In this document: one piece after another, positions 1 through 64,000 of the stretch
How the letters are laid out: each line of letters begins with the position of its first letter
Numbering within the stretch: the first letter of the stretch is position 1
Assembly: GCA_005116745.1 (NCBI GenBank)
Contig: SWDS01000010.1
Location: forward strand, 504,552-568,551
Reading direction: 5' to 3'
Origin: Nitrospira sp.
GTDB taxonomy: Bacteria > Nitrospirota > Nitrospiria > Nitrospirales > Nitrospiraceae
Length of the DNA stretch: 64,000 nucleotides
Notes under the pieces: model-generated
What the model was told of the DNA's origin: nothing
The model's input: the letters and a program-made list of their open reading frames with translations, nothing else
Databases searched by the model: none
Translations under genes and position numbers: made by a program

Positions 1-419
1 CCGCTGATGAGGAGGTCTTCTTTCTCATAGACCAGATTCCGGCGCGCATATTCACTCTGTTCGAAATCTGGAATCAGCTGGATCGCATTGGTCGGACAGG
101 CTTCTTCGCACATGCCACAGTAAATGCAGCGCGAAAAGTTGATTCGGAAGAACTCCGGATAACGGCGCTCGTGAGCCTCTGGATTGTCCGCAGCCTGAAG
201 CGAAATGCAATCGACGGGACAGGCTGCAGAGCAGAGGTAACAAGCCACACACCGCTCTTCTCCGTCGGGATCTCTGGTGAGGACGATGCGTCCACGCCAA
301 CGTGGTGGCAAATAGGGTTGCTCTTCTGGATACTGAACCGTCACCGGCTTCGTGAAGGTCCGTTTAAAGACGATCCATAACCCCACGACGAGATTCCGGG
401 CGTATAACCACGTGTTCAT
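1..419 (-). CDS. nuoI: NADH-quinone oxidoreductase subunit I (partial)
   Basis: N-terminal ~139 residues of the ferredoxin-like complex I subunit that passes electrons through two 4Fe-4S clusters (N6a, N6b) from the peripheral arm towards quinone. Two CxxCxxCxxxCP motifs are visible: [12 protein letters not shown] (about residue 58) and [12 protein letters not shown] (about residue 97). The ATG at 417-419 begins MNTWLYARN. It is the last gene seen of a nuoA-B-CD-E-F-G-H-I series. The 3' end lies outside the window, so it is truncated by the window edge rather than broken. Identification is firm. Confidence 0.96.
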
Positions 420-500
420 CATACGTACAGCCGTTCTACAGGAATGATTCCCCTTTGCATCAGATCCAAGCCAAGCTCACTGCCACAGAGTGAATCCCTG

Positions 501-1457
501 CTATCCTGCTCTCCACAACACCACCCCGCCCGTCACCAACAGATTGATCAACGCGAGTGGCATCACGACTTTCCACCCGAATGACAGGAGCTGATCAAAT
601 CGGTATCGAGGCCAGGCCGCGCGAATCAGGATGATCAAGGCGATGAAGCCGAACATCTTCAAGCCAAACCACACCACCGGCGGCAGCCAGGGTCCGTGCC
701 ACCCACCGAAGAAAAGAATGACGGTCATGGCTGAAAGGAGGAGGATGCTCAGGTATTCGCCGACAAAGAACATCCCAAATTTCATCCCACTGTACTCGGA
801 GTGGTAGCCGGCAACGAGCTCCGCTTCCGCCTCAGGCATATCGAATGGGGTGCGGTGCGCTTCAGCCAGTCCCGCCATGAAAAACCCAAGAAACCCAAAG
901 AACTGAGGGATCACAAACCATTGATGCTGTTGCGCATTCACGATATCGCTTAGGTTGAACGAGCCTGCCAAAATTACAGCTCCCATCAGCGAGATCCCCA
1001 TGAAGACTTCGTAGCTCAACAATTGCGCGATCGCCCGAAGGCTGCCGAGAAACGCGAATTTGTTGTTGGAAGCCCATCCTCCAATGATGACACTGTAGGC
1101 GGCCAGGCTCGACATGGCCAAAAAGAAGAGGACACCCACATTGAGATCGGCGACCACGAAGTTGGGCGCGATCGGTATCACCGCAAACGACATGAGTGCC
1201 GTGATTACGACGATGGCCGGCGTAATGACGAACACTGCCTTATCAGCGAAGGGCGGAATCCAATCTTCTTTCGTAAAGATCTTGATCATATCCGCCAGTG
1301 ATTGCAGGCACCCGCCTGGCCCCAGACGGTTGGGGCCGTATCGTTCTTGCCACACTCCGAGCAGTCGACGTTCGACCCAGATCAGCATCCCGGCCAAGGT
1401 CAGGCAGCTGCCAAGAATGACGGCGATGGTGAGTGCGGTATGGCTCCAATCGATCAT
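501..1457 (-). CDS. nuoH: NADH-quinone oxidoreductase subunit H
   Basis: Membrane subunit of complex I that forms part of the quinone chamber at the junction of peripheral and membrane arms. The 318-residue protein has about eight hydrophobic segments and the family signatures ERRLLGVWQERYGPNRLGP near residue 30 and AEAHRTPFDMPEAEAELVAG near residue 200, with the acidic loop residues expected for quinone coupling. Its ATG overlaps the TGA of nuoG (ATGA), so translation is probably coupled. About 80 bases separate its stop from nuoI. Length is normal for the family. Confidence 0.97.
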   Translation of the reverse strand: MIDWSHTALTIAVILGSCLTLAGMLIWVERRLLGVWQERYGPNRLGPGGCLQSLADMIKIFTKEDWIPPFADKAVFVITPAIVVITALMSFAVIPIAPNFVVADLNVGVLFFLAMSSLAAYSVIIGGWASNNKFAFLGSLRAIAQLLSYEVFMGISLMGAVILAGSFNLSDIVNAQQHQWFVIPQFFGFLGFFMAGLAEAHRTPFDMPEAEAELVAGYHSEYSGMKFGMFFVGEYLSILLLSAMTVILFFGGWHGPWLPPVVWFGLKMFGFIALIILIRAAWPRYRFDQLLSFGWKVVMPLALINLLVTGGVVLWRAG

Positions 1458-4213
1458 GCAGCCCTCCGCGTTTGTTCCGTTTGGATTGCCTTCAACAGAT
1501 CAACCCAAGCCGGCACGCTGACGCCAGATACCTCAGGCACAAGGGAGAGACCTGCCGTCCCCACAGGGGTAGAAGGATCGAGGTGCACAACAAGGCGGTA
1601 CGTCGTCCCCTGCAACATCAGATCAATCGTGCTGTGGTCCTCAAGGGTCAACCGCGCTCCATCTGATGGATGCAAGGACAGGAACGGCTTGCCAATCCGT
1701 TGGGCAATCGCCGGAGATTGGTTGCTGAGTTCGTCGCTTCCAAACACGGCAGATAGAGGAAGCAGCAACCATTGATGTGCGGTTGGTTGAAATGCACGTG
1801 GAATGGTGGTGAACCAACCGGCTGCCTTCGGGGCAACTGGTTCGATGAGCCGGACTCCCGGCATTTCATCGCGTAATGGACCACCGACTTCGTCTTGATA
1901 CGTATTCACAGCCTGGATAGAATTCCAGCCAGGAGCCCAGAATTGGGAAATCAGCGGTGAAGGAAGTGGTCCTCGATATCCTTCCATCGTAAATCCAAGC
2001 GGCGAATCATGATCAACGGGAGGAGGCGGTTCGTGCATGGTCAGATGAGAGATCAGTGACGTACGCCCACTGCATCGCTCAGACTGCCTGGGAGCTTTTT
2101 GACCCACCAAACGAAAACTCGCTGACGGTGCGACCTCTCCAATGCGTGCCAGCTCAGGAGCCGCTATCGCCGTTGCGGAGACCGCATCGTCGAAGTTGCG
2201 CCAGGTCGCCACTCCGGATTCATTCCCACCCTCCTGTGAAGTTGTACGGCCAAGGTCACTCAGCCACCGCCAGCTCTCTTTGACGTCACCGTCCGGGACA
2301 AACACTTGGTAGAACCGTTGGGCTCGGCCTTCTTGATTGACAAATGTCCCATCGGATTCCGGACCTGTGGCAGCCGGAAGCAGCACATCGGCATGCGCCG
2401 TCGTGCGATTCTCAACCGAATCGATGACAACAACCGTTTTTGCTATCTTAAAGAAGGTATCGACTTTTACCTGATCCGCGCGACGATACAAGTCATTCTC
2501 CAGCACGATCACGGTATCGGCCTTTCCCTGACGGATTGCATCGAACGCGTTATTCAAGCTTCCGCCGCCGAGCAAGGCGAGGCCTGCGCTATTGCACTCT
2601 GGAAGCACAAAGCTGAGGCGTGGCTGCTTCCCTTGTTGATGCAGAGCCCAGGCTACATTGGCTGCTGCCTCTATGGTCGCCTGGGAGCCGCTTTCCGTTC
2701 CGGCAATGATTAGTGGGCGTTGGGCATGGGTCAGGGCCTCAGCAATACGCTGTGTGAGGTCCTTAACCTCGGTGCTGAGATCCGGAATGGAGGGTGCCCC
2801 TTGACTGATTGATCCAGCCACGGCAAATCCCAATCTGGCAATATCATCCGGCGCGGCGAAGTAAGTGTCAGTGGCATACTCATGAAACCATGTACGCTGA
2901 TACCCGGTGAGGAACAGAGGGCCTCGTCGGTTTTGCACCGCATTGCGCACAGCCGCCTCATCCCATTGAGGAATCTTCAATTCATCGACCTGTTCCATCG
3001 GCTGTTGCCGAATTGACTGGAGAAGAGCCAGCGCCAAACGTGGTGCCTCGTTCAAGAGATCCGCTCCAAGAACGAAGACCGCATCTGACTGTTCGGCATC
3101 GTGAATCGACGCCGACGGCACCAGTCCAGTTTGAAGTACCTTGAGTATCGTCGAGAGAAGTTGGCCTTCCTGCTCATTGATCCCCTGATAAAAGTTCTGC
3201 GGGCCGACCAAAGATTGAAGAGCCACATTAGCCTCGAGCGACGCGCGAGGCGACCCAATGCCTACAATCCCACGCGCCTGTCGTACACAGTCCGCTGCGA
3301 ACTCGAGGGGCTGCGGTACTCCTTCCGTCGTTCCCAACTGGGATTGGTGACGTTCCTGCCTCACCACGGCCCGCTTGATGCGATGCGGACTATTGACATA
3401 TTCATACCCAAACCGTCCCCGATCGCACAAAAAGTAGCCGTTCACCTGACTGTTAAACCGATTGGTGATCCGACGCAGAGTCCCAGATCGTTCAGCGGCG
3501 GTGGTATTGCACCCAAGGCTACAATGTGGGCAGATTGATTGGGCTGCTTGCAGATCCCATTTCCTCGTGTAGTGGTGAAAGAAGGTTTTGTCCGTGAAGA
3601 CTCCGGTCGGACAGACCTCCACCAGATTTCCGCTGAATTCGTTCTCCAGCGTGCCATCCTGTTCCCGGCCAAAGTAGACGGCGTCATGCGAGCCAAACAC
3701 GTTGAGGTCACGTCCACCCGCATAATCTCGGTAATATCGTACGCAGCGGTAACACTGAATACATCGATTCATCTCATGCCGAATGAATGGGCCGAGAGCC
3801 TGATTGTGATGGGTTCGTTTTTGATAGCGGTAGCGCCGGTAGACATGCCCGGTCATGACCGTCATGTCTTGTAAATGGCACTCCCCTCCTTCGTCACAGA
3901 CTGGGCAGTCGTGTGGATGGTTCACCATCAGCCATTCGATGACTGATGCGCGAAAGGCCTTGGCCTCTGGATCATCGATCGAGATCCGAGTGCCGTTCGT
4001 CGCTGGTGTCATGCAGGACATCACCAGTCGCCCAGACTGATCTCGATCATCTTTGAACTGTTTGACCGCACACTGGCGGCAGGCTCCGACTGATCCCATG
4101 GCCGGATGCCAGCAGAAATAGGGCACGTTCAGCCCATGTCCCAGACAGGCGGCGAGCAAATTCTGTTGCTCATCCACGGTATATGACTTGTTATCGACAA
4201 TGATGGTTGCCAT
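1454..4213 (-). CDS. nuoG: NADH-quinone oxidoreductase subunit G
   Basis: Large iron-sulfur subunit of complex I (919 residues). The N-terminus has a 2Fe-2S ferredoxin fold (cysteines near 35-65), then the His/Cys cluster motif NHPHDCPVCDEGGEC, then CIQCYRC with a later VEVCPTG cysteine. Next comes CPHCSLGC plus a downstream GYFLCDRG cysteine, the extra N7-type 4Fe-4S site kept in some bacteria, followed by a molybdopterin-oxidoreductase-like domain that carries no cofactor in complex I. It starts 3 bases after nuoF stops. All clusters look intact, so an active subunit is likely. Confidence 0.96.
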   Translation of the reverse strand: MATIIVDNKSYTVDEQQNLLAACLGHGLNVPYFCWHPAMGSVGACRQCAVKQFKDDRDQSGRLVMSCMTPATNGTRISIDDPEAKAFRASVIEWLMVNHPHDCPVCDEGGECHLQDMTVMTGHVYRRYRYQKRTHHNQALGPFIRHEMNRCIQCYRCVRYYRDYAGGRDLNVFGSHDAVYFGREQDGTLENEFSGNLVEVCPTGVFTDKTFFHHYTRKWDLQAAQSICPHCSLGCNTTAAERSGTLRRITNRFNSQVNGYFLCDRGRFGYEYVNSPHRIKRAVVRQERHQSQLGTTEGVPQPLEFAADCVRQARGIVGIGSPRASLEANVALQSLVGPQNFYQGINEQEGQLLSTILKVLQTGLVPSASIHDAEQSDAVFVLGADLLNEAPRLALALLQSIRQQPMEQVDELKIPQWDEAAVRNAVQNRRGPLFLTGYQRTWFHEYATDTYFAAPDDIARLGFAVAGSISQGAPSIPDLSTEVKDLTQRIAEALTHAQRPLIIAGTESGSQATIEAAANVAWALHQQGKQPRLSFVLPECNSAGLALLGGGSLNNAFDAIRQGKADTVIVLENDLYRRADQVKVDTFFKIAKTVVVIDSVENRTTAHADVLLPAATGPESDGTFVNQEGRAQRFYQVFVPDGDVKESWRWLSDLGRTTSQEGGNESGVATWRNFDDAVSATAIAAPELARIGEVAPSASFRLVGQKAPRQSERCSGRTSLISHLTMHEPPPPVDHDSPLGFTMEGYRGPLPSPLISQFWAPGWNSIQAVNTYQDEVGGPLRDEMPGVRLIEPVAPKAAGWFTTIPRAFQPTAHQWLLLPLSAVFGSDELSNQSPAIAQRIGKPFLSLHPSDGARLTLEDHSTIDLMLQGTTYRLVVHLDPSTPVGTAGLSLVPEVSGVSVPAWVDLLKAIQTEQTRRAA

Positions 4214-4216
4214 GGG

Positions 4217-5521
4217 CTAGACCAGAATCCTCTGTTGTGACAACTTCTTGCTCCAGGGACATCCGCGCGTCGAGATGTGGCGCTCGAAGTCATCGTGAAA
4301 GTATTTCAAGGCCGATTGCAGCGGGGCCATGGCACCTGGTGCGAGACCGCAGAAGGTGTGTCCTGGCGCCAGCCACTTGGTATGCATTTTCAGAAGCGAC
4401 AAATCCTCGCTGGTGGCACGTCCGTCCTCGAAGGACATTAAAATTTTCGCGACCCACGGTAACCCTTCCCGACAAGGCGTACACCAGCCACAGGACTCAC
4501 GGGCAAAAAACTTTTCGAGATTCAGCACAAACCCAACCGGACAGGTGTGATCGTCTAATACGATCATCGTGGCGGTGCCAAGACGACCAACCTCAGGCGG
4601 GATCGAAGAGAAATCTAAGGGGAGGTCCAAGTGTTCTTCAGTCATAAATGCTGTGGAGATACCGCCTGGCAATAAACCCCGAAAGCGAACGCCATCAGCC
4701 ATCCCTCCGGCATGTCGCTCTAAGACCTCACGCGCAGTGGTGCCGAGCGGCAATTCCCACCATCCAGGATTGGCGACACGACCACTGATGCCGTAGATCT
4801 TTGTGCCACCGTCTTGAGTCCGACTCAATCGGTGATACCAGTCAGATCCTTGATTGACGATATGTGGGATGTTGTAGAGGGTCTCGACGTTCTGCACGAC
4901 CGTTGGTTTCCCCCATAAGCCGACTGTCTGCGGAAAGGGAGGCTTTGCACGGGGCACTGCTCGCTTGCCTTCCAGCGCATTGATCAACGCGGTTTCTTCT
5001 CCACAAATATACCGGCCGGCACTGGCATGCAGATGGAGGTCAAATCGAAATTCCGTTCCAGGAAGAGGCGTGCCCAAATACCCGGCTGCGTAGGCCTCTG
5101 CAATCGCCTCGGTCAGTCGTTGGGCCGACAGATGGTATTCCCCACGCAAAAAGATGTAGCCAACCTCTGCATCGATGGCATAACCAGCAAGGATCATCCC
5201 TTCGACCAGGCCATGAGGATCACCCTCCATCAGCACACGATCCTTAAATGTGCCCGGTTCCATTTCATCACCATTGGCGACGATATACTTGGGCTTTTGT
5301 GCATCGGCACCCATCGGCACGAAGCTCCACTTCGTGCCAGTCAGAAACCCACCTCCGCCCCTGCCGCGCAATCCGGCATCGGTCACCAGGCGCTGTAGGT
5401 CCTTGGGAGCCAGCCCGCTGGAGAGCCGTTGCAAGCTGCGATACCCACCTGTTGTGACGTACTCACGCAATGTGCGCGTCGTACCATCTGGATGAATATG
5501 TTGAGTGAGTGGTCGTTCCAT
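4217..5521 (-). CDS. nuoF: NADH-quinone oxidoreductase subunit F
   Basis: NADH- and FMN-binding subunit, the electron entry point of complex I. It shows the glycine-rich nucleotide site GLRGRGGGGFLTGTKW (about residue 50) and the 4Fe-4S (N3) ligands ESCGWCTPCREG plus a later FCGLAPG cysteine. Its 434 residues are typical. It lies directly between nuoE and nuoG, and the three together form the NADH dehydrogenase module. Having this module shows that the operon encodes an NADH-linked complex rather than the shorter ferredoxin or F420 forms. Confidence 0.97.
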   Translation of the reverse strand: MERPLTQHIHPDGTTRTLREYVTTGGYRSLQRLSSGLAPKDLQRLVTDAGLRGRGGGGFLTGTKWSFVPMGADAQKPKYIVANGDEMEPGTFKDRVLMEGDPHGLVEGMILAGYAIDAEVGYIFLRGEYHLSAQRLTEAIAEAYAAGYLGTPLPGTEFRFDLHLHASAGRYICGEETALINALEGKRAVPRAKPPFPQTVGLWGKPTVVQNVETLYNIPHIVNQGSDWYHRLSRTQDGGTKIYGISGRVANPGWWELPLGTTAREVLERHAGGMADGVRFRGLLPGGISTAFMTEEHLDLPLDFSSIPPEVGRLGTATMIVLDDHTCPVGFVLNLEKFFARESCGWCTPCREGLPWVAKILMSFEDGRATSEDLSLLKMHTKWLAPGHTFCGLAPGAMAPLQSALKYFHDDFERHISTRGCPWSKKLSQQRILV

Positions 5522-5547
5522 GTTACGTCGATGACGGATATCTTGGA

Positions 5548-6012
5548 CTATTTGTATTTCTCCACGATCTGTTCAATCTTTTCGGGCGTGACGTTGCCGT
5601 ATACATCCTGATCGATCATCAGGGCCGGTGCCCGTTCGCAGTGCCCTAAGCACGCAATCGGCAAGACAGTCAGACGTCCGTCTGGTGATGTCTGTCCGAG
5701 ATCCGCGCTATAGAGTGTTTTGATCTGCTCCTGAACTTGCTCACATCCCTTGATCCAACAACTGATACTGTCGCACACGAAGGCGACATGCCGACCGACC
5801 GGTTTGCGAAAGATGAGGTTGTAGAACGTGGCAACGCTATCCACATCCTCGACCGTGATCTCAAGAAATTGGGCAATCTCGAGGAGTGTGTCATCTGAAA
5901 TCCAGCCACGTCGTCGTTGGATGGTCAGCAGTGCATCGATCGTAGCCCCCCGTTTATCGGGGTAATGCTTCACTGCGTCTTCTAGTTCTCGTCGTTCAGT
6001 ATCTGACAGCAT
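5548..6012 (-). CDS. nuoE: NADH-quinone oxidoreductase subunit E
   Basis: Thioredoxin-fold 2Fe-2S (N1a) subunit of the NADH module, 154 residues. The four ligands are visible as CDSISC (C-x4-C) and CLGHC (C-x3-C), and the N-terminal helical part (ELEDAVKHYPDKRGATIDALL) is typical of NuoE. It lies 26 bases upstream of nuoF and 82 bases downstream of nuoCD. Nothing is unusual. Confidence 0.96.
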   Translation of the reverse strand: MLSDTERRELEDAVKHYPDKRGATIDALLTIQRRRGWISDDTLLEIAQFLEITVEDVDSVATFYNLIFRKPVGRHVAFVCDSISCWIKGCEQVQEQIKTLYSADLGQTSPDGRLTVLPIACLGHCERAPALMIDQDVYGNVTPEKIEQIVEKYK

Positions 6013-6094
6013 ACGTGCTGAGTCCTGCGTGCTCAGTTATGAGTTCTGAAACTTGTTGGCTTTTTGCTCAGTACCCAGCACTGAGCACTGTTCT

Positions 6095-7897
6095 TCATCG
6101 ATCCACATCCGATAGCACATAATCCACGCTTCCAAGGACAGCTAAGAGATCTGATAACAACTCGCCGCGTGCCATCAATGGCACCATCTGGATATGGGCA
6201 AACGAGGGGGTCCGAATTCTCGTCCGGTACGAGAGCTGTGACCCATCACTCGTCAAGTAATAACTGGTCTGGCCTTTCGACGATTCGGTGGGAACTTCCG
6301 CTTCACCGGGAGGAAGCACCGGCCCCCAACTCACTCCAACGAAATGATTGATGAGCGTTTCGATGTCCTGCATCGTGTGTGTTTTCAGCGGAGGAGTGGC
6401 AAGAGCATCGAGTGACGTATAGGGACCTGATGGCATAGAGTCGAGACATTGACGAATGATCCGCAGCGACTGACGCAACTCCAAGACATGCACCAGCGCG
6501 CGGTCATAACAATCACCGTTTGAAGCAACCGGGACCTCAAAGTCGAACTGGTCATAGCCGGAGTACGGACGGACCTTGCGCAAATCCCACGGCATGCCGC
6601 AGGCACGCAGCATCGGACCAGTGGCACCCCACGCGATGGCATCATCGAGAGACAAGACCCCGATCCCGACGGTCCGCTGCTTGAGAATTGGATTGTCCAT
6701 CACCAGTCGCTCATAGTCATCGAGTCGGCTGGGAAACCAATCGATGAACTGGCGAACCAGCTTGTCCCATCCAATCGGAAGATCTCGTGCCACTCCACCG
6801 ATCCGGAGCCAATTCGGATGCATACGGCCACCACAAATGGCTTCGGTGATTGAGAGGATGCGTTCTCGATCGTTGAACATGTAAAAGACTGGTGACAAGG
6901 CACCAATGTCGCCCGCAAAGGTCCCGTACCAAACGAGATGACTGGCGATTCGATAGAACTCAGACATCATGACTCGGATCGCTTGTGCACGCGGTGGCAC
7001 CGTAATCCCCGCCAATCGCTCGACGGAGAGACAGTACGGCATTTCGTTCAGCACGCCCTGGAGGTAGTCCACACGATCGGTGTAGGGAATGAACGAATGC
7101 CAGGTTTGCCGCTCGGCGATCTTTTCCTGGGAACGATGGTGGAAACCGATATCCGGGACAATTTCGATGATTTCCTCGCCCGCGAGCTGCGCCACGAGTC
7201 GAAGCACCCCGTGCGTACCAGTATGGGCTGGACCAAGATTGATGAACATATAGTCGAAATCTGAATCCTGATCTTGGTGGGTGCGGGCTAACCCCCAATC
7301 TTCGGGCTTAAATTGCAGCGCGTCCTGTGCCATGACCAGCTTCTCCGGCGGCATTTGGAACTGCCCGACTTCTGTCGCACGCGAGGGATGATCCTTTCGA
7401 AGCGGATACCCCTCCCACCACGAAGGCATGAGAAGGCGGCGGAGAAAGGGGTGTCCATCGAAACGAATCCCGAACATGTCGAATATTTCTCGTTCATACC
7501 AATCGGCGTTTGGCCACACGTCTCTGCTCGACGGCAGCGAGAGTGCGTCATCATTCAGCGCCACCTTGATACGGAGTGATTGGTTCCGATCGAACGAGAA
7601 GAGGTGATAGAAGACGGTAAAGGTTCTGATCGGTAATCCTTCATGATGGCGACGAAGCCGCTCGTCGGTCGCACTCAGGTCAAACAGCATGGGAAACGGA
7701 CGAGGAAGATCAGATTTGATATAGCGGAGGATTTCATGAAGTCGATGTTTCTCAACCCAGATGGTTGGAATCTCATCTTTGGTGGATTGCACCGCGGTCA
7801 GATATCCGTCCGAGCCAAAGCGGGCTGCGATCTCCGCCACGAGTCCTGTGTGTTCTCCGATTGGGATATCTCGGGTGGCCGAAAGTCGTGGAGTCAT
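6095..7897 (-). CDS. nuoCD: NADH-quinone oxidoreductase subunits C and D, fused
   Basis: One 600-residue polypeptide joins the 30-kDa NuoC domain (about residues 1-185, including [18 protein letters not shown]) to the 49-kDa NuoD domain (about 210-600, including [12 protein letters not shown] and the C-terminal SDVDR end). NuoD builds the quinone-reduction site with NuoB. The fusion is also known from E. coli and some other bacteria. Its ATG overlaps the nuoB TGA (ATGA). An 82-base spacer to nuoE contains no gene. Confidence 0.96.
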
Positions 7898-8601
7898 GAC
7901 TTGCCTTTCGGTCGACCGTCTGGCTGTCCTGCAAAGTGGGGCGAGAGAAGATCGGTTCGCGGAAGCACATCGATACCGGGATATTCGCGTTGACTCATCC
8001 GCTCGGCTCGTTTGGCATCACGCAGCGAAGGCATAATGGGCCTCTGAACCTCCTGTGGACCAAAATGCAAGCTCAAGGGACGGCGTTCTGACCCAACCAG
8101 ATTCTGGAGGAGCAGCAAACATTCCATAAAGGCATGGGGCGGCGGTGGGCATCCTGGCATATACACATCCACGGGAATGAATTTATCGACGCCTTGCACG
8201 ACAGAATAGGCGTCGAACATTCCGCCGGAGTTGGAGCAGGACCCCATCGAAATGACCCAACGCGGCTCCAGCATCTGTTCGTAGAGTTGCTTGATGACAG
8301 GCGCCACTTTCAGAAATACCGTCCCGGATACGACCAACACGTCGGCCTGCCGTGGTGAACCACGGACAACTTCTGCGCCAAATCGAGAGACGTCATAGAC
8401 ACTGGTCAAACTGGTCGCCATTTCGACGAAACAGCATGACAAACCGAAGTTCAACGGCCAGAGTGAATTCTTTCGTCCCCATGCTAAGAGATCTTGGAGC
8501 TTCGCAAAAAGGACTGAGTCGCCAACGACAGAGGTCAACGAACCATCGCCACCTTCTGTGATCCGTACCCCTTCCAGTCGTCCGTTACGCCACTCGGTCA
8601 T
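7894..8601 (-). CDS. nuoB: NADH-quinone oxidoreductase subunit B
   Basis: Carries cluster N2, the terminal 4Fe-4S centre that reduces quinone. The ligands are seen as [18 protein letters not shown] and PGCPPPP. I chose the ATG at 8599-8601 ([11 protein letters not shown]), giving 235 residues. The open frame continues upstream to 8733, but that stretch lies within nuoA and is unlike the family. This start makes nuoB overlap the end of nuoA by 17 bases. The C-terminal tail after about residue 185 is longer than in many homologues. Confidence 0.95.
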
Positions 8602-9049
8602 CGTAGAGCTCCTTTGACTCCTGCATGGTTGGATTCTGGCGGTGACGGACTCGTGGACGTTGCGACTGTGCATGCCAGTCGAGCGCTCCGGTGAGCCACA
8701 AATACGCAAGAGATGCCAGCAGAATGGCCACAAAGATCGTCACTTCAATGAAGCCAAGCCAGCCTGTCTCGGGCACCGCGACAGCCCAGGCATAGAGGTA
8801 TGCCGCTTCCACATCGAAAATAACGAAGAACATGGCGATCAAATAATATTGCACCGGTGGGCGGACTTGAGCGTTGCCAGTTGGCCGAATCCCACATTCA
8901 TAGGGAACGCCGGTTGCGCTTTCAGATCGACGCTCAGGCTTTTTCCAGTGACGCTCGCCAAGCAAAGGCGGAAGTCCCAGCATGACGGCAATCACCACGC
9001 CGACACACAAGCCATAGATACAGATCTGCCAAATCGCGTCATCTACCAT
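8585..9049 (-). CDS. nuoA: NADH-quinone oxidoreductase subunit A
   Basis: Small membrane subunit with three hydrophobic helices. The family loop motif [14 protein letters not shown] is present. Starting from the ATG at 9047-9049 ([13 protein letters not shown]) it has 154 residues. A GTG at 9088 would add 13 residues, and neither site has a strong ribosome-binding sequence. The tail after the third helix (about 30 residues, polar, with [11 protein letters not shown]) is longer than in common NuoA proteins. It is the first gene of the nuo operon. Confidence 0.93.
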
Positions 9050-9343
9050 AAGAGTAACTAACCATCTGCAATAACTAACTATCGGCACTAACTAGCCATT
9101 TATTGAGGGCAATGAAGGTCTTCCCAACTCTTCAATATCATGCTGAGTGGAGTCTGAATCAATAAAGCCACTATTTTACAATTACTTACGGGGGAGAACG
9201 GCTGCGAGCGGTAGGGTGAGAGAATAATTATAGGGAGACTATTTGAGTGGGTGCGCGACGATTTCTGTAGGTCAGCCACTGAGGCTGTTGAACAGATAAT
9301 CCTCTGCGTGGAATCCTATCCGTATTTGCATATTTCCGATCCT
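9050..9343. promoter_or_regulatory. nuo operon upstream region
   Basis: This gene-free stretch lies between the nuoA start and the stop of the tRNA nucleotidyltransferase gene, both on the minus strand. It should contain the nuo promoter. On the minus strand a TATAAT hexamer sits at 9226-9231, about 177 bases before nuoA, but no convincing -35 hexamer lies 16-18 bases further upstream. No strong terminator hairpin was seen. The promoter assignment is weak. Confidence 0.35.
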
Positions 9344-11995
9344 TCACACACCTCCCTTGGGGTCTTGAACCAGTTGATGAAGGAACTGCCGTTCCTCTGT
9401 TTCAGTTTCTACGTCGCCGTTCAGACGTGCAGCGAGTAATCGGTCGAGGATTTTCTTGAACTGCGGGCCTGGTTTCAACCCCATGGCTTTCAGGTCAGTG
9501 CCCGTCAGAATTGGCTTCACATGCTGATAGGTCGTGAGGAACGCTGAGACCTGGCGCTTGACTGTTTCCCCTTTGCTCTTCGCCATGAGGATTAAGAGCG
9601 TCTCATCGGATAGTCCAGACAAGAGATGGTAGACCTCTGCCGGTGTGAGGGGTCGTTTCGATGCGAGTCGACGGATCATGTTGTGACAGCTCACGCGGGC
9701 CATTTTGAGTTTGGTCGCTTCCTGTTCGGAAAATGGAAAGCGCTTGAGCAGGTCTTTCACAGCACGCTCGGGCAACAGCTCGAGCAGTCCCATCATGTAG
9801 ACCAACCAAACCTCCATCTGCCGATCCAGGTACAGGAGCCGGTACCAATCGACGGCTTCTTCCAGCGCGGCCAACAGTTGGTCCAACCGCTTGGACCAAC
9901 TCAGCTTCGGATGGATGAACTTCAAAAGATTGAGCTCCGCCAATCGCTTGATCGCCTGTTTCGATTCCCGTTCGCTGAACAGTAGTTTCAGCTCCTCCAG
10001 CAGACGGTGGCCAGATAATCGGTGAAACAGGTTCATCTTGACGGCGCCGGCGATCAACGCCGCCGTGTCCTTGCCCAAATGAAATCCAAACCGAGTTTCA
10101 AATCGGACAGCTCGGAATACCCGAGTTGGATCTTCGATAAAACTTAGTCCGTGCAAGACACGGATCACTTTGTCATTCAGATCTCGCTGCCCACCATAGA
10201 AATCCAGCACATCGCCGAAGCCCTTCCCGTTCAAGCGAACCGCCAAGGCATTGATCGTAAAGTCCCGTCGATACAGGTCTTTCTTGATGGAACCCTGTTC
10301 GACCGTCGGTAAGGCAGTGGGATACTCGTAATACTCTGTCCGTGCAGTGGCCACATCCAGCTTGAAACTCTCTGGCAACATCAGAATGGCTGTGCCGAAT
10401 CGCTCATGCACCTTGACCTTCGCCTGCAGCATGCCACCAAGCTTTCGCGCGAAGGCGATGCCATCGCCTTCGACCACGAGATCCAAATCCAGATTCTTGA
10501 TGCCCAGTAACAGGTCTCGTACGCAGCCGCCCACGACAAAGAGCGAAACCTCGCAGCGATCAGCTAAGTGACCCGCGTCTTCCAGCAAGGTCACCAAGCG
10601 ATGTGGCAAGCGGCTCTGTACGAGTCCCTTCACGTTGCGGCACGGCCCTCCGATCTCAACGTGAGCTTCGCCTGGACGCATCGTCCGCATTCGGGCAGCC
10701 TTCAATACATCGTCGTGTAGGGTCCGCAGCAGATCCGTTCTCGTAATGACGCCGACAATCTTCGTGTCTATGATAATCGGCACAAAGCGCTGATTGCGCT
10801 CGATCATGGCCGTTTCGATCTCATGAAATGGCGTGTCTGGCTGCGCGAGATAGGCATCGGTCTGCATGATGTCACGTACAGTCATCTTGCCCAGCCGATG
10901 AAACAAGGCTTTCTGAATCGACTCTCGGCTGACGATTCCGATGTACCGATCTTTTTCATCCAAGATTGGAAACACATTCAGCCCATAGGCCGTCATCCGC
11001 TGTCCTGCTTCGGTCACGCTGGTCTCGACCTCGATCGCTTTGACCGGGGTAGTCATAACATCCTGAGCCAGCAGAGTCGGACGATACTGTGTGGTCAGCA
11101 GCTGAACGACCTTCTCCTTGACTGCCGCAAGGGTTTGCCCTTTGACCGTGGCGGCTGCAGCCACGGCATGGCCTCCTCCTCCAAATTCCCGTGCGATCCA
11201 GCTGACGTCGATCTCAGGCCTGCGGCTTCTTCCGATCACTTCCACTCGGTCTGCCATCATCACTGCCACGACAATGGCATCGACCGCCTGTAATTCGGCG
11301 AGTCTATGCACAACGCCGGCTGCCTCTCCGCGGCAGCGGTCGATCGTGCTCGTGGCCACCAGGACCTTGCGGCCTTCCAGGTAATGCACGTCGCTGTGCT
11401 CTAAAAAGTCGTTCAGCAGCGCGACGGCATCTGCATCGAGGGGACGGAGCAACGTACTTGCCACCAGATTCAGGTCCGCGCCGGCTGCGACGAGAAACGC
11501 GCCGGCCTCAAAATCACGGCTGGTCGTCGAGGCGAAAACGAACGATCCGGTCTCTTCATAGAGGCCCAGGGCCATCACGGTCGCCTCGAACGGTGTCACG
11601 GGAATATGCCGCCGCCGAAGTTGTTCTATGAGAAGCGTCGTCGTGGCCCCGACCGATTCAATGACAGACTGTTTCGAACGGCCGGCGAGGGATGAGTCTG
11701 GTTCGGGGTGGTGATCGAACACCACAACTTCGACCGTCGGATTCTCGATGCACGATTTGAGCGTTCCGATCCTGTCGGGCTCTTGGGTATCGACAAGCAC
11801 GAGCCTAGTGATTTGAGAGAGCTCAATGTCCTTGAGTTTGCAGATATCGAGGTCGTGTACGGCGAGAAAGTTACGGACGGCCTCCTGGCCTCCAGCCGGC
11901 AGAACCAGCTTTGCCGCTGGGAAGAGTTTGCGCGCGGCAACCATCGAAGCAAGGCCATCGAAGTCCGCATTGCTATGCGTGGCGATGACGTCCAT
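9344..11995 (-). CDS. A/CCA-adding tRNA nucleotidyltransferase with DHH and CBS domains
   Basis: An 883-residue multidomain protein. The N-terminal DHH phosphoesterase domain (about 1-300) shows SNADFDGLAS, LVDTQEPDR and FDHHPEPDS, with a DHHA1-like GGGGHAVAAA near 270. A CBS pair follows (about 310-430), then a poly(A)-polymerase/tRNA nucleotidyltransferase head with VVGGCVRD and the DLDLVVEGD metal site (about 483-505), then the RNA-binding region. Similar three-part proteins are known in Aquifex- and Deinococcus-type bacteria, where they add A or CCA to tRNA 3' ends. Whether this one adds A only or the full CCA cannot be told from the sequence alone. Confidence 0.88.
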   Translation of the reverse strand: MDVIATHSNADFDGLASMVAARKLFPAAKLVLPAGGQEAVRNFLAVHDLDICKLKDIELSQITRLVLVDTQEPDRIGTLKSCIENPTVEVVVFDHHPEPDSSLAGRSKQSVIESVGATTTLLIEQLRRRHIPVTPFEATVMALGLYEETGSFVFASTTSRDFEAGAFLVAAGADLNLVASTLLRPLDADAVALLNDFLEHSDVHYLEGRKVLVATSTIDRCRGEAAGVVHRLAELQAVDAIVVAVMMADRVEVIGRSRRPEIDVSWIAREFGGGGHAVAAAATVKGQTLAAVKEKVVQLLTTQYRPTLLAQDVMTTPVKAIEVETSVTEAGQRMTAYGLNVFPILDEKDRYIGIVSRESIQKALFHRLGKMTVRDIMQTDAYLAQPDTPFHEIETAMIERNQRFVPIIIDTKIVGVITRTDLLRTLHDDVLKAARMRTMRPGEAHVEIGGPCRNVKGLVQSRLPHRLVTLLEDAGHLADRCEVSLFVVGGCVRDLLLGIKNLDLDLVVEGDGIAFARKLGGMLQAKVKVHERFGTAILMLPESFKLDVATARTEYYEYPTALPTVEQGSIKKDLYRRDFTINALAVRLNGKGFGDVLDFYGGQRDLNDKVIRVLHGLSFIEDPTRVFRAVRFETRFGFHLGKDTAALIAGAVKMNLFHRLSGHRLLEELKLLFSERESKQAIKRLAELNLLKFIHPKLSWSKRLDQLLAALEEAVDWYRLLYLDRQMEVWLVYMMGLLELLPERAVKDLLKRFPFSEQEATKLKMARVSCHNMIRRLASKRPLTPAEVYHLLSGLSDETLLILMAKSKGETVKRQVSAFLTTYQHVKPILTGTDLKAMGLKPGPQFKKILDRLLAARLNGDVETETEERQFLHQLVQDPKGGV

Positions 11996-12419
11996 GCGTA
12001 CATTCTAGCAGGGTCTTCACTTAGGCGAAACGAAAGCTTGCTAGGAGTACACACTACTCTCGGCCTCTGTATCACACCGATCCTGATGGGATTGGATACT
12101 CTGTAGGCGTGTTTGCTGATACGAGAGGCCAGCAGTCAGGTCGATCTGTGACTTATCCTCACGGTCTTTTCAGCATCCCTGATCTCCACGGCTGAATGAA
12201 TCACGTAGTAATGATTTCAGAAAAACGACGGACCGTTGTTTACAAAATCCACTTTACTTCGTCAAACAGTGGGTAAGGAAGCCCCCTACAGACGCCCTGA
12301 GTAATCGCGAGACTACTAGAATTCTGAAAAAAGCAGTTGCATTCGAAGTCTGGGAGTCAGGGATGGGCAGAGCACGGGGAGCACAGCTAATCTCAAGCTC
12401 AGAAATTGGAGAGCGACTA
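11996..12419. other. Divergent intergenic region
   Basis: About 420 bases between the start of the tRNA nucleotidyltransferase gene (minus) and the first lipoprotein (plus). It presumably holds both promoters. I found no tRNA, repeat or clear -35/-10 pair. The last ~50 bases before 12420 resemble those before the paralogous lipoprotein at 14791, so the duplication seems to include a piece of leader sequence. Confidence 0.4.
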
Positions 12420-13016
12420 ATGGATTCGATCATGCCCACGGGCAGCATCATGGCCACTTTACTCGTCGTTCTTTGTAGCTTCCCGGCCTGCAGCACTCCT
12501 CAGAATCTTGTCATCCACGAGTCAAAAGCTCTCTCGGTCGTTCTCCGCGAGATGCCGGCTGGGTACCCCTCGCTTGCTCCGTTTAACTACGCGCACATGA
12601 TACTACCCAAGGATGCATTAGCTATCCTGGAGTCGGTCAACTATGATGCCGACTCAATATTGCCGTTTTCACAAAGGCAGCGACAACCGGTATTTACCAG
12701 GCTTCAGGCAGAATTTTTGGCACCGGAATTATCAAAAGCGCTGAACCTCGCTCTCCCCCAAGAGGTTGCGGCGTTTATCGTGTCCGACCCTGAGAATCCT
12801 AATCAACACACGAAAGGTGTGGCGTTCGTGCACGGTGACGAATTGCATCTCATCATCGAAGAGCTGCACAAACCTGTGTATCGAGGACAAGGAAACACCT
12901 ATCAGCAGCAAACATCTAGATGGGAGTTACTTCCCGGCGACAAGCAACGGCACTATACGGGCCGTCCAGGAGGCAAGGGAGCGATAACGAACTGGGTCAT
13001 TACCCTTCTTCGATAA
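12420..13016 (+). CDS. Hypothetical lipoprotein, paralogue 1
   Basis: A 198-residue protein of unknown function. The ATG at 12420 gives a signal peptide ending in a lipobox-like CSFPACST, so lipid attachment near Cys-24 is likely. The mature part is clearly paralogous to the protein at 14791-15387. Shared blocks include LREMPAGYPSL, SLLPFSxxQRxxVFT, ALPQEV and DELHLIIEELHKPVY, plus a QQQTxRWEL tail. A third, more distant relative is at 22401. No enzymatic motif is recognised. It lies just upstream of ugd, with about 220 bases between them. A role at the inner leaflet of the outer membrane is inferred from the lipobox only. Confidence 0.8.
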   Translation: MDSIMPTGSIMATLLVVLCSFPACSTPQNLVIHESKALSVVLREMPAGYPSLAPFNYAHMILPKDALAILESVNYDADSILPFSQRQRQPVFTRLQAEFLAPELSKALNLALPQEVAAFIVSDPENPNQHTKGVAFVHGDELHLIIEELHKPVYRGQGNTYQQQTSRWELLPGDKQRHYTGRPGGKGAITNWVITLLR

Positions 13017-13237
13017 GGAATCGAGAAAGTATCGGCCTCGTTTTCTTAGCCGTATCGATGGTATCGATGTATGGGCACCCAGGTGGCGCGCGATCACACG
13101 AGTGACTCTTCGCCTGGGCACGCACTTGCTCGGCACCTTGTTTGCTCAACCGACCAGCTGGGATATCCGGTACAGGCACATATCGGCGGTTCTGCTATAC
13201 GCTCAAACAGTTGACGTCATGTCATGAGGAGGTGGTC

Positions 13238-14560
13238 ATGCACATCAGTGTCATTGGCAGCGGTTACGTCGGACTCGTCACCGGAGCCTGTTTTGCCGAA
13301 TTCGGCGTCCAGGTCACCTGCATGGATACCGACAGCCGAAGAATCGAGAAGCTTGAGAAAGGGGAGATCCCGTTTTATGAGCCGGGTCTCGCCGAACTGG
13401 TCGCCAAGGGTGTCAAAGAAGGCAGGTTGAGTTTCACTACGAATATCGCTCAAGCCGTTGAGAAAGCTCTAGCAATTTTTATCGCTGTCGGTACTCCTCC
13501 GAGCGCAGACGGGAGCGCCGACTTGTCGTTTGTGAAAGAGGTGGGAAAAGGCATCGCCCAGCATATGAGCAGCTACAAGGTCATCGTCACCAAATCGACC
13601 GTACCGGTCGGGACCGGGGAAACCATTCGGGAGGTCGTCAAGAAGACACAGAAATCGACCGTTCGGTTCGACATCGTCTCCAACCCGGAATTTCTTCGAG
13701 AAGGATCAGCCATCGAAGACTTCATGCGACCGAATCGCGTAGTAATCGGCACTGATAGCGACCAAGCCGTCGCCATCATGAAGGACCTGTATCGCCCACT
13801 CTATCTTATTGAAACGCCCATCGTTGTCACCGATGTGCAGACGGCTGAGTTGATTAAGTACGCGTCCAATGCATTCTTGGCAACGAAGATTTCGTTCATC
13901 AACGAAATCGCGAATCTGTGTGAAAAAGTTGGAGCCAATGTGCAGATGGTGGCGAAGGGGATGGGGCTTGACCATCGAATCGGGGCGAAGTTCCTTCATG
14001 CTGGCCCTGGCTTCGGGGGATCGTGTTTCCCCAAGGATTTGGCGGCGCTCATTCAGACAGGCGAACACAACGGGTATCCCATGCAGATTGCCTCAGCGGC
14101 CTCACGTGTCAACGATATCCAACGTGGACGGATGATTGATAAGATTCGGGAAGCGATTGGGGGACTGAAGGGGAAAACGTTGGCCTTTCTTGGCCTCTCG
14201 TTTAAGCCGAACACGAACGATCTCCGAGAGGCTCCGGCGTTAGCGATTGCCCGAGAACTTCTGACGGAAGGAGCCACGATTCGTGCGTATGACCCGGAGG
14301 CACTGACGGAAGCTTGCCAGCTGATACCTGAGCTCAAGGCTTGCCGAGATACCTACCAGGCTGCTGAAGGAGCTGATGCCCTGGTGATTATGACGGAGTG
14401 GAACGTGTTTCGAAACCTCGACTTCGAGAAGCTGAAGTCGGTTATGCGGATGCCCCTCGTGATCGACCTTCGGAACGTCTATGATTCCGAACGCGTCGCG
14501 GCCACCGGGTTCACGCATGTCTCGGTGGGGCGTCCGGCACGGAGTCCTCAGAGCCGCTGA
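13238..14560 (+). CDS. ugd: UDP-glucose 6-dehydrogenase
   Basis: Oxidises UDP-glucose to UDP-glucuronate with two NAD+, supplying uronic acid for surface polysaccharides. The 440-residue protein starts at the ATG at 13238 behind a GAGGAGG ribosome-binding site. It shows the N-terminal Rossmann motif GSGYVGLVTG, the middle helical domain, and the active-site cysteine in GFGGSCFPKDL (about residue 260), followed by the C-terminal UDP-binding domain (LGLSFKPNTNDLRE). It sits between two paralogous lipoprotein genes. The product could feed the glycan operon that begins at 26453, which is an inference from function. Confidence 0.95.
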   Translation: MHISVIGSGYVGLVTGACFAEFGVQVTCMDTDSRRIEKLEKGEIPFYEPGLAELVAKGVKEGRLSFTTNIAQAVEKALAIFIAVGTPPSADGSADLSFVKEVGKGIAQHMSSYKVIVTKSTVPVGTGETIREVVKKTQKSTVRFDIVSNPEFLREGSAIEDFMRPNRVVIGTDSDQAVAIMKDLYRPLYLIETPIVVTDVQTAELIKYASNAFLATKISFINEIANLCEKVGANVQMVAKGMGLDHRIGAKFLHAGPGFGGSCFPKDLAALIQTGEHNGYPMQIASAASRVNDIQRGRMIDKIREAIGGLKGKTLAFLGLSFKPNTNDLREAPALAIARELLTEGATIRAYDPEALTEACQLIPELKACRDTYQAAEGADALVIMTEWNVFRNLDFEKLKSVMRMPLVIDLRNVYDSERVAATGFTHVSVGRPARSPQSR

Positions 14561-14790
14561 AGGGATCTTAGGTAAAGAGGGTTCACAGTTTCAAGAGCGT
14601 GTGGGATGCCGTGGCCGATATCTCGGAACCGGCCGCGAATTGCGTGCACGATCTGATCTCATGCGACAGATCACCGCTGTGATTGAGGCCAATGGGTTGC
14701 CCCAGACGGAAGTAGGCGCCACATGTGCGGTCACGCAGCCGCAGAACAAAGCGCAGCCCAGCTCAACGTTCAGAAATTGGGAGACGAGTG

Positions 14791-15387
14791 ATGGAATCGA
14801 TCACGGCAAAGTGTGGGCTAGCGATGGCTTCAGTTCTTACCCTTTGCAGTTTCCAAGCCTGCCAGACTCACCCCCATCGCGCAATTCATCAAACTAAGGT
14901 ACTCACGATTACGCTCCGCGAGATGCCGGCCGGATACCCATCACTCGAACCATACAACCACCCGTACGCGATACAACCTCAAGAGACCTCCGATATGCTG
15001 GGGGCCTTTGATTATGAAGCTCGTTCACTCCTCCCGTTTTCACGAGGACAGCGACACCATGTATTTACAGAACATCAGAGGGGACTCTTGGGATCTGCGC
15101 TATCCGAAGCGTTGGGCGTCGCTCTACCGCAAGAAGTCGTCGCATTTAGCGTGGCTGATAAAAAGAAGCCCGACCACCGCACGAAAGGCTTCGTATTCGT
15201 TCTCCATGATGAGCTGCATCTGATCATTGAAGAGCTGCACAAGCCTGTGTATCAAGGAGAAGAAAACACCTATCAGCAGCAAACACCTAGGTGGGAGTTG
15301 CATCCAGGCGTTAAACAACGGCATTATGCAAAACGTCCAGATGGAAAGGGTGGGATCACCAACTGGATCATTATCCCGCTTCGATAG
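14791..15387 (+). CDS. Hypothetical lipoprotein, paralogue 2
   Basis: A 198-residue paralogue of the protein at 12420, exactly the same length. The signal peptide ends in the lipobox-like CSFQACQTH. Most of the mature sequence aligns with paralogue 1, including LREMPAGYPSL, DELHLIIEELHKPVYQG and the basic C-terminus ending ITNWIIIPLR. The leader bases TCAGAAATTGGGAGACG before the ATG are also shared with paralogue 1. It is probably the first gene of an operon, with the porin starting 13 bases after its stop. No function is assigned. Being linked to a porin and a binding protein suggests an envelope role in uptake or sensing. Confidence 0.8.
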   Translation: MESITAKCGLAMASVLTLCSFQACQTHPHRAIHQTKVLTITLREMPAGYPSLEPYNHPYAIQPQETSDMLGAFDYEARSLLPFSRGQRHHVFTEHQRGLLGSALSEALGVALPQEVVAFSVADKKKPDHRTKGFVFVLHDELHLIIEELHKPVYQGEENTYQQQTPRWELHPGVKQRHYAKRPDGKGGITNWIIIPLR

Positions 15388-15400
15388 GGAGCTATATGGC

Positions 15401-16702
15401 ATGAGCGCGCTTCAACTTCGGTATCATGTATGCAGTGACGAATGGCCTCCCATATCGTATGCGGTCGTGCTTGTAGTTCTTCTGATTTGCATACTCTTTC
15501 CGAGCGCGTTGTTTGCTCAAGCCGCAAACCAGCCGGTCGGAATGCCAAAGGAAGAAACAATCGACAAGCTGAAAGAACGGCTCCAGCAGATGGAGGAACA
15601 GCATCAAAAAGAACTGACGGAATTGAAAGACCGTCTCGCGGTCGTAGAAAAACAACAAAGCAGTTTATCGGATGAGCTTGTCCAGAACATCCGAGTCGGC
15701 GCGTACGGTGCCGTGGCTTTTGAAAGTTTCAGGGACCGACGTACGACCCATGACGGCAACTTCGAAGTCTTGCTTTCTGGGAATTTCCATGACCGGATTC
15801 GTATCTATACCGAACTTGATTTGGGCCTCCCGAATGGGACGGCTGAGGCAGAACAGGCCTACGTCGATCTTCTCCTTGCTCAAGCATTCAACGTGCGTGC
15901 CGGTGTGCTGTTGATTCCGTTCGGAAAATTCAACCTCGATCACTTCGATCCTCGCCGAGACCTCACCCGCCCGCCTTCCGTCGCACGGCTCGTGACCCCC
16001 ACCAACTGGGCCGATTTGGGATTCAGCATGTTCGGTTTGCTGCCGATCTCGGAGAACGTCAAAGCCACCTACGAAGTTCAGGTGATTAACGGGCTGACGA
16101 ATGGGTTTACTGCAGTTTCGGCAAGCAGCCCGGACGGCGGCCTCCGTAACGCACGAACAGGATTGCGCACCGATAATAACGGTGATAAAGCCGTTGTCGG
16201 CCGGGGAACCCTCAAATTTTTCGACCAGTACGAAGTTGGATTTTCTGGATATCGTGGAGCGTACAAGCCTGGCTCTAACGATCTGATCACCGGTATGGCC
16301 TTTGATGCTGAATTCCGGCCTCGCAATGTGACTCTCTGGGAAAATTTTGTCTTGCGGGGAGAATTCGCGCGCTTTGACATTCAAGGATCAACGACGCCAT
16401 CAAGCTTATGGGGATACTATCTCCAGCTGACCTACCGTTTCTGGCCCTCGGTGTTGAACTCGACCATTCTCGGGCGCCATTTCAATAATCCGACGTTTGC
16501 TCTCGTCGGGCTCTATGGCCGTACGAAGATCAATACCGCCGCGAGCCCCACGGGGAGTCAGACCGGTGAGCAGTTTATTATCGGCTTCAACTACCGCCCG
16601 GTCGAAGATTACGTCTTCAAGGCAGAGTATCAATTCAATCACGGCCAGTTCAATCAAACTCCCTCCGACGGATTTCTCACATCCATCGCGTGGATCTTCT
16701 AA
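15401..16702 (+). CDS. Outer-membrane porin, phosphate-selective-porin-like
   Basis: A 433-residue protein with a signal peptide (hydrophobic stretch about 21-43, ending ALFAQA). A coiled-coil follows (about 50-85, rich in KERLQQMEEQ heptads), then a beta-barrel of alternating strands that ends in aromatic AWIF, the usual C-terminal outer-membrane signature. The barrel segments FGKFNLDHFDPRRDLTRP and WADLGFSMFG resemble phosphate-selective or similar porins. It starts behind GGGAG at an ATG 13 bases after lipoprotein 2, and is followed 10 bases later by a PstS-like gene. Substrate is inferred only from that neighbour. Confidence 0.8.
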   Translation: MSALQLRYHVCSDEWPPISYAVVLVVLLICILFPSALFAQAANQPVGMPKEETIDKLKERLQQMEEQHQKELTELKDRLAVVEKQQSSLSDELVQNIRVGAYGAVAFESFRDRRTTHDGNFEVLLSGNFHDRIRIYTELDLGLPNGTAEAEQAYVDLLLAQAFNVRAGVLLIPFGKFNLDHFDPRRDLTRPPSVARLVTPTNWADLGFSMFGLLPISENVKATYEVQVINGLTNGFTAVSASSPDGGLRNARTGLRTDNNGDKAVVGRGTLKFFDQYEVGFSGYRGAYKPGSNDLITGMAFDAEFRPRNVTLWENFVLRGEFARFDIQGSTTPSSLWGYYLQLTYRFWPSVLNSTILGRHFNNPTFALVGLYGRTKINTAASPTGSQTGEQFIIGFNYRPVEDYVFKAEYQFNHGQFNQTPSDGFLTSIAWIF

Positions 16703-16712
16703 CGGCTCGCCC

Positions 16713-17171
16713 ATGGACTGCCCACTCGCTATGTTGAAGTGCTGGGCGGAGGCGCTAGCGATCGCCTTCGCCCTCTGCCTCTGTGCGACGCTCGCCCATG
16801 CTGAATCCCTCGCGGTGATCGTCAACAAGAATAACCCCAACAGCTCGTTAAGCACGACGACCGTCGCCAGCATGTATCGGGGAGAGAGTCTTCATTGGCC
16901 AGGGGGCGACAGAATTAAATTGGTCAATCGTGAAATTTCAGCTGAGACGAGAAAGGGGTTTTACCTTCAAGTCTTGAATGCCAAACCAGATCAAGTCTTT
17001 TACCGCCAAGGCACGCCGATTCCTGTGCAGAGCGTGATCGAGCGGTCGGACGACGCCGTCTTGCGTTTTGTCGGCACGATCGAAGGCGCGATCGGGTATG
17101 TCAGTTTGTCACGGTACAGGCAGATCGATGACGGCCTCACGAAAGTCATTCTGATTGTCGAGAGTCCATAA
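16713..17171 (+). CDS. Small PstS-like periplasmic binding protein
   Basis: A 152-residue protein with a signal peptide ending TLAHA. The mature part resembles the short phosphate-ABC-transporter substrate-binding-like family: ESLAVIVNKNNP at the start, the LSTTTVASMYRGE block, and GTIEGAIGYVSLSR near the end. It is about half the length of a full PstS, and no ABC transporter permease lies nearby. The gene is inside the porin/histidine-kinase operon, 10 bases from each neighbour. It could act as a ligand-sensing partner for the kinase rather than in transport, which is an inference. Confidence 0.78.
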   Translation: MDCPLAMLKCWAEALAIAFALCLCATLAHAESLAVIVNKNNPNSSLSTTTVASMYRGESLHWPGGDRIKLVNREISAETRKGFYLQVLNAKPDQVFYRQGTPIPVQSVIERSDDAVLRFVGTIEGAIGYVSLSRYRQIDDGLTKVILIVESP

Positions 17172-17181
17172 TGAGACCGTC

Positions 17182-19419
17182 ATGTTGATTCCACGGTTGC
17201 TTACACACTCACTGTCACACAAGGTGATGGCTCTCTTTTGCGCCGTCTTCATATGTGCCATCTCCGGTTTGACCTATTTCGCGTATAGCTCCAGCCGCAA
17301 TGCCATGTTCCAGGAGTTCAAAATACGAGGGCGGACCATCGTTAAAACTATCGCATCACAAGCCCGATCGCATTTTCGCGAACAAGATGTGGAAGAGTTG
17401 ACCTCTCTTCTGCAATCCCTTGGTGAGGGCGAGGATGTCGTGGCTATTCTGGCCTATCGGTCGTCAAAAACGCTGTGGCTCGAGTTCTCTGGTATTCAGC
17501 TCACGGTCGAGGATCTGGATTTTATGGAGACAGAGGAGGTGTGGGAGAAAGATAGGATCCTCACAAAAGGGTTTCCTGTTTCGGAGTTCGGAAGCATGGT
17601 GGTCGATGTGGGGAACCCGACCATGAACGCTAGCCGGTTCACTCCCTCACCGATCGGATGGGTCAGGCTCTTCCTCGATCGGCGCGCGCTTGAACAACGG
17701 CTCAATACCCTGATCATCCAAACTCTGGTGACCAGCCTGCTCATAACCATGGTCGGAGGCGGTGTATTTATTCTGTTGCTCCGACGATCTCTTCATATCA
17801 TTGGTCCCCTCACTGAAGCGACGAAGAAAGTTGCGGAGGGAGATTTGTACACGACCGTTCCTGTCTCCAGCAATGATGAGTTGGGCGAACTCGCGAACTG
17901 CTTCAACCGCATGACCGAGCAGTTATTACAGACCACCGTGTCTAAAAACTATGTGGACAACGTCATTCGTTCCATGACGGATATTTTGATTGTGTTCAAT
18001 CCGGATGGCACGATCCGCAGTGTCAACCACGCTGCTCTGAATCTACTCGGGTACGAGGAACAGGAGTTATTGGGGCAAGGCGCTCACGTCCTTTTCCCCT
18101 CGAATGAAAACCCACTGGGTGGGACGACGTATCAGGAGATCCTCAGGCATGGTTCGATTCATCAGATTACAACAACCTACCTCACAAAAGATGGCCGTGC
18201 TGTCCCAGTGCTGTTCTCCGCCGCTGTGATGCAGAACGAGGACGGAAGCACGCAGGGCATCGCGTGTGTCGCCAAGGATATGACGGAGCTGAAGCAGCAG
18301 GAGGAGCAGCTTCGTTTGCAAGGCACGGCGCTCGAATCCGCCGCGAATGCGGTCATGATTATGGACCGATCTGGGCGCATCACTTGGGTGAATCCCTCCT
18401 TCACCGTGTTGACCGGCTATTCCTATGGAGAAGTAATCGGCCGGGATATCCGCAATCTGACATCTGATCGACAAGACCAGCCCTTCTATCAGAAACAGTG
18501 GCAGATGATCATGAACGGGAAAGTGTGGCATGGTGAGAGCACCAATCGGAAGAAGGATGGACGCCTCTACACAGAAGAGGAAACGATCACTCCCGTCCGC
18601 GACCGGAACGGTGGGATCAGTCATTTTGTCAGCATTAAACAGGATGTCACAAAGCGAAAAGAAGCGGTTGACACGATGCAGGATGCCCACCAGAAACTGA
18701 AAGCGCTCGACCAGTTGCGGTCGCAATTTTTTGCCGACATCAGCCATGAGCTCAGGACCCCCTTGACCGTCATCAGAGGCGAAGCTGAAGTGACACTCAG
18801 AGGGAAGGAGAAGCCGATCTCGGAGTATCGGACCACATTGGAACGGATTGTCCAATTGTCCAACCAATTGAACAAGCTGGTTGGTGATATCCTGTTTTTG
18901 GCTCGGTCTGAATCAGGGACTCTGCAGATCGATCTGAAGCCCACATCGCTGTCGGTCATTCTTGACGAAGTATGCCAGGAGACGAATATTCTCGCTCGAT
19001 CACGAAGTATGAGCGCTACGCGTGAAGGGGCGTCGCATGATGCAATCGTGCAGGGAGACCCAGAACGGCTCAAACAGTTGTTTATGATCCTCACAGACAA
19101 TGCCATCAAATACGGACGGCCAGGTGGCCGTATTGTGATGCGTCTAGAGAGCAAGAACGAAGCAGCACGCGTGACCATCACCGATGACGGGCTTGGAATT
19201 CCTGGCGCCGATCTTCCGCATGTCTTCAAGCGAGCCTATCGAGTCTGGCGGGGCCGTCCCTCGGCAGTCGGCGGAGCAGGGCTCGGCCTTCCGATCGCCA
19301 AATGGATCGCCGAGGCGCACCATGGAACAATCTCCATCGCAAGCGCTCTGGATCGGGGAACCACCGTCACCGTTGAATGTCCACTGTCTGGATCCCAGCT
19401 CTCCCGAGCGGATAGATAG
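17182..19419 (+). CDS. Membrane sensor histidine kinase (HAMP-PAS-PAS)
   Basis: A 745-residue kinase. TM1 lies at about 14-36 and TM2 at about 182-205, flanking a ~145-residue periplasmic sensor. Then come HAMP (about 207-260), two PAS domains (about 270-510, with DITKRKE-type PAC ends), a HisKA box FFADISHELRTPLT with the phospho-accepting His, and an HATPase domain with N box TDNAIKYG and G boxes DDGLGIP and GGAGLGLPIAK. I chose the ATG at 17182 over an in-frame TTG at 17155, because 17182 clears the preceding stop. Its likely partner is the regulator at 19516. Confidence 0.93.
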   Translation: MLIPRLLTHSLSHKVMALFCAVFICAISGLTYFAYSSSRNAMFQEFKIRGRTIVKTIASQARSHFREQDVEELTSLLQSLGEGEDVVAILAYRSSKTLWLEFSGIQLTVEDLDFMETEEVWEKDRILTKGFPVSEFGSMVVDVGNPTMNASRFTPSPIGWVRLFLDRRALEQRLNTLIIQTLVTSLLITMVGGGVFILLLRRSLHIIGPLTEATKKVAEGDLYTTVPVSSNDELGELANCFNRMTEQLLQTTVSKNYVDNVIRSMTDILIVFNPDGTIRSVNHAALNLLGYEEQELLGQGAHVLFPSNENPLGGTTYQEILRHGSIHQITTTYLTKDGRAVPVLFSAAVMQNEDGSTQGIACVAKDMTELKQQEEQLRLQGTALESAANAVMIMDRSGRITWVNPSFTVLTGYSYGEVIGRDIRNLTSDRQDQPFYQKQWQMIMNGKVWHGESTNRKKDGRLYTEEETITPVRDRNGGISHFVSIKQDVTKRKEAVDTMQDAHQKLKALDQLRSQFFADISHELRTPLTVIRGEAEVTLRGKEKPISEYRTTLERIVQLSNQLNKLVGDILFLARSESGTLQIDLKPTSLSVILDEVCQETNILARSRSMSATREGASHDAIVQGDPERLKQLFMILTDNAIKYGRPGGRIVMRLESKNEAARVTITDDGLGIPGADLPHVFKRAYRVWRGRPSAVGGAGLGLPIAKWIAEAHHGTISIASALDRGTTVTVECPLSGSQLSRADR

Positions 19420-19515
19420 GATTACTGTGATCCCTAAAAACACGATCATGTGTTTACGAAACTCCACCGCATTCGTCAAAAAGCTATCCACTCCCCTGAC
19501 AGAGAGAAATGATCT

Positions 19516-20208
19516 ATGAGTACGCATATTCTCGTGGTTGAAGACGACGAACGCATTTCGAGCTTTATCCGGCGCGGTTTGGAGGCAGAAGGGTATCTGG
19601 TGGATGTCGTTCAGGACGGACGCGAAGGAGTGGAGAAAGGCATGGCTCCGTATGATCTTATCCTCCTTGACCTTCTGCTGCCTGACCAAAGCGGTCACGA
19701 AGTCTGTCAAGCCTTGCGTCGTGAACAGGTTCAAACCCCTATTTTGATCCTGACGGCCAAAGATGGACTTGAAGATAAACTGAGCGGCTTCGACCACGGA
19801 GCCGACGACTATCTCACGAAACCCTTTGCCTTCGAGGAGCTCCTCGCGCGGATCAAAGCCCTACTCCGACGTACACCGGTCTTGAAAGAAGACGCAACCA
19901 GTGTCCTGCAGATCGCCGATCTCTCACTTAACCGAAGCACTCGCGACGTACGCAGGGGAGACACCATTCTTGCACTGACCAAGAAAGAATTCGATCTGCT
20001 GGAGTTTCTCATGTCGAATCCCGCCAAGGCACTCAGTCGCACCTCCATCCTGGAACATGTCTGGGGCTATCATTACGACACACTGACTAATACCGTCGAT
20101 GTCTACATTGGATATCTTCGGAAAAAGATCGATGCAGGATCGACGATCAAGCTCATTCAGACCGTGCGGGATTTCGGGTACAAGATCTCAGACAATCAGC
20201 CCTTGTAA
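19516..20208 (+). CDS. OmpR/PhoB-family response regulator
   Basis: A 230-residue regulator with an N-terminal receiver (acidic pocket VEDDE, phospho-acceptor Asp in LILLDLLLPD, conserved Lys in YLTKPFAF) and a C-terminal winged-helix DNA-binding domain (LTKKEFDLLEFL and NTVDVYIGYLRKKID). It follows the kinase gene by 96 bases and is the probable output of that kinase. OmpR-type regulators bind direct repeats about 11 bp apart. Such repeats begin 53 bases after its stop (20262) and again at 26344, so it is a natural candidate to bind both. Confidence 0.94.
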   Translation: MSTHILVVEDDERISSFIRRGLEAEGYLVDVVQDGREGVEKGMAPYDLILLDLLLPDQSGHEVCQALRREQVQTPILILTAKDGLEDKLSGFDHGADDYLTKPFAFEELLARIKALLRRTPVLKEDATSVLQIADLSLNRSTRDVRRGDTILALTKKEFDLLEFLMSNPAKALSRTSILEHVWGYHYDTLTNTVDVYIGYLRKKIDAGSTIKLIQTVRDFGYKISDNQPL

Positions 20209-20261
20209 AGGCCCTACTCTCCGTATTTTTTGAGACGGTCATCGCGCAGCCTTCCTCTCAC

Positions 20262-20331
20262 TTCTTACCAATTTCTCATCATATTCTCATTCGCCTCTTA
20301 CCTTTCTGAACTAAGTTAACGACCTCATAAT
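20262..20331 (+). promoter_or_regulatory. Pho-box-like 11-bp direct repeats with -10 box
   Basis: Seven-base units repeat at an exact 11-base spacing: TTCTTAC (20262), TTCTCAT (20273), TTCTCAT (20284), CTCTTAC (20295) and a weak CTGAACT (20306). A -10-like CATAAT lies at 20326-20331, about 9 bases after the last four-base spacer. This geometry matches PhoB/OmpR-type activator sites that replace a -35 box. It lies about 220 bases ahead of the cytochrome gene at 20555. The same block, alignable without gaps over 70 bases, recurs at 26344. The binding protein is inferred, not shown. Confidence 0.7.
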
Positions 20332-20554
20332 ACTTCGTAAACTACTCACATGATCTGAGAAGGGTGAGGCGTGAGTGTGAAGCTGAAGAATAATGAGGTG
20401 CGTATGGCTTCATCCAAGGCCTTGCGACTGTGATCAAAATGACTCCTGCATCCATTGAAGAATCATAAGACGTAGTCATTCGGAACAGAATCAGCCGAAT
20501 TGCGTCAAGAAAAATGGAACGGTGTCAGGTTTCATTCAGAAAAGGAGCGAGAGT

Positions 20555-20974
20555 ATGAGGGCAACTTGTGTAGCTATGTTAGTGCTCTTCACGCTGCTCG
20601 TGACGTGGCCCATGGCAACTTACGCCACGGAACATGAGACTCCGAGGGCACCGGAACCATTCCTCAAGATGACCAATCCGGTCCCCCATACCACCGACAC
20701 GCTGCAAGAGGCCAAAAGCCTCTACGAGAACCGATGCAGCAAGTGCCACGGCTCCAATGGGGATGGCAAAGGATCCGCCACCAAGGACATGGACGTCAAA
20801 CCAAGAAATTACACGGCCAAATCCCTGATGGAAACGATACCGGACGGACAGTTGTTCTGGATTATCTGCTATGGCAGCGATCCGGACATCACAGAAATGA
20901 AGGGATACAAGAAGAAGCTCTCGGACGAGCAGATGTGGAGTCTCGTGCACTATATTCGGTCTTTTGCACGGTAG
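20555..20974 (+). CDS. Monohaem cytochrome c
   Basis: A 139-residue periplasmic class I c-type cytochrome. The signal peptide ends near ATYATE. The haem motif CSKCHGSNGDGKG sits at Cys-61/Cys-64/His-65, and Met-115 (DITEMKGY) is a plausible sixth ligand. The fold ends with the usual SDEQMWSLVHYIRSF helix. The ATG at 20555 follows an AAGGAG ribosome-binding site. The gene is 26 bases before the cytochrome-porin gene, so it is a likely soluble electron partner for that protein. It lies downstream of the 11-bp repeat promoter at 20262. Confidence 0.92.
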   Translation: MRATCVAMLVLFTLLVTWPMATYATEHETPRAPEPFLKMTNPVPHTTDTLQEAKSLYENRCSKCHGSNGDGKGSATKDMDVKPRNYTAKSLMETIPDGQLFWIICYGSDPDITEMKGYKKKLSDEQMWSLVHYIRSFAR

Positions 20975-21000
20975 CGTGCCTCAATCTAATGGGAGGAATC

Positions 21001-22275
21001 ATGCGTATTCGGGTGTTGATGTTGGCCGTTATACTCGGCAGTCTGGCCTCGGGGCTCGTGGCGATGCTCGCGCCTCAGGAGGCGGCGGCGATTCCGGCGT
21101 TTAGTCGGCAAACCGGAGAATCGTGTTCGACGTGCCATACGGCGTTTCCCAAACTGAACCAAACGGGGCAAAACTTTCGCACCAATGGTTTTCGCTTTCC
21201 CGAAGACAAAGAGTGGCACGACATCCAAGATATGAAACATGTCCCGATTTCAGGCGAGGTCGAGGTTGAAGCGGAATTCACCAAGGAACGCGGTGTGGGT
21301 GCCGGGGGCCAGGAGACCTTGCTGAAGATTGATGAAGTCGCACTTTTGGCAGGTGCTCCAATTGGGAAAGAGGGCCGGGTGTCCGCGTATGGCGTGCTGG
21401 ATTTCGCCCAAGGTAATGTCAATGTGGGGCAGGCCTACGGGCAAGTCAACGATCTCGTGGGAACGACCGGCCAGGGCTTGCTCAATCTCAAAGTCGGGCA
21501 GTTCGATATTGCCCTCCCGTTTCTCTCACACTCGCAACGGGTGATTAAACAGCGCTACTTTGCGCAAGAAGCGCTCGGCATCCTGGGCGCGCGTCGGAAC
21601 GGTGGCAGTACCGAGGCAGAGGCACCGGAAGTCTACAACACCGGGGTGGAGATCAATGGACACCTGATCCAGAAAGAGCTGCTGGGAGGCATCACCCATC
21701 GCTATGCCATTGGGATCTTTCAACCAAAATCGCTCGGGGGGATCAACCATCTAGGCTTTCCGGGGCTCTATGCGACCTATTCCATTCACTTTCTTGAGCG
21801 CTTTACGATAGGCGCCATTTATAAACGTGATGTGGTGACGTCCGCGTTAGATCCTTTTACAATCGATGGCAAAAAAGGCGTCGATAAGTGGGGTATCGCG
21901 GGGGAAGTGAAGCTGGGTCCGTTCATCGCCACGGCCGGGTATTTTCGCTCTGATGGCCTCCCCGCGACTGGCAATGGGGCTTTAACAAATGCTACCTACA
22001 ACAGAGCGCTCCAGAACTATATGGCGGAGGTCTTGTTTATTCCCCACGATATCCCGTTCATCCCCACCAAGAAATTCGTGCTCGGGGGCCGCTTCGATCA
22101 TATCGATCAGGAGCTCGCACAATCGAGCAGTCGCACGACCGTGATGGGTCGGTACTACATTGCCCCCAGCGTGTACCTTCAGGGAGAATGGCGCGTCCAT
22201 GACGGTGGCGGTGTGGCGGGCGCCTCATCGCAAGATTCCTATGCCGCCCGAGGCTTCCTCGTCGCGCTGTATTAA
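21001..22275 (+). CDS. Cyc2-like fused cytochrome-porin
   Basis: A 424-residue protein joining an N-terminal c-type haem segment to an outer-membrane beta-barrel. The signal peptide ends near Ala-30. The haem motif CSTCH is at 42-46 within IPAFSRQTGESCSTCHTAFP, followed by PKLNQTGQNFRTNGFRFP. This arrangement of RQTG, CxxCH, FP, L, G and F/NG resembles the Cyc2 family of fused outer-membrane iron-oxidising cytochromes. The rest is alternating beta-strand sequence ending in FLVALY. A GGGAGG ribosome-binding site precedes the ATG. Membership of this architecture is well supported, but the electron donor is unknown. Confidence 0.82.
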   Translation: MRIRVLMLAVILGSLASGLVAMLAPQEAAAIPAFSRQTGESCSTCHTAFPKLNQTGQNFRTNGFRFPEDKEWHDIQDMKHVPISGEVEVEAEFTKERGVGAGGQETLLKIDEVALLAGAPIGKEGRVSAYGVLDFAQGNVNVGQAYGQVNDLVGTTGQGLLNLKVGQFDIALPFLSHSQRVIKQRYFAQEALGILGARRNGGSTEAEAPEVYNTGVEINGHLIQKELLGGITHRYAIGIFQPKSLGGINHLGFPGLYATYSIHFLERFTIGAIYKRDVVTSALDPFTIDGKKGVDKWGIAGEVKLGPFIATAGYFRSDGLPATGNGALTNATYNRALQNYMAEVLFIPHDIPFIPTKKFVLGGRFDHIDQELAQSSSRTTVMGRYYIAPSVYLQGEWRVHDGGGVAGASSQDSYAARGFLVALY

Positions 22276-22400
22276 GGTGCTGACTGACAGCGTCTGGTTC
22301 GTGATAGGGGAAGCATGGGTAAGGCCATCGCACATGATATGAGAGCCAGTAACCGTCTTGTACGGCACCGCACTGAATCGGTGGTGCAGGAGCTTCTCGA

Positions 22401-23333
22401 ATGAATAGCATAAGGGTCGGCGTTCCATTTCTGGTGAGCGTGGTGTGCCTGCTCATCAGTGCTTGTGCGACGTCTCGCACAGTCGAAGACACCGTCTTTG
22501 CGGATGGTCCTCGAGGCGCCGTGTTGCTCCAACGCGTGGACGATGCATGGTTCAGGACCGCCCACCCCGTCTCGGCGAGCCCTCTCCTACTCACTCATGT
22601 GTTGCGTGGCGTCCAGATTCACCCAGCACCCGACGACCAGACCACGGCCGTGCGGGTCTTTTCTGACGAAGAGATCGCCTTTCTCAGCCCGTTGATGAGT
22701 ACGGCCCTCTCCAAAGCCGCCAAAAGCCAGCTCGTGGCCTTCCGCGTCACCCATGACTCTGGTCCCAACAGTGAAATGACGGGTGGGCTGCTGTTTACCA
22801 GGGGACGGATCCTGCATCTGTGGCTGACCCAGTACCGGGCGAACGGTGCCAGAAACAACTCGGGGGCCACGCTGGATCGTCAGGCTCGCAATCCGCACGG
22901 ACTGGCACCTCGTCAGCTGCGTTTTGTTCCAGAAACGGTTCAGCGGTCCAGTCGCAATCAACAACCGGACGTGATCGATCCTCCTCCCCTCGCCACGCTC
23001 ATGATCGACTACACCATGCTTGCCACCGAATTGAACCTGCCGTCCGAGGCTGCGCCATCTCAGCCGCTCCATGGAGATGAGCCTCTGCTGAACCACGCCG
23101 ACACGCAGTCTGTTCGACCCGATCATGGCCTTCCCGCTTCTCAAGACACACCACCGTCAGCTGCCGAAGAGACGCGGGCGCTCAAAGCCGTGGTGAAGGA
23201 ACAAGCCCTCGAACTCGATGCCCTCAAAGACGATGTGCGGGCGTTGCGTCAGCGGCTCTCCGAGATGGAGCCACACTCGCCACAGCTGACAGCACCGCCA
23301 ATGGCTCCAGCGCGACGCGAGAAGACCCCCTAA
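22401..23333 (+). CDS. Hypothetical lipoprotein with C-terminal coiled coil, family member 3
   Basis: A 310-residue protein with a lipoprotein signal (LISAC lipobox, lipidated Cys near 25). Residues ~75-150 align with the lipoproteins at 12420 and 14791: VFSDEEIAFLSPLMSTALSK corresponds to their VFT..LAPELSKAL block, and GGLLFTRGRILHLWL to KGVAFVHGDELHLII. The homology is weaker than between the other two. A Pro/Gln-rich linker leads to a coiled coil at about 255-290 (EETRALKAVVKEQALELDAL). It follows the cytochrome-porin by 125 bases and may be its envelope partner, which is inferred from position only. Confidence 0.72.
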   Translation: MNSIRVGVPFLVSVVCLLISACATSRTVEDTVFADGPRGAVLLQRVDDAWFRTAHPVSASPLLLTHVLRGVQIHPAPDDQTTAVRVFSDEEIAFLSPLMSTALSKAAKSQLVAFRVTHDSGPNSEMTGGLLFTRGRILHLWLTQYRANGARNNSGATLDRQARNPHGLAPRQLRFVPETVQRSSRNQQPDVIDPPPLATLMIDYTMLATELNLPSEAAPSQPLHGDEPLLNHADTQSVRPDHGLPASQDTPPSAAEETRALKAVVKEQALELDALKDDVRALRQRLSEMEPHSPQLTAPPMAPARREKTP

Positions 23334-23474
23334 AAGGGTACTCCTTGGCTGACAGGAGAGTCTGATCGACAAACACCGACCGTTGGATACGGAGCCCGCG
23401 CACTGACCAGTGGCCCCCAGCGGGGTCGAGCCCGACCAACGATCCTATGGAAAGTCTTATGAGTGAGTCCGACA

Positions 23475-23834
23475 ATGGCTACGATTCTTCTGGTTGAAGA
23501 TCATGCAGTCCTCCGGAAAGCGCTTCGACGTCAGTTAGAGGCAGACGGTTATCGGGTTGTGGAAGCTGCGGATGGGAACGAGGCGATTCACTGTTGGCGT
23601 ATGCACGCGCCTGACGTGATCATTACTGACTTCCAGCTTCCTCACCTGAATGGGAGGGAGGTCATCCAGGTGGTGTCGGCCCAACAACCGGCCCTTCCAA
23701 TCATTCTAATGTCCGGCGGAATGGACGAGCAATTGCGCGTGTGTATCCTGCATCAGTATCCATCAGTGCGCTATCTTGCAAAAGATGTCGTCAGCACTCA
23801 ACTATGCTCGTCTGTACGAGACGCCCTGCTGTAA
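23475..23834 (+). CDS. Receiver-only response regulator
   Basis: A 119-residue CheY-like single receiver domain with no output domain. The acidic pair is in LVEDH, the phospho-acceptor Asp in DVIITDFQLP, a Ser in ILMSGG, and the conserved Lys in YLAKDV. The ATG at 23475 was preferred to the GTG at 23463. It may act through protein contacts or a phosphorelay. No kinase is directly adjacent; the nearest is at 17182. It lies 141 bases after lipoprotein 3. Confidence 0.88.
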   Translation: MATILLVEDHAVLRKALRRQLEADGYRVVEAADGNEAIHCWRMHAPDVIITDFQLPHLNGREVIQVVSAQQPALPIILMSGGMDEQLRVCILHQYPSVRYLAKDVVSTQLCSSVRDALL

Positions 23835-24191
23835 CGCGTCTTGTTTCCGATCGACATTCAGTGCCGGTGACCGCCGGCGAGCGAGGCAAGAGATCGACTG
23901 GACGGTGTGGCGAAGTTTGTTCCTCGTGCAACTGACGAGACGTGCCTAGAGGCCGCTAACGGATGGAGGGGGACCTTGGCGCCCACCGAGGTTGTGCGTC
24001 TCATGTCCTCCCGGGAGAGACGCCCCTCCATCCCATCCCAGTCAACCGAGTTTCTATCACTCACAATGGTACGCGCTGAATTCCATCAGATAGACGCTCT
24101 ACAGGACCGATAGCAATGCAACAGCAATAGAAGGTGTACAATAGCACCGGTGTGTCAGGGCCGCTCTTCACACAGGGTAACGAGGTCGCTC
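23835..24191. other. Intergenic region without a gene
   Basis: About 357 bases between the receiver gene and the small cytochrome. The open frames here are short and lack homology or ribosome-binding sites. A TACAAT hexamer at 24137-24142 could be a -10 box for the gene at 24192, but no good -35 is present. Nothing else was recognised. Confidence 0.35.
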
Positions 24192-24515
24192 ATGTATGCA
24201 CGAGCCGTTATACTCTTTGTGGGGGTGGTACTGTCCGGATTTGTGCTGGTCGCGGCTCCAAGAACGGCAATCGCGATTCCTGCCATGAGTCGACAGACGG
24301 GTGAGCCCTGTTCCACGTGCCACGACGTCATTCCAAAACTGAACCCCACGGGTCAGAAGTTTCGCGCAAACGGACTCAGATTTCCAGGATGCACAGAGCG
24401 GGACACCACACCGAATGTGACGCCTGTGCCGCGTTCGGAGGAGAAGAAGATCGATGCACCACCTTCACCAGCGGAGAGCGGCCTCGAAACTGTTCCTGCA
24501 AAACGTGATAACTGA
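24192..24515 (+). CDS. Orphan haem module of the cytochrome-porin family
   Basis: A 107-residue protein that copies only the haem segment of the Cyc2-like protein at 21001. The signal peptide ends near Ala-28, then IPAMSRQTGEPCSTCH (haem ligands Cys-40, Cys-43, His-44), VIPKLNPTGQKFRANGLRFP, and an unrelated ~40-residue polar tail. It has no beta-barrel. It may be a degenerate fragment of a duplicated gene or a small soluble or anchored cytochrome in its own right. The intact reading frame, signal peptide and haem motif favour expression. An insertion sequence begins 116 bases after its stop. Confidence 0.72.
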   Translation: MYARAVILFVGVVLSGFVLVAAPRTAIAIPAMSRQTGEPCSTCHDVIPKLNPTGQKFRANGLRFPGCTERDTTPNVTPVPRSEEKKIDAPPSPAESGLETVPAKRDN

Positions 24516-24631
24516 TCTCCCCGGGAGTGTGCCGATTTCTGATCTAGTCGAGCCCGGTTGTTGCGCACTATCGGCTGCAGCGCGCGCGTCGAGCACAGCC
24601 AGTACCGACTTCTCCTCCTCTGAACACCGCG

Positions 24632-24651
24632 CTAGGAGCCTGTCCGACATT
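24632..24651 (+). repeat. IS left terminal inverted repeat
   Basis: Twenty bases that match the reverse complement of 26234-26253 exactly. They begin with the palindromic CTAG that may be the duplicated target. Confidence 0.92.
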
Positions 24652-24728
24652 AACCCTCACGCACTTGTATGCAGCCTCAGGCTCCTGTAGAAGCATTGCT
24701 ACGTAATGAGAAGCAAGGAGGTTGCGTC

Positions 24729-26156
24729 ATGCCCACCCGAACCTTTCGCCCCTACGAGCCTGACGATCTGTGGCTGTTACCGCCGTCGCCGCGAGAGTGG
24801 TTGCCGGAGGCGCACCTGGCCTACTTCCTGTCGGATCTGGTCGATGCATTGGATCTGAAGCCGATCCTGGCGACCTATCGGGGCGTGACGCGCGGCACGG
24901 TGCCGTATCATCCCCAGTTGCTGGTGAAGGTGCTGCTCTATGCCTACGCGGTTGGGGTTCCGGCGTCGCGGCAGATTGCGCGGGAACTGGAAGAGGATGT
25001 GGCCTTTCGGGTGCTGGCGGCGAACCAGCGGCCGGATTTCCGGACGATCAGCGACTTTCGGAAACAGCATCTGACTGCCTTGGCCGACTTGTTCATCCAG
25101 GTCCTGAAGCTCTGCCAGCGAGCGGGTCTGGTGAAGCTGGGGCACATCGCGCTGGATGGCACCAAGATCAAGGCGAATGCCTCGAAGCACAAGGCGATGA
25201 GTTATGGGCGGATGGTGACGGAGGACGCGCGGCTGCGGGCGGAGGTGCAGCGGCTGCTGACACAAGCGGAGGTCGCTGATGCCCGGGATGAGGTGGCGTA
25301 TGGCTCGGACCGGCGGGGCGATGAATTGCCTGCCGAACTCGCGCGCCGGGAACACCGACTGGAGACCATTCGGGCGGCCAAGACGGTGCTAGAGCAGGAG
25401 ACCCAGGCAGAGGCGGCGCTCCGGCAAGCGGCACAGGACGCTTGGCCGTCGAAGAAGCCCCGTCGGGGTCGGCCGCCGTCGCCGCCCAGTCCGGTCCCAT
25501 CCCCGAAGGCCCAGCGCAACTTCACTGACCCGGAGAGCCGGATCATGCCGGCATCGGACACCAAGGGGAGTGTCGTCCAAGGGTACAACTGTCAGGCCGC
25601 CGTCGACGCACGGGCGCAGATCATCGTTGCCGCGGACATCACCGATGAGTCGAATGACAAACAGCAAGCCCAGCCGATGCTGACGCAGGTGCTGGTGAAT
25701 ACCGAGCAGATCCCCCGGACCGTGAGTATGGACGCGGGCTATTTCAGCGAGGCGAACGTCGTGGCTCTCACGGCGCTGGGCTGTACGCCGCTCATTCCGC
25801 CGGACCGCCAACTCCATCGCCAGGTGGTACCTGCCGTCCCCCGAGGCCGACCGCCAGTGGGATTGTCGGTGGCCGATCGCATGCGCCGCACACTCCGGAC
25901 ACAACGCGGGCGACAACGCTATGCCCGGCGCAAAGCGATTGTCGAACCGGTGTTCGGCCAGATCAAGCAGGGTCGTGGCTATCGGCAATTCTTGTTGCGC
26001 GGGATGCGGCAGGTGCGCGGGGAATGGACGCTCATCGGTACCACGCACAATGTCCTGAAACTCTGGACGGCCTTGCGCCGGGTCCGCCGACGTCCCGGCG
26101 AGGGCCTGCGGGCATTGGGCAGAAGCCAGCGGGCAAAGCGGAACGCCCAGCGGTAG
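24729..26156 (+). CDS. IS1182-family DDE transposase
   Basis: A 475-residue transposase that cuts and joins the element ends. The N-terminal half carries the DUF772-type region (SREWLP-like start, PYHPQLLVKVLLYAY). The catalytic DDE residues are visible as the Asp in LDGTKIKANAS, the Asp in MDAGYFSE and the Glu in VEPVFGQIKQG. The ATG at 24729 follows a strong AAGGAGG site. Its base composition (about two-thirds G+C by eye) is higher than in neighbouring genes, as expected for recent arrival. It appears functional. Confidence 0.93.
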   Translation: MPTRTFRPYEPDDLWLLPPSPREWLPEAHLAYFLSDLVDALDLKPILATYRGVTRGTVPYHPQLLVKVLLYAYAVGVPASRQIARELEEDVAFRVLAANQRPDFRTISDFRKQHLTALADLFIQVLKLCQRAGLVKLGHIALDGTKIKANASKHKAMSYGRMVTEDARLRAEVQRLLTQAEVADARDEVAYGSDRRGDELPAELARREHRLETIRAAKTVLEQETQAEAALRQAAQDAWPSKKPRRGRPPSPPSPVPSPKAQRNFTDPESRIMPASDTKGSVVQGYNCQAAVDARAQIIVAADITDESNDKQQAQPMLTQVLVNTEQIPRTVSMDAGYFSEANVVALTALGCTPLIPPDRQLHRQVVPAVPRGRPPVGLSVADRMRRTLRTQRGRQRYARRKAIVEPVFGQIKQGRGYRQFLLRGMRQVRGEWTLIGTTHNVLKLWTALRRVRRRPGEGLRALGRSQRAKRNAQR

Positions 26157-26233
26157 CCGACAACTGCCAAAGATCATCCGTGTGCGCCGTGCAAATTCTG
26201 GATCAGCGAGGAAGATCAGGCTGCGCTCAGATC

Positions 26234-26253
26234 AATGTCGGACAGGCTCCTAG
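26234..26253 (-). repeat. IS right terminal inverted repeat
   Basis: Perfect 20-base inverted partner of 24632-24651, ending in CTAG. Confidence 0.92.
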
Positions 26254-26343
26254 GCTTCACATCTGCACACGCCTGCTTCCAAATGTGAGCTAAGATCTCT
26301 TCTCTTCGAGTCTGTAGAAGGCGCTTCTCCAGCTCCTTCTCGT

Positions 26344-26411
26344 TTCTTACCAATTTCTCATCTTGCGCTCATTCGCTTCTTATATTTTCCGAGTACGATC
26401 ACGACCTAGGT
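26344..26411 (+). promoter_or_regulatory. Second copy of the Pho-box-like 11-bp repeat promoter
   Basis: Repeat units at exact 11-base spacing: TTCTTAC (26344), TTCTCAT (26355), CGCTCAT (26366), TTCTTAT (26377) and a weak TCCGAGT (26388). The first 19 bases are identical to those at 20262-20280. The two regions align without gaps to a shared ACGACCT just before the -10 position, where this copy has CTAGGT instead of CATAAT. It lies about 42 bases ahead of the GTG of the receiver gene at 26453, and so ahead of the whole glycan operon. Confidence 0.68.
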
Positions 26412-26452
26412 CAGGTTGCGAGACTCCCCACATTCTCAGGAAAGGCAAGACT

Positions 26453-26848
26453 GTGCACATCCTGATCGTCGAAGACGATGAGCGAATTGTTGGTTTCATG
26501 AAGCGCGGGCTTGAAGCTGAAGACTTCAACATAGATGTTGCTTCAGGAACGTCTCAAGCCATCGATATGGTCAACGCCCGATTCTACGACCTTCTCATTA
26601 TCGATATCTTTCTCGGGGCGGATGACGGACTCGATCTCTGCCGCTCACTTCGCCAGCGACGAGTCGGATCTCCTATCCTGATCATGACCGCCAAAGGTAC
26701 ACCGGAAACGGAACAGGCGAGCAAGGAGGCGGGTGCGGATGCATACCTCGCGAAACCCTTTGCATTCGAAGACCTGATTGCCACAATCGCACGTTTTCGT
26801 ACGCCCGCTTCTCCCTCTGAACACCGAAGGGAAGTTTATGCAAAGTAG
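26453..26848 (+). CDS. Receiver-only response regulator heading the glycan operon
   Basis: A 131-residue single receiver domain without a DNA-binding part. The acidic pocket is VEDDE, the phospho-acceptor Asp is in LLIIDIFLG, and the Lys is in YLAKPFAFEDL. It starts with GTG at 26453 behind AGGAAAGG. Its sequence is close to the receiver half of the regulator at 19516 (DERI.xF.xRGLEAE, KPFAFE), so it may be a truncated relative. A likely job is to take phosphate from the same kinase and control glycan production by protein contact. Its stop overlaps the next small frame. Confidence 0.85.
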   Translation: MHILIVEDDERIVGFMKRGLEAEDFNIDVASGTSQAIDMVNARFYDLLIIDIFLGADDGLDLCRSLRQRRVGSPILIMTAKGTPETEQASKEAGADAYLAKPFAFEDLIATIARFRTPASPSEHRREVYAK

Positions 26849-27029
26849 CACGATGCTTCAGAATCGTATCGAAGGCGTTTACCAAATCCACCCTGCGTCG
26901 TCCAACGATCATGACATCAACAGAACAAGACTCCAGGGAATGTTCAGCCTTTTACGTGAATCGATGCGAGAGGGGCCACAAAGCGATCTGTTCGATGCTC
27001 GCAAGACCTTCATCCTCATGATGTCATGA
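26838..27029 (+). CDS. Possible small protein between receiver and glycosyltransferase
   Basis: A 63-residue frame that starts (ATG at 26838) inside the last codons of the receiver gene and ends 25 bases before the next gene. GAAGGGAAG precedes the ATG, and the overlap suggests coupled translation. The sequence is polar with an amphipathic RTRLQGMFSLLRESMREG stretch. No family is recognised. It may be a real small regulator or chance. Confidence 0.45.
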   Translation: MQSSTMLQNRIEGVYQIHPASSNDHDINRTRLQGMFSLLRESMREGPQSDLFDARKTFILMMS

Positions 27030-27054
27030 GGTAAAGAAAGCTGGTACCACGCGT

Positions 27055-28329
27055 ATGTTGATTATGCTCTACTCACACGATAGCTATGGTCTCGGCCATA
27101 TTCGCCGCAGCCTTGAAATCGCGACGCACCTATCCGAAAGCATCCCTGATGCATCGCTGATTATGCTGACCGGTTCCATGCAGGCTCACGCATACGCGTT
27201 GCCTGATCGCATGGAATACATCAAACTGCCGGCGCTCACCAAGGATTCCGGCGGACAGTATTGTTCGCGCCTGCTTCCGCATACGATCGATATCACTCTA
27301 AAGCTGCGTCAACGAATCATTCTCGAGAGCGTTCGCAATCTGCGCCCCGACATCCTCTTGGTCGATAAGGCCCCGGCAGGCATACGCGGGGAACTCTTGC
27401 CCGCCCTCCAATTTCTTAAAACCAAATCTCCTTCAACCAGAATTATATTGGGCATGCGGGACATCGAGGACCATCCCGACCATGTTCACGCGGAATGGGC
27501 CAAGTCCGGCACTCTGCCGCTGTTAAAGAATACGTACCATGCGATTTTGCTCTATGGTTCGCGCGCTATCTACGACCCAGTCAAGGAGTATGGGCTTTCA
27601 CCCGGCATCGAGAAGAAACTCATTTCTTGCGGGTATGTGGGCAGAACTCAACCGGAGCTGTCTCGGGAGCGCATTCGAGAACAATTACAGTTGCAGACCG
27701 ATCGGTTGGTGCTGGTTACGCCTGGTGGCGGGGACGATGGCTATCCGCTCTTAAAAACTTACATCGCCATGCTGCGGAAACAGTTTGGGGGTAGGCGCCC
27801 GACGTTCGATACGTTTCTCGTCACCGGTCCGTTAATGGATCCCCATCAACGTCGTCGTCTGCAGCAAGCCGCACAGGCCGGGTTGGCGTTGACAGTCACT
27901 GAGTTCACCCCACGTCTGTACGAATATCTGACCGCAGCCGATCTCGTCGTGTCCATGGGGGGATATAACACCATTGTGGAGATTCTAGCAGCCAACCAAC
28001 GTGGGATCATCGTCCCGCGCGTCCATCCGCGGCTTGAACAGTGTATCCGCGCGGAACGTCTTGCGGCGAAGGGGCTTCTGGAGATGATTCACCCCACCAA
28101 GTTGACCTCCACTCGCCTGTTTCATGCCATCATGCAGTCGCTTCAACGGCCACGTCCCCCTCGCTCGGAGGACATCGGGATACCTCTTGATGGTGCCGCC
28201 AATGTTTCGAAGGCCATGAAGCAACTCTTCGTGGATGTCCAAGACATCAGGACTAACCACCCTCTCATACCTCGCCCTTCAAATGTTCACACGCTCCCGA
28301 GACTGAGAGCGGAAAGCTTGCCGATCTAG
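27055..28329 (+). CDS. GT-B glycosyltransferase, MurG/GT28-like
   Basis: A 424-residue cytoplasmic glycosyltransferase. The N-terminal motif SHDSYGLGHIRRSLEIA resembles the acceptor-binding loop of MurG-type enzymes. The C-terminal donor-binding half carries VTPGGGDDGYPL and VVSMGGYNTIVEILA, as in GT28-like predicted glycosyltransferases. The first half of the protein at 41963 is a paralogue (GMGHLIRSMAIA, ISMAGYNTCMN). It is the first enzyme gene of the glycan operon, 3 bases before the next. Donor and acceptor sugars are unknown. Confidence 0.82.
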   Translation: MLIMLYSHDSYGLGHIRRSLEIATHLSESIPDASLIMLTGSMQAHAYALPDRMEYIKLPALTKDSGGQYCSRLLPHTIDITLKLRQRIILESVRNLRPDILLVDKAPAGIRGELLPALQFLKTKSPSTRIILGMRDIEDHPDHVHAEWAKSGTLPLLKNTYHAILLYGSRAIYDPVKEYGLSPGIEKKLISCGYVGRTQPELSRERIREQLQLQTDRLVLVTPGGGDDGYPLLKTYIAMLRKQFGGRRPTFDTFLVTGPLMDPHQRRRLQQAAQAGLALTVTEFTPRLYEYLTAADLVVSMGGYNTIVEILAANQRGIIVPRVHPRLEQCIRAERLAAKGLLEMIHPTKLTSTRLFHAIMQSLQRPRPPRSEDIGIPLDGAANVSKAMKQLFVDVQDIRTNHPLIPRPSNVHTLPRLRAESLPI

Positions 28330-28332
28330 ACC

Positions 28333-30963
28333 ATGTCGACCGAATCCACCATGAAGAAGATCGGCTATCTCCTTAAAATTTTCCCCAAGGTCTCGGAGAC
28401 GTTCATTCTTCAAGAGGTCCTGGACTTGGAAGCGCTGGACGTGAATCTTTCGATATACGCTCTCCAATCCCCAACCGATACCATCACCCACGGCTTGGCC
28501 GCTCAGGTACGCGCATCTGTCACCTATTTGCCTGATTCGCTTTTGACCTTTTGTGAAAACCCATTTTGGGCCCACCTGCGTCTGTTCATGGGGTCTCCCC
28601 GACGCTATCTGTCGACCCTGCGCTTCTGGCTTCAAACTGCAGAGCACCCATCGTGGCAAAAACTCGTCCAGGCAGGCTCCCTAGCCGCTGCCCTTCAGGA
28701 CGACCGTATCGACCACCTCCATGTCCATTTTGCAAATGCACCCACAAGCGTTGCGGAACTGACTCATCGCTTTACGGGAATCCCCTACAGTATGACAGGG
28801 CATGCGAAAGACATCTTCCTGGCAACTCCGTCTACCCTCCGCCGGAAAATGCGCCATGCAGCATTCGTCATCACCTGCACTGAACATAATCGCCAGTATC
28901 TCCACGACCTATCAGGCAACGGCACGCCGCTCCACTGTCTCTACCACGGTCTGAATCTGGATCGTTTCGATCAGCTCGGCACGGCCCACCCAGTAAGACG
29001 TTCGACGATTCCCATCATCGTGAGTGTGGGACGGTTGCGCGACAAAAAGGGATTCCCCACACTCATCCGCGCGTGTCATCTGCTGGCCACCCGTGGCTAT
29101 CGCTTTCACTGCCGCATTGTCGGATGCGGACCGCTTCAGACCGATCTTGAAACCTTGATCCGCGAGTTGGACCTCGAGCAGGTCGTCACATTGGTCGGAC
29201 AAAAAACGCTCGAAGAAGTGGTGAAACTGTACCAAGAGGCTGACATCTTTGCTTTACCCTGTCAGGTATCTGAAGACGGCGATCGTGATGGGATTCCCAA
29301 TGTCCTCATGGAAGCCATGGCCTGTCGACTCCCTGTCGTCACCACGGAGATTTCCGGCATCCCGGAACTCGTTCGGCATGATCACAATGGTTTCCTGGTT
29401 CCCCAACAAGACCCGGAAGCCTTCGCGCTGGCTCTGGCCCACCTTCTGGACAATCCAGCAATCCGTCAACGCCTAGGGCAGACCGGGCGTGAAACCATTG
29501 CGCAGCGATTTTCTTCCAGCCATGCAAGCCATCGCCTGAGAGCCCTCTTCCTCAATGAATCGACATCGGCCCATCCAGAGCTTCTTCTGAATACGCCTGA
29601 ACCATTCTCCCGCCCCACGCACGACGAGGCACCCCATCGGGTCGGATATATCTTGAAAGGATTCCCCCGCCGATCGGAAGCCTTCATCACGAATGAGATT
29701 GTGCTCTTGGAGCAGATGGGGCTTCAGCTTCATCTCTTCTCTGCCTTTCAGGGCGAAGCGAATTGTACCGGACCCCACAGGAAGACCGTTATGTCACCGC
29801 TGACCTATCTACCCGAGGACAGCGACAACACAGACAGCGGATTTGTGCCTTGGCTAATCGCAAACATTCCCCGGTATTGCTCCAGTCATATTCGACTGCT
29901 CTCCAGAGTTCCAGGCCGATATCTGCGCACCGCATGGGAAGCCTGGACACTCAGCCTACGCTGCCGAAGCACGTTCTTCTCATGGCCGAAGAAAGTGTTC
30001 TACAAGGACTTTCTCCGTGCCGGTTCGATTGCCAGTTTCGTGCTCGATGCGGGAAACATTCGCCATCTGCATGCCCATTTTTGCCATGGAGCGACGACTA
30101 TGGCCATGTTTGCCGGTCTATTGAGTGATCTCCCCTTTAGCTTTACCGCCCATGCCAAAGATATCTACTTGCCAAAACTCAATCCCGGCGATCTTCTGCG
30201 CCTCAAATTGCGCCGGGCAAAGTTTGTGGTGACCTGCACCGGCGCGAACCACCATCACTTGCAAGAGGTTTGCTCACAGGGTGCGCCGATCCATACCATC
30301 TATCATGGCGTCGATACGGCTCGCTTCGCTCCCTCCGTTGATCGACAGGTTCCTCCGATTCCGACGATCCTCTCGGTCGGACGCTTTGTGGAGAAGAAAG
30401 GGTTTCCCTTCTTGATCGAGGCCTGCCGCATCATCAGAGAGCATGGATTGCCGTTTCACTGCCGAATCGTCGGTGAGCCGGATGAACAGACGGATCTGGT
30501 ACAGGACTTGATTCGCCGGTATCACCTCGAACAGGAGGTTTCAATCGGCTCTGGCGTATCGCAAGAGGAACTCCGCGCGATCTATCAGGGATCGACCATC
30601 TTCGTCCTTCCTTGTCATATCGTAGATAACGGTGATCGTGACGGGATTCCAAACGTCTTGGCGGAAGCCATGGCCTCCGGCGTCCCGGTCATTTCGACCG
30701 CAGTCTCCGGCATTCCAGAATTGATTGACGATCGATGCAACGGGCTTCTTGTCGCGCCACGCGACCCAGTGGCCCTCGCCAAAGCCATCGAAGAACTGCT
30801 GGTCGACGCTGACTTCCGGAACAGTCTCGCCCAGGCAGGGCGTGAAACAATTTGCCGAATCTTCGACTCACGCAAGACAACGAGAACACTCTTTGATCTC
30901 TTTCAGGCAGAAGCGGCTGAGGCTACCGCCCACCAGCAGGAGGCCCATGCTGCTTGCCACTAG
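28333..30963 (+). CDS. Tandem GT4-GT4 glycosyltransferase fusion
   Basis: An 876-residue protein made of two homologous GT4-type glycosyltransferases in a row, about residues 8-415 and 435-865. Matching landmarks in each half are GYLLKIFPKVSETFI / GYILKGFPRRSEAFI, GHAKDIF / AHAKDIY, LYHGLNLDRF / IYHGVDTARF, GRLRDKKGFP / GRFVEKKGFP and DRDGIPNVLMEAMA / DRDGIPNVLAEAMA. The usual E-x7-E motif is D-x7-E in both halves. Both active sites look complete, so it could add two sugars in succession. The next gene starts 17 bases before its stop. Confidence 0.88.
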   Translation: MSTESTMKKIGYLLKIFPKVSETFILQEVLDLEALDVNLSIYALQSPTDTITHGLAAQVRASVTYLPDSLLTFCENPFWAHLRLFMGSPRRYLSTLRFWLQTAEHPSWQKLVQAGSLAAALQDDRIDHLHVHFANAPTSVAELTHRFTGIPYSMTGHAKDIFLATPSTLRRKMRHAAFVITCTEHNRQYLHDLSGNGTPLHCLYHGLNLDRFDQLGTAHPVRRSTIPIIVSVGRLRDKKGFPTLIRACHLLATRGYRFHCRIVGCGPLQTDLETLIRELDLEQVVTLVGQKTLEEVVKLYQEADIFALPCQVSEDGDRDGIPNVLMEAMACRLPVVTTEISGIPELVRHDHNGFLVPQQDPEAFALALAHLLDNPAIRQRLGQTGRETIAQRFSSSHASHRLRALFLNESTSAHPELLLNTPEPFSRPTHDEAPHRVGYILKGFPRRSEAFITNEIVLLEQMGLQLHLFSAFQGEANCTGPHRKTVMSPLTYLPEDSDNTDSGFVPWLIANIPRYCSSHIRLLSRVPGRYLRTAWEAWTLSLRCRSTFFSWPKKVFYKDFLRAGSIASFVLDAGNIRHLHAHFCHGATTMAMFAGLLSDLPFSFTAHAKDIYLPKLNPGDLLRLKLRRAKFVVTCTGANHHHLQEVCSQGAPIHTIYHGVDTARFAPSVDRQVPPIPTILSVGRFVEKKGFPFLIEACRIIREHGLPFHCRIVGEPDEQTDLVQDLIRRYHLEQEVSIGSGVSQEELRAIYQGSTIFVLPCHIVDNGDRDGIPNVLAEAMASGVPVISTAVSGIPELIDDRCNGLLVAPRDPVALAKAIEELLVDADFRNSLAQAGRETICRIFDSRKTTRTLFDLFQAEAAEATAHQQEAHAACH

Positions 30964-32944
30964 TCAGCATCAGCCGTCTGAGAAGACGGATCGCCGGCAT
31001 ATTTTCACGACACCCTTTCGAAGGTTGACCGCAGAAGCCCTACTGCAGCATTTCCAAACCAGGCCGACGGTCCACTATTTCCCGGTTCCAGACGTGGTCG
31101 AGACGGCTCGTTCCAAAATCGATCACATCCTGGACAACCAATTTGAGTTCAACGGCGAACGACACCAGTTGCCTGGATCGATCCAGTGGCTTACTAACCC
31201 CAGCAACGACCGGGAATGGCAGATCCTGCTGCACAAATTTTATTACGCTGTCGGGCTCGGCATGGCTTATCACGAGACACATGCGCCTCACTACGCCGAG
31301 AAATGGGTTGAGTTGACGAACTCGTGGATTGGTACCGTCCCCCGCGACTTCCTCCCGAGCGATGTTGCCGGACGACGCATCCAGAATTGGATCTTCGCCC
31401 ACTACTATTTCGTGAGTAACGGACAGCCACACTGTGTCACACCCGAGTTCTATGGTTCTTTCTTGGAGTCACTGCATCAGCAGCTCTCCTACCTTAGAGA
31501 CCATGTCACCCCGGCTCGAAATCACCGAACATTGGAACTCTGCGCGATCTTCTTGGCAGCCATCGTGTTTCCAGAATTCGTCGAATCTTCAGAATGGCTG
31601 AGTTGGTCTAAAGACGAACTGGTGAAAAATATTCACTCCGATCTCCTGCCCGACGGGGTCCACTGCGAACAATCCACCGACTACCACCATCTGGTGCTCA
31701 AAAATTACCTCTGGATCAAGAAGCTTGCCCTCCTAAACCAGATCGAAATGCCGGCAGAGTTTGACCTGCTCGTGAAGAAGGCCTTGGAGTTTTCACTCTA
31801 TTCCCACAGACCTGACGGCATGATCCCCGCGCTCAGTGACGGCGATAGCCGCTGTTTCTTGGACCTCTTACAGCAGGGCTACGAACTCTATGGCGGAGAG
31901 GACCTCCTCTATGTTGCATCACGAGGAGCTCAGGGACAGCCTCCAGTCAGCCGCTCTAAAGGATTTCCCCACGCAGGCTATTATGTATTGCGAAGTGGCT
32001 GGGGCGATCAGACCGAAGCGTATCAGGATGAACGCTACTTGATCTTCGACTGCGGCCCGTTGGGCGTTGGGAATCATGGGCATTTGGATCTGCTCAGCTT
32101 TGAAGCCTATGCCTACGGCACACCACTCATCATGGATCCAGGGCGCTACACCTATGATGAATCAGGACCGGTCAATTGGCGTGTCCGCTTTCGCGGCACT
32201 GCGGCTCACAACACTGTGCTGGTGGATGGACGGAATCAAACAAGGTACGAGTGGAAGAAAAGCCGATTCAAGATTGCGGGACCTGAACCAAAGCGGGAGA
32301 GCAGAGCGTTCGTCCATGAGCCCGGGCTCGACTATCTGCATGCGGTCGCCCGGAGTCATGAATACCCTGTTGTTCACGAGCGGAAGGTGCTGTTCATCAA
32401 CGGGGAATACTGGGTGATTGTTGATCTCTTGAGAGCCACTGAGTTTCATACCTACGACCTGTTGTTCCACCTGTCGCCTCCGGCGCAGGATCGGGTCTCG
32501 GTCATGGTGTCGGATAACACCCTGTCGATCCGCTCGCCGCAACTCATTCTCGCTCAGCCTCTCATTCCAAATGTGCGCCCTTCTATCCAGGAAGGTTTTG
32601 TATCCCCCTCGTACGGCGAAAAACAGCGCGCGCCGATCGTGCGGCTGACTCAGCAAGACTCAAGCACATGCTTCGTCACCGTGCTGTATCCCTACAAGGG
32701 CGACGAACCGACCATCTCCGTTGAGACCCCGGAACCTGATCGAGGGCCGCAGGCCCTCCTCTTGGGCGAACGAGCATCGGTGCGTATCACGATTGCTCAC
32801 AATGGACGACGATATACCGATGAACTGTTATTTGCCGACGAGACGACCCAGGCAGTCGAGGCACCTGCACATGCTTCTCCGAAACATGTGCGTGTCTCTC
32901 GAACAAACCAGGAGGGACGTCTTCTATTTCGGTATCAGGCCTGA
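30947..32944 (+). CDS. Heparinase II/III-family protein, copy 1
   Basis: A 665-residue protein of the heparinase II/III lyase family, which cleaves uronic-acid polymers by beta-elimination or, in synthesis loci, trims or modifies the product. The N-terminal alpha/alpha-toroid region (about 40-380) includes LHKFYYAVGLG and STDYHHLVLKNYLW. The C-terminal beta-sandwich has GNHGHLDLLSFEA and MDPGRYTY with the expected metal or catalytic histidines. The ATG at 30947 follows AGGAGG and overlaps the previous gene. No clear signal peptide was seen, which is odd for a secreted lyase. Paralogue of the next gene. Confidence 0.83.
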   Translation: MLLATSQHQPSEKTDRRHIFTTPFRRLTAEALLQHFQTRPTVHYFPVPDVVETARSKIDHILDNQFEFNGERHQLPGSIQWLTNPSNDREWQILLHKFYYAVGLGMAYHETHAPHYAEKWVELTNSWIGTVPRDFLPSDVAGRRIQNWIFAHYYFVSNGQPHCVTPEFYGSFLESLHQQLSYLRDHVTPARNHRTLELCAIFLAAIVFPEFVESSEWLSWSKDELVKNIHSDLLPDGVHCEQSTDYHHLVLKNYLWIKKLALLNQIEMPAEFDLLVKKALEFSLYSHRPDGMIPALSDGDSRCFLDLLQQGYELYGGEDLLYVASRGAQGQPPVSRSKGFPHAGYYVLRSGWGDQTEAYQDERYLIFDCGPLGVGNHGHLDLLSFEAYAYGTPLIMDPGRYTYDESGPVNWRVRFRGTAAHNTVLVDGRNQTRYEWKKSRFKIAGPEPKRESRAFVHEPGLDYLHAVARSHEYPVVHERKVLFINGEYWVIVDLLRATEFHTYDLLFHLSPPAQDRVSVMVSDNTLSIRSPQLILAQPLIPNVRPSIQEGFVSPSYGEKQRAPIVRLTQQDSSTCFVTVLYPYKGDEPTISVETPEPDRGPQALLLGERASVRITIAHNGRRYTDELLFADETTQAVEAPAHASPKHVRVSRTNQEGRLLFRYQA

Positions 32945-32947
32945 ATC

Positions 32948-35143
32948 ATGATGGACCCTACTGCAACCGAGAGAACTCCGTTTGTTCCCCATTACAACCT
33001 CCCCTTGTTGTCTGGCGCTCCAACGTGGGCCCCGCGTTCCTTCTTGCAAGAGCCCTATGCTTCTATGTCACCAGATCTATTGCTCAAGTACTTCCAAACA
33101 CGGAACAGTCCTCTGTATTTCCCTCTATCACACGGCAACTCCGAACATGTGAAGCGCGCCGATAGTATCTTGAGGAACGAGTTTGCTTTTAATAACGAGA
33201 CCCACCAGTTGCCCGATCCTTTCGACTGGAAAGTGAACCCCAGTCGAGACGTTGAGTGGCTGATTCTTCTGCATAAATTTTATTACGTTAGAGATCTTGC
33301 TCTTGCGTATGAGTATACGAGAGAGGAACGATATACCCACAAATGGGTGGCGTTGGTCTCGACATGGATCAGCGAAGTGCCCGACGGTATCATCGACAGC
33401 CAAGTGACCGGCAGACGATTGCAGCAATGGCTGCTCGCCTATCACTACTTTATCCCTACCCGGCAGTCTGCTGCGATCACGTCGCAGTTTGTTGTTGAGT
33501 TTCTCCGATCAATTCATGCGCAGACTCGCTACTTGTGCGCGCATCTGACCACCGAAGGCAATCACCGCACCATAGAGTTGTACGCTATTTTCTTGGTGGC
33601 CGTGGTCTTTCCGGAGTTGCACGACGCCATGTGGTTCCTGGACTTTGCGAAGCAGGAGCTACTCAAGAACATGGAGCAAGACCTCCTGGAGGATGGTGTC
33701 CAGTACGAGTTATCTACCGACTACCACCATACCGTGCTCAAAAACTATCTGCGCGTGAAGGAACTCGCTGTTCTGAACCAGGTCGAGCTACCTCCGCGGT
33801 TTGATGAGCTGGTCGAGAAGGCATTGGACTTCTCCATCTATGTCCATAAGCCGGATGGGTTGATCCCGGCCATCAACGATGGAGACAGCAACAGTTATCT
33901 CTCTCTCCTGAAGAAAGCCCACTCATACTACCCCAATGAGTATCGGCTATATGTCGTTTCAAAAGGCAAGAAAGGAACACCCCCGCCTGAACGGTATAAG
34001 GCGTTTCCAACAAGCGGCTACTATGTACTCCGTGGGAGCTGGGTCAACGAACCGTACGAAGACGGGCTGTATATCTTGTTCGACTGCGGACCTCTCGGAT
34101 TCGGCAGTCATGGACACTATGACCTGCTTAGTTTCGAAATGGCTGCCTTCGGCCATTCGCTCATTGTTGACCCGGGAAGGTATACGTACAGCGAAGACAG
34201 CGCGGATGGAATCAACTGGCGCAGGATCTTCAAAGGCACGGCCTACCACAATACCGTCGTCGTGGATGGCAAAGACCAGAGCCCCTATCGAAAAGGACAG
34301 TCGATTGGTCATGAGCCGGAGCCAGCCATGAAAACATTCGCCACTGCGGAAGGGTTTGCTTTCATTCATGCGCAAGTCGTCAGCCATGAATACCCGGTTG
34401 TTCATGAGCGCATCCTCATGTTCGCTTTGTCAGAGTATTGGATCATCACAGACGTGTTACGGGCCGACGAAGGCCATCAGTATGATCTCTATTTTCACTT
34501 GGCTCCAAGAGCGCTGAGCCAAACCACGCTTTCGAAGGAGAAAAGAAGCACATGCGTGTCTTCTCCAAATCTCATCATCGCTCAGCCGACATCACCTGAG
34601 ATTCACACCGATCTTTTAGAGGGGTTCGTCTCTTCGCAGTATGGAGAAAAACAGCCGGCACCGATTGTTCGCTTTTCAAAGAAAGGCACCGGCTCGACCT
34701 GTTTTCATACCGTGTTGTACCCCTTCCACGCGACACAGCCAGACCTCACCGTCCAGCAGCTGTTAGTCAGCGACCAGTATGGCCGGTGCTCTCCTGAACG
34801 AGCCACAGCACTTCAAATTACGATTTACTCGGAGTCGAATACATACTCTGACCATCTGTTCATCGCGCACCAGCACTCCCAACACATGTATCAGTTCGAG
34901 GATATAGCGTGTAGTAGCCAGATGCTCTTCCTACGAAGAGACGGTGCCGGCCATATCATCAACTTGCAAGCCGAAGGCTTGGAGTATCTTCGGGTCGGGT
35001 CCAACCAACTGATGAATGGGACTCGACCGCCGAGGCGAGTGAGTTATGGAGCGAAGCGCGTTCTGCACGACACGTTGGATAAATCAGAGGAGAGGTTCAC
35101 CGATCCAGTCGACGCATTAACCCAATTGCTCAACGAGCCCTGA
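32948..35143 (+). CDS. Heparinase II/III-family protein, copy 2
   Basis: A 731-residue tandem paralogue of the protein at 30947. Aligned blocks include LHKFYYVRDLALAYE, STDYHHTVLKNYLRVKELAVLNQ and GSHGHYDLLSFE followed by VDPGRYTY. It has a longer C-terminus (about 60 extra residues). Like copy 1 it lacks an obvious signal peptide. It starts 3 bases after copy 1. Two copies side by side imply that each acts on a different linkage or that they form a heteromer. Both are inferences. Confidence 0.83.
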   Translation: MMDPTATERTPFVPHYNLPLLSGAPTWAPRSFLQEPYASMSPDLLLKYFQTRNSPLYFPLSHGNSEHVKRADSILRNEFAFNNETHQLPDPFDWKVNPSRDVEWLILLHKFYYVRDLALAYEYTREERYTHKWVALVSTWISEVPDGIIDSQVTGRRLQQWLLAYHYFIPTRQSAAITSQFVVEFLRSIHAQTRYLCAHLTTEGNHRTIELYAIFLVAVVFPELHDAMWFLDFAKQELLKNMEQDLLEDGVQYELSTDYHHTVLKNYLRVKELAVLNQVELPPRFDELVEKALDFSIYVHKPDGLIPAINDGDSNSYLSLLKKAHSYYPNEYRLYVVSKGKKGTPPPERYKAFPTSGYYVLRGSWVNEPYEDGLYILFDCGPLGFGSHGHYDLLSFEMAAFGHSLIVDPGRYTYSEDSADGINWRRIFKGTAYHNTVVVDGKDQSPYRKGQSIGHEPEPAMKTFATAEGFAFIHAQVVSHEYPVVHERILMFALSEYWIITDVLRADEGHQYDLYFHLAPRALSQTTLSKEKRSTCVSSPNLIIAQPTSPEIHTDLLEGFVSSQYGEKQPAPIVRFSKKGTGSTCFHTVLYPFHATQPDLTVQQLLVSDQYGRCSPERATALQITIYSESNTYSDHLFIAHQHSQHMYQFEDIACSSQMLFLRRDGAGHIINLQAEGLEYLRVGSNQLMNGTRPPRRVSYGAKRVLHDTLDKSEERFTDPVDALTQLLNEP

Positions 35144-35164
35144 GCGACCAACGCGAATACGAAG

Positions 35165-36517
35165 ATGATGAACGACCCACAATTCCCCCATCTCGAGACG
35201 GCCTTAGAACCTGCACGGATACAGAACTTGCTACAGTTCGCGCTGCTGAGTCCACACAGCAACGATCGCCAAGAATACGTCGTCGATGCGTGCCTCATCG
35301 GGGAGAAACGCTATAAACCTGGAAAGAGCTGCGTCCTCTCGTATGATCTTCACTTGCGCAATAAAGGGACTGGCTCTTCCCGCGTGCAGGTCGTCTCAGC
35401 ACGACTCTGTCGGCCAATGGAGGGTCTGCCGGAATTTCATCAGGCGAACCGGCGGAAGCTGTCACTCACCCCAGGGCTTGAGCCACTAGGCTATCTGCCC
35501 GAGACGGAAATGGTCGTATGGACGTTTCCCAATGATCGTAAGCTGACCTCTCTTCCACCGTTGTTGGATGCTCAGTATCTTACCGCCCATCTCGCTCCCA
35601 AACTAGAGGCGATGGGCCTGGATCACTCCTGCAAGATCACAGCCATCGATCCGGAAATCTTGCACTACCTACCCGAACGATCATGCATGATCCGCTATCA
35701 CGTGACGATACAGTTCCAATCGACCGGAGTTCGTTCGGTGGTGATCATCTACGGGAAGACCTATCGCGATGATAGCGGTGCCGAGACCTATTCGGTTATG
35801 CGCCAATTGGCGAAGCAGTTTCCAGGAACCGCGATTCCCCTTGCATATGACCAGGAATTGAGGACCCTTTGGCAATCACATGTGCCCGGAGAATCGCTCG
35901 TTTGGGAAATGCTGGAGCCAGATGGGCCTCTGAGTGTTCTCCACGCGATGGGACAGTGTCTTGCAGAATTTCATAGCTGCCACGTACAGACCTCCAGTCG
36001 GTTTGGAATGCCAGATATCGAAGGATCTCTTAGAGAGACGATCGAAGTGGCTCGCCGAACCTATCCTGAAATGACAAACCGAATCCAATCCCTCGTGAAC
36101 AGGCTGCTGGCACGGCGCAACTCCATCGATTGGTCGAATCAGCCGATCACACCGATTCATCGTGATCTAAAAATGAACAATTTTCTGATCGACAGTGAGA
36201 AACTCCGACTGATTGACATGGACTGCGTCTCCACCGGCGACCCCCTGACGGACATCGCCAGCCTCATCACTAACCTTCATCTCAATGGAATCCATGCAGG
36301 AAATAGCAGCCGGAGCACCAGCGAAATCGTAGAGGCTTTTCATTCGGCCTATACAGAAGCGGTTTCTCATGCCGTGTCCGTACCACATCTCAACTGGTAC
36401 ACGGCTGCAGCTTTTATCCACGAGAGCACACGCAGGAGCATACGGCAGTTGGACACCGAGCGATTGAAGCACGTTGCCGAATATCTAGAGTTAAGTGAAT
36501 ACTATTTGTCTGTTTAA
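35165..36517 (+). CDS. APH-fold phosphotransferase (kinase-like), copy 1
   Basis: A 450-residue protein with a C-terminal aminoglycoside-phosphotransferase-type kinase domain. The catalytic loop HRDLKMNNFL (HxDxxxxN) and the metal-binding Asp in LIDMDCVSTGDPLTDIA are both present near residues 330-360. The N-terminal ~180 residues are not recognised. It probably phosphorylates a sugar or a glycan intermediate, as APH-fold enzymes such as maltokinases do. A second APH-fold gene lies at 40560. It is between the heparinase pair and a histidine phosphatase gene in the same operon. Confidence 0.78.
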   Translation: MMNDPQFPHLETALEPARIQNLLQFALLSPHSNDRQEYVVDACLIGEKRYKPGKSCVLSYDLHLRNKGTGSSRVQVVSARLCRPMEGLPEFHQANRRKLSLTPGLEPLGYLPETEMVVWTFPNDRKLTSLPPLLDAQYLTAHLAPKLEAMGLDHSCKITAIDPEILHYLPERSCMIRYHVTIQFQSTGVRSVVIIYGKTYRDDSGAETYSVMRQLAKQFPGTAIPLAYDQELRTLWQSHVPGESLVWEMLEPDGPLSVLHAMGQCLAEFHSCHVQTSSRFGMPDIEGSLRETIEVARRTYPEMTNRIQSLVNRLLARRNSIDWSNQPITPIHRDLKMNNFLIDSEKLRLIDMDCVSTGDPLTDIASLITNLHLNGIHAGNSSRSTSEIVEAFHSAYTEAVSHAVSVPHLNWYTAAAFIHESTRRSIRQLDTERLKHVAEYLELSEYYLSV

Positions 36518-36528
36518 CAAGTCGCTTC

Positions 36529-37257
36529 ATGATGGACACGCAACAGACTATGATTTCTCAGACAATCAGGCCCGAGCACCATCCACATCGAGTGTTTCTC
36601 GCTAGACACGGACAGAGTGCGTCAAATTGCGAAGGGCGTATTGCAGGGCAGCTGAATCCCCCGTTAACCGAGAAAGGGCAACGGCAAGCACTTCGTTTAT
36701 CAACGGTTCTTCAGGACATACGTCTGACTAAAGTAGTGACCAGCTCTTTGAGTAGGTCGATTGAAACGGCGAAGCCGACGGCTGAGCGACAGGGGCTCAC
36801 GGCCTGTTCTCTGGCGGGGATCAACGAGATCTCTTTCGGCATTTTAGAAGGCCGATTACGTCACGATCTCGATCGTGATTCCCAGAACATCTTAGACCAA
36901 TGGACGAGGGACAAGGCCAACTTCAGGATTCCAAGTGGTGAAAACCTGATCGATGTTCGAAGACGCGCCATCCCGGCTTTGTCGAGGGTGTTTAGGGAGA
37001 ACCCGGGTGACAACATCCTTATCGTGGGACATCGCCACACGAATCTTGTGATACTCAGCGCCTTGCTCGGGTGGGACCTCCACTCCATCAAGGACACCTC
37101 AATTCAAAGTAAGTACGTATACGAGCTTCACCTCGCCCCAACTCCACGCATCTATACCATCTGCCTGACAGGAGAGGCACGCGGTAGGCGGCTTGAAGGG
37201 TTTCTCAGTGGAGATGCCGCGATGAGTTCTTATAAAGAGCGCGGCCTAGGATCATGA
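36529..37257 (+). CDS. Histidine-phosphatase-family (phosphoglycerate-mutase-like) protein
   Basis: A 242-residue phosphatase. The RHG motif is in FLARHGQSASNCEGR, and the second catalytic His is in ILIVGHRHTNLVIL. It could remove phosphate from a sugar phosphate. Its position just after an APH-fold kinase suggests that it reverses or follows that step. About 140 bases separate it from the next start. The C-terminal ~40 residues are beyond the usual domain. No signal peptide, so it is cytoplasmic. Confidence 0.85.
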   Translation: MMDTQQTMISQTIRPEHHPHRVFLARHGQSASNCEGRIAGQLNPPLTEKGQRQALRLSTVLQDIRLTKVVTSSLSRSIETAKPTAERQGLTACSLAGINEISFGILEGRLRHDLDRDSQNILDQWTRDKANFRIPSGENLIDVRRRAIPALSRVFRENPGDNILIVGHRHTNLVILSALLGWDLHSIKDTSIQSKYVYELHLAPTPRIYTICLTGEARGRRLEGFLSGDAAMSSYKERGLGS

Positions 37258-37397
37258 CGTCCAAATCACACATCTTGTCGCATGGCGGAATTATGTAGGT
37301 GACGGATCAGCGAGCATTACGGCATTTCGACGTAGGCTCAATCCGATCAAGGACTAGACTATGAGTGATCCAGTTTTTCGGACCATTTGATCAGAAT

Positions 37398-38330
37398 ATG
37401 ACGGGAGTGCTTACAAGGGACATGAAAAACCATACGAGCCGTACGCCTCACAAAACCTATGTCTTGACGATCGATGTCGAGATTGATGCAGGTCCAAAGT
37501 GGAAGACCTCAAATCCGGCAACGTATGAGGGAGTCTATCGGGGTATTCCTCTCTTGCAACGGCTGTGCGAATCCTATGGAGTGAAGCCAGTGTACCTGAT
37601 TAGTCCGGCAGTCCTGGTGGATCCACGCTCGGTTGATTTACTCAAGTCGCTCGATCGCGAGACGTGCGAATTGGGTGCGCACCTGCACGGCGAATATATC
37701 GGCCCGATGGCAACGTTTCTCGGCCCAGACTTCAGCGGCTGCGACCCACAAGAGATGCAATGCGAGTACGACAAGGACATCGAGTTTGGGAAACTTCAGA
37801 ATCTCACTCAGAAGTTCACTGATTTATTCGGCTATGCCCCAACATCATTTCGTGCTGGTCGATTCGGCGCCAGGGGATGGACCGTAGCATGCCTCGAACA
37901 ACTCGGTTACACGCATGACACCAGCGTCACTCCATTTCGCAACTGGAACAACATCGCTGACTTTTCCACCGCGACCACCTTATCGCCCTACCATCCTTCC
38001 AAGGAGAACATCTGCGCACAAGGCGATTCGCAAGTGCTGGAAGTTCCGGTATCCATCACACCAGAACTCGAGTGGCTCCGGCCCACGGTGAGGAAATTCT
38101 CGGATTTTACACAATGCCAAAAGGTGATCGACTGGTACGAAACCCACGTAACGCCGACGGTCCTCTGCAGTATGTTTCACAATGTTGAATTGACCCCCAA
38201 TACAAGCCCCTATTGTAAAACGGAAGAGGACTGCCAGGAATTGCTCAATCGCGTTGAGCAGACCTTCCAACTCCTGAACGAACGTGGTTATGTTTTCAAG
38301 ACACTCAGCCAAGTGACAATCGATGGATAA
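37398..38330 (+). CDS. Polysaccharide-deacetylase-like protein
   Basis: About 310 residues in a NodB-like fold. The first motif is LTIDVEIDAG, with the catalytic Asp, then a His pair in ELGAHLHGEY and an Arg/Gly block SFRAGRFGARGW. This is typical of deacetylases acting on N- or O-acetylated glycans. The start is uncertain: GTG at 37365, ATG at 37398 or ATG at 37422; the last has AAGGGA just ahead of it. There is no signal peptide, so it may act on a cytoplasmic precursor. Confidence 0.72.
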   Translation: MTGVLTRDMKNHTSRTPHKTYVLTIDVEIDAGPKWKTSNPATYEGVYRGIPLLQRLCESYGVKPVYLISPAVLVDPRSVDLLKSLDRETCELGAHLHGEYIGPMATFLGPDFSGCDPQEMQCEYDKDIEFGKLQNLTQKFTDLFGYAPTSFRAGRFGARGWTVACLEQLGYTHDTSVTPFRNWNNIADFSTATTLSPYHPSKENICAQGDSQVLEVPVSITPELEWLRPTVRKFSDFTQCQKVIDWYETHVTPTVLCSMFHNVELTPNTSPYCKTEEDCQELLNRVEQTFQLLNERGYVFKTLSQVTIDG

Positions 38331-38405
38331 TGGCAACCATGCGTGTGCGATCAATGAAAATGCAACACGAACAACGTTCAATCACCAGTGTAACGGAGTA
38401 GGCCG

Positions 38406-39398
38406 ATGTACCGAGTACTGATCATCGTCGATAAATTGGGCTGGTCCTATGATGCGATTGCCAGAGGACTGGTCAACTCCACGCGTCATGACGATCTCTC
38501 ATTCACCATCGTTCCTCTCGAAGGGGGACTCGAGGACATCGAACGCGAACACAACACATACGATCTCGTCGTGGCCATGGGTTGGACCCTCGTCATGTCC
38601 AAGAAACCTAAGCATCGGTACCGGCATGAGTTGACATTCCTGGATCGAAAAAAGCTTGTCACGGGCATCCATTCTCACCGATCGTGGGACGGGTATACGT
38701 CGCTTCCCAATACCTGCCCTGCTCCCCCGACAGAATTGATTGAGCAACTGTCTTGTTTGCGAAGCGTCAACGCTATTAGTCGTCGACTATTCGATCTCTT
38801 TCGCAAGGCGGGGTTGACAAACGTGGTCTTAACGGAAAACGGCGTGGATGCCGACCTCTTTACACCTGCGCGCCCTATTTCCGTTGATCGACGACGCCCG
38901 CTGGTCGTCGGATTTTGTGGCAGCACCAACATCGACAAGCACGACTATTTGAAAGGATATTCGGAATTCATCGCGCCGCTTCAAGATCTTCAGAATGTCG
39001 AAGTCAAGGTACTGGGCGGCAAGGGAGACCAGCGGGTGAGTCGAGTGGAGATGCCGAACTTGTACAGTCAAATTGATCTGTACATCTGCGCCTCAACGTC
39101 TGAAGGTTTTTCCCAGAGCGTTTTGGAGGCCTCTTCATGTGGTCGCGGAGTGATTTCTACACGAGTCGGCGGCTGCGAAGATCTCATCACGGAAGGGCAT
39201 AACGGATATTTTATCGATCGTGATCTTTCGGCCATCAAGCGCCTAGTCACCAAGTTAGAAGCAGATCGGATGCTCGTTCGCCAACTAGGGGAGCACAATC
39301 GGCAACGCATCGTGGAACGCTACGCCTGGACCATCCAGGGACCGATCTGGTTGGAATTCATCGAGTCCAATCTCAAAGAATGTATCAGCTTGGTGTGA
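38406..39398 (+). CDS. GT4-type glycosyltransferase
   Basis: A 330-residue GT-B enzyme. The C-terminal donor-binding half has CASTSEGFSQSVLEASSCG with the family E-x7-E pair, VISTRVGGCEDLI and HNGYF. The N-terminal half begins YRVLIIVDKLGWSYDAIA. The full EGF....LE motif contrasts with the D-x7-E of the tandem protein at 28333, so the two are not close relatives. It is followed after 1 base by the next gene. Confidence 0.84.
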   Translation: MYRVLIIVDKLGWSYDAIARGLVNSTRHDDLSFTIVPLEGGLEDIEREHNTYDLVVAMGWTLVMSKKPKHRYRHELTFLDRKKLVTGIHSHRSWDGYTSLPNTCPAPPTELIEQLSCLRSVNAISRRLFDLFRKAGLTNVVLTENGVDADLFTPARPISVDRRRPLVVGFCGSTNIDKHDYLKGYSEFIAPLQDLQNVEVKVLGGKGDQRVSRVEMPNLYSQIDLYICASTSEGFSQSVLEASSCGRGVISTRVGGCEDLITEGHNGYFIDRDLSAIKRLVTKLEADRMLVRQLGEHNRQRIVERYAWTIQGPIWLEFIESNLKECISLV

Positions 39399-39399
39399 A

Positions 39400-40563
39400 A
39401 TGGAGAAATTGACCATTATCTGCTCGGGACAGACGGCCAAGACTACCGTCGGCCACATTGACCATGTGATGGCCTATCCAGTTGGTCTGCAACGGCTCGG
39501 TCATGACGTCTATGTGATGGAGCGGGTCGGCTCGAATCGATGTGTCGATGCCTCCGGCACCAGCGTGCCCTTCGATCAATGGGATGGTCGGCGGCATTTC
39601 GAAACCGTCATGAAGGAGTATGGGATCTGGCCACGCTGTTGTTTGATCTACAAGCAGGGAGAAGCGACCCATGGCATGACCTATACCGATGCGGTGGCGG
39701 TTGCCAAGCGTAGTCAGCTACTTCTGACGCGAAGCGGACAGATCAGCAAAGTCCCGGAAATTTTTGAATCTCCCCGGCAACGCGCCTATTTTGATGGAAA
39801 CCCTGGTAATACCCAGGTATGCCTGGAACAACAGGGGCCGGAGTACGAGTCGCTCCGCCAGTATGACCACCTCTTTACACTAGGTTTGAATATCGGCACG
39901 GCCCGCTGCCCTCTCGCCACGGGAGGTCGGCAATGGTATCCGATGGTCCGCCCTGTCGTATTGCCAATGTGGCCTGCCCAGTCAGCGCATGATGCAAAAC
40001 GATTCACCACCATCTCTACCTGGAAGGGACGAGCGACCTTCAACTGGAACGGACAGCACTCCGGAGAAAAATCAGATAATTGGATGAAATTCATCGAACT
40101 CCCACAGCACACCGATCAGGAGCTCGAAATCGCCTTGAGAATCAGCCAGCCTGAGCATGAGGCAGACTCGACGGTCTTTCGCCAGAACGGATGGTCTCTC
40201 TCAGACCCGGCACATCTGCATACCTTTCAAGATTACGCGACCTACATCAGGCAGTCCCGCGCCGAATTCAGCGTGGCTCATAACCGATATGTTGAATTTG
40301 CCACCGGCTGGGTCAGCGACCGAACTCCCCTCTACCTGGCATCGGGGAAACCGATCCTTGTCCAATCAACCGGCATTGAATCGCACCTGCCGACAGGCAA
40401 GGGGCTGCTCACATTCCGCACGATGGATGAGGCACTTGCGGGCATCGAGAACATCAACAGAGATTATATGGGCCATTGTCGTGCGGCTCGAGACATCGCT
40501 GAAACCTATTTCGATGCCGATCGCGTACTCACAAACATCCTGGCATTCGTGGGGCATGGATGA
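39400..40563 (+). CDS. Predicted GT-B glycosyltransferase, CgeB-like
   Basis: A 387-residue protein. The C-terminal part (FATGWVSDRTPLYLASGKPI, LPTGKGLLTF and an AARDIAETYFDADRVL tail) resembles the donor-binding end of CgeB/GT-B glycosyltransferases. The N-terminus (CSGQTAKTTVGHIDH) is unusual. It is less certain than the other glycosyltransferases here. Its stop overlaps the start of the next gene (ATGATG region), which implies coupled expression. Confidence 0.6.
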   Translation: MEKLTIICSGQTAKTTVGHIDHVMAYPVGLQRLGHDVYVMERVGSNRCVDASGTSVPFDQWDGRRHFETVMKEYGIWPRCCLIYKQGEATHGMTYTDAVAVAKRSQLLLTRSGQISKVPEIFESPRQRAYFDGNPGNTQVCLEQQGPEYESLRQYDHLFTLGLNIGTARCPLATGGRQWYPMVRPVVLPMWPAQSAHDAKRFTTISTWKGRATFNWNGQHSGEKSDNWMKFIELPQHTDQELEIALRISQPEHEADSTVFRQNGWSLSDPAHLHTFQDYATYIRQSRAEFSVAHNRYVEFATGWVSDRTPLYLASGKPILVQSTGIESHLPTGKGLLTFRTMDEALAGIENINRDYMGHCRAARDIAETYFDADRVLTNILAFVGHG

Positions 40564-41966
40564 TGTCGACCACCCACAGTTCGTTGAATATTGACCAGGT
40601 TTCCCAACCATCGGTCGCCACCGATTGGGCGACCATGCGTCGAACCTTTCAACGATTCACGACTCCCATAGGCGCTGTTCAAATCCTTCGCTCCTGTGTC
40701 CCAGAGTTCTCCACTGGTACGCATGAAATCAGCGACTGCGTCATCCTCGATGCAAAACTGAAAACGTACCTCAAACCGGCCAGCAAGGGTAAGTCTACGC
40801 TCTCTGCCTGCTATCGCCTCACGATGAGGGAGGGATCAGCTGGGCAAGCCTCTCAGCGCATCTTCTACGCCAAGGCATTTCTCGGTGGTAGCAGCAGAGA
40901 GGTCTTTCGCCTGCTGACTCCCAGTGGAATGTCTGACATGGAATTCCGTTACGCCGTGACCCATATGCCGGAGTACGATCTGATCCTCTGGAGATTTCCT
41001 CACGATCCGGCCCTCCCTCATTTGCGCCATCTTGTCGATCTCGTGGCTATCGAGCAGCATCTCCCATCAGAAGGCCTGAGGCAGATTGGCATACAGGGCA
41101 CCCCTCAGGTCTTGGCGCAGCAAGTAGTGAATTATCGACCAGAGATTCGTTGCACCAATCGGTACACCCTCTATGACGCGACGCAGGATCGGACCGACGA
41201 ACTGTTTGGAAAAACGTTTTGCGACTCACAGGGGCAAACCCTCTATGAGCGCCTACAGTTTTTCTGGGACCGATCCCTGGCTGATCCAGCGGCAATGGGC
41301 ATTGCCCAGCCTCTTGGCTACAGCCCTGAGATCAATACCGTGTGGCAGCATGGAGTGCCAGGCACGCCGCTTCTCCAAGTACTGGACACCTCCAATTACA
41401 AACACTACATGGCAGCCGTCGCCCAAGGCCTCTCCTCACTACACACCAGCAACGTCGCTGGCCTCGCAGCCCATTCGCCGGAGGACCATCTGGTCGAGAT
41501 CCGCAAGAAACTGACGAAACTCTCCGATGCACTTCCACAGCACTCGGATATGATCAGCGCGATAGGTGATACCCTTACGCGGACAGCCCCTGCTCCATCA
41601 GCTGTCCCATTTTGCCCCATCCATTGGGATTTCCATATTGATCAGCTCCTTGCTGCCGAAGGGACACTCATTTTTTGTGACCTCGACGAGCTCATCGTCG
41701 GCGACCCCTTACAAGACTTGGCAAACTTTGCGGCAGATCTGCACTTCCGCCACATGGATAAAGAATTGGTACAGCTCATCACGGCGGAATTCTATCGCCA
41801 ATACCAGAAATGTGTGACGTGGGAGGTGTCGGTCGAGCGGTTGGCGTGGCATATTCGCCTCCAGCTTGTGAATAAGGCGTACCGCCATTACCTGCGGTTT
41901 GCGCCGGGCTTCGAGGAAATCGTTGAACAGACAATCCGGTTGGCCCAGAGAGGATTAGCCCTATGA
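40560..41966 (+). CDS. APH-fold phosphotransferase (kinase-like), copy 2
   Basis: A 468-residue relative of the kinase at 35165. The catalytic loop reads HWDFHIDQLL, where the usual Asn of HxDxxxxN is replaced by Gln after an Asp, and the metal site is IFCDLDELIVGDPLQDLANF. The change may alter metal binding or activity. The N-terminal half is of unknown fold. ATGA overlaps link it to both neighbours. It is presumably active on a glycan intermediate, but a non-catalytic role cannot be excluded. Confidence 0.74.
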   Translation: MMSTTHSSLNIDQVSQPSVATDWATMRRTFQRFTTPIGAVQILRSCVPEFSTGTHEISDCVILDAKLKTYLKPASKGKSTLSACYRLTMREGSAGQASQRIFYAKAFLGGSSREVFRLLTPSGMSDMEFRYAVTHMPEYDLILWRFPHDPALPHLRHLVDLVAIEQHLPSEGLRQIGIQGTPQVLAQQVVNYRPEIRCTNRYTLYDATQDRTDELFGKTFCDSQGQTLYERLQFFWDRSLADPAAMGIAQPLGYSPEINTVWQHGVPGTPLLQVLDTSNYKHYMAAVAQGLSSLHTSNVAGLAAHSPEDHLVEIRKKLTKLSDALPQHSDMISAIGDTLTRTAPAPSAVPFCPIHWDFHIDQLLAAEGTLIFCDLDELIVGDPLQDLANFAADLHFRHMDKELVQLITAEFYRQYQKCVTWEVSVERLAWHIRLQLVNKAYRHYLRFAPGFEEIVEQTIRLAQRGLAL

Positions 41967-43999
41967 GAGACGAGTTGACTCACAAGACAGCTGTTGCGGA
42001 GACACCGCGTGTCCTCCTGTATTGTCAGCATGTTCTCGGAATGGGGCACCTCATCAGAAGCATGGCCATCGCACGAGCGCTCAAAAATTGCGCTGTCACC
42101 TTTATCAATGGAGGCGAATCCCTCTCCGGTGTGGAAGTTCCACCGTGGGTCAGCATCGTGAACTTGCCGTCGATCAGTTCCGATAGCGAATTCGAGGAGC
42201 TCACCATCCACAGCCAAGACATGACACTCGAACAGGTCCAACAGGTGAGGAAACATCGCCTAATGGAACTCTATGACGCGATTCGCCCCGACGTCTTGCT
42301 CATCGAGCTATTTCCGTTTGGGCGAAAGCGGTTTGCGTTCGAGTTACTGCCGTTGCTGGCTCACATCCGTCTTGCAGGCAGCCCGACACGAGTGGTGTGC
42401 AGCTTACGGGACATCTTGGTCACGAAGTCGGATCAGATTCGCCATGAAGACTGGGTGGTCAGTGTCATGAACCGGTACTTTGATCTGCTCCTGATCCACT
42501 CTGACCCGACCTTTCAGACCCTGGATGAGACCTTTTCACGCTGCCAGGATCTCCGTTGTGACGCGCAGTACACTGGCTTCGTGACCCAGGACTCTGAAAC
42601 AGAGTCCGATCTACCTGTTGGAGCACTCACACCATTACCCCAACAGATTCCGTTGATTCTCGCAAGCGTCGGTGGAGGGCGCGTGGGCTATGAGCTGCTA
42701 GACAACACCGTACAGGCGTCGTCCCTGTTGACATTTCCTCATCGCCTAGCTGTCTTCACCGGGCCGTACATGCCAGACCAGCAGTATGAAGCACTCCGCC
42801 GTCTTGCAATCCAGCACCCACACATTGAGGTCCAGCGATTTACTCCGACGTTCCAGGCTCTCATGCAACAGGCTGTACTCTCCATCTCAATGGCGGGTTA
42901 TAACACCTGCATGAACGTCTTGAAGACAGGCACCAGGGCGTTGGTCCTGCCCTTTACCGGCCACAAAAATGACGAGCAAACCATTCGTGCCAAGAAACTT
43001 GAGCAGCGTGGGTTGCTTACCGTCTTGGAGCCGGGAGGCCTGACTCCAGATCGGCTGGTTGCAAAGATCGCGGCGTCTTTGACGTTGCCCCACCCTGGCC
43101 AGCATTCCATCAATACCGAGGGCGGGACACATACGGCGGCTACCATTGAACGGCTTGCCGCACAGATGCGGATGCGCCCCCTTGCTCCCGATACCATGTC
43201 GACTACCGTATCCAGCCATCAATCGGACCAATGGCTCATGACCTTACGACAATTCCTCGATGCCAAAGAGGCTCAGGGCCAAGACCTGCATCTCTTTCTT
43301 CGAGACGACGATGTCGATGTGGATGAGGACTCCTTGAAGCAGCTTCTTGATCTTGCCCTGGCGCGAGGCGTGCCGATGAATCTGGAAATCATTCCAGGCC
43401 GGCTGACGGCGGCCGGGACGGCCGTCCTCAAGAATACGCTTCGAGCTGACCATGCGCTATTGAGTCTCAACCAACATGGGTGGATGCACAGTAACCACGA
43501 GCCGGAAGGACGCAAATGCGAGTTCGGCCCTTCCCGTTCATTCACGCAACAACTGACCGACATTGCGCAGGGGAAAGCCATTCTTGAATCCACGTTTGAG
43601 GAGCTATTTTATCCAGCATTTACACCGCCGTGGAACCGCTGCACCACGGACACCTATCGAGCCCTTGAGGAGCTCGGCTTTCAGGTGCTGTCCAAGGACC
43701 GAGGGAAGGACCGTCTTGACGAGTACCGGTTCAAGGAGATTTCGACCACGCTGGATCTCTACTCTTGGAAAGAAGGAGCCCGGATGAAATCCCCGGATGA
43801 CATCGTCCATGCATTGATTGGGCAGTTGGAAGCACTTCCCCTCGTCGGGTTATTGCTCCATCATAAGGTCATGGCCAGGGATGCCTTCGAGTTTCTGGAT
43901 CAGATACTCTGCGAGCTTCGCCGCTGCTCCGTGGTGAGATTCCATACTTTTCAAACACTGTTTCCACTCGTGGCAGGATCACAGGTGGTGCATCGATGA
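41963..43999 (+). CDS. Bifunctional GT28-like glycosyltransferase and polysaccharide deacetylase
   Basis: A 678-residue fusion. Residues ~14-395 form a GT28-like glycosyltransferase (CQHVLGMGHLIRSMAIA, ILASVGGGRVGYELL, ISMAGYNTCMNVLKTG), paralogous to the protein at 27055. Residues ~425-670 form a polysaccharide-deacetylase-like domain with FLRDDDVDVD, a His pair in NQHGWMHSNHE and YPAFTPPWNRC. It could transfer an N-acetyl sugar and then deacetylate it. The gene overlaps both neighbours by ATGA. Confidence 0.8.
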   Translation: MRDELTHKTAVAETPRVLLYCQHVLGMGHLIRSMAIARALKNCAVTFINGGESLSGVEVPPWVSIVNLPSISSDSEFEELTIHSQDMTLEQVQQVRKHRLMELYDAIRPDVLLIELFPFGRKRFAFELLPLLAHIRLAGSPTRVVCSLRDILVTKSDQIRHEDWVVSVMNRYFDLLLIHSDPTFQTLDETFSRCQDLRCDAQYTGFVTQDSETESDLPVGALTPLPQQIPLILASVGGGRVGYELLDNTVQASSLLTFPHRLAVFTGPYMPDQQYEALRRLAIQHPHIEVQRFTPTFQALMQQAVLSISMAGYNTCMNVLKTGTRALVLPFTGHKNDEQTIRAKKLEQRGLLTVLEPGGLTPDRLVAKIAASLTLPHPGQHSINTEGGTHTAATIERLAAQMRMRPLAPDTMSTTVSSHQSDQWLMTLRQFLDAKEAQGQDLHLFLRDDDVDVDEDSLKQLLDLALARGVPMNLEIIPGRLTAAGTAVLKNTLRADHALLSLNQHGWMHSNHEPEGRKCEFGPSRSFTQQLTDIAQGKAILESTFEELFYPAFTPPWNRCTTDTYRALEELGFQVLSKDRGKDRLDEYRFKEISTTLDLYSWKEGARMKSPDDIVHALIGQLEALPLVGLLLHHKVMARDAFEFLDQILCELRRCSVVRFHTFQTLFPLVAGSQVVHR

Positions 44000-45828
44000 C
44001 GGCTTCTGATACGGCGCTGCGGGGACGCTCACGATTCCGAGAAATCGTGGTCTCCCACTTGTGGTCGGCAAAAAGGCACATTGGTGTGGCCGTTGGCTGC
44101 CTATTGGGCATGACATGCATGGAGCTTTTGGCACCATGGCCGCTCAAAATCATTTTCGACTATATCCTCTTGCAGAAGCCGATGCCGCCGTCGCTGTCCT
44201 TCCTTGATACACTGTATCAAGCCTGGCCTCTGCTGATATTGATCGGGCTTGCCGCCTCGACGGCCGTCATCGCGATTCTCAGCGGAGCGCTGTCCTATGG
44301 GCAGTCTTTTGTCGTCAGTAAGATCGGCCATCGCTTGGTCCATGCCATCCGCCAAGCCTTGTTTTTTCACGTTCAACGCCTATCGCTGTCCTTTCACACG
44401 CAGGCCCGGTCGGGAGAGCTGCTGGCCAAATTGGCCGGTGACACCAAAACATTGCGGAACGCCTACACGGATATCCCCCTCTCCGTCGCAGGCCATGCGG
44501 TTACGTTTCTAGGCATGTTTGTCGTCATGTTTGTCATCAACTGGCAACTGAGTCTTATCATTCTGGCCACCATGCCAATCGTCGTCACCGCATTGTTTAC
44601 CTTGAGTCGAAAGATTCTCACGTCTACCCAAGATCAACGAAAGCAGGAAGGTCAGATCACCTCACGTCTGAACGAAGTGCTCTCCTCCATCTCGCTCGTC
44701 CAAGCGTTTGGTCGGGAGCGATTCGAACAGCGGCGGTTTGAACAGGAAAGCGCGGGCAATGTGCACACCGGAATTCAGACGGCCAGAACGACCGCTGCCG
44801 TGACACGAGTGGTGTCTGCCATCGAAGCACTGGGAACGGCAGCGACCGTGTGCTTCGGAGCCTGGCAAGTGCTCAAGTCGCGTATGACACCCGGCGACCT
44901 GTTGATCTTTCTGAGCTACGTCAAGAGCTTTTACGGACCGGTGAAAAATCTATCGAAACTGTCGACTCAATTTTCACAGGCAACGGTCAGCGCCGACCGC
45001 ATCGCAGATTTACTCGGCATCGAGCCCGATATCCAGGACCGTCCCGACGCGGTCAAGGCGACACACCTTCGAGGTGATATCAGGTTTGAGCACGTGTCGT
45101 TCGGATATCTCGAAGGCTGCCCGGTACTACGTGATCTTTCCTTTCAGATACTGCCGGGCCAACGTGTTGCCTTAGTCGGTCCGTCGGGATCCGGGAAGTC
45201 GACCTTAGTCAGCTTGCTCCTCCGACTCTATCAGCCTTCCGGAGGCTCAATCACATGTGACGGACGAGATCTCGCTGAATACGAGCGCGAATCACTTCGC
45301 CATGAAATCGGTGTGGTGTTGCAAGACACGCTGTTGTTCCGAGCCAGCATCGCCGACAACATTTCGTACGGCGCGGAACACGCTGCCCTCGAACAGATCG
45401 TGGAGGCCGCTCGAGAGGCAAACGCGCATGATTTCATATTGAGGCTGCCCAACGGCTACGAGACCATGATTGGAGAGCGTGGCAGCACCCTGTCCGGTGG
45501 TCAACGGCAACGGATCTGCCTTGCGCGCGCACTCGTGAAACAACCGTCCATTCTGGTCTTGGACGAACCAACCGCTTCGCTCGACCAAGAATCGGCCGCC
45601 TATATTCGAGAAGCCATCACGCGTATCCACGCCAATCGAACGACGATCGTCATTACCCATCACTTGGTCAGAATGGAGCTGTTCGACCACATCCTTGTCT
45701 TGGATCAAGGCTGCTTAGTCGAACAGGGAACCCACCGAGCGTTACTGGAACGCCACGGGCTCTATACCAATCTCTATGCAAGACAATCGGATGATCTAGT
45801 CCCTCTTCAATCGAACAACCTGACGTAG
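43996..45828 (+). CDS. MsbA-type ABC exporter
   Basis: A 610-residue half-transporter with six membrane helices (about 25-310) fused to an ATPase. The ATPase shows Walker A GPSGSGKST, signature LSGGQRQR, Walker B ILVLDEPTA and an H-loop in VITHHL. Dimers of this type export lipid-linked glycans, cyclic glucans or similar large substrates. It lies between the glycosyltransferases and the outer-membrane barrel, so it is the probable inner-membrane export step. The locus has no Wzx/Wzy pair or separate Wzm/Wzt. Confidence 0.9.
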   Translation: MTASDTALRGRSRFREIVVSHLWSAKRHIGVAVGCLLGMTCMELLAPWPLKIIFDYILLQKPMPPSLSFLDTLYQAWPLLILIGLAASTAVIAILSGALSYGQSFVVSKIGHRLVHAIRQALFFHVQRLSLSFHTQARSGELLAKLAGDTKTLRNAYTDIPLSVAGHAVTFLGMFVVMFVINWQLSLIILATMPIVVTALFTLSRKILTSTQDQRKQEGQITSRLNEVLSSISLVQAFGRERFEQRRFEQESAGNVHTGIQTARTTAAVTRVVSAIEALGTAATVCFGAWQVLKSRMTPGDLLIFLSYVKSFYGPVKNLSKLSTQFSQATVSADRIADLLGIEPDIQDRPDAVKATHLRGDIRFEHVSFGYLEGCPVLRDLSFQILPGQRVALVGPSGSGKSTLVSLLLRLYQPSGGSITCDGRDLAEYERESLRHEIGVVLQDTLLFRASIADNISYGAEHAALEQIVEAAREANAHDFILRLPNGYETMIGERGSTLSGGQRQRICLARALVKQPSILVLDEPTASLDQESAAYIREAITRIHANRTTIVITHHLVRMELFDHILVLDQGCLVEQGTHRALLERHGLYTNLYARQSDDLVPLQSNNLT

Positions 45829-45895
45829 CTCAACATATTCTCAAATGATGGACACGAATAGGGTAACGCCGGCTTTCGTGTTGCGTCTAACAGGC

Positions 45896-47326
45896 ATGAA
45901 CCGCACACCTTCAATACAACTGATCCAAATCGCGGCAGCCTGTACGTTCTGGCTGACCACTGTCTCCTATGCTGCAGAAGAAGCCGTTGATCAGACTGTC
46001 CAATCTTCGACAAGGTCAGCACACGAACCCTCACCAGGTAATGGCTCAATCCTTCCAACCTACGGCCAGTCAAACGGTCAACCAATTGCTCCCCTCATTG
46101 AACCTTTTGATCCGAATGCGCCACCAAGAGCCACGATTCCCATCGGTCCTAATCTATTCATCGGCGGCTATGTCTCGCTCGAGGGAGAAACCAATCGCAA
46201 CTATCGCCTCTCCTCCACCCTCGGCAAGGCCGATAGCATCCTGACCCCCATCCTTGCGCCTGCATTTTCCTATGAGCCCAACCAATACCTGCAGCTGTAT
46301 GTGAACCCTGTGCTCGAAACACCTGTCGCGGTCGAGGAAATCGAAGACCGATCGCAGACGACCGAATTGAATATGAACTTGGCCTATCTCACGGTGAAAA
46401 ACGTCGTACCCGGAGCGAGAATGCAACTGGGCAGACAGCGATTCATTGACTCCCGGCGTTGGCTGTTCAACGAAAACATGGATGCCATTCGGTTCGGGTA
46501 CCAGTACGAACAATTTTCCCTGGAGCTGTCGGTCAGCCAACTCAACCTCGTTCAGCGGAATTTACTGAGACGAGAAGCCGAAGAGGACGAGGAAGGGTTC
46601 GTGAATTATTACGCCTATGCCGACTACAAATTCGGCAAGAAAAATCATGTGGGGATCTTTGCGCTCTATCAAGATCAGCAACGGCTCGGTACAGCTCAAC
46701 CGATCACCGTCGGTCTCCAATCCAGCGGCCGGTTATCTGAGGATCTCAAGTATTGGCTGCAAACCGCTGCCGTGCGCGGATCAGACGGCGGCCAGCGTAT
46801 TCGCGGTGAGGCTATCGATCTAGGACTGACGCAACGCTTTGATGGAGTGTGGGAACCGTCCATCACCATTGGGTACGCCTATGGCACCGGAGACAGCAAT
46901 CCCAACGACAATGTCGATGCACAGTTTCGACAGACCGGCTTTCAAGGCAATTCCGATAAATTCAATGGCGTGGCGCGATTCAAATATTACGGGGAGGTGC
47001 TGGATCCAAGACTGACGAATCTTATGGTCTTCACCGGTGGGATCGGCATTAAGCCATTCAGCAAGACCTCATTCGACCTCGTCTATCACTATTACCTCCA
47101 AGATCATGCATCGACACGTGTTCGCGGTTCGGATCTCGACACCAATCCGACCGGACTCAGCAAGCACATCGGTAGTGAAATCGATTTCGTGGCTGGTTAT
47201 CAGGGAATCCCGCACCTACAAACCAAATTTGTCCTCGGCTATTTCATCCCCGGCAACGCCTTTCCCGAAACCGCCAGAGACGGCGCATTCCTCGCCAGCA
47301 TTCTCCTACGGTACAACTTCTACTAA
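45896..47326 (+). CDS. AlgE-like (alginate export) outer-membrane beta-barrel
   Basis: About 476 residues. The signal peptide (hydrophobic stretch IAAACTFWLTTVSYA) is followed by a barrel with an alginate-export-family pattern: LNMNLAYLTVKN, ARMQLGRQRFIDSRRWLFNEN and a C-terminal ILLRYNFY. The alternative ATG at 45845 would add 17 residues; 45896 fits the signal peptide better. It is the last gene of the glycan operon and the likely outer-membrane exit for the polymer. Confidence 0.78.
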   Translation: MNRTPSIQLIQIAAACTFWLTTVSYAAEEAVDQTVQSSTRSAHEPSPGNGSILPTYGQSNGQPIAPLIEPFDPNAPPRATIPIGPNLFIGGYVSLEGETNRNYRLSSTLGKADSILTPILAPAFSYEPNQYLQLYVNPVLETPVAVEEIEDRSQTTELNMNLAYLTVKNVVPGARMQLGRQRFIDSRRWLFNENMDAIRFGYQYEQFSLELSVSQLNLVQRNLLRREAEEDEEGFVNYYAYADYKFGKKNHVGIFALYQDQQRLGTAQPITVGLQSSGRLSEDLKYWLQTAAVRGSDGGQRIRGEAIDLGLTQRFDGVWEPSITIGYAYGTGDSNPNDNVDAQFRQTGFQGNSDKFNGVARFKYYGEVLDPRLTNLMVFTGGIGIKPFSKTSFDLVYHYYLQDHASTRVRGSDLDTNPTGLSKHIGSEIDFVAGYQGIPHLQTKFVLGYFIPGNAFPETARDGAFLASILLRYNFY

Positions 47327-47527
47327 CGTGCTTCTTTAAGGTCGTACAGATCGCCGAAGCCTTGATGAGGTGTGCCTCTGTGATCACAAGCCAACGCTGA
47401 ATCCCCCGCCACCGACACAACCAAGATCCTACGTGTCAATGAGTACGCGGCTGGCAACCTGCTCAAGATCGATATCTTTGAGTTTGGCACTGTACGAAAT
47501 GTAGGAGTTGGAAGAATTTCGGATCGA

Positions 47528-48433
47528 TCAATCGCGCCCACGGCCGGAATGGTCCGATCGCTCAGGGCGATCTCCACGCTCCAGTCGTTCAGAACGATCC
47601 CCTCGCTCCACTTTATCAGGACGGTCAATTCGGTCAGATCGGTCTCTGTCGGAATCGTCCAGACCCCCCTTGCCTCCCCGATCGCCACGGTCTCCCCGAT
47701 CACGATCACCTCCGGAGCCACTGTGGTCATCGTCCTTGAAGAGCCGATCACTCCGTTCTCCACGGCTCACTTGCTCGCGAAGCGCTTTGAGACTAGCTCG
47801 TCCTTCCTCAAAATCGGACCCTCGCCGCTTCACTTCTCGACCGAGATCCAAAAGTTCAGATGAGCGATATCCTTGTTTAATCCCCTCACCGACCAAGGCT
47901 GTTCCGTCTTTCGATGGAATTCTGCCCTCTTTCATCACGGCCAAGCCCTTTGCGCCGGCTGCGAGCTCTTCCTGAGTCGCCTTATGGCGGCCTTCTTGCG
48001 ACAATCGACTCAGCTCCCGCACCTCATCGACAGTCGCTCCACGGGAAAGGGCTTCAGCCATCGTTTCGATGGCGCGTTGGCGATTCCCCTCGGACAGGCC
48101 TCGGCTTTTTGCCTCTTCCAGCACTTCGTGAGCGGATTCGAGTCGTGACGTCATCTGTCGCAGCACCGGATCGATCCGCTTGGGTTCAACTCCTTTCGCC
48201 AGACCTTCTCTCATCTTATTCAGCAACGACTCGGTGGGAAGCCCTCGCTCGCCGGCCTTGCTTACATGATCAAGCAACGGAGTGATCTCGTTCTCCGACC
48301 GGCCCTGCACAGAGCCAAGCCGAGTGATTGCTTCTCGATCCTGGAACGAGAGGGGTTCGGCCCAGACGGAGGCGGTGGTGAACGCCACCATCACCCCAAG
48401 CACCCCAATCACAATGTCGGCTCGCGTCTTCAT
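47528..48433 (-). CDS. Secreted protein with Arg/Asp-rich low-complexity tail
   Basis: A 301-residue protein of unknown function. The signal peptide ends near SVWAE. The central part (about 30-215) is helical and charged. The last ~80 residues are almost only Arg, Asp, Gly, Ser and Glu (RDRGDRGDRGG, RSDRIDRPDKVERGDRSERL). It is the last gene of the ECF sigma operon, starting 4 bases after the CBM48 protein stops. A similar acidic/basic tail occurs in the protein at 51422. The charged tail might bind polysaccharide or metal. Confidence 0.7.
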   Translation of the reverse strand: MKTRADIVIGVLGVMVAFTTASVWAEPLSFQDREAITRLGSVQGRSENEITPLLDHVSKAGERGLPTESLLNKMREGLAKGVEPKRIDPVLRQMTSRLESAHEVLEEAKSRGLSEGNRQRAIETMAEALSRGATVDEVRELSRLSQEGRHKATQEELAAGAKGLAVMKEGRIPSKDGTALVGEGIKQGYRSSELLDLGREVKRRGSDFEEGRASLKALREQVSRGERSDRLFKDDDHSGSGGDRDRGDRGDRGGKGGLDDSDRDRSDRIDRPDKVERGDRSERLERGDRPERSDHSGRGRD

Positions 48434-48437
48434 TGTT

Positions 48438-48827
48438 TTACCGTACGATCACCACTCCGTTGGTTTGCCCGAACCCATCAGTGACGAAATCCTCAGCTTG
48501 AGGAGGCGTCATCCATCTGATTCCATCGATCACATACATGAACGTATGTTCTCCTTCAGCCAGCGGCACATCGACCAACCAGACCGAAGAACCATCCACG
48601 GTCTTCATCGGCGTTGCACCCTTGGCCCAACCATTGAAAGACCCGACGAGAGACACCTGTTTGGCTCCAGGGGCGAGTACCGTGAAATGAACGGCCCCGC
48701 CCAGCGCCTTGGGGACGCTTGGTTTCATCACCAGAGGCTTGGCACAGGCCCAGAAACCACATAGCAGTATGATTGCGACGAAGACCGTCCGAGATAAGCG
48801 ACGCCACCCCTTCTGTCTCATTCCCAT
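48438..48827 (-). CDS. CBM48-like (glycogen-binding) lipoprotein
   Basis: A 129-residue protein made almost entirely of an AMPK/isoamylase-N-type carbohydrate-binding fold. Landmarks are KQVSLVGSFNGW and HTFMYVIDGIRW. The N-terminus has a signal ending CGFWACAK, compatible with lipidation. Its domain is paralogous to the C-terminal domain of the anti-sigma protein just upstream (SVSVAGDFNGW, YEYMFVVNGKQW). It is probably in the periplasm or at the cell surface, perhaps presenting glucan to the sensor. No catalytic part. Confidence 0.78.
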   Translation of the reverse strand: MGMRQKGWRRLSRTVFVAIILLCGFWACAKPLVMKPSVPKALGGAVHFTVLAPGAKQVSLVGSFNGWAKGATPMKTVDGSSVWLVDVPLAEGEHTFMYVIDGIRWMTPPQAEDFVTDGFGQTNGVVIVR

Positions 48828-48880
48828 CTGCGGGAGGGTACATACAGACTAGACTCGTTGCAAGAGATTCCAGACGCACG

Positions 48881-49561
48881 CTAGATCGCCACATCAAGCA
48901 CCGCATTGTGTGCGCCGAATCCATCGCCGGCATCTTCAGCCGCAAGGGGATCGGCAATCCATTGTTTTCCATTGACGACGAACATATATTCATAGCGGCC
49001 CGGCTTGAGCGGAATCGTCACCGTCCATATTCCCCCATCCGCCCGTTCCAACTTGGTCTGGGCCGGATTCCATCCGTTGAAGTCTCCTGCTACTGATACC
49101 GATCGCGCCCCTGGTTGGAGTAGGACCAGCCGGACGAACACCGTCGGCTCCTGCGTCGTGCCAGCAGCTATCGTTTGCGCAGAGGGCGTCGCAACTGGTA
49201 CTTCTACAACTTGCTCCGGCATAACTGCGAACAGTCCTCTGATCGCCACAATGGCGACACAAGCTGCCGCTGCTGCACCGGCAAGGTTCCACTCCAGCGT
49301 TCGCGGCGTGGTCACTGCTGCCCACAAGCGCTCCCACCAACTTGGCTCCGGTGGAGTAACTTTGGCCTTTAGCTCACTGAAGAATTTCAGCGATGGAGCC
49401 ATTCTCGGCAAGTGAGCCGCTTCAGTGAGCACCATCTCCAGATTAAGCCAACGTCGACGTAACACAGGGTCGGCATCGACCGTTTGCAGAAAGGCAACCC
49501 GTTCGTCTGGCGTGAGTTCGTGATCCAGGAAACGCTGAATCAGGAGTTCTTGTTCATTCAT
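48881..49561 (-). CDS. Anti-sigma factor with extracytoplasmic CBM48 domain
   Basis: A 226-residue membrane protein. The cytoplasmic N-terminus (about 1-85) begins LLIQRFLDHELTPDERVAF, a typical anti-sigma start, without the HxxxCxxC zinc motif. A single transmembrane helix spans about 93-113, and a C-terminal CBM48 domain (about 140-226) contains SVSVAGDFNGWNP. It follows the ECF sigma gene by 22 bases. Such a layout suggests that glycan binding outside controls the sigma factor inside. This is an inference from domain order. Confidence 0.78.
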   Translation of the reverse strand: MNEQELLIQRFLDHELTPDERVAFLQTVDADPVLRRRWLNLEMVLTEAAHLPRMAPSLKFFSELKAKVTPPEPSWWERLWAAVTTPRTLEWNLAGAAAAACVAIVAIRGLFAVMPEQVVEVPVATPSAQTIAAGTTQEPTVFVRLVLLQPGARSVSVAGDFNGWNPAQTKLERADGGIWTVTIPLKPGRYEYMFVVNGKQWIADPLAAEDAGDGFGAHNAVLDVAI

Positions 49562-49583
49562 AGGGTCACCGTATGGCCACGTC

Positions 49584-50165
49584 TTACTGCGCCGGGTTCA
49601 GGGCCGCCAGGTCACGACTCAGTTGGAGTCGCCCTTTATACACCCGCATCTTTAGCGTGTTGCTGTTCACCCCGAGAATGTCCTCCATCTCTTCGTAGCT
49701 CATGCCTTCAACGTGCTTCAGCACAAAGGCTTCACGATACAGAGGTGGCAATCGCTGGATCGCCTGCTCTAACTCCTGTCCTACTTGTCGCTGCGACAGC
49801 AGACGCTCAGGCGTCTGCTCCTCAGCGACATGGATATCGAGCATCTCATCAATGTCGACATCCTGTTGCCCCATCCCTGGCCGTTTGGCCCGCAGCCAGT
49901 CTTTGCACTTATTGGCCGCGATCCGGTAGAGCCAGGTCGAAAACTTGGAATCTGCACGAAAAGTCGATAGTGCTTTGAAAGCTGTGAGAAATGCCTCCTG
50001 AGCCAGATCCTCCGCTTCAGCACGATTTCCCACCATCCGATAGGCCAGATTCACGATCACGGGTGCATGCCGATCGATCAACTGTCCAAATGCCTCGTGG
50101 TCCTGCTTGAGGCTGCGGACAACGAGTTGAGCATCATCAGGTACTGCATCGTGATCCAGTGGCAT
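49584..50165 (-). CDS. ECF-family RNA polymerase sigma factor
   Basis: A 193-residue ECF sigma factor. Region 2 is seen as GNRAEAEDLAQEAFLTAF and FSTWLYRIAANKCKDWL, region 4 as LPPLYREAFVLKHVEGMSYEEMEDILG. The ATG at 50165 (MPLDHDAVPD) was preferred to an upstream start at 50222, as it matches the family. It heads an operon with the anti-sigma factor, the CBM48 lipoprotein and the Arg/Asp-rich protein. Regulons of such factors usually include their own operon. Confidence 0.93.
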   Translation of the reverse strand: MPLDHDAVPDDAQLVVRSLKQDHEAFGQLIDRHAPVIVNLAYRMVGNRAEAEDLAQEAFLTAFKALSTFRADSKFSTWLYRIAANKCKDWLRAKRPGMGQQDVDIDEMLDIHVAEEQTPERLLSQRQVGQELEQAIQRLPPLYREAFVLKHVEGMSYEEMEDILGVNSNTLKMRVYKGRLQLSRDLAALNPAQ

Positions 50166-50281
50166 GCTCCGACTCCGATTAGCCTGATCCGATGCCACAG
50201 GACCGTCTGCATTTCCCTGCACACTTCATTAGACGTAGCGCTCTGAGGGGCGTAAACAGCCTCAAAAGATGGAGGAGCAGG

Positions 50282-51232
50282 CTAGAATCGATAGCTGGTA
50301 CCGATCGAAACGACATAGTCCGGTGCTCCATTCGACAGACCGACCGCCACGCCGCCGTTCAGGCGCCAAGCAGCCGACAGGCGGTAATTCGATGAGAAAA
50401 AGACGTCTCTCGCGTTCGGTAAGCCTGGTCGAAGAGCTCGATATTCCTCGAAATACACACTCGTCAACAGGTCCTTTGTCACGTAGTATCCGGCCCCCAC
50501 GTCATACCAGTATTGGTTGCGAAGACCAAGCGTACCGGAGCCATCAGTCCGATCCGGATCGCCGATAAAGTTGTACCCGCCGTCGAAAAACACCAACCAG
50601 CTAGCCCCGATCAGCTTGGAGACCTCCACCCCATACCCATGATCAAACTCGCCGGTTCCTAATCCCTGACTTGCGCTAGCCGTGGGGAATTTCAATCGAG
50701 CTGTCATGGCAATCAGTGGCATATACTCCTGTTCTTCAACAAGATAGTAGCGTCCCCGCAGAATCACATCGCCGATTCCTGTGGTCGTCACCTTTTGACC
50801 GGCGATACGCGTTGTAGTACCGCAAGGCACATCATTATTATTGCCGGAACCACTATTGTCCTTACGACAGTTGTCATCCGACCCGCCACCTCCTCCACCG
50901 CCACCCGACCCGCTGTTGTCATCGACACGGAATGCTGTGTTACCGACAACGGTCGTTCGCCCGTCTGTAATGGCCGTCACCGAAGGAATCACTAGCGAAA
51001 TGTCACCTTTGGAAAAGAACCGTCGGAGTGAAAGAGGAGCGTAGATAAACTCGCTCGTTGTATTAGTGCCGAAATTCCCGTGGCTATAGCTGGGAGTCAA
51101 CCCGATCTGCCAGTTTCGTTCTGTCGCCTGTTGTGGGCGCTTATCGGTCGGATCAGCGGCAAAGCCTTCGTTTTCACAGAATCCAACGACTGTGACGAAC
51201 ACCATCATCCATACGACCATCCATCTCTGCAT
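50282..51232 (-). CDS. Outer-membrane beta-barrel protein
   Basis: A 316-residue protein with a signal peptide ending EGFAA and barrel strands ending SIGTSYRF. It resembles transport-type outer-membrane proteins of the phenol-degradation MetA-like kind. A Gly/Ser/Asn-rich insert at about 100-140 (SGSGGGGGGGGSDDN) carries two Cys and looks like an exposed loop. The ATG at 51232 has AAGGA ahead of it. It is read in the same direction as the genes upstream, about 190 bases after the one at 51422. Function unknown. Confidence 0.72.
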   Translation of the reverse strand: MQRWMVVWMMVFVTVVGFCENEGFAADPTDKRPQQATERNWQIGLTPSYSHGNFGTNTTSEFIYAPLSLRRFFSKGDISLVIPSVTAITDGRTTVVGNTAFRVDDNSGSGGGGGGGGSDDNCRKDNSGSGNNNDVPCGTTTRIAGQKVTTTGIGDVILRGRYYLVEEQEYMPLIAMTARLKFPTASASQGLGTGEFDHGYGVEVSKLIGASWLVFFDGGYNFIGDPDRTDGSGTLGLRNQYWYDVGAGYYVTKDLLTSVYFEEYRALRPGLPNARDVFFSSNYRLSAAWRLNGGVAVGLSNGAPDYVVSIGTSYRF

Positions 51233-51380
51233 CGTCCTTGACCAACCCTTTCTGCATAGGAGTCTGTACACTATGCGATCTCGTAATAAAACCTAACGGT
51301 GCTACCGTAGCGATAAATACATTTTAGCGCAACGATTTATAGCGCCAAATAGGAACGCCGGCGCCGGAGTACGAGTGGTT

Positions 51381-51396
51381 CCGACACCGGTGTCGG
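51381..51396. other. Perfect 16-base palindrome
   Basis: CCGACACCGGTGTCGG reads the same on both strands. It lies between the stop of the Arg/Asp-repeat gene (51422) and the start of the outer-membrane protein gene (51232). It could be part of a hairpin or an operator. No T-run follows. Confidence 0.5.
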
Positions 51397-51421
51397 TGGC
51401 TGGCTTAATCCCAATAACTGG

Positions 51422-52027
51422 TTAGTGTCGTTCTCCTCGCTCCGGTCTTTCAGCACGATCGGGTCTATCCTGATGGTCTGGGCGTTCTGGCCGCTCAATC
51501 CGCTCCATCTGCATCGTACGAGCGTTGTCTCTTCCGTCACGGCCACGTTCGCCGGCAACATAATCGGCCCGATCAAGCCCACGAAGTTCACCACCTGCAT
51601 TTGATCTGTGGTCCTCTCGGCGATCCATCTGGCGATCTTCCCTCCGATCCTCACGCCGATCCATCTGCCGATCCTCCCGGCGATCTTCTCTTCGATCGAT
51701 CTGTCGATCTTCTCTGCGATCTGCGCGGCGATCCATTTGACGATCAGCTCGACGATCTTCCTGTCGTACGTCAGTTGCTTGGGTCACGACCATATGATCT
51801 TTCCCATGCCTTCTTCCATGATCATCGCTATCGCGACCGCTATTCATCGACCCTGGGCCACTATTCAATGATCCTGGTCCACTGTTGAGTGAGCCAGGCC
51901 CCCGATTGTCGACCCGTATCTCCGACCCTTCCATGGAACCACTCATCTTGCCTATGGCTGGTGAGGTCAACACTGAGAGTCCTGCGAGAGTTCCCACAAT
52001 GATTTCTTTCCAACTGGTGCGGTTCAT
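51422..52027 (-). CDS. Secreted Arg/Asp-repeat protein
   Basis: A 201-residue protein with a signal-like N-terminus, three copies of GPGSLNS (about 43-63), then a run of four-residue units built on DR (DRRE, DRQM, DRRA; about 88-140), and a Pro/Glu/Arg-rich end. A strong AAGGAGATG ribosome-binding site precedes the ATG. No catalytic motif. It shares its charged style with the protein at 47528. It may be a structural or matrix protein. Confidence 0.68.
   Translation of the reverse strand: MNRTSWKEIIVGTLAGLSVLTSPAIGKMSGSMEGSEIRVDNRGPGSLNSGPGSLNSGPGSMNSGRDSDDHGRRHGKDHMVVTQATDVRQEDRRADRQMDRRADRREDRQIDRREDRREDRQMDRREDRREDRQMDRREDHRSNAGGELRGLDRADYVAGERGRDGRDNARTMQMERIERPERPDHQDRPDRAERPERGERH
51608..51766 (-). 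repeat. In-frame DR-x-x coding repeat
   Basis: Codes for about 13 units of four residues beginning DR. A larger period of about 12 residues (DRREDRREDRQM) is visible. It is an internal protein repeat, not a CRISPR. Confidence 0.8.
51836..51901 (-). repeat. In-frame GPGS(L/M)NS coding repeat
   Basis: Three 7-residue units, GPGSLNS GPGSLNS GPGSMNS, encoded by near-identical 21-base units. Belongs to the gene at 51422. Confidence 0.75.
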
Positions 52028-52089
52028 CGTTCATCTCCTTTTGAAGTTACATGGTCGCATGTCTAACCAGCCTGCTGGCATCCACCTAG

Positions 52090-53541
52090 TTATTCTTCTA
52101 ATTCTGCCTCTTCCCATACGACCGTCGTACCGCTCAACGCACCCTTCACTTTCACCAGTGAGTTGACGCTCACCGCCGCCAAGAAGCCCGCACGACTCAT
52201 GGATGTGCCGCTCACGCTCTCAAACTGATTGATGACGCTTGTGTCAACCGACACTCCCAGGATCGTTATGACATTTCCGGCAATCGATTGAACCGGTCCT
52301 TGGAGATCCACATCATTATCGGATGAGCGAACCTGGACACGGGTCGCAAGCACAGTATTGGGACCAATCACCCGACCACGCACCCTGACATGATTGCCCT
52401 GTAGATCGTTCGACGTTATGGTATTCCCACCATCCTTCAACTCCGTCTGGCTGTTCACGGTAATCGTCACACCAGAAAGCCCCGTCAGTGATAGTGTGCT
52501 GCCGGTGATTGTGGCATCTCCTTCAAGCCGTACACTTTCATGGAACTTCACATGCTTGGCAATGAGCGTGCTGCCGTCAAACCGGCCTTCGGCGGACATC
52601 TTGGCCCCAACCACGATCTCATCGACGGTTCCGCCCCGGAACTCCGTGCTTGCCGTCGTCCTCACTGAAGTAGTTCCAATGGAGAAATTGATGACGCTGC
52701 CATTAGGCGTACCGGCCTGTGTCACGAAGCCTTCGACTTCGAATTCATCGATGGCATTGCCGAGGCCCTGGTTCTCTGGTTCGACCTTTGTCGCAATGAG
52801 CGTCGTTGTCGTACTACCAAAGTTTGACCCTTTGACCTCGACGAAACGACCGTCCCAGTTGTGCCCATTGGGGACCGGCATGCCACTGATGTCCGCTCCA
52901 CTGTAGTTCACCGTGAGGGTGCCGATCCGGAATGTTGCAGATCCAGAAGCATGGTTGTTCACGAATCCCCGCACCTCGGGCGTCACCCCCACTAATTTCT
53001 TTTCAATGAATGTCGCCTGAATGATCCCGTTAGGACGAATATGGCCGTTGACTTCAACATTGTCCGTCCCAGCCACAAGATTCTGAATGTTTCGACCAGG
53101 AATGTTGTCGTCGATCAATGTCGTATTGTCGATGACCACTGTTTGCCCCATGACCACGAGACTCAAACCATTCCCTGCCACCGACTGCACAAGCCCTTCC
53201 ACCGCATCCTTTTGCTGAATCGAACTGGCCGTATGTTGACTGCCGTTGAATGAGCCATTAACCGTCACTACCATTCCCTTTTTGAATCCACAGGTCGTCA
53301 CGGGATTGATGGTGCATCGCTCCGTGACACCATCCCGTCGTACTTCCACATTCTCAGCCTCAAACTTCTTTCCATTCACAAACACGCTACCAAAGTCCGT
53401 CACTGTCCCCGATGCCGACGCGGACCCGCTTCCTGATCCGCTCACCGACACAGACGGTGCTTCCTCGCTGCCACAGGCTGCAAGTATTCCGGCCACTCCG
53501 ATCACGCCGATTAAACGGACGACACAAAACGAGGTTCTCAT
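52090..53541 (-). CDS. Repeat lipoprotein with DUF5666-like domains
   Basis: A 483-residue lipoprotein (lipobox LAACGS). After a Gly/Ser linker it has about five repeats of a small beta-domain, each with an EGxV / VxVxG...  / A..v pattern (GTVTDFGSVFVNGKKFE, VEGLVQSVAGNGLSLVVMG, LQGPVQSIAGNVITILGVS). This fits DUF5666. Function is not known. A good CAGGAG site precedes the ATG. It is 29 bases after the lipoprotein at 53571 and the two may form an envelope complex. Confidence 0.77.
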   Translation of the reverse strand: MRTSFCVVRLIGVIGVAGILAACGSEEAPSVSVSGSGSGSASASGTVTDFGSVFVNGKKFEAENVEVRRDGVTERCTINPVTTCGFKKGMVVTVNGSFNGSQHTASSIQQKDAVEGLVQSVAGNGLSLVVMGQTVVIDNTTLIDDNIPGRNIQNLVAGTDNVEVNGHIRPNGIIQATFIEKKLVGVTPEVRGFVNNHASGSATFRIGTLTVNYSGADISGMPVPNGHNWDGRFVEVKGSNFGSTTTTLIATKVEPENQGLGNAIDEFEVEGFVTQAGTPNGSVINFSIGTTSVRTTASTEFRGGTVDEIVVGAKMSAEGRFDGSTLIAKHVKFHESVRLEGDATITGSTLSLTGLSGVTITVNSQTELKDGGNTITSNDLQGNHVRVRGRVIGPNTVLATRVQVRSSDNDVDLQGPVQSIAGNVITILGVSVDTSVINQFESVSGTSMSRAGFLAAVSVNSLVKVKGALSGTTVVWEEAELEE

Positions 53542-53570
53542 GTGATACTCCTGGTTAAAACAAACGGTTG

Positions 53571-54011
53571 TTATGACTTGTGGTTTTTAGAGTCATTAGT
53601 CGACACGCTCGCTGGTCGCGGTATATCGGCCAGCACGTCCGCCGACCAGGTGACATGCGCCGGACACCATTGCCAGACACCGAGGGTGATGATGCGCGTG
53701 AGTCCTGCAGGCATGCAGGCAAGTCGGTTGACGGACACCTCACGATTGACCACTCTGGTCGAGGCTCCACACCGATTCAGATACGGTTCACTGGAGACAT
53801 CGCGAAGATCAATATGAGGTGTGACAAAGGCCACGATCGGGATAGGCAGCACAGCAATCGAGGAATCATCCACCCACTCGCTCCCAGAACAATGTCCCTC
53901 GATCCCAACCATGCGTTTCACATCGTCGCGGACTAATGTGGAGGTACAACCCGCCAGCAGCAGTGTTGATGAAAGTAGATACGCGATCACTTTTGAACAG
54001 AATGGTTGCAT
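53571..54011 (-). CDS. Small hypothetical lipoprotein
   Basis: A 146-residue protein with an LLAGC lipobox and a strong AAGGAGGG ribosome-binding site. No family is recognised. It has six Cys outside the signal peptide, including CMPAG and CPAHV, so disulfides are likely. It is the first gene of the 54011-to-50282 group. The C-terminal tail (SVSTNDSKNHKS) is polar. Confidence 0.68.
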   Translation of the reverse strand: MQPFCSKVIAYLLSSTLLLAGCTSTLVRDDVKRMVGIEGHCSGSEWVDDSSIAVLPIPIVAFVTPHIDLRDVSSEPYLNRCGASTRVVNREVSVNRLACMPAGLTRIITLGVWQWCPAHVTWSADVLADIPRPASVSTNDSKNHKS

Positions 54012-54649
54012 AGCCCCCTCCTTCCAACCTTGTCTGATGGGTTAGACGGAGGGGAAAGGAAAATGTAAATGGGAGTCTCGGAAAGCTTTGGCCCTGCGAA
54101 GGTAGGGGGTATGGTCCAGCCCGAGTATTACTCGGGCTGGACTGGTTAACTCATTACTGGATCGGATTACGTTGAGACGACGTCAACTGATTGTTCCAGC
54201 TCTGTGGGAGATTCTGGACTCACCCGTTGTAGACGACTGGGATGGTGAGGAGACCCTGGTCGCCCATCCTACGATTTCAGGTACGGGTTGCCATGTCAGC
54301 GGATGTCTTGAAAAAACGTCCTGGGGAGGACCGGCAGACGGAACTCGACATGAAGGATAATCAAGAGTACTCGGATGAAGCTGCGCTAGATGCCCATGTT
54401 CACAAACTTTCTGGAATCGCTGACGATAGCGGCGGAAGCGCCGTTGTTGACACAATGCTCTGATGCTCAGCGTCACCATCGTACGTGCCACTCTGCGTGC
54501 CCATTGCCCATGCAAATCAGGGTGTACTATCATCCTACATACTCCCTACGAGCACCCTGGTATGCAGACTGTGTCACGAAAAAATTCACGGATTCATCAC
54601 ATATGAATGACCAAGAGATACTCGACGTGATTCAGACCCGGAGCGCATC
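54012..54649. other. Long intergenic region with palindrome
   Basis: About 640 bases between the ECF sigma gene at 54650 and the lipoprotein gene. It holds the palindrome at 54114-54142. One small plus-strand frame (54293-54463, 56 residues, MSADVLKKRPGED) has no homology or ribosome-binding site, so I do not call it. The rest shows nothing I recognise. Confidence 0.4.
54114..54142. repeat. Perfect 14-bp-arm hairpin
   Basis: GTCCAGCCCGAGTA, one T, then its exact reverse complement. A 29-base palindrome this perfect is unlikely by chance. No T-run follows, so it may be a terminator without a tract or a REP-like element. Confidence 0.6.
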
Positions 54650-55291
54650 TCATCCAAGCGCGGCCTCGACCACCATTTTCACTCGTTCTCGCGCGCGGTG
54701 CAACCGTACATAGAAGTTCGTTTCAGAAATCTTGAGTTGCCGACACACCTCTATGGTGTGTCGGCCCTGCACATCGCGCAGCATCAGGACTTCCTTCTGA
54801 GGAGTGGGCAAGGTCTCGATCGCGTCCCACATACAGGCTGTGGCCTGCCTTGATGCTAGCAGCTTCTCCGGAGTCCGGTCGTCCCGAAGATGCTGGGAGA
54901 ACGCTGCTGACCTGGCCCTCTCCCCGCGAGGTCTGAGTCGAGTGAGGTCTGGTTCGCCGCTCCAGGTCTCGGTTTCCCATTCGAAGTCTGAGAAGACTTT
55001 CTGCCGTTTCTCTCGGATGCCTCGATCTTTCGCCTTGTGGATGAGAATCGCACAGATCCATGCATAGAGGGACGATCGACCTTCGAAGCGATTCAGCCCG
55101 CGCATTACCGCCATCCAGGTCTCCTGCACGACTTCCTCTGCCGTTGCTCGATTGGCTACATAGCGCAGAGCCATTCGGATGAGTGTTTCTTGATAGTGGG
55201 TGACGACGACCGCAAATGCTTCTTCTTCCCCTGCCCGCAGTTGTGACACAAGCCGATCCTCATTGTTCATCAAACGGGAGACGTTGTTCAT
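54650..55291 (-). CDS. ECF-family RNA polymerase sigma factor, no adjacent anti-sigma
   Basis: A 213-residue sigma factor. Region 2 shows ANRATAEEVVQETWMAVMRGL and FEGRSSLYAWICAILIHKAKDRG; region 4 shows LPTPQKEVLMLRDVQGRHTIEVCRQL. Start ATG at 55291 chosen; 55270 is the alternative. No anti-sigma gene lies next to it, so regulation must be elsewhere. It sits between a two-component pair and the palindrome region. Confidence 0.9.
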   Translation of the reverse strand: MNNVSRLMNNEDRLVSQLRAGEEEAFAVVVTHYQETLIRMALRYVANRATAEEVVQETWMAVMRGLNRFEGRSSLYAWICAILIHKAKDRGIREKRQKVFSDFEWETETWSGEPDLTRLRPRGERARSAAFSQHLRDDRTPEKLLASRQATACMWDAIETLPTPQKEVLMLRDVQGRHTIEVCRQLKISETNFYVRLHRARERVKMVVEAALG

Positions 55292-55651
55292 AGGCGATGT
55301 CCTGCTCGTCGGTACAGCAAAAGAAATCGAGCCTGTATGCCTGGTCACGTTTGTCCTCATACTCTTCCTCCGGTCTACGGTCGCCTTCGACGCCTGTCTT
55401 CCAACACAGATGTTCCGAAAAAGTTAATCGATCCAGCATTCATCCGTGAAGGCCGATGATGGACTCATCGGTATATTCGCAAACAATGATCAAAAAACCT
55501 TCACGAAATCATGATGTCTTCGTCACAGACTGATCGCTTTTTGGATACACGGCTCTGCGATCACGCCATGGCTCAGCAGAAAACGCGGCTTGTCCGTGTG
55601 AGATGAGTGAAGAGGACAAGGACGGGAATATGTGATATGTAACCGGAAACT
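55292..55651. other. Intergenic region upstream of the orphan sigma gene
   Basis: About 360 bases between the sigma gene start and the stop of the histidine kinase gene. Should hold the sigma promoter. I saw no strong hairpin, repeat or RNA gene. Confidence 0.35.
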
Positions 55652-57196
55652 CTACCTGTGGGGTGAGTATTCTGTTGCTACTCTAGCTGCCGGCAGGACG
55701 CTCGGCTGGGCAACTGCGAGGTGAAAGGAAAAGGTCGTCCCTTGATTGACGGCACTCTGTATCTCAATGGCGCTTCCATGCAGCTCTAGAATTCGCTTCG
55801 TGATCGCGAGCCCGAGCCCGGCCCCTTTGTCATAACTTTGATGTTTCTTCCCGACTTGATAGTACCGGTCAAAAACATGCGGTAGGTCTTCCGGTAGAAT
55901 ACCGCAGCCGGTATCCGTGATCCGTGTCATGATCTTCTCGCCCATGCGGCTCAGGACCACCGTGATCCGTCCCTCTTGTGGCGTGTATCTGAGGGCATTC
56001 TCAATCAGGTTTTCGAGAACCCGTTCGATCAGTCCGATATCAGCTGAGACAAACGGAAGATCTTCACCCAGCGTTGCCTGAAGCGTCATCTGTTTGGCTT
56101 CAACAGCCAATCGAAACTTTTGAACGACGTCCTGCACCAGTTCACTCAGTGAAAACGATTCGATACGAGGCTTCATTTCCTGCGAATTCAACTTGGCGAG
56201 TTCAAACAGTTCCGCAATCAGATCTCCCAGCCGTTTGCTTTGTGCCGTGGCAATTTCCAGATACCGCTGTCGCTCTTGAGACGAGAGCGTGCCTTCCTTT
56301 AGCAGTAAGGTCTCAAGATAGCCCTGGAGGCTTGTGACGGGGGTGCGCAGATCATGTGAGACATTGGCCACCAATTCCCGCCGCAACTGATCGGTCTCTT
56401 CCAACTGGTGCACTTGTTGACGAATGAGCTCGGCCATTCGTGCAAAGGTCGTCTCCAGCTGATCAATCTCATCCCTTCGCCCGGCTGCAGATGGTCGAGC
56501 ATCCGAGTGAGACGAGACATTCGGTTGTGCTGAGAGTTCCTCGCGCCTGAAGGAGTCCATTGCCAAGGCCAGGGAGTTGAGCCTTCGCGTTAAGAGTTTC
56601 AAACAGAGCAGCCCGGCGAGGAGGGTCAGTACCAGGATGGCCCCGACGGTCCATATACTCAACCGGAGAATATAACTCTCTTTCAGCATCTGCATGACCG
56701 AATCGAACTCCTCCCCGCCCACGATGATGTACAGATAGCCCTCGATGGAACCTCCCAACGTCTCAATCGGAAAAACAGAAAATACCTTCTGACGCGTGAG
56801 ATCACGTGGGTCATCCCCAAGAATAGGGAAGTCCTCGGCACCAGACAGGAAACGCTGGAGTGGATCGAGGGAGATGTGCTGTCGTTTGACCTTCTCAGGG
56901 GGAGCCGAAAAGGTCAGAATGGTACCCTGAGGATCAAGCAGATATAGTTCAATACTGGGATTGATCACCATGAGCTCGTGAAAGATTTCCTTCAGCACCG
57001 CGTCATTGGCTTGCCCCTCCTGCATCAGGACTTTGTCGGACACTATCCGCTCGGCTAAGGTCCGGTTCAGCTTCTGACTGCCTTCCTGGAAGTATAATTG
57101 AGTGGCATAGAACGTGAGTATGATGGCCACGGCGCCGATCACGCAAAAGAGTCCAAAAAGAACGGTCGCTAACTTTCCATACAGCGTGTTGAACAT
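55652..57196 (-). CDS. Membrane sensor histidine kinase, PhoR-like
   Basis: A 514-residue kinase with TM1 (about 8-30), a periplasmic sensor (about 31-180), TM2 (about 180-203), HAMP, HisKA box ANVSHDLRTPVTSLQGY, HATPase N box LENLIENALRYTPQ and G boxes DTGCGIL and GAGLGLAITK. The layout resembles the PhoR/VicK kind without PAS. It stops before the sigma gene and starts 3 bases after the regulator gene at 57200, with which it surely works. Confidence 0.93.
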   Translation of the reverse strand: MFNTLYGKLATVLFGLFCVIGAVAIILTFYATQLYFQEGSQKLNRTLAERIVSDKVLMQEGQANDAVLKEIFHELMVINPSIELYLLDPQGTILTFSAPPEKVKRQHISLDPLQRFLSGAEDFPILGDDPRDLTRQKVFSVFPIETLGGSIEGYLYIIVGGEEFDSVMQMLKESYILRLSIWTVGAILVLTLLAGLLCLKLLTRRLNSLALAMDSFRREELSAQPNVSSHSDARPSAAGRRDEIDQLETTFARMAELIRQQVHQLEETDQLRRELVANVSHDLRTPVTSLQGYLETLLLKEGTLSSQERQRYLEIATAQSKRLGDLIAELFELAKLNSQEMKPRIESFSLSELVQDVVQKFRLAVEAKQMTLQATLGEDLPFVSADIGLIERVLENLIENALRYTPQEGRITVVLSRMGEKIMTRITDTGCGILPEDLPHVFDRYYQVGKKHQSYDKGAGLGLAITKRILELHGSAIEIQSAVNQGTTFSFHLAVAQPSVLPAARVATEYSPHR

Positions 57197-57199
57197 GTC

Positions 57200-57916
57200 C
57201 TACCGTTCAGACCATTCTTCGGAAAAACTATAGCCGACTCCCCACACGGTTAGAATGTACCGAGGCCGGCTGCTATCATCCTCGATTTTAGCCCGCAGCC
57301 GATTAATGTGGGAATTTACGGTATGTTCATATCCTTCGTGTGAGTACCCCCACACGGTATCTAAGAGTGCGGCACGGGTATAGACCTGGCCAGGGTGTTG
57401 GGCAAAGTGGAGCAAGAGGTCAAACTCTTTGGCCGTTAACTCGATCGATCGACCGCGCAGCTGAACCTTTCGTTTATCAACCTCGATCACGAGGTCGCCT
57501 GCGCGAATGGTGAGGGGCTTGGCGAGAGGAGCCTGTGCACGAAGCGCGTCCATACGCCGAAACAAGGCTTTCACTCGTGCAAGAAGCTCCAAGATGCTGA
57601 AGGGCTTGGTGAGGTAGTCATCTGCACCGACTTCCAGGCCCAACACCAGATCCAGTTCTGTCGATTTGGCTGTGAGCATCAGGACAAGACTGTACTTCGA
57701 TGAGGCGCGCAGTTTTCGGCACACTTCTAGTCCATCCATTCCAGGAAGCATCAGATCGAGAATGATCAAGTCATAGGACTTGGCAAGGGCCTGCTGAAGT
57801 CCTGCTGGACCGTCCTGTGCCACATCGACTTCATACCCTGTATCGCGCAGATGGAGCTGCACTAGCTGGGCAATGTCAGGATCATCTTCAACGACAAGAA
57901 TTGTACGAGACGCCAT
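57200..57916 (-). CDS. OmpR/PhoB-family response regulator
   Basis: A 238-residue regulator. Receiver: VEDD pocket, Asp in LIILDLMLPG, Lys in YLTKPFSI. Winged helix: LTAKEFDLLLHF, HTVNSHINRLRAKIE. The ATG at 57916 has GGAGAAG ahead of it; the open frame upstream crosses palindromes and is not coding. Partner of the kinase at 55652. Confidence 0.94.
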   Translation of the reverse strand: MASRTILVVEDDPDIAQLVQLHLRDTGYEVDVAQDGPAGLQQALAKSYDLIILDLMLPGMDGLEVCRKLRASSKYSLVLMLTAKSTELDLVLGLEVGADDYLTKPFSILELLARVKALFRRMDALRAQAPLAKPLTIRAGDLVIEVDKRKVQLRGRSIELTAKEFDLLLHFAQHPGQVYTRAALLDTVWGYSHEGYEHTVNSHINRLRAKIEDDSSRPRYILTVWGVGYSFSEEWSER

Positions 57917-57964
57917 ATCTTCTCCAGCTTGTCCACCGCCAACCAATTGACAATGACCTACCCA

Positions 57965-58000
57965 GCGTCCGTGCGAGTGATCCAGTACTCGCACGGACGC
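57965..58000. repeat. Perfect 14-bp hairpin upstream of the regulator
   Basis: GCGTCCGTGCGAGT, an 8-base loop, then the exact reverse complement. It lies about 50 bases before the regulator start on the minus strand. It may stop transcription from the propeller gene or shape the leader. Confidence 0.6.
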
Positions 58001-58012
58001 GACCGTCCTCAG

Positions 58013-58050
58013 CCACGGAGAGGCCCCGCCTACACGGGGCCTCTCCGTGG
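58013..58050 (-). terminator. Perfect 16-bp hairpin, probable terminator
   Basis: CCACGGAGAGGCCCCG, loop CCTACA, then the exact reverse complement. It follows the stop of the propeller gene (58083) by 32 bases on the minus strand. No T-run, so it may be a Rho-independent-like or protective stem. Confidence 0.6.
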
Positions 58051-58082
58051 TCCTGAGACTAGGGACCTGATGGCGCGAGCGG

Positions 58083-59192
58083 TTATCGCGCAATAAGTCC
58101 ATTGGCCCCATTAGGGAGGCCAGAAACGCCAGTCCCTTGGGTCAAACGCCCATTCCAACGATTGACCCGAAAGACCTCAAGGGAATCGGATCCTGCATTC
58201 AGCACATACAAGAACCGACTGTTCTTGTTCAATGCCATGTCAATGGGGCCAGCCCCGGTGGGCGTTGCCACCGCTTCCTGTAACGTGAGCCGCCCCGCAC
58301 CTCCCACTCGATAACTGGAAATGTTGTTACTGCCGGTATTACTGGCATACGCAAACTTTCCATTTTTAGTAATCACGATCCAGCACGCGGCCGATTGGGT
58401 GGTGCCGATCGACCCGCTCCGGACGTTCAATTGTCCATCGCGTAGGAGGTACGACGAGACGGCCGATGCATTCGGTGCGCCTCCGAAAGCCTCACTGACC
58501 ACCAATACCCCTCGCGGAGTAAAGGCAAAGCCAAACGGGGTTTGGCCGTTGGATCTCTGTGAAACCGGCGCAGATGCTACACCGTCCTCATCCACCGCAT
58601 AGGTGTCAATGATGTTTGTTGCTTTTTCTGTCACGACCAGCGTATCTCCCGAGAGATTGAACGAGATTTGCGCCGGCGCGGTGTTGGCCCCACTGAGCGG
58701 CTGATTCGAGCCAGCGATCGGCTTCAGCTTGTTGTTCTGCGTCAGCTCGAACCCCGCAATATTGCCCACCCCCGGCCCTCCTGCATTTAATACATAGACA
58801 TAATCCTCATGCGTGGCAACGCTGATAGGGCTGATTCCCCCGGAAGACACTCGGTCTACCAGCTTCAGGGAACGTCCGTTGATTTCGAACACTGAGATAT
58901 CATTACTGCCAGGATTCACGACTAAAAGGGCATCGCCATCACCGCTGAAGGCGAGGGCACCTTGATTACCCAGTCCACCTCCTGACCCCTTTCCCCCTGT
59001 GGGAAACGATCCAGCAGGAACCAGGGTGTCTCCATGCTGCCTGAAAATCAAGACGGCATTGTCGCCTGTCTGATTCGACATGGTGTAGACCGTTGGCCAT
59101 TGCCATTCATCGTTGGCGAATACCGAGCCGGTCACCCACCCGGAAAGAGTGATCGCCGTTGCCAGCGCACCCATGATCAATTTACGTATCAT
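58083..59192 (-). CDS. Secreted YncE/lactonase-type beta-propeller
   Basis: A 369-residue protein with a signal peptide ending GSVFA and repeating propeller blades (LVVNPGSNDISVFEI, VYVLNAGGPG, FAYASNTGSNNISSY, LYVLNAGSDSLEVF). It resembles the 6-phosphogluconolactonase-like and YncE families, but being exported it is unlikely to do the sugar-acid step. It may bind DNA, glycans or proteins. No operon partner. Confidence 0.78.
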   Translation of the reverse strand: MIRKLIMGALATAITLSGWVTGSVFANDEWQWPTVYTMSNQTGDNAVLIFRQHGDTLVPAGSFPTGGKGSGGGLGNQGALAFSGDGDALLVVNPGSNDISVFEINGRSLKLVDRVSSGGISPISVATHEDYVYVLNAGGPGVGNIAGFELTQNNKLKPIAGSNQPLSGANTAPAQISFNLSGDTLVVTEKATNIIDTYAVDEDGVASAPVSQRSNGQTPFGFAFTPRGVLVVSEAFGGAPNASAVSSYLLRDGQLNVRSGSIGTTQSAACWIVITKNGKFAYASNTGSNNISSYRVGGAGRLTLQEAVATPTGAGPIDMALNKNSRFLYVLNAGSDSLEVFRVNRWNGRLTQGTGVSGLPNGANGLIAR

Positions 59193-59435
59193 CCCATCCT
59201 CCTTAGTTTATGGATAAATTGCAAGAAATCGACCCTTCCACGATAGCGTCGCCATGTCACGCCGTTCTCGCGAAAGCATCACATTTCTGTCACAAAGTTG
59301 AGGCTTGGGACGTTGGTCTCCGGACCCCAGAAGGATGATGGAATGTGTGGGATTCGACTACAGGTGTGTGTGAACGTCGTTCCCTCAAAGAGCAGAGGGC
59401 TGGAAATGAGATCAAGGCGTGTTATGTAGCTCTTC
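59193..59435. promoter_or_regulatory. Upstream region of the propeller gene
   Basis: Holds GATGGGA-type ribosome-binding bases before the propeller ATG. Near 59277-59295 the plus strand reads CATCACATTTCTGTCACA, two 7-base units at 11-base spacing that slightly resemble a Pho box. With only two units the evidence is weak. Confidence 0.3.
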
Positions 59436-60194
59436 TTAGCGAGCTTTCATAAACACAATATCGCCGTAGTAGGCGGTGGCTCGTTCCTTCGTGTTATCCG
59501 TATCGCTCATGATGGCAATGCCGTTGATCATCGGCGGCTCTTCTCCAAAGGCCTTCTTGTAATCTTCGTAGATGTTACGGGACTCTTCGATCCAGGTATC
59601 GAGTTTTTGTGGCCCGCTCTCAACCACCACCATTTTGACGAAATCCGTATAAGCATTGTCGATAATCGCCCCAACGGGAGCCTTGGTTTCCCACACGTAA
59701 TTGATGGCTCCGATCGGAATATCTCCAAACAGAGCTTGGCCTGCCTTGTACTTGAGCTTCTTGCCGAAACTGACCTTGTCCGGGTCATATTCAAAGGTAA
59801 TATAAATCCGGGCCGGATAGTCGTCCCCGTCTTTTCGCGTGACATCGCTCTTCTGGAGTAAATTCTGAACCTTCCACCGCCATCGCACGATCGGAAAGTT
59901 CTTCGGATCGATCCTGATTTCCTTGGTTAAGCCGGATGCCGATGCATCGCTCGTGGCCTTGACGACTACTTGCGCCTCGTCTTTCACCAGTTCGTACGTC
60001 GTCAGCTTCGGAATCTTCTTGAAGGTCAACGGCTTCCAGTCGTCCGGCAAACTCGTGCCCGGTTCACTTGCGGAAAATTTCCCCACCTCAAGCACAGCAC
60101 TGCCCTCTGCCCGCGCGGAGGTGACCGGCAACAGCGCGCACAACATGACCAGCATGGATGCCAACATATTCCGTCTCATTGTGTGAGTCTTCAT
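59436..60194 (-). CDS. Secreted DUF3047-family protein
   Basis: A 252-residue exported protein (signal ending SARAE). The DUF3047 pattern is visible: an ITFEYDPDKVSFGKKLKYKA middle, NYVWE, and VVVESGPQKLDTW followed by a GIAIMSDTDNT end. Function unknown; probably a beta-sandwich that binds a ligand. The ATG at 60194 (MKTHTMRR) fits the signal peptide. It is divergent from the P450 gene. Confidence 0.85.
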   Translation of the reverse strand: MKTHTMRRNMLASMLVMLCALLPVTSARAEGSAVLEVGKFSASEPGTSLPDDWKPLTFKKIPKLTTYELVKDEAQVVVKATSDASASGLTKEIRIDPKNFPIVRWRWKVQNLLQKSDVTRKDGDDYPARIYITFEYDPDKVSFGKKLKYKAGQALFGDIPIGAINYVWETKAPVGAIIDNAYTDFVKMVVVESGPQKLDTWIEESRNIYEDYKKAFGEEPPMINGIAIMSDTDNTKERATAYYGDIVFMKAR

Positions 60195-60504
60195 ACTACC
60201 GTTTCCTCCACGCACACAGCTCGTTATATTGTCGAACACTCATTAGGTTTCTTACAGCCTAACCCATGATTGCGGTGATTGTTCAGCGAGGCATTGAAAA
60301 GGAGATCTATCCCCCAAGCGTAGATTTTGGTAACACTATCGGATGCAGGGGTGACAATACCAGTGAGGCAAGCCGTGACAGATCGTGCACTTTCCAGTAC
60401 GGAGAACATCACCACCGCATATTCCAGATAGACGCAGCGGCGAGCAAGTTTTGGATTGCCGCATCAATTGTTCAGCACTCAGAACTCCTCCGAGAAAGAG
60501 AAAG
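60195..60504. other. Divergent intergenic region
   Basis: About 310 bases between the DUF3047 gene (minus) and the P450 gene (plus). Presumably two promoters. No RNA gene, repeat or clear hexamer pair was seen. Confidence 0.35.
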
Positions 60505-61713
60505 ATGGATAAGGCACAGTGGAATGAGTGGTTGGTGTATCTCCTCAACCGACCCCTTGCTTACGGACTCCTGGAGTTATCACGACGCCTTGGAGATGTC
60601 GTGTACTTGCCGCGCATTGGCCACGTGATCAGTGATGCCGAGATCGCTCTCGACGTTCTGATGGACACCGAGCACTTTGATTCTCATTCCCCTGGTAGCC
60701 TGGGTTTTCTTGTGACTCAGGCGCTTGGGCCGTATGCACTTCTCAACATGGACGGACCAGAGCACAAGGATCTGAAGCGAAGGCTGCAGGAGGTATTTTC
60801 GTCGAAATATATTAAAGCGCTTATCGGGTCGGCCACGAATGACATCGTGAATGAGTTCCGAGGGAATCTGCTAGCCGGACGAATGGTTGACGTGGTGGAG
60901 TTTATGAAGGACTTCTCGAGCCGGATGGCTTGCGAATTGATCGGGGTCAGGGTCGACCCACATAATGAACGAGGGGTCTATGCGGATATGTTTACCCTGG
61001 CCACCGAATTCACTGCTCTGGCCGGTCTTGGTAAGCCCAGACTATCTGCAAGCGACCTGAAGAACGCAACGCGGATTGTCGAGCAACTGTCGGCACATAT
61101 CCTGGAAAGTTATGAAGACAAGGATATTCGCGACGAATCGCTGACTCAGCAAATGCGATCTCACGGGTTCACGTTTGAAGAAGCGAAGGGCGTGGTGATC
61201 ATCGTGATGATTGGTGCCACAGAACTCATCACCTACGGCATGCCGCGAGTTCTCACGCTATTGGTTGATTCCGGGCAAATTGAGAAGCTACGCGAGAAGC
61301 CTGAGCTGCTTGAGCGGGCCGTCGATGAAGGCTTTCGACTTGTGACGCCGTCCAACGTCGTCCTTCGCGCCGTAGTAGCTGATTGTCAGATTCGCGGCCA
61401 TCACTTTCGCAAGGGAAGACGGGCGCTCATCGTCTTTAACAATATGATGAAACAAGAGAAACACTTTCCCAATGCGACTCGCTTTGACATTGAACGCGCG
61501 ATCGATTCACGATTTCGCCGTCTCCCTTTTGGAGCCGGCGCCCACACCTGTCTAGGGACAGGCCTCGCCATCGCCGAAGCTCGTAAAGTACTTGAGGCAC
61601 TGATGTCGGTTGAGGGCGAATACGAAATCCTCAGCCGCCGGTACAACCGCGGTCAGACCTACCCTGGCTACTCATCCTTGCTCATTCGGGTGCGGCGGCC
61701 ACGTCTTCCATAA
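60505..61713 (+). CDS. Cytochrome P450
   Basis: A 402-residue soluble P450. The haem-binding loop FGAGAHTCLGTGLA gives the thiolate Cys-349, and the K-helix ExxR is in DEGFR. The I-helix reads GATELIT where most P450s have an acid followed by Thr (E/D-T), so the Thr is replaced by Leu. That can mean unusual oxygen activation or a peroxide-using enzyme. Start ATG at 60505, behind GAGAAAGAG. No ferredoxin partner is adjacent. It converges with the methyltransferase gene, with stop codons 5 bases apart. Confidence 0.93.
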   Translation: MDKAQWNEWLVYLLNRPLAYGLLELSRRLGDVVYLPRIGHVISDAEIALDVLMDTEHFDSHSPGSLGFLVTQALGPYALLNMDGPEHKDLKRRLQEVFSSKYIKALIGSATNDIVNEFRGNLLAGRMVDVVEFMKDFSSRMACELIGVRVDPHNERGVYADMFTLATEFTALAGLGKPRLSASDLKNATRIVEQLSAHILESYEDKDIRDESLTQQMRSHGFTFEEAKGVVIIVMIGATELITYGMPRVLTLLVDSGQIEKLREKPELLERAVDEGFRLVTPSNVVLRAVVADCQIRGHHFRKGRRALIVFNNMMKQEKHFPNATRFDIERAIDSRFRRLPFGAGAHTCLGTGLAIAEARKVLEALMSVEGEYEILSRRYNRGQTYPGYSSLLIRVRRPRLP

Positions 61714-61717
61714 CTGA

Positions 61718-62641
61718 TCAGTCTTTCCGAAGGACTACGGCCATATACATGGTTTGGCCTGACTCAAGCTCATACCGCATCGCCGTACCTTCCATCGCAT
61801 AGGCGCCGCGCGCGAAGGTCTTGAACGGACCTCTGACTCGTCGTTGAAGCAAGTCCAACTTCCGCCCCTCGTCCAACTCGAGTGCGCGAACCACATTGGC
61901 GGTAATATCCTCTTGCCTCAGAAGCCGTAATGAGCTTTCCGCCAGTTCAGCCTGCATACGTTCCAGGGCACCTCCTCGTCGTGAGGCAAAGCCTGCAAAG
62001 AGGAGTTCTCCTCCAGGCCGAAGCACACGATACACCTCCGACAGAAAGCGTGGGATTGAACGATAGCAGTGGGCACTCTCAATGTTGAGCACAACATCGA
62101 AACTCAAAGCCTCAAAAGCAAGATTCTCCGCGTCTCCTTGTACATACTCCAGCCCTGTGTCTGTTTGGTGATGTGCACGTGCTAACGTTGTGGCACTTTG
62201 AGAGATATCCAGCGCAATGAACGTCTTTGGTTTGAGGGTCCGTGCGAGGTAGGCCGCGCCGCCTCCGCGTCCGCTACCAATCTCGATCACATCAAGGTCG
62301 GTTAGCCTATCTCCTCGCGATCCCAAGGTAGCCACATATCTGTAGAGTTGTAACGCAAAGCGTTCCGTGTCATGGAGTCCGACGCTCTGGGGATGCTCAT
62401 CGGACCCCAGTTCCGCATAGCCATAGTTCATGGTCGTCCACTCGCCAAATGGATAGCGCCGCGCAAGATACTCGTAAAGCAGGCGTGAGCCAATACGCTT
62501 AGCCTGTCCAGCAACAAGGCCATGACCGCGCGCACCAGTCACATAGCGCCAGGGGTGAAGCGCACTAGAGGACATGCGTTTCAACCACGCACAGGCTGTT
62601 TGAGGAGTATGGCTCGCACTGGAAGGTGAGTTGTGACTCAT
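61718..62641 (-). CDS. SAM-dependent methyltransferase
   Basis: A 307-residue class I methyltransferase. Motif I is VIEIGSGRGGGAAYLA, then FIALDIS, then a DVVLNIESAHCY block and a YRVLRPGGELLFAG motif, as in phosphatidylethanolamine- or natural-product-type methyltransferases. It is 69 bases downstream of the ketosynthase gene and on the same strand. The acceptor is likely the ketosynthase product, which is an inference. Confidence 0.88.
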   Translation of the reverse strand: MSHNSPSSASHTPQTACAWLKRMSSSALHPWRYVTGARGHGLVAGQAKRIGSRLLYEYLARRYPFGEWTTMNYGYAELGSDEHPQSVGLHDTERFALQLYRYVATLGSRGDRLTDLDVIEIGSGRGGGAAYLARTLKPKTFIALDISQSATTLARAHHQTDTGLEYVQGDAENLAFEALSFDVVLNIESAHCYRSIPRFLSEVYRVLRPGGELLFAGFASRRGGALERMQAELAESSLRLLRQEDITANVVRALELDEGRKLDLLQRRVRGPFKTFARGAYAMEGTAMRYELESGQTMYMAVVLRKD

Positions 62642-62710
62642 AGATTTGAAACCAACAGGCTAAAACATTAATCGCGTGACACAATCTTTTCAGACATGGG
62701 CAATGACCGT

Positions 62711-63781
62711 TCAGTGTTGATACACAAATCCACCAAACAAGAATTTGCTCGCTTCGGCGCCCAATATGAGAACGCGTTGCCCTTTTTTCAGGTTCCCAGA
62801 TCGGCGTAGCAGATCGAGACTGACCCAAATCGCCGCTGACCCCAGATTCCCCAGTTTGTCCGCGGTGACATAGATCTTCTCTTCGGGCACGTCAAAGTAT
62901 TGGCTGAAAAGATGGGCCAGATGTCCATTGGCCTGATGGGGCAAAATCCAATCAAACTCCCCCAGAGAATGTCCGCGTTGCACCATAGCCTCGACGCCAC
63001 GCACGAACAGCTCTCCCCCATGCTCTCGCACGGTTTGCACGTGATGTCGAAACACAGGCACCTGCATGCTGCACTGCGGCTGAGAAGACCCCCCGCCTTC
63101 AATGAAGAATCCTGGTTCCCGCCCAAGACCAATCTGACCGAGAAAGATATGAGAGATGATCTGGTCCTCAGATCCATCGTCCTGCCCAACGACCACAGCG
63201 CCGGCGCCATCACCCATCTGGACGTAATTCACGAGTTGTTCATTGCTAAGAAACGCATCGGACATGCCAAAATACGGAGACCCGGTTTCACTTCCGACAA
63301 TCGCGATTGCCTGAAGGGCGTTTGCGGCTGCCATTGCCGACGCGATCTGCAACCCGTTGGCAAAACCAGTACATGCCTGACGCAGTTCCAGATAAGGACC
63401 CGTGTACTGAAGCTCGTCGGCAACCCACGCGATATTGGGTGGCAAAAGGGTGTGAGGGGATGATGTATGGCCAATAAGGTAATCGACCGAAGCGATGTCG
63501 ATTCCCGCTTCCACCATCGCTTCGAAAAGCGCAGCGTGGCACAACTGCGGCGCCTGCATGGTGATACGTGTGCCACTGAGTGGAACGTGTAAATCGCGGC
63601 TGACATGACGATGGGTGATCCCAAGCCGATAGGCAATACTTCTGGCACGTCGCCCCGCGCGAGGATGGCAGGCGCTCTCCAGCGCTTCACACAACGTTTC
63701 ATTGCTGACCGGAGGCCCCGGCAGGCTCCGACCAGTACCGAGCAGCTTCAGGCGTTTCGCCGCAAAGTGCGCAGCCGTCAC
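62711..63781 (-). CDS. 3-oxoacyl-ACP synthase III-like ketosynthase
   Basis: A 356-residue FabH/KAS III-type enzyme that condenses two acyl units. The Cys-His-Asn triad is complete: Cys-137 (RQACTGFANG), His-282 (LPHQANGHL) and Asn-312 (KLGNLGSAA). It starts with GTG at 63781, overlapping the stop of the upstream gene. The context (methyltransferase, P450, diiron protein) fits a lipid or natural-product pathway rather than basic fatty-acid synthesis. Confidence 0.92.
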   Translation of the reverse strand: MTAAHFAAKRLKLLGTGRSLPGPPVSNETLCEALESACHPRAGRRARSIAYRLGITHRHVSRDLHVPLSGTRITMQAPQLCHAALFEAMVEAGIDIASVDYLIGHTSSPHTLLPPNIAWVADELQYTGPYLELRQACTGFANGLQIASAMAAANALQAIAIVGSETGSPYFGMSDAFLSNEQLVNYVQMGDGAGAVVVGQDDGSEDQIISHIFLGQIGLGREPGFFIEGGGSSQPQCSMQVPVFRHHVQTVREHGGELFVRGVEAMVQRGHSLGEFDWILPHQANGHLAHLFSQYFDVPEEKIYVTADKLGNLGSAAIWVSLDLLRRSGNLKKGQRVLILGAEASKFLFGGFVYQH

Positions 63782-64000
63782 AGCGCTCCCCTCTTGATAC
63801 GAGCAAATAACAAGCCCGCGTCTATGCCAATATCCTCAAAGGAATCGGCCACGTTCTCAAGCATGCGTGTCAGGCCGCCACGAACGAGTTCCCCCAAGCG
63901 CGAATAGTCATCACGGGAAAGGCCCAAGGCAAACGCATGTTGGCGGCTGATCGATACATGCCGTGCTTCGTCCTGCCGAATGCGTTCAACCAGCCGACCA
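63778..64000 (-). CDS. Ferritin-like diiron protein (C-terminal fragment)
   Basis: The last 73 codons of a gene cut by the window edge. The visible sequence contains RIRQDEARHVSISRQH, a typical EARH-type iron ligand motif of ferritin-like diiron proteins such as N-oxygenases and acyl desaturases. The stop TGA overlaps the GTG of the ketosynthase gene. The family member cannot be named from this part. Confidence 0.65.
   Translation of the reverse strand, partial: GRLVERIRQDEARHVSISRQHAFALGLSRDDYSRLGELVRGGLTRMLENVADSFEDIGIDAGLLFARIKRGAL

Follow-up and report, generated by a model that had tools for sequence, protein, structure and literature searches.

A short Cyc2-like haem-domain gene that lacks the barrel and is probably a free periplasmic cytochrome, beside a cytochrome-porin gene of Nitrospira

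The short gene at 24192-24515 of the window (the 64,000-nucleotide stretch of Nitrospira sp. DNA that was analysed, in whose coordinates its features are given, those from 20522 to 26848 all on the plus strand) probably encodes a working monohaem cytochrome, free in the periplasm and descended from a haem domain like that of Cyc2, and it lies in the same cluster as a full-length Cyc2-type cytochrome-porin gene. The gene, found in the list of open reading frames and conserved among relatives, specifies 107 residues, and an in-frame GTG at 24150 could add 14 more. A signal peptide (MYARAVILFVGVVLSGFVLVAAPRTAIA, followed by IPAMS; 24192-24275), whose cleavage position was deduced from the sequence, ends in TAIA/IP and retains its alanine-rich cut site among the relatives. 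The haem segment (24273-24386; AIPAMSRQTGEPCSTCHDVIPKLNPTGQKFRANGLRFP) comprises 38 codons that were aligned with porin N-termini, and it contains the only CXXCH of the protein, the haem c attachment motif CSTCH (24309-24323). The remainder (24387-24512) is a polar, proline-rich tail that appears unconstrained in the alignment of relatives. An earlier note, made from the sequence alone, had described a protein that keeps the signal peptide and the whole haem segment and lacks a barrel, and this description holds on both counts, a search of all frames downstream having given no further porin match. We infer from these features that the protein is exported, loaded with haem and located in the periplasm. 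For the short protein AF2 gave a model of low confidence (pLDDT 61, pTM 0.22), a Pfam match to MCR (E 0.023, below the cut-off) was taken as chance, and Rfam rendered no match across the window. No sigma-70-like promoter or terminator pattern was found near the short gene, which counts against a function.

Proteins of the Cyc2 type are defined by a CXXCH with PXL just downstream, a motif AXPXFAR[Q/K][T/Y] upstream and a C-terminal 16-strand porin (PMC8406198). Judged by sequence and predicted fold, the 424-residue product of the neighbouring gene at 21001-22275 is such a protein, with a signal peptide, a single CXXCH and the series AIPAFSRQT...CSTCH...PKL, which is one position (S for A) off the Cyc2 motif. 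Its AF2 model (26 relatives), of moderate confidence (pLDDT 63, pTM 0.69), has 16 strands, the first of which (residues 83-97) lies behind the haem segment. The top solved match to this model in Foldseek is the phosphate porin OprP (2o4v, E 7.7e-10), with OprO close behind, the same two proteins that have been reported as templates for Cyc2 (PMC8406198); matches of the porin profile to PDB sequences (E above 0.2) were taken as chance. The short protein is 54% identical to the N-terminus of this porin over 85 residues, and a search of the window's genome (G000, 3.86 Mb) with it recovered the porin far above chance (E 4.5e-22), as well as a second porin-cytochrome on contig 4 (E 3.3e-20) and, more weakly, a third on contig 6 (E 2.9e-9). 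Like Cyc2 proteins, including Leptospirillum Cyt572, which belongs to Cyc2 cluster 3, the short protein has a signal peptide, one CXXCH, a region of the form AxPx..R[QK][TY] before it and PxL after it (CSTCH-DVI-PKL). The full upstream motif is not kept, AIPAMSRQT having M and S in place of F and A, and the short protein, unlike Cyc2 proteins and its full-length neighbour with an OprP-like barrel, has no 16-strand porin. Among the short forms the motif reads AIPAMSR[QK]T in the window, G019, G067, G062 and G032, and AIP[AV]FS[RQ]QT in G065, G280 and G444. A general role of this Met (AIPAMSR) as axial ligand of the short forms was ruled out, since F is found in its place in G065, G280, G444 and G100.

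The same short form, which the earlier note had proposed to look for in related genomes, was found in nine genomes of two genera when overlapping sets of 79 genus, 175 family and 395 phylum genomes were searched. Seven of them (G000, G019, G067, G062, G032, G100 and G065) belong to the genus and two (G280 and G444) to a sister genus, the closest named relatives being the Nitrospira MAGs RSF1 (G019), RSF12 (G067) and UW-LDO-01. Since these are the named relatives and the window's genome carries a gene for the AMO/pMMO A-subunit, it is probably a comammox Nitrospira. In all nine genomes the short form adjoins the porin gene of this cluster, hereafter cluster A, and in none of them does it have a barrel. 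The order in G000, G019, G067, G062 and G032 is cytochrome c, porin, lipoprotein-like gene, CheY-like gene, short gene and response regulator; G100 has the same order, with no CheY match found there, and in G065, G280 and G444 the porin and the lipoprotein-like gene have just the short gene between them. Cluster-B porin genes (contig 4 of the window's genome, G061 and G066) have no short gene alongside. Other apparent short matches could be put down to contig ends (G004, G393), to a copy disrupted by an insertion (G019:C5) or to broken or weak frames (G074, G317, G022 and C6:632206 of the window's own genome). Every copy stands in the same cluster, the 395 Nitrospirota and the 175 family genomes having shown none in any other place, so that the earlier idea of a haem domain that moves as a unit finds no support.

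A recent deletion, a truncation caused by an insertion sequence or a chance open reading frame is extremely improbable as the origin of the short gene. An IS1182-family element (24632-26253, with the transposase at 24669-26156 and 20-bp terminal inverted repeats that include CTAG) does start only 116 bp downstream of the short gene in the window. The same site is however empty in RSF1, where the short gene is intact and its product 99% identical to that of the window, so that the insertion is later than the truncation and irrelevant to it, and IS1182 can be ruled out as its cause. In addition, the same short form recurs in the nine genomes, and a full-length gene at this position, which the earlier note had named as the sign of a simple deletion, was sought by comparing the loci of the relatives and found in none of the nine, which rules out a recent deletion of such a gene.

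The sequences support instead an old tandem duplication, after which the barrel was lost in place. The tails of the short forms of G280, G444 and G065, of the form EDTxxxALQDLKHVPRSAEIxVExE, can be aligned with the linker of the porin and its first beta strand (PEDKEWHDIQDMKHVPISGEVEVEAE); the pattern EDT..ALQDLKHVPRSAEI.VE.E is plainly that of porin linker and first strand, and the tail of G100 is similar (LQELKQIPQSTETGIEA). In the window a worn remnant of this region, VPRSEEKKIDA, can be recognised at 24426-24458 from the alignment of relatives, and the last ca. 18 residues are unrelated to the porin and unconstrained. The tail, described earlier as unrelated, is therefore so only in these last residues, and a trace of linker and first strand precedes them. 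Since these residues remain in the tails of the relatives, the truncation point, on this alignment, is at the first strand or directly behind it. They also support the duplication, together with a partial second lipoprotein-like gene after the porin in G280 (L072 7745-7975); the different gene orders and this extra gene are as expected if a pair of porin and lipoprotein-like genes had been duplicated and different members then lost. Identity between the haem segments of short form and porin is 59-73%, according to which stretch is compared, and the short versions from G000, G062 and G032 are closer to one another (82%) than to the local porin. The proposal that the module was copied from the cytochrome-porin is thus right as to its source, provided that an old duplication is meant by copying. 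In the tree the short forms can be grouped in one clade, if a weakly supported one (74/47, 73% of bootstraps), and they have residues of their own (PCSTCH[DS]V[IV]PKLN); on both grounds gene conversion from the porin is unlikely. By these comparisons, the truncation either predates the split of the two genera or happened independently in each.

The pattern of substitutions bears on whether the gene is still in use. Between G000 and G062 the 38 codons of the haem segment have a dS of 1.02 and a dN of 0.074, that is, a dN/dS of 0.07 (Fisher p 2.2e-7), a rough value, as pairwise counts at dS near 1 over 38 codons are. The ratio is 0.08 for G000-G065 and 0.14 for G000-G280, and the pair G065-G280 (0.39, p 0.1) is too close to show selection. 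The signal peptide has a dN/dS of about 1 between G000 and G062, the tail is unalignable between these two, and flanking genes of the same genomes range from 0.1 to 0.3. From these alignments strong purifying selection is seen on the haem segment only, with signal peptide and tail drifting, which is the pattern of a protein retained for its haem segment. It could also be that a truncated paralogue, once functional and under old purifying selection, is now slowly being lost. The freely drifting tail fits such a decay, and frameshifts could be its visible stages: G067 has lost one base in the tail, and G100 one base within the CXXCH, real or an assembly error; both frameshifts could be due to decay or to assembly. 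We consider this reading unlikely, since the frame of the haem segment is unbroken in 8 of the 9 genomes (in G444 the 5' end of the gene is hidden behind a run of N), the frameshift of G067 leaves the segment wholly untouched, and the ratio of 0.07 was obtained between lineages with dS about 1.

The porin gene is preceded by a gene for a small monohaem cytochrome c (20522-20974; Pfam PF00034, 8e-11) distantly like cytochrome 579, its match to the cytochrome 579 model NF033864 (1.2e-13, 51 bits) being below the cut-off of 280. In Leptospirillum cytochrome 579 is the partner of Cyt572, and the pair of 20522 cytochrome and porin looks like a Cyc572-Cyc579-type arrangement in a comammox-type Nitrospira. 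The porin is followed by a conserved cluster protein (22401-23333) recognised by sequence, Pfam and relatives, whose N-terminus resembles that of a lipoprotein (ISACAT) and whose C-terminus is SlyX-like and probably forms a coiled coil, and by a CheY-like response regulator receiver (23463-23834; PF00072). A further response regulator receiver (26363-26848; open reading frame list and relatives) comes next after the short gene in the relatives free of the insertion sequence. According to the sequences, a Cyc2-type cytochrome-porin gene underwent an old tandem duplication, which in the sister genus seems to have included the gene behind it, and the second copy then lost its whole barrel. The remaining protein would be exported through its signal peptide, bind one covalent haem at CSTCH and most likely act as a small monohaem cytochrome, soluble in the periplasm, passing electrons between the haem of the barrel protein and the 20522 cytochrome c, or else as an accessory acceptor. 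Its partner, whether the barrel protein or the 20522 cytochrome, is a guess. In this proposed role it would resemble cytochrome 579 and the small cytochromes c of the periplasm to which Cyc572 passes electrons, as a small secreted monohaem carrier near a Cyc2-type gene; it differs in having no detectable sequence kinship to cytochrome 579, whose weak resemblance belongs to the 20522 gene.

The earlier suggestion that the short protein serves the barrel protein as a free shuttle is plausible on sequence grounds, and it fits the signal peptide, haem motif, synteny and purifying selection of the short gene. Against a free cytochrome counts the finding that the cytochrome domain of Cyc2 alone could not be expressed in E. 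coli, contacts with the barrel being suggested as needed (Keffer et al. 2021, PMC8406198). The same finding, which suggests a preference for barrel contacts, would suit a detachable plug or partner, with the free haem segment sitting where a barrel, that of its own porin or another, opens to the periplasm, as would the location in the same cluster and the correspondence of the segment to the proposed plug of Cyc2-type barrels. Such a plug would replace or adjoin the built-in haem and tune electron flow or the opening of the pore. We regard this reading as decidedly unlikely, as the adjoining porin retains a haem segment of its own in all genomes whose sequence covers that part of its gene.

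Some further observations concern the genes compared. The porin of G062 (L061 5062-6336) is 95.5% identical to that of the window (dS 0.52), against only about 50-72% (dS up to 1.66) for its neighbours, a contrast suggesting that this gene alone was replaced through recombination. The second porin-cytochrome of RSF1 (G019:C5; L025 1231-1692 / L030 6778-6942) enters foreign sequence right after PKLNQT, and an insertion has apparently disrupted it; the intact counterpart is on contig 4 of the window's genome. The third, more distant haem-porin of that genome (C6; L004 1459-2973) has the exact Cyc2 motif (AIPAFARKY), so that at least three Cyc2-type genes coexist there. In G065 the response regulator after the cluster (L063 4193-4728) is split over two frames, broken or by an assembly error, and at 28333-30963 the window encodes an 876-residue glycosyltransferase-like protein that is internally duplicated, with halves about 40% identical.

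A narrow phrase search of the literature rendered no description of a Cyc2 protein without a barrel. Screens for Cyc2 drop proteins under 365 residues (PMC8406198), far above the length of the short protein, so that barrel-less forms would have been overlooked, and length filters in searches for iron-oxidation genes hide them. We tentatively suggest, as one possibility, that the Cyc2-type haem domain can be an independent, selected soluble cytochrome, and that the short forms make up a barrel-less family in comammox Nitrospira, serving as dedicated partner of the barrel protein. A natural barrel-less version under selection would offer a ready test of whether this haem domain can fold, bind haem and pass on electrons by itself, a point relevant to the way in which Cyc2-type proteins use their single haem together with the barrel. 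Moreover, the Cyc2-type clusters in comammox-type Nitrospira raise the question of which electron donor or sink they serve.

Follow-up and report, generated by a model that had tools for sequence, protein, structure and literature searches.

The ketosynthase III (KSIII) enzymes of the FabH and OleA/PqsD/StlD types belong to one fold family and carry a Cys-His-Asn triad, which is that of condensing enzymes. In Streptomyces clavuligerus pCLA1, a KSIII gene has as neighbours genes for a fatty-acid desaturase, a luciferase-like monooxygenase, a KR-ACP, a KAS, a fatty-acid hydroxylase and an MMPL transporter. In mycobacteria, lipid tailoring and export involve phthiotriol dimycocerosate methyltransferase, Mtf2 and MmpL proteins. 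The COQ7 and VlmB-like hydroxylases show the E, ExxH, E, ExxH ligand pattern of ferritin-like diiron proteins, whose folds are functionally diverse. In the I-helix of P450s, an acid-alcohol pair (AGx[DE]T) is usual but not obligatory, and natural exceptions exist. Nitrospira are key nitrite oxidisers and, to our knowledge, their specialised metabolism has been little described. Our search among open-licence papers on such clusters and on Nitrospira specialised metabolites and lipids returned no paper on the genes reported here.

We analysed a stretch of 64,000 nucleotides of a Nitrospira sp. genome (32 contigs, 3.86 Mb), hereafter the window. At its right end, the first-pass annotation had recognised P450, methyltransferase, KSIII and diiron-type genes and had read them as a compact lipid or natural-product pathway. 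We confirm the four genes, which are conserved, and a pathway of this kind is still the best reading, now strengthened by the flank, where an MMPL/RND exporter and also a YHS lipoprotein are encoded. The unit is however larger and more mobile than described, and seems able to do without its P450 and methyltransferase. To that annotation we add the exporter and lipoprotein, the mobility of the unit, and the loss of both P450 and methyltransferase in some genomes. Our preferred interpretation, with a probability of about 0.55, is a horizontally exchanged, accessory cassette for the synthesis and export of a lipid, either a modified acyl lipid or a short polyketide one. The gene identities, catalytic residues, gene overlaps, lateral exchange and joint loss of P450 and methyltransferase are observed, whereas the product class, each reaction and the order of the reactions are what we infer.

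Organization of the locus

The cassette and its neighbour are listed below in window coordinates, which equal positions in locus L002 plus 59948.

59436-60239, minus strand: DUF3047 protein gene (PF11249, 1.1e-79), product with an apparent signal peptide
60505-61713, plus strand: cytochrome P450 gene, ATG at 60505 (Pfam p450, 1.4e-23)
61718-62641, minus strand: class I SAM methyltransferase (MT) gene (Methyltransf_11, 3.4e-21)
62711-63781, minus strand: KSIII gene (ACP_syn_III_C, 2.1e-15; ACP_syn_III, 1.2e-11)
63778-64536 (L002:3830-4588), minus strand: probable ferritin-like diiron protein gene with conserved putative ligands, its 3' part (63778-64000) inside the window
64533-66812 (L002:4585-6864), minus strand: MMPL/RND exporter gene (PF03176, 7.6e-20)
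66812-67264 (L002:6864-7316), minus strand: YHS lipoprotein gene (NF041384, 154 bits for a cut-off of 70)
60295-67282, no strand: block laterally exchanged relative to genome G234, delimited by a step in blastn identity, with an empty site in genome G036

The P450 gene, on the plus strand, converges on the MT, KSIII and diiron genes, all on the minus strand. As noticed at first pass, the KSIII gene overlaps the stop of the diiron gene: its GTG start (63781) and the TGA stop share four bases, GTGA. The diiron and MMPL genes also overlap by 4 bp, and the MMPL and YHS genes by 1 bp. Because of these three overlaps, we consider YHS-MMPL-diiron-KSIII as one operon. The KSIII, diiron and MMPL genes are neighbours and open in all four genomes bearing this KSIII, and the P450 is the least stably linked member of the cassette. 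The pathway interpretation had been left dependent on what lies past position 64000. These genes do not point to an unrelated pathway: the operon continues, in overlapping genes, with the exporter and the lipoprotein, and the flank therefore fits the interpretation. An FAD oxidoreductase gene lies beyond the YHS lipoprotein gene.

Among the genes of the block, we found neither an acyl-activating enzyme nor an ACP, no cyclase, ligase or regulator, and no type I PKS. The Rfam scan of the window gave no match. Fewer promoters were predicted in the scan than in shuffled sequences (2 vs. 5.0), while predicted terminators were in slight excess (9 vs. 6.4).

Condensing enzyme, diiron protein, methyltransferase and exporter

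The cassette KSIII matches PF08545 and PF08541, both above cut-off, as expected for a thiolase-fold KSIII. Its triad (Cys137, His282, Asn312) is complete, in agreement with the first-pass annotation, and invariant in the four orthologs. Although it shares fold family and triad with the FabH and OleA/PqsD/StlD-type enzymes, it falls below the model cut-offs for FabH (102 of 292 bits for TIGR00747, 117 of 249 for PRK09352) and StlD/DarB (67.5 of 450 bits for NF005293), and below that of every curated NCBIfam model matched. PqsD, StlD and DarB are nevertheless among its relatives, and its closest PDB entry is 5by7. The two other KSIII proteins of its own genome are 26-27% identical to it (tblastn, in one case over a short stretch).

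In the collections searched, the nearest KSIII outside Nitrospira is that of pCLA1 (42% identity). It contains the same RQACTGFAN and a near-identical HTxSPHTLLPPN, with oxygenases encoded alongside and the MMPL transporter nearby. This gene neighbourhood supports a lipid or polyketide role for the Nitrospira cassette. The two loci differ in that pCLA1 has the desaturase and a membrane hydroxylase where the cassette has a soluble diiron protein, and in that the KR-ACP, KAS and luciferase-like enzyme have no counterpart in the cassette, while no match to the P450 or the MT was found among the pCLA1 ORFs compared. For another KSIII, 30% identical, the gene cluster also encodes ACPs and a fatty acyl-AMP ligase.

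The diiron gene encodes 252 amino acids, in which E74, E107xxH110, E145 and E190xxH193 reproduce the ligand pattern described above. These residues are conserved in the five aligned sequences, including a plasmid homolog with 28% identity. As the Piscinibacter plasmid homolog (30% identity) is surrounded by unrelated plasmid genes, it informs on ligand conservation and not on context. The protein gave no significant match in Pfam, NCBIfam or PDB: despite the common pattern, COQ7 (E 0.088) and a VlmB homolog (E 0.23) are below threshold, as is DR2231 (E 0.097), the best match of a PDB profile search with the five sequences. The AlphaFold model, obtained with four close orthologs, is helical, with a pLDDT (35.8) too low to be used. 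The diiron identity proposed at first pass is therefore retained as a probable one, the assignment being based on the conserved residues. This gene evolves fast (dN/dS 0.33-0.47).

Alternatively, the KSIII might act as an acyltransferase that modifies the envelope, and the diiron protein might be ferritin-like with a role in storage or stress, in which case no dedicated small molecule would be made. The lack of ACP and extender-unit genes and the functional diversity of the ferritin-like fold go in this direction, but the KSIII has the triad of condensing enzymes and its gene overlaps the diiron gene by 4 bp; we regard this explanation as very improbable.

The two best NCBIfam models for the MT are both lipid methyltransferases: phthiotriol dimycocerosate methyltransferase (184 of 300 bits) and Mtf2 (about 177 of 400 bits). 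Together with the MMPL-family exporter, this recalls mycobacterial lipid tailoring and export, with the differences that the MT is below both cut-offs and that the block has no type I PKS. The MMPL domain of the exporter scores 71.6 bits (Pfam cut-off 20.5), which places the protein in the MMPL/RND superfamily; it stays below the cut-off of the model for the hopanoid transporter HpnN (TIGR03480, 64.2 of 751.85 bits).

For a lipid cassette, the following route can be proposed. The KSIII would condense or transfer an acyl thioester, which would be drawn from host fatty-acid synthesis (the cassette itself has no ACP gene). The diiron protein would then oxidise the acyl chain, the P450 would make a further oxidation, and the MT would cap the resulting oxygen or another nucleophile. 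Finally, the MMPL/RND protein and the YHS lipoprotein would move the product to the outer envelope.

The P450 and its I-helix

The P450 scores 83.8 bits against PF00067 (cut-off 22.8) and has a normal heme loop, FGAGAHTCLG (FxxGxxxCxG), and a normal ExxR motif, EGFR. The first-pass annotation had pointed out that its I-helix (GATELIT) lacks the usual Thr, and our alignments bear this out. In all four MAFFT modes, with 21 comparison P450s, the Leu falls at the alcohol position, occupied by Thr in 20 of them and by Ser in the remaining one, and the Glu lines up with the acid position (Glu in 17 of them, Asp in 3 and Ala in 1). The protein thus departs from AGx[DE]T by keeping the acid and having Leu as alcohol; in addition, a one-residue deletion is found a few residues after this Leu. 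L028 yielded no ORF containing the heme motif and was dropped from the comparison; L021, L029, L030, L031 and L039 were left out as fragments, incomplete frames or duplicates.

Since natural exceptions to the acid-alcohol pair exist, the Leu does not challenge membership of the P450 family, and its presence is by itself unremarkable. The ortholog in G234 (94% identity) begins at the same ATG and carries the same GATELIT motif, and the dN/dS between the two is 0.11; the altered I-helix is therefore not a product of decay. The cassette thus holds a P450 with an altered proton-relay site under clear purifying selection.

According to PMC9112060 and PMC10750395, loss of the I-helix Thr in studied P450s results in uncoupled oxygen activation or a shifted reaction type; in CYP152 peroxygenases the acid-alcohol pair is replaced, and engineering of the Thr alters the chemistry. 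The cassette P450 likewise misses the I-helix hydroxyl, but it is unlike those enzymes in that it retains the acid Glu, has Leu in place of Thr and lacks one residue in the helix region. It could be speculated that its oxygen-activation site has been rebuilt for peroxide, dehydrating or coupling chemistry instead of ordinary hydroxylation, the P450 making with the MT a removable decoration on an undescribed exported lipid of Nitrospira, a proposal that we hold to be improbable.

Another register of the I-helix, with Thr at the acid and Glu at the alcohol position, was considered because the downstream segment then aligns gap-free. It would resemble engineered Thr-to-Glu variants, as described in PMC9112060. 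This register was rejected, since Glu was placed opposite Glu in each of the four MAFFT modes and also in two pairwise alignments.

The AlphaFold model of the P450 has a P450 fold at low confidence (pLDDT 58.8, pTM 0.59). Its best Foldseek matches are P450BioI-acyl-ACP complexes, which gives weak support to a lipid cassette, although unrelated P450s score nearly as high; natural-product P450s such as CalO2, StaP and AurH are also among the structure matches. That the P450BioI ranking is barely distinct counts against a lipid cassette, as do the lack of an acyl-activating enzyme and ACP, the sub-cut-off scores of the KSIII and the fast evolution of the diiron gene.

Distribution and lateral exchange

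The cassette-type KSIII was found in 4 out of 79 Nitrospira genomes, the MT in 3 (one copy being broken) and the P450 ortholog in 2; 15 further Nitrospira genomes have P450 matches (E 1e-6 or better), all to distant P450s. From 395 sampled genomes of the phylum, three contain this KSIII, all in the genus of the window (1 out of 169 genera). The diiron protein matched 4 out of 245 phylum genomes, and one of these matches was rejected (G191; E 7.8e-4 over 64 amino acids with two stops, none of the cassette genes nearby). A pattern-based scan of genome contigs identified the locus in two named records, Nitrospira sp. UBA2082 and Nitrospira isolate 8_1_Oct_SF_Bin54. As the homolog searches covered Nitrospirota genomes, this one contig scan and a plasmid collection, relatives may exist elsewhere.

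Compared with G234, the block shows 90.4% identity over 6991 columns (blastn), against 79.1% and 77.8% for the adjoining pieces, and begins about 210 bp upstream of the P450 ATG. The dS to G234 is 0.20-0.29 for the six cassette genes; in six flanking genes it ranges from 0.65 to 2.1 or is saturated. To G027, the KSIII, diiron, MMPL and YHS genes of the cassette have a dS of 0.17-0.35, and six flanking genes one of 0.60-1.01. By its flanks, G036 is a closer relative (dS 0.02-0.39 for the six flanking genes), and there the site is empty, DUF3047 adjoining the FAD oxidoreductase. The sharp identity edges, the low inner dS and the empty site in G036 indicate that a cassette of about 7 kb has been laterally exchanged.

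Patchy spread and lateral exchange would also fit a specialised metabolite. Instead of an envelope lipid, the product could then be a small molecule that diffuses, such as a signal or an antibiotic: the diiron protein, the P450 and the MT would tailor a beta-keto or ring-forming head group made by the KSIII, with the MMPL protein as an efflux pump. The presence of PqsD, StlD and DarB among the KSIII relatives and of CalO2, StaP and AurH among the P450 structure matches agrees with this idea. However, the block has no cyclase, ligase, ACP or regulator, and the MT is most like lipid methyltransferases. We consider such a molecule possible but clearly less probable than an exported lipid.

The P450 and the MT show a common fate in the four genomes. 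The P450 is present in the two genomes where the MT is intact, and both genes have there a low dN/dS (0.11-0.13); it is absent in the two where the MT is broken or gone. G027 has lost the P450 except for about its last 40 bases, and three indels shift the frame of its MT. In G285, the MT is recognisable only through its first codons, as a start remnant, and at the thresholds used neither gene was found elsewhere in the assembly. As both genes are lost or broken in two of the four genomes while the KSIII, diiron and exporter genes are open, they look like a dispensable tailoring pair. Joint keeping or loss is the pattern expected for an oxidation followed by a methylation, and is suggestive here, as the genomes number four and include drafts with possible errors. 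The assemblies of G027 and G285 are drafts (6% contamination in G285), and the losses could partly be assembly errors, which also counts against a lipid cassette.

One might instead see two unrelated units, the operon YHS-MMPL-diiron-KSIII, possibly with the MT, and a convergent P450 with a role of its own. The P450 indeed has an upstream region of its own on the other strand, and is missing from two of the four genomes that kept the core. Yet it lies inside the same high-identity block relative to G234, and is present or absent in step with the MT (2/2 and 2/2); we hold this separation to be improbable. This small, intact, laterally swapped cassette and its natural variants without the tailoring pair offer a tractable means of connecting genes with an envelope lipid, or a signal, that is specific to the strain.

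The stretches that we read showed no integrase. The DUF3047 gene has a dS of 0.21 to the cassette-side copy of G027, 1.0 to the G036 copy and 1.75 to a second, older G027 copy located on the other side of the cassette; beside the P450 of G234, it is absent. From these values, DUF3047 seems to travel with the cassette in G000 and G027, and recombination through this gene is a possible route of exchange.

DUF3047 genes at the cassette borders

In the draft Nitrospira genome G027, a DUF3047 gene lies on either side of the cassette, and both share one orientation:

L010:7395-8396, DUF3047 gene
L010:14157-14996, DUF3047 gene

Synonymous divergence (dS) from the window DUF3047 copy is 0.21 for one of these genes and 1.75 for the other, and the two differ in age. 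This placement between same-orientation genes of unequal age suggests that the cassette may have been integrated in G027 by recombination at DUF3047.

Flanking genes

Left of the cassette, the window carries:

54650-59192, sigma factor, histidine kinase, response regulator and beta-propeller (lactonase-like) protein

The synteny of this set is kept in G027 and in G036, a relative without the cassette. As translated in the search, the FAD oxidoreductase match in G145 (L046, C1:1981820-1983430) contains a single in-frame TGA.

Cassette remnant in G285

L018:4195-10542, cassette remnant

Its neighbours are genes that were not seen at the usual cassette site. Since G285 shows 6% contamination, these surroundings may have arisen through misassembly.

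Streptomyces clavuligerus plasmid pCLA1

L022:18829-29094, desaturase-KSIII-luciferase-like-KR/ACP-KAS-FA hydroxylase-PAP2-MMPL cluster

This KSIII cluster is unannotated in the plasmid collection used.
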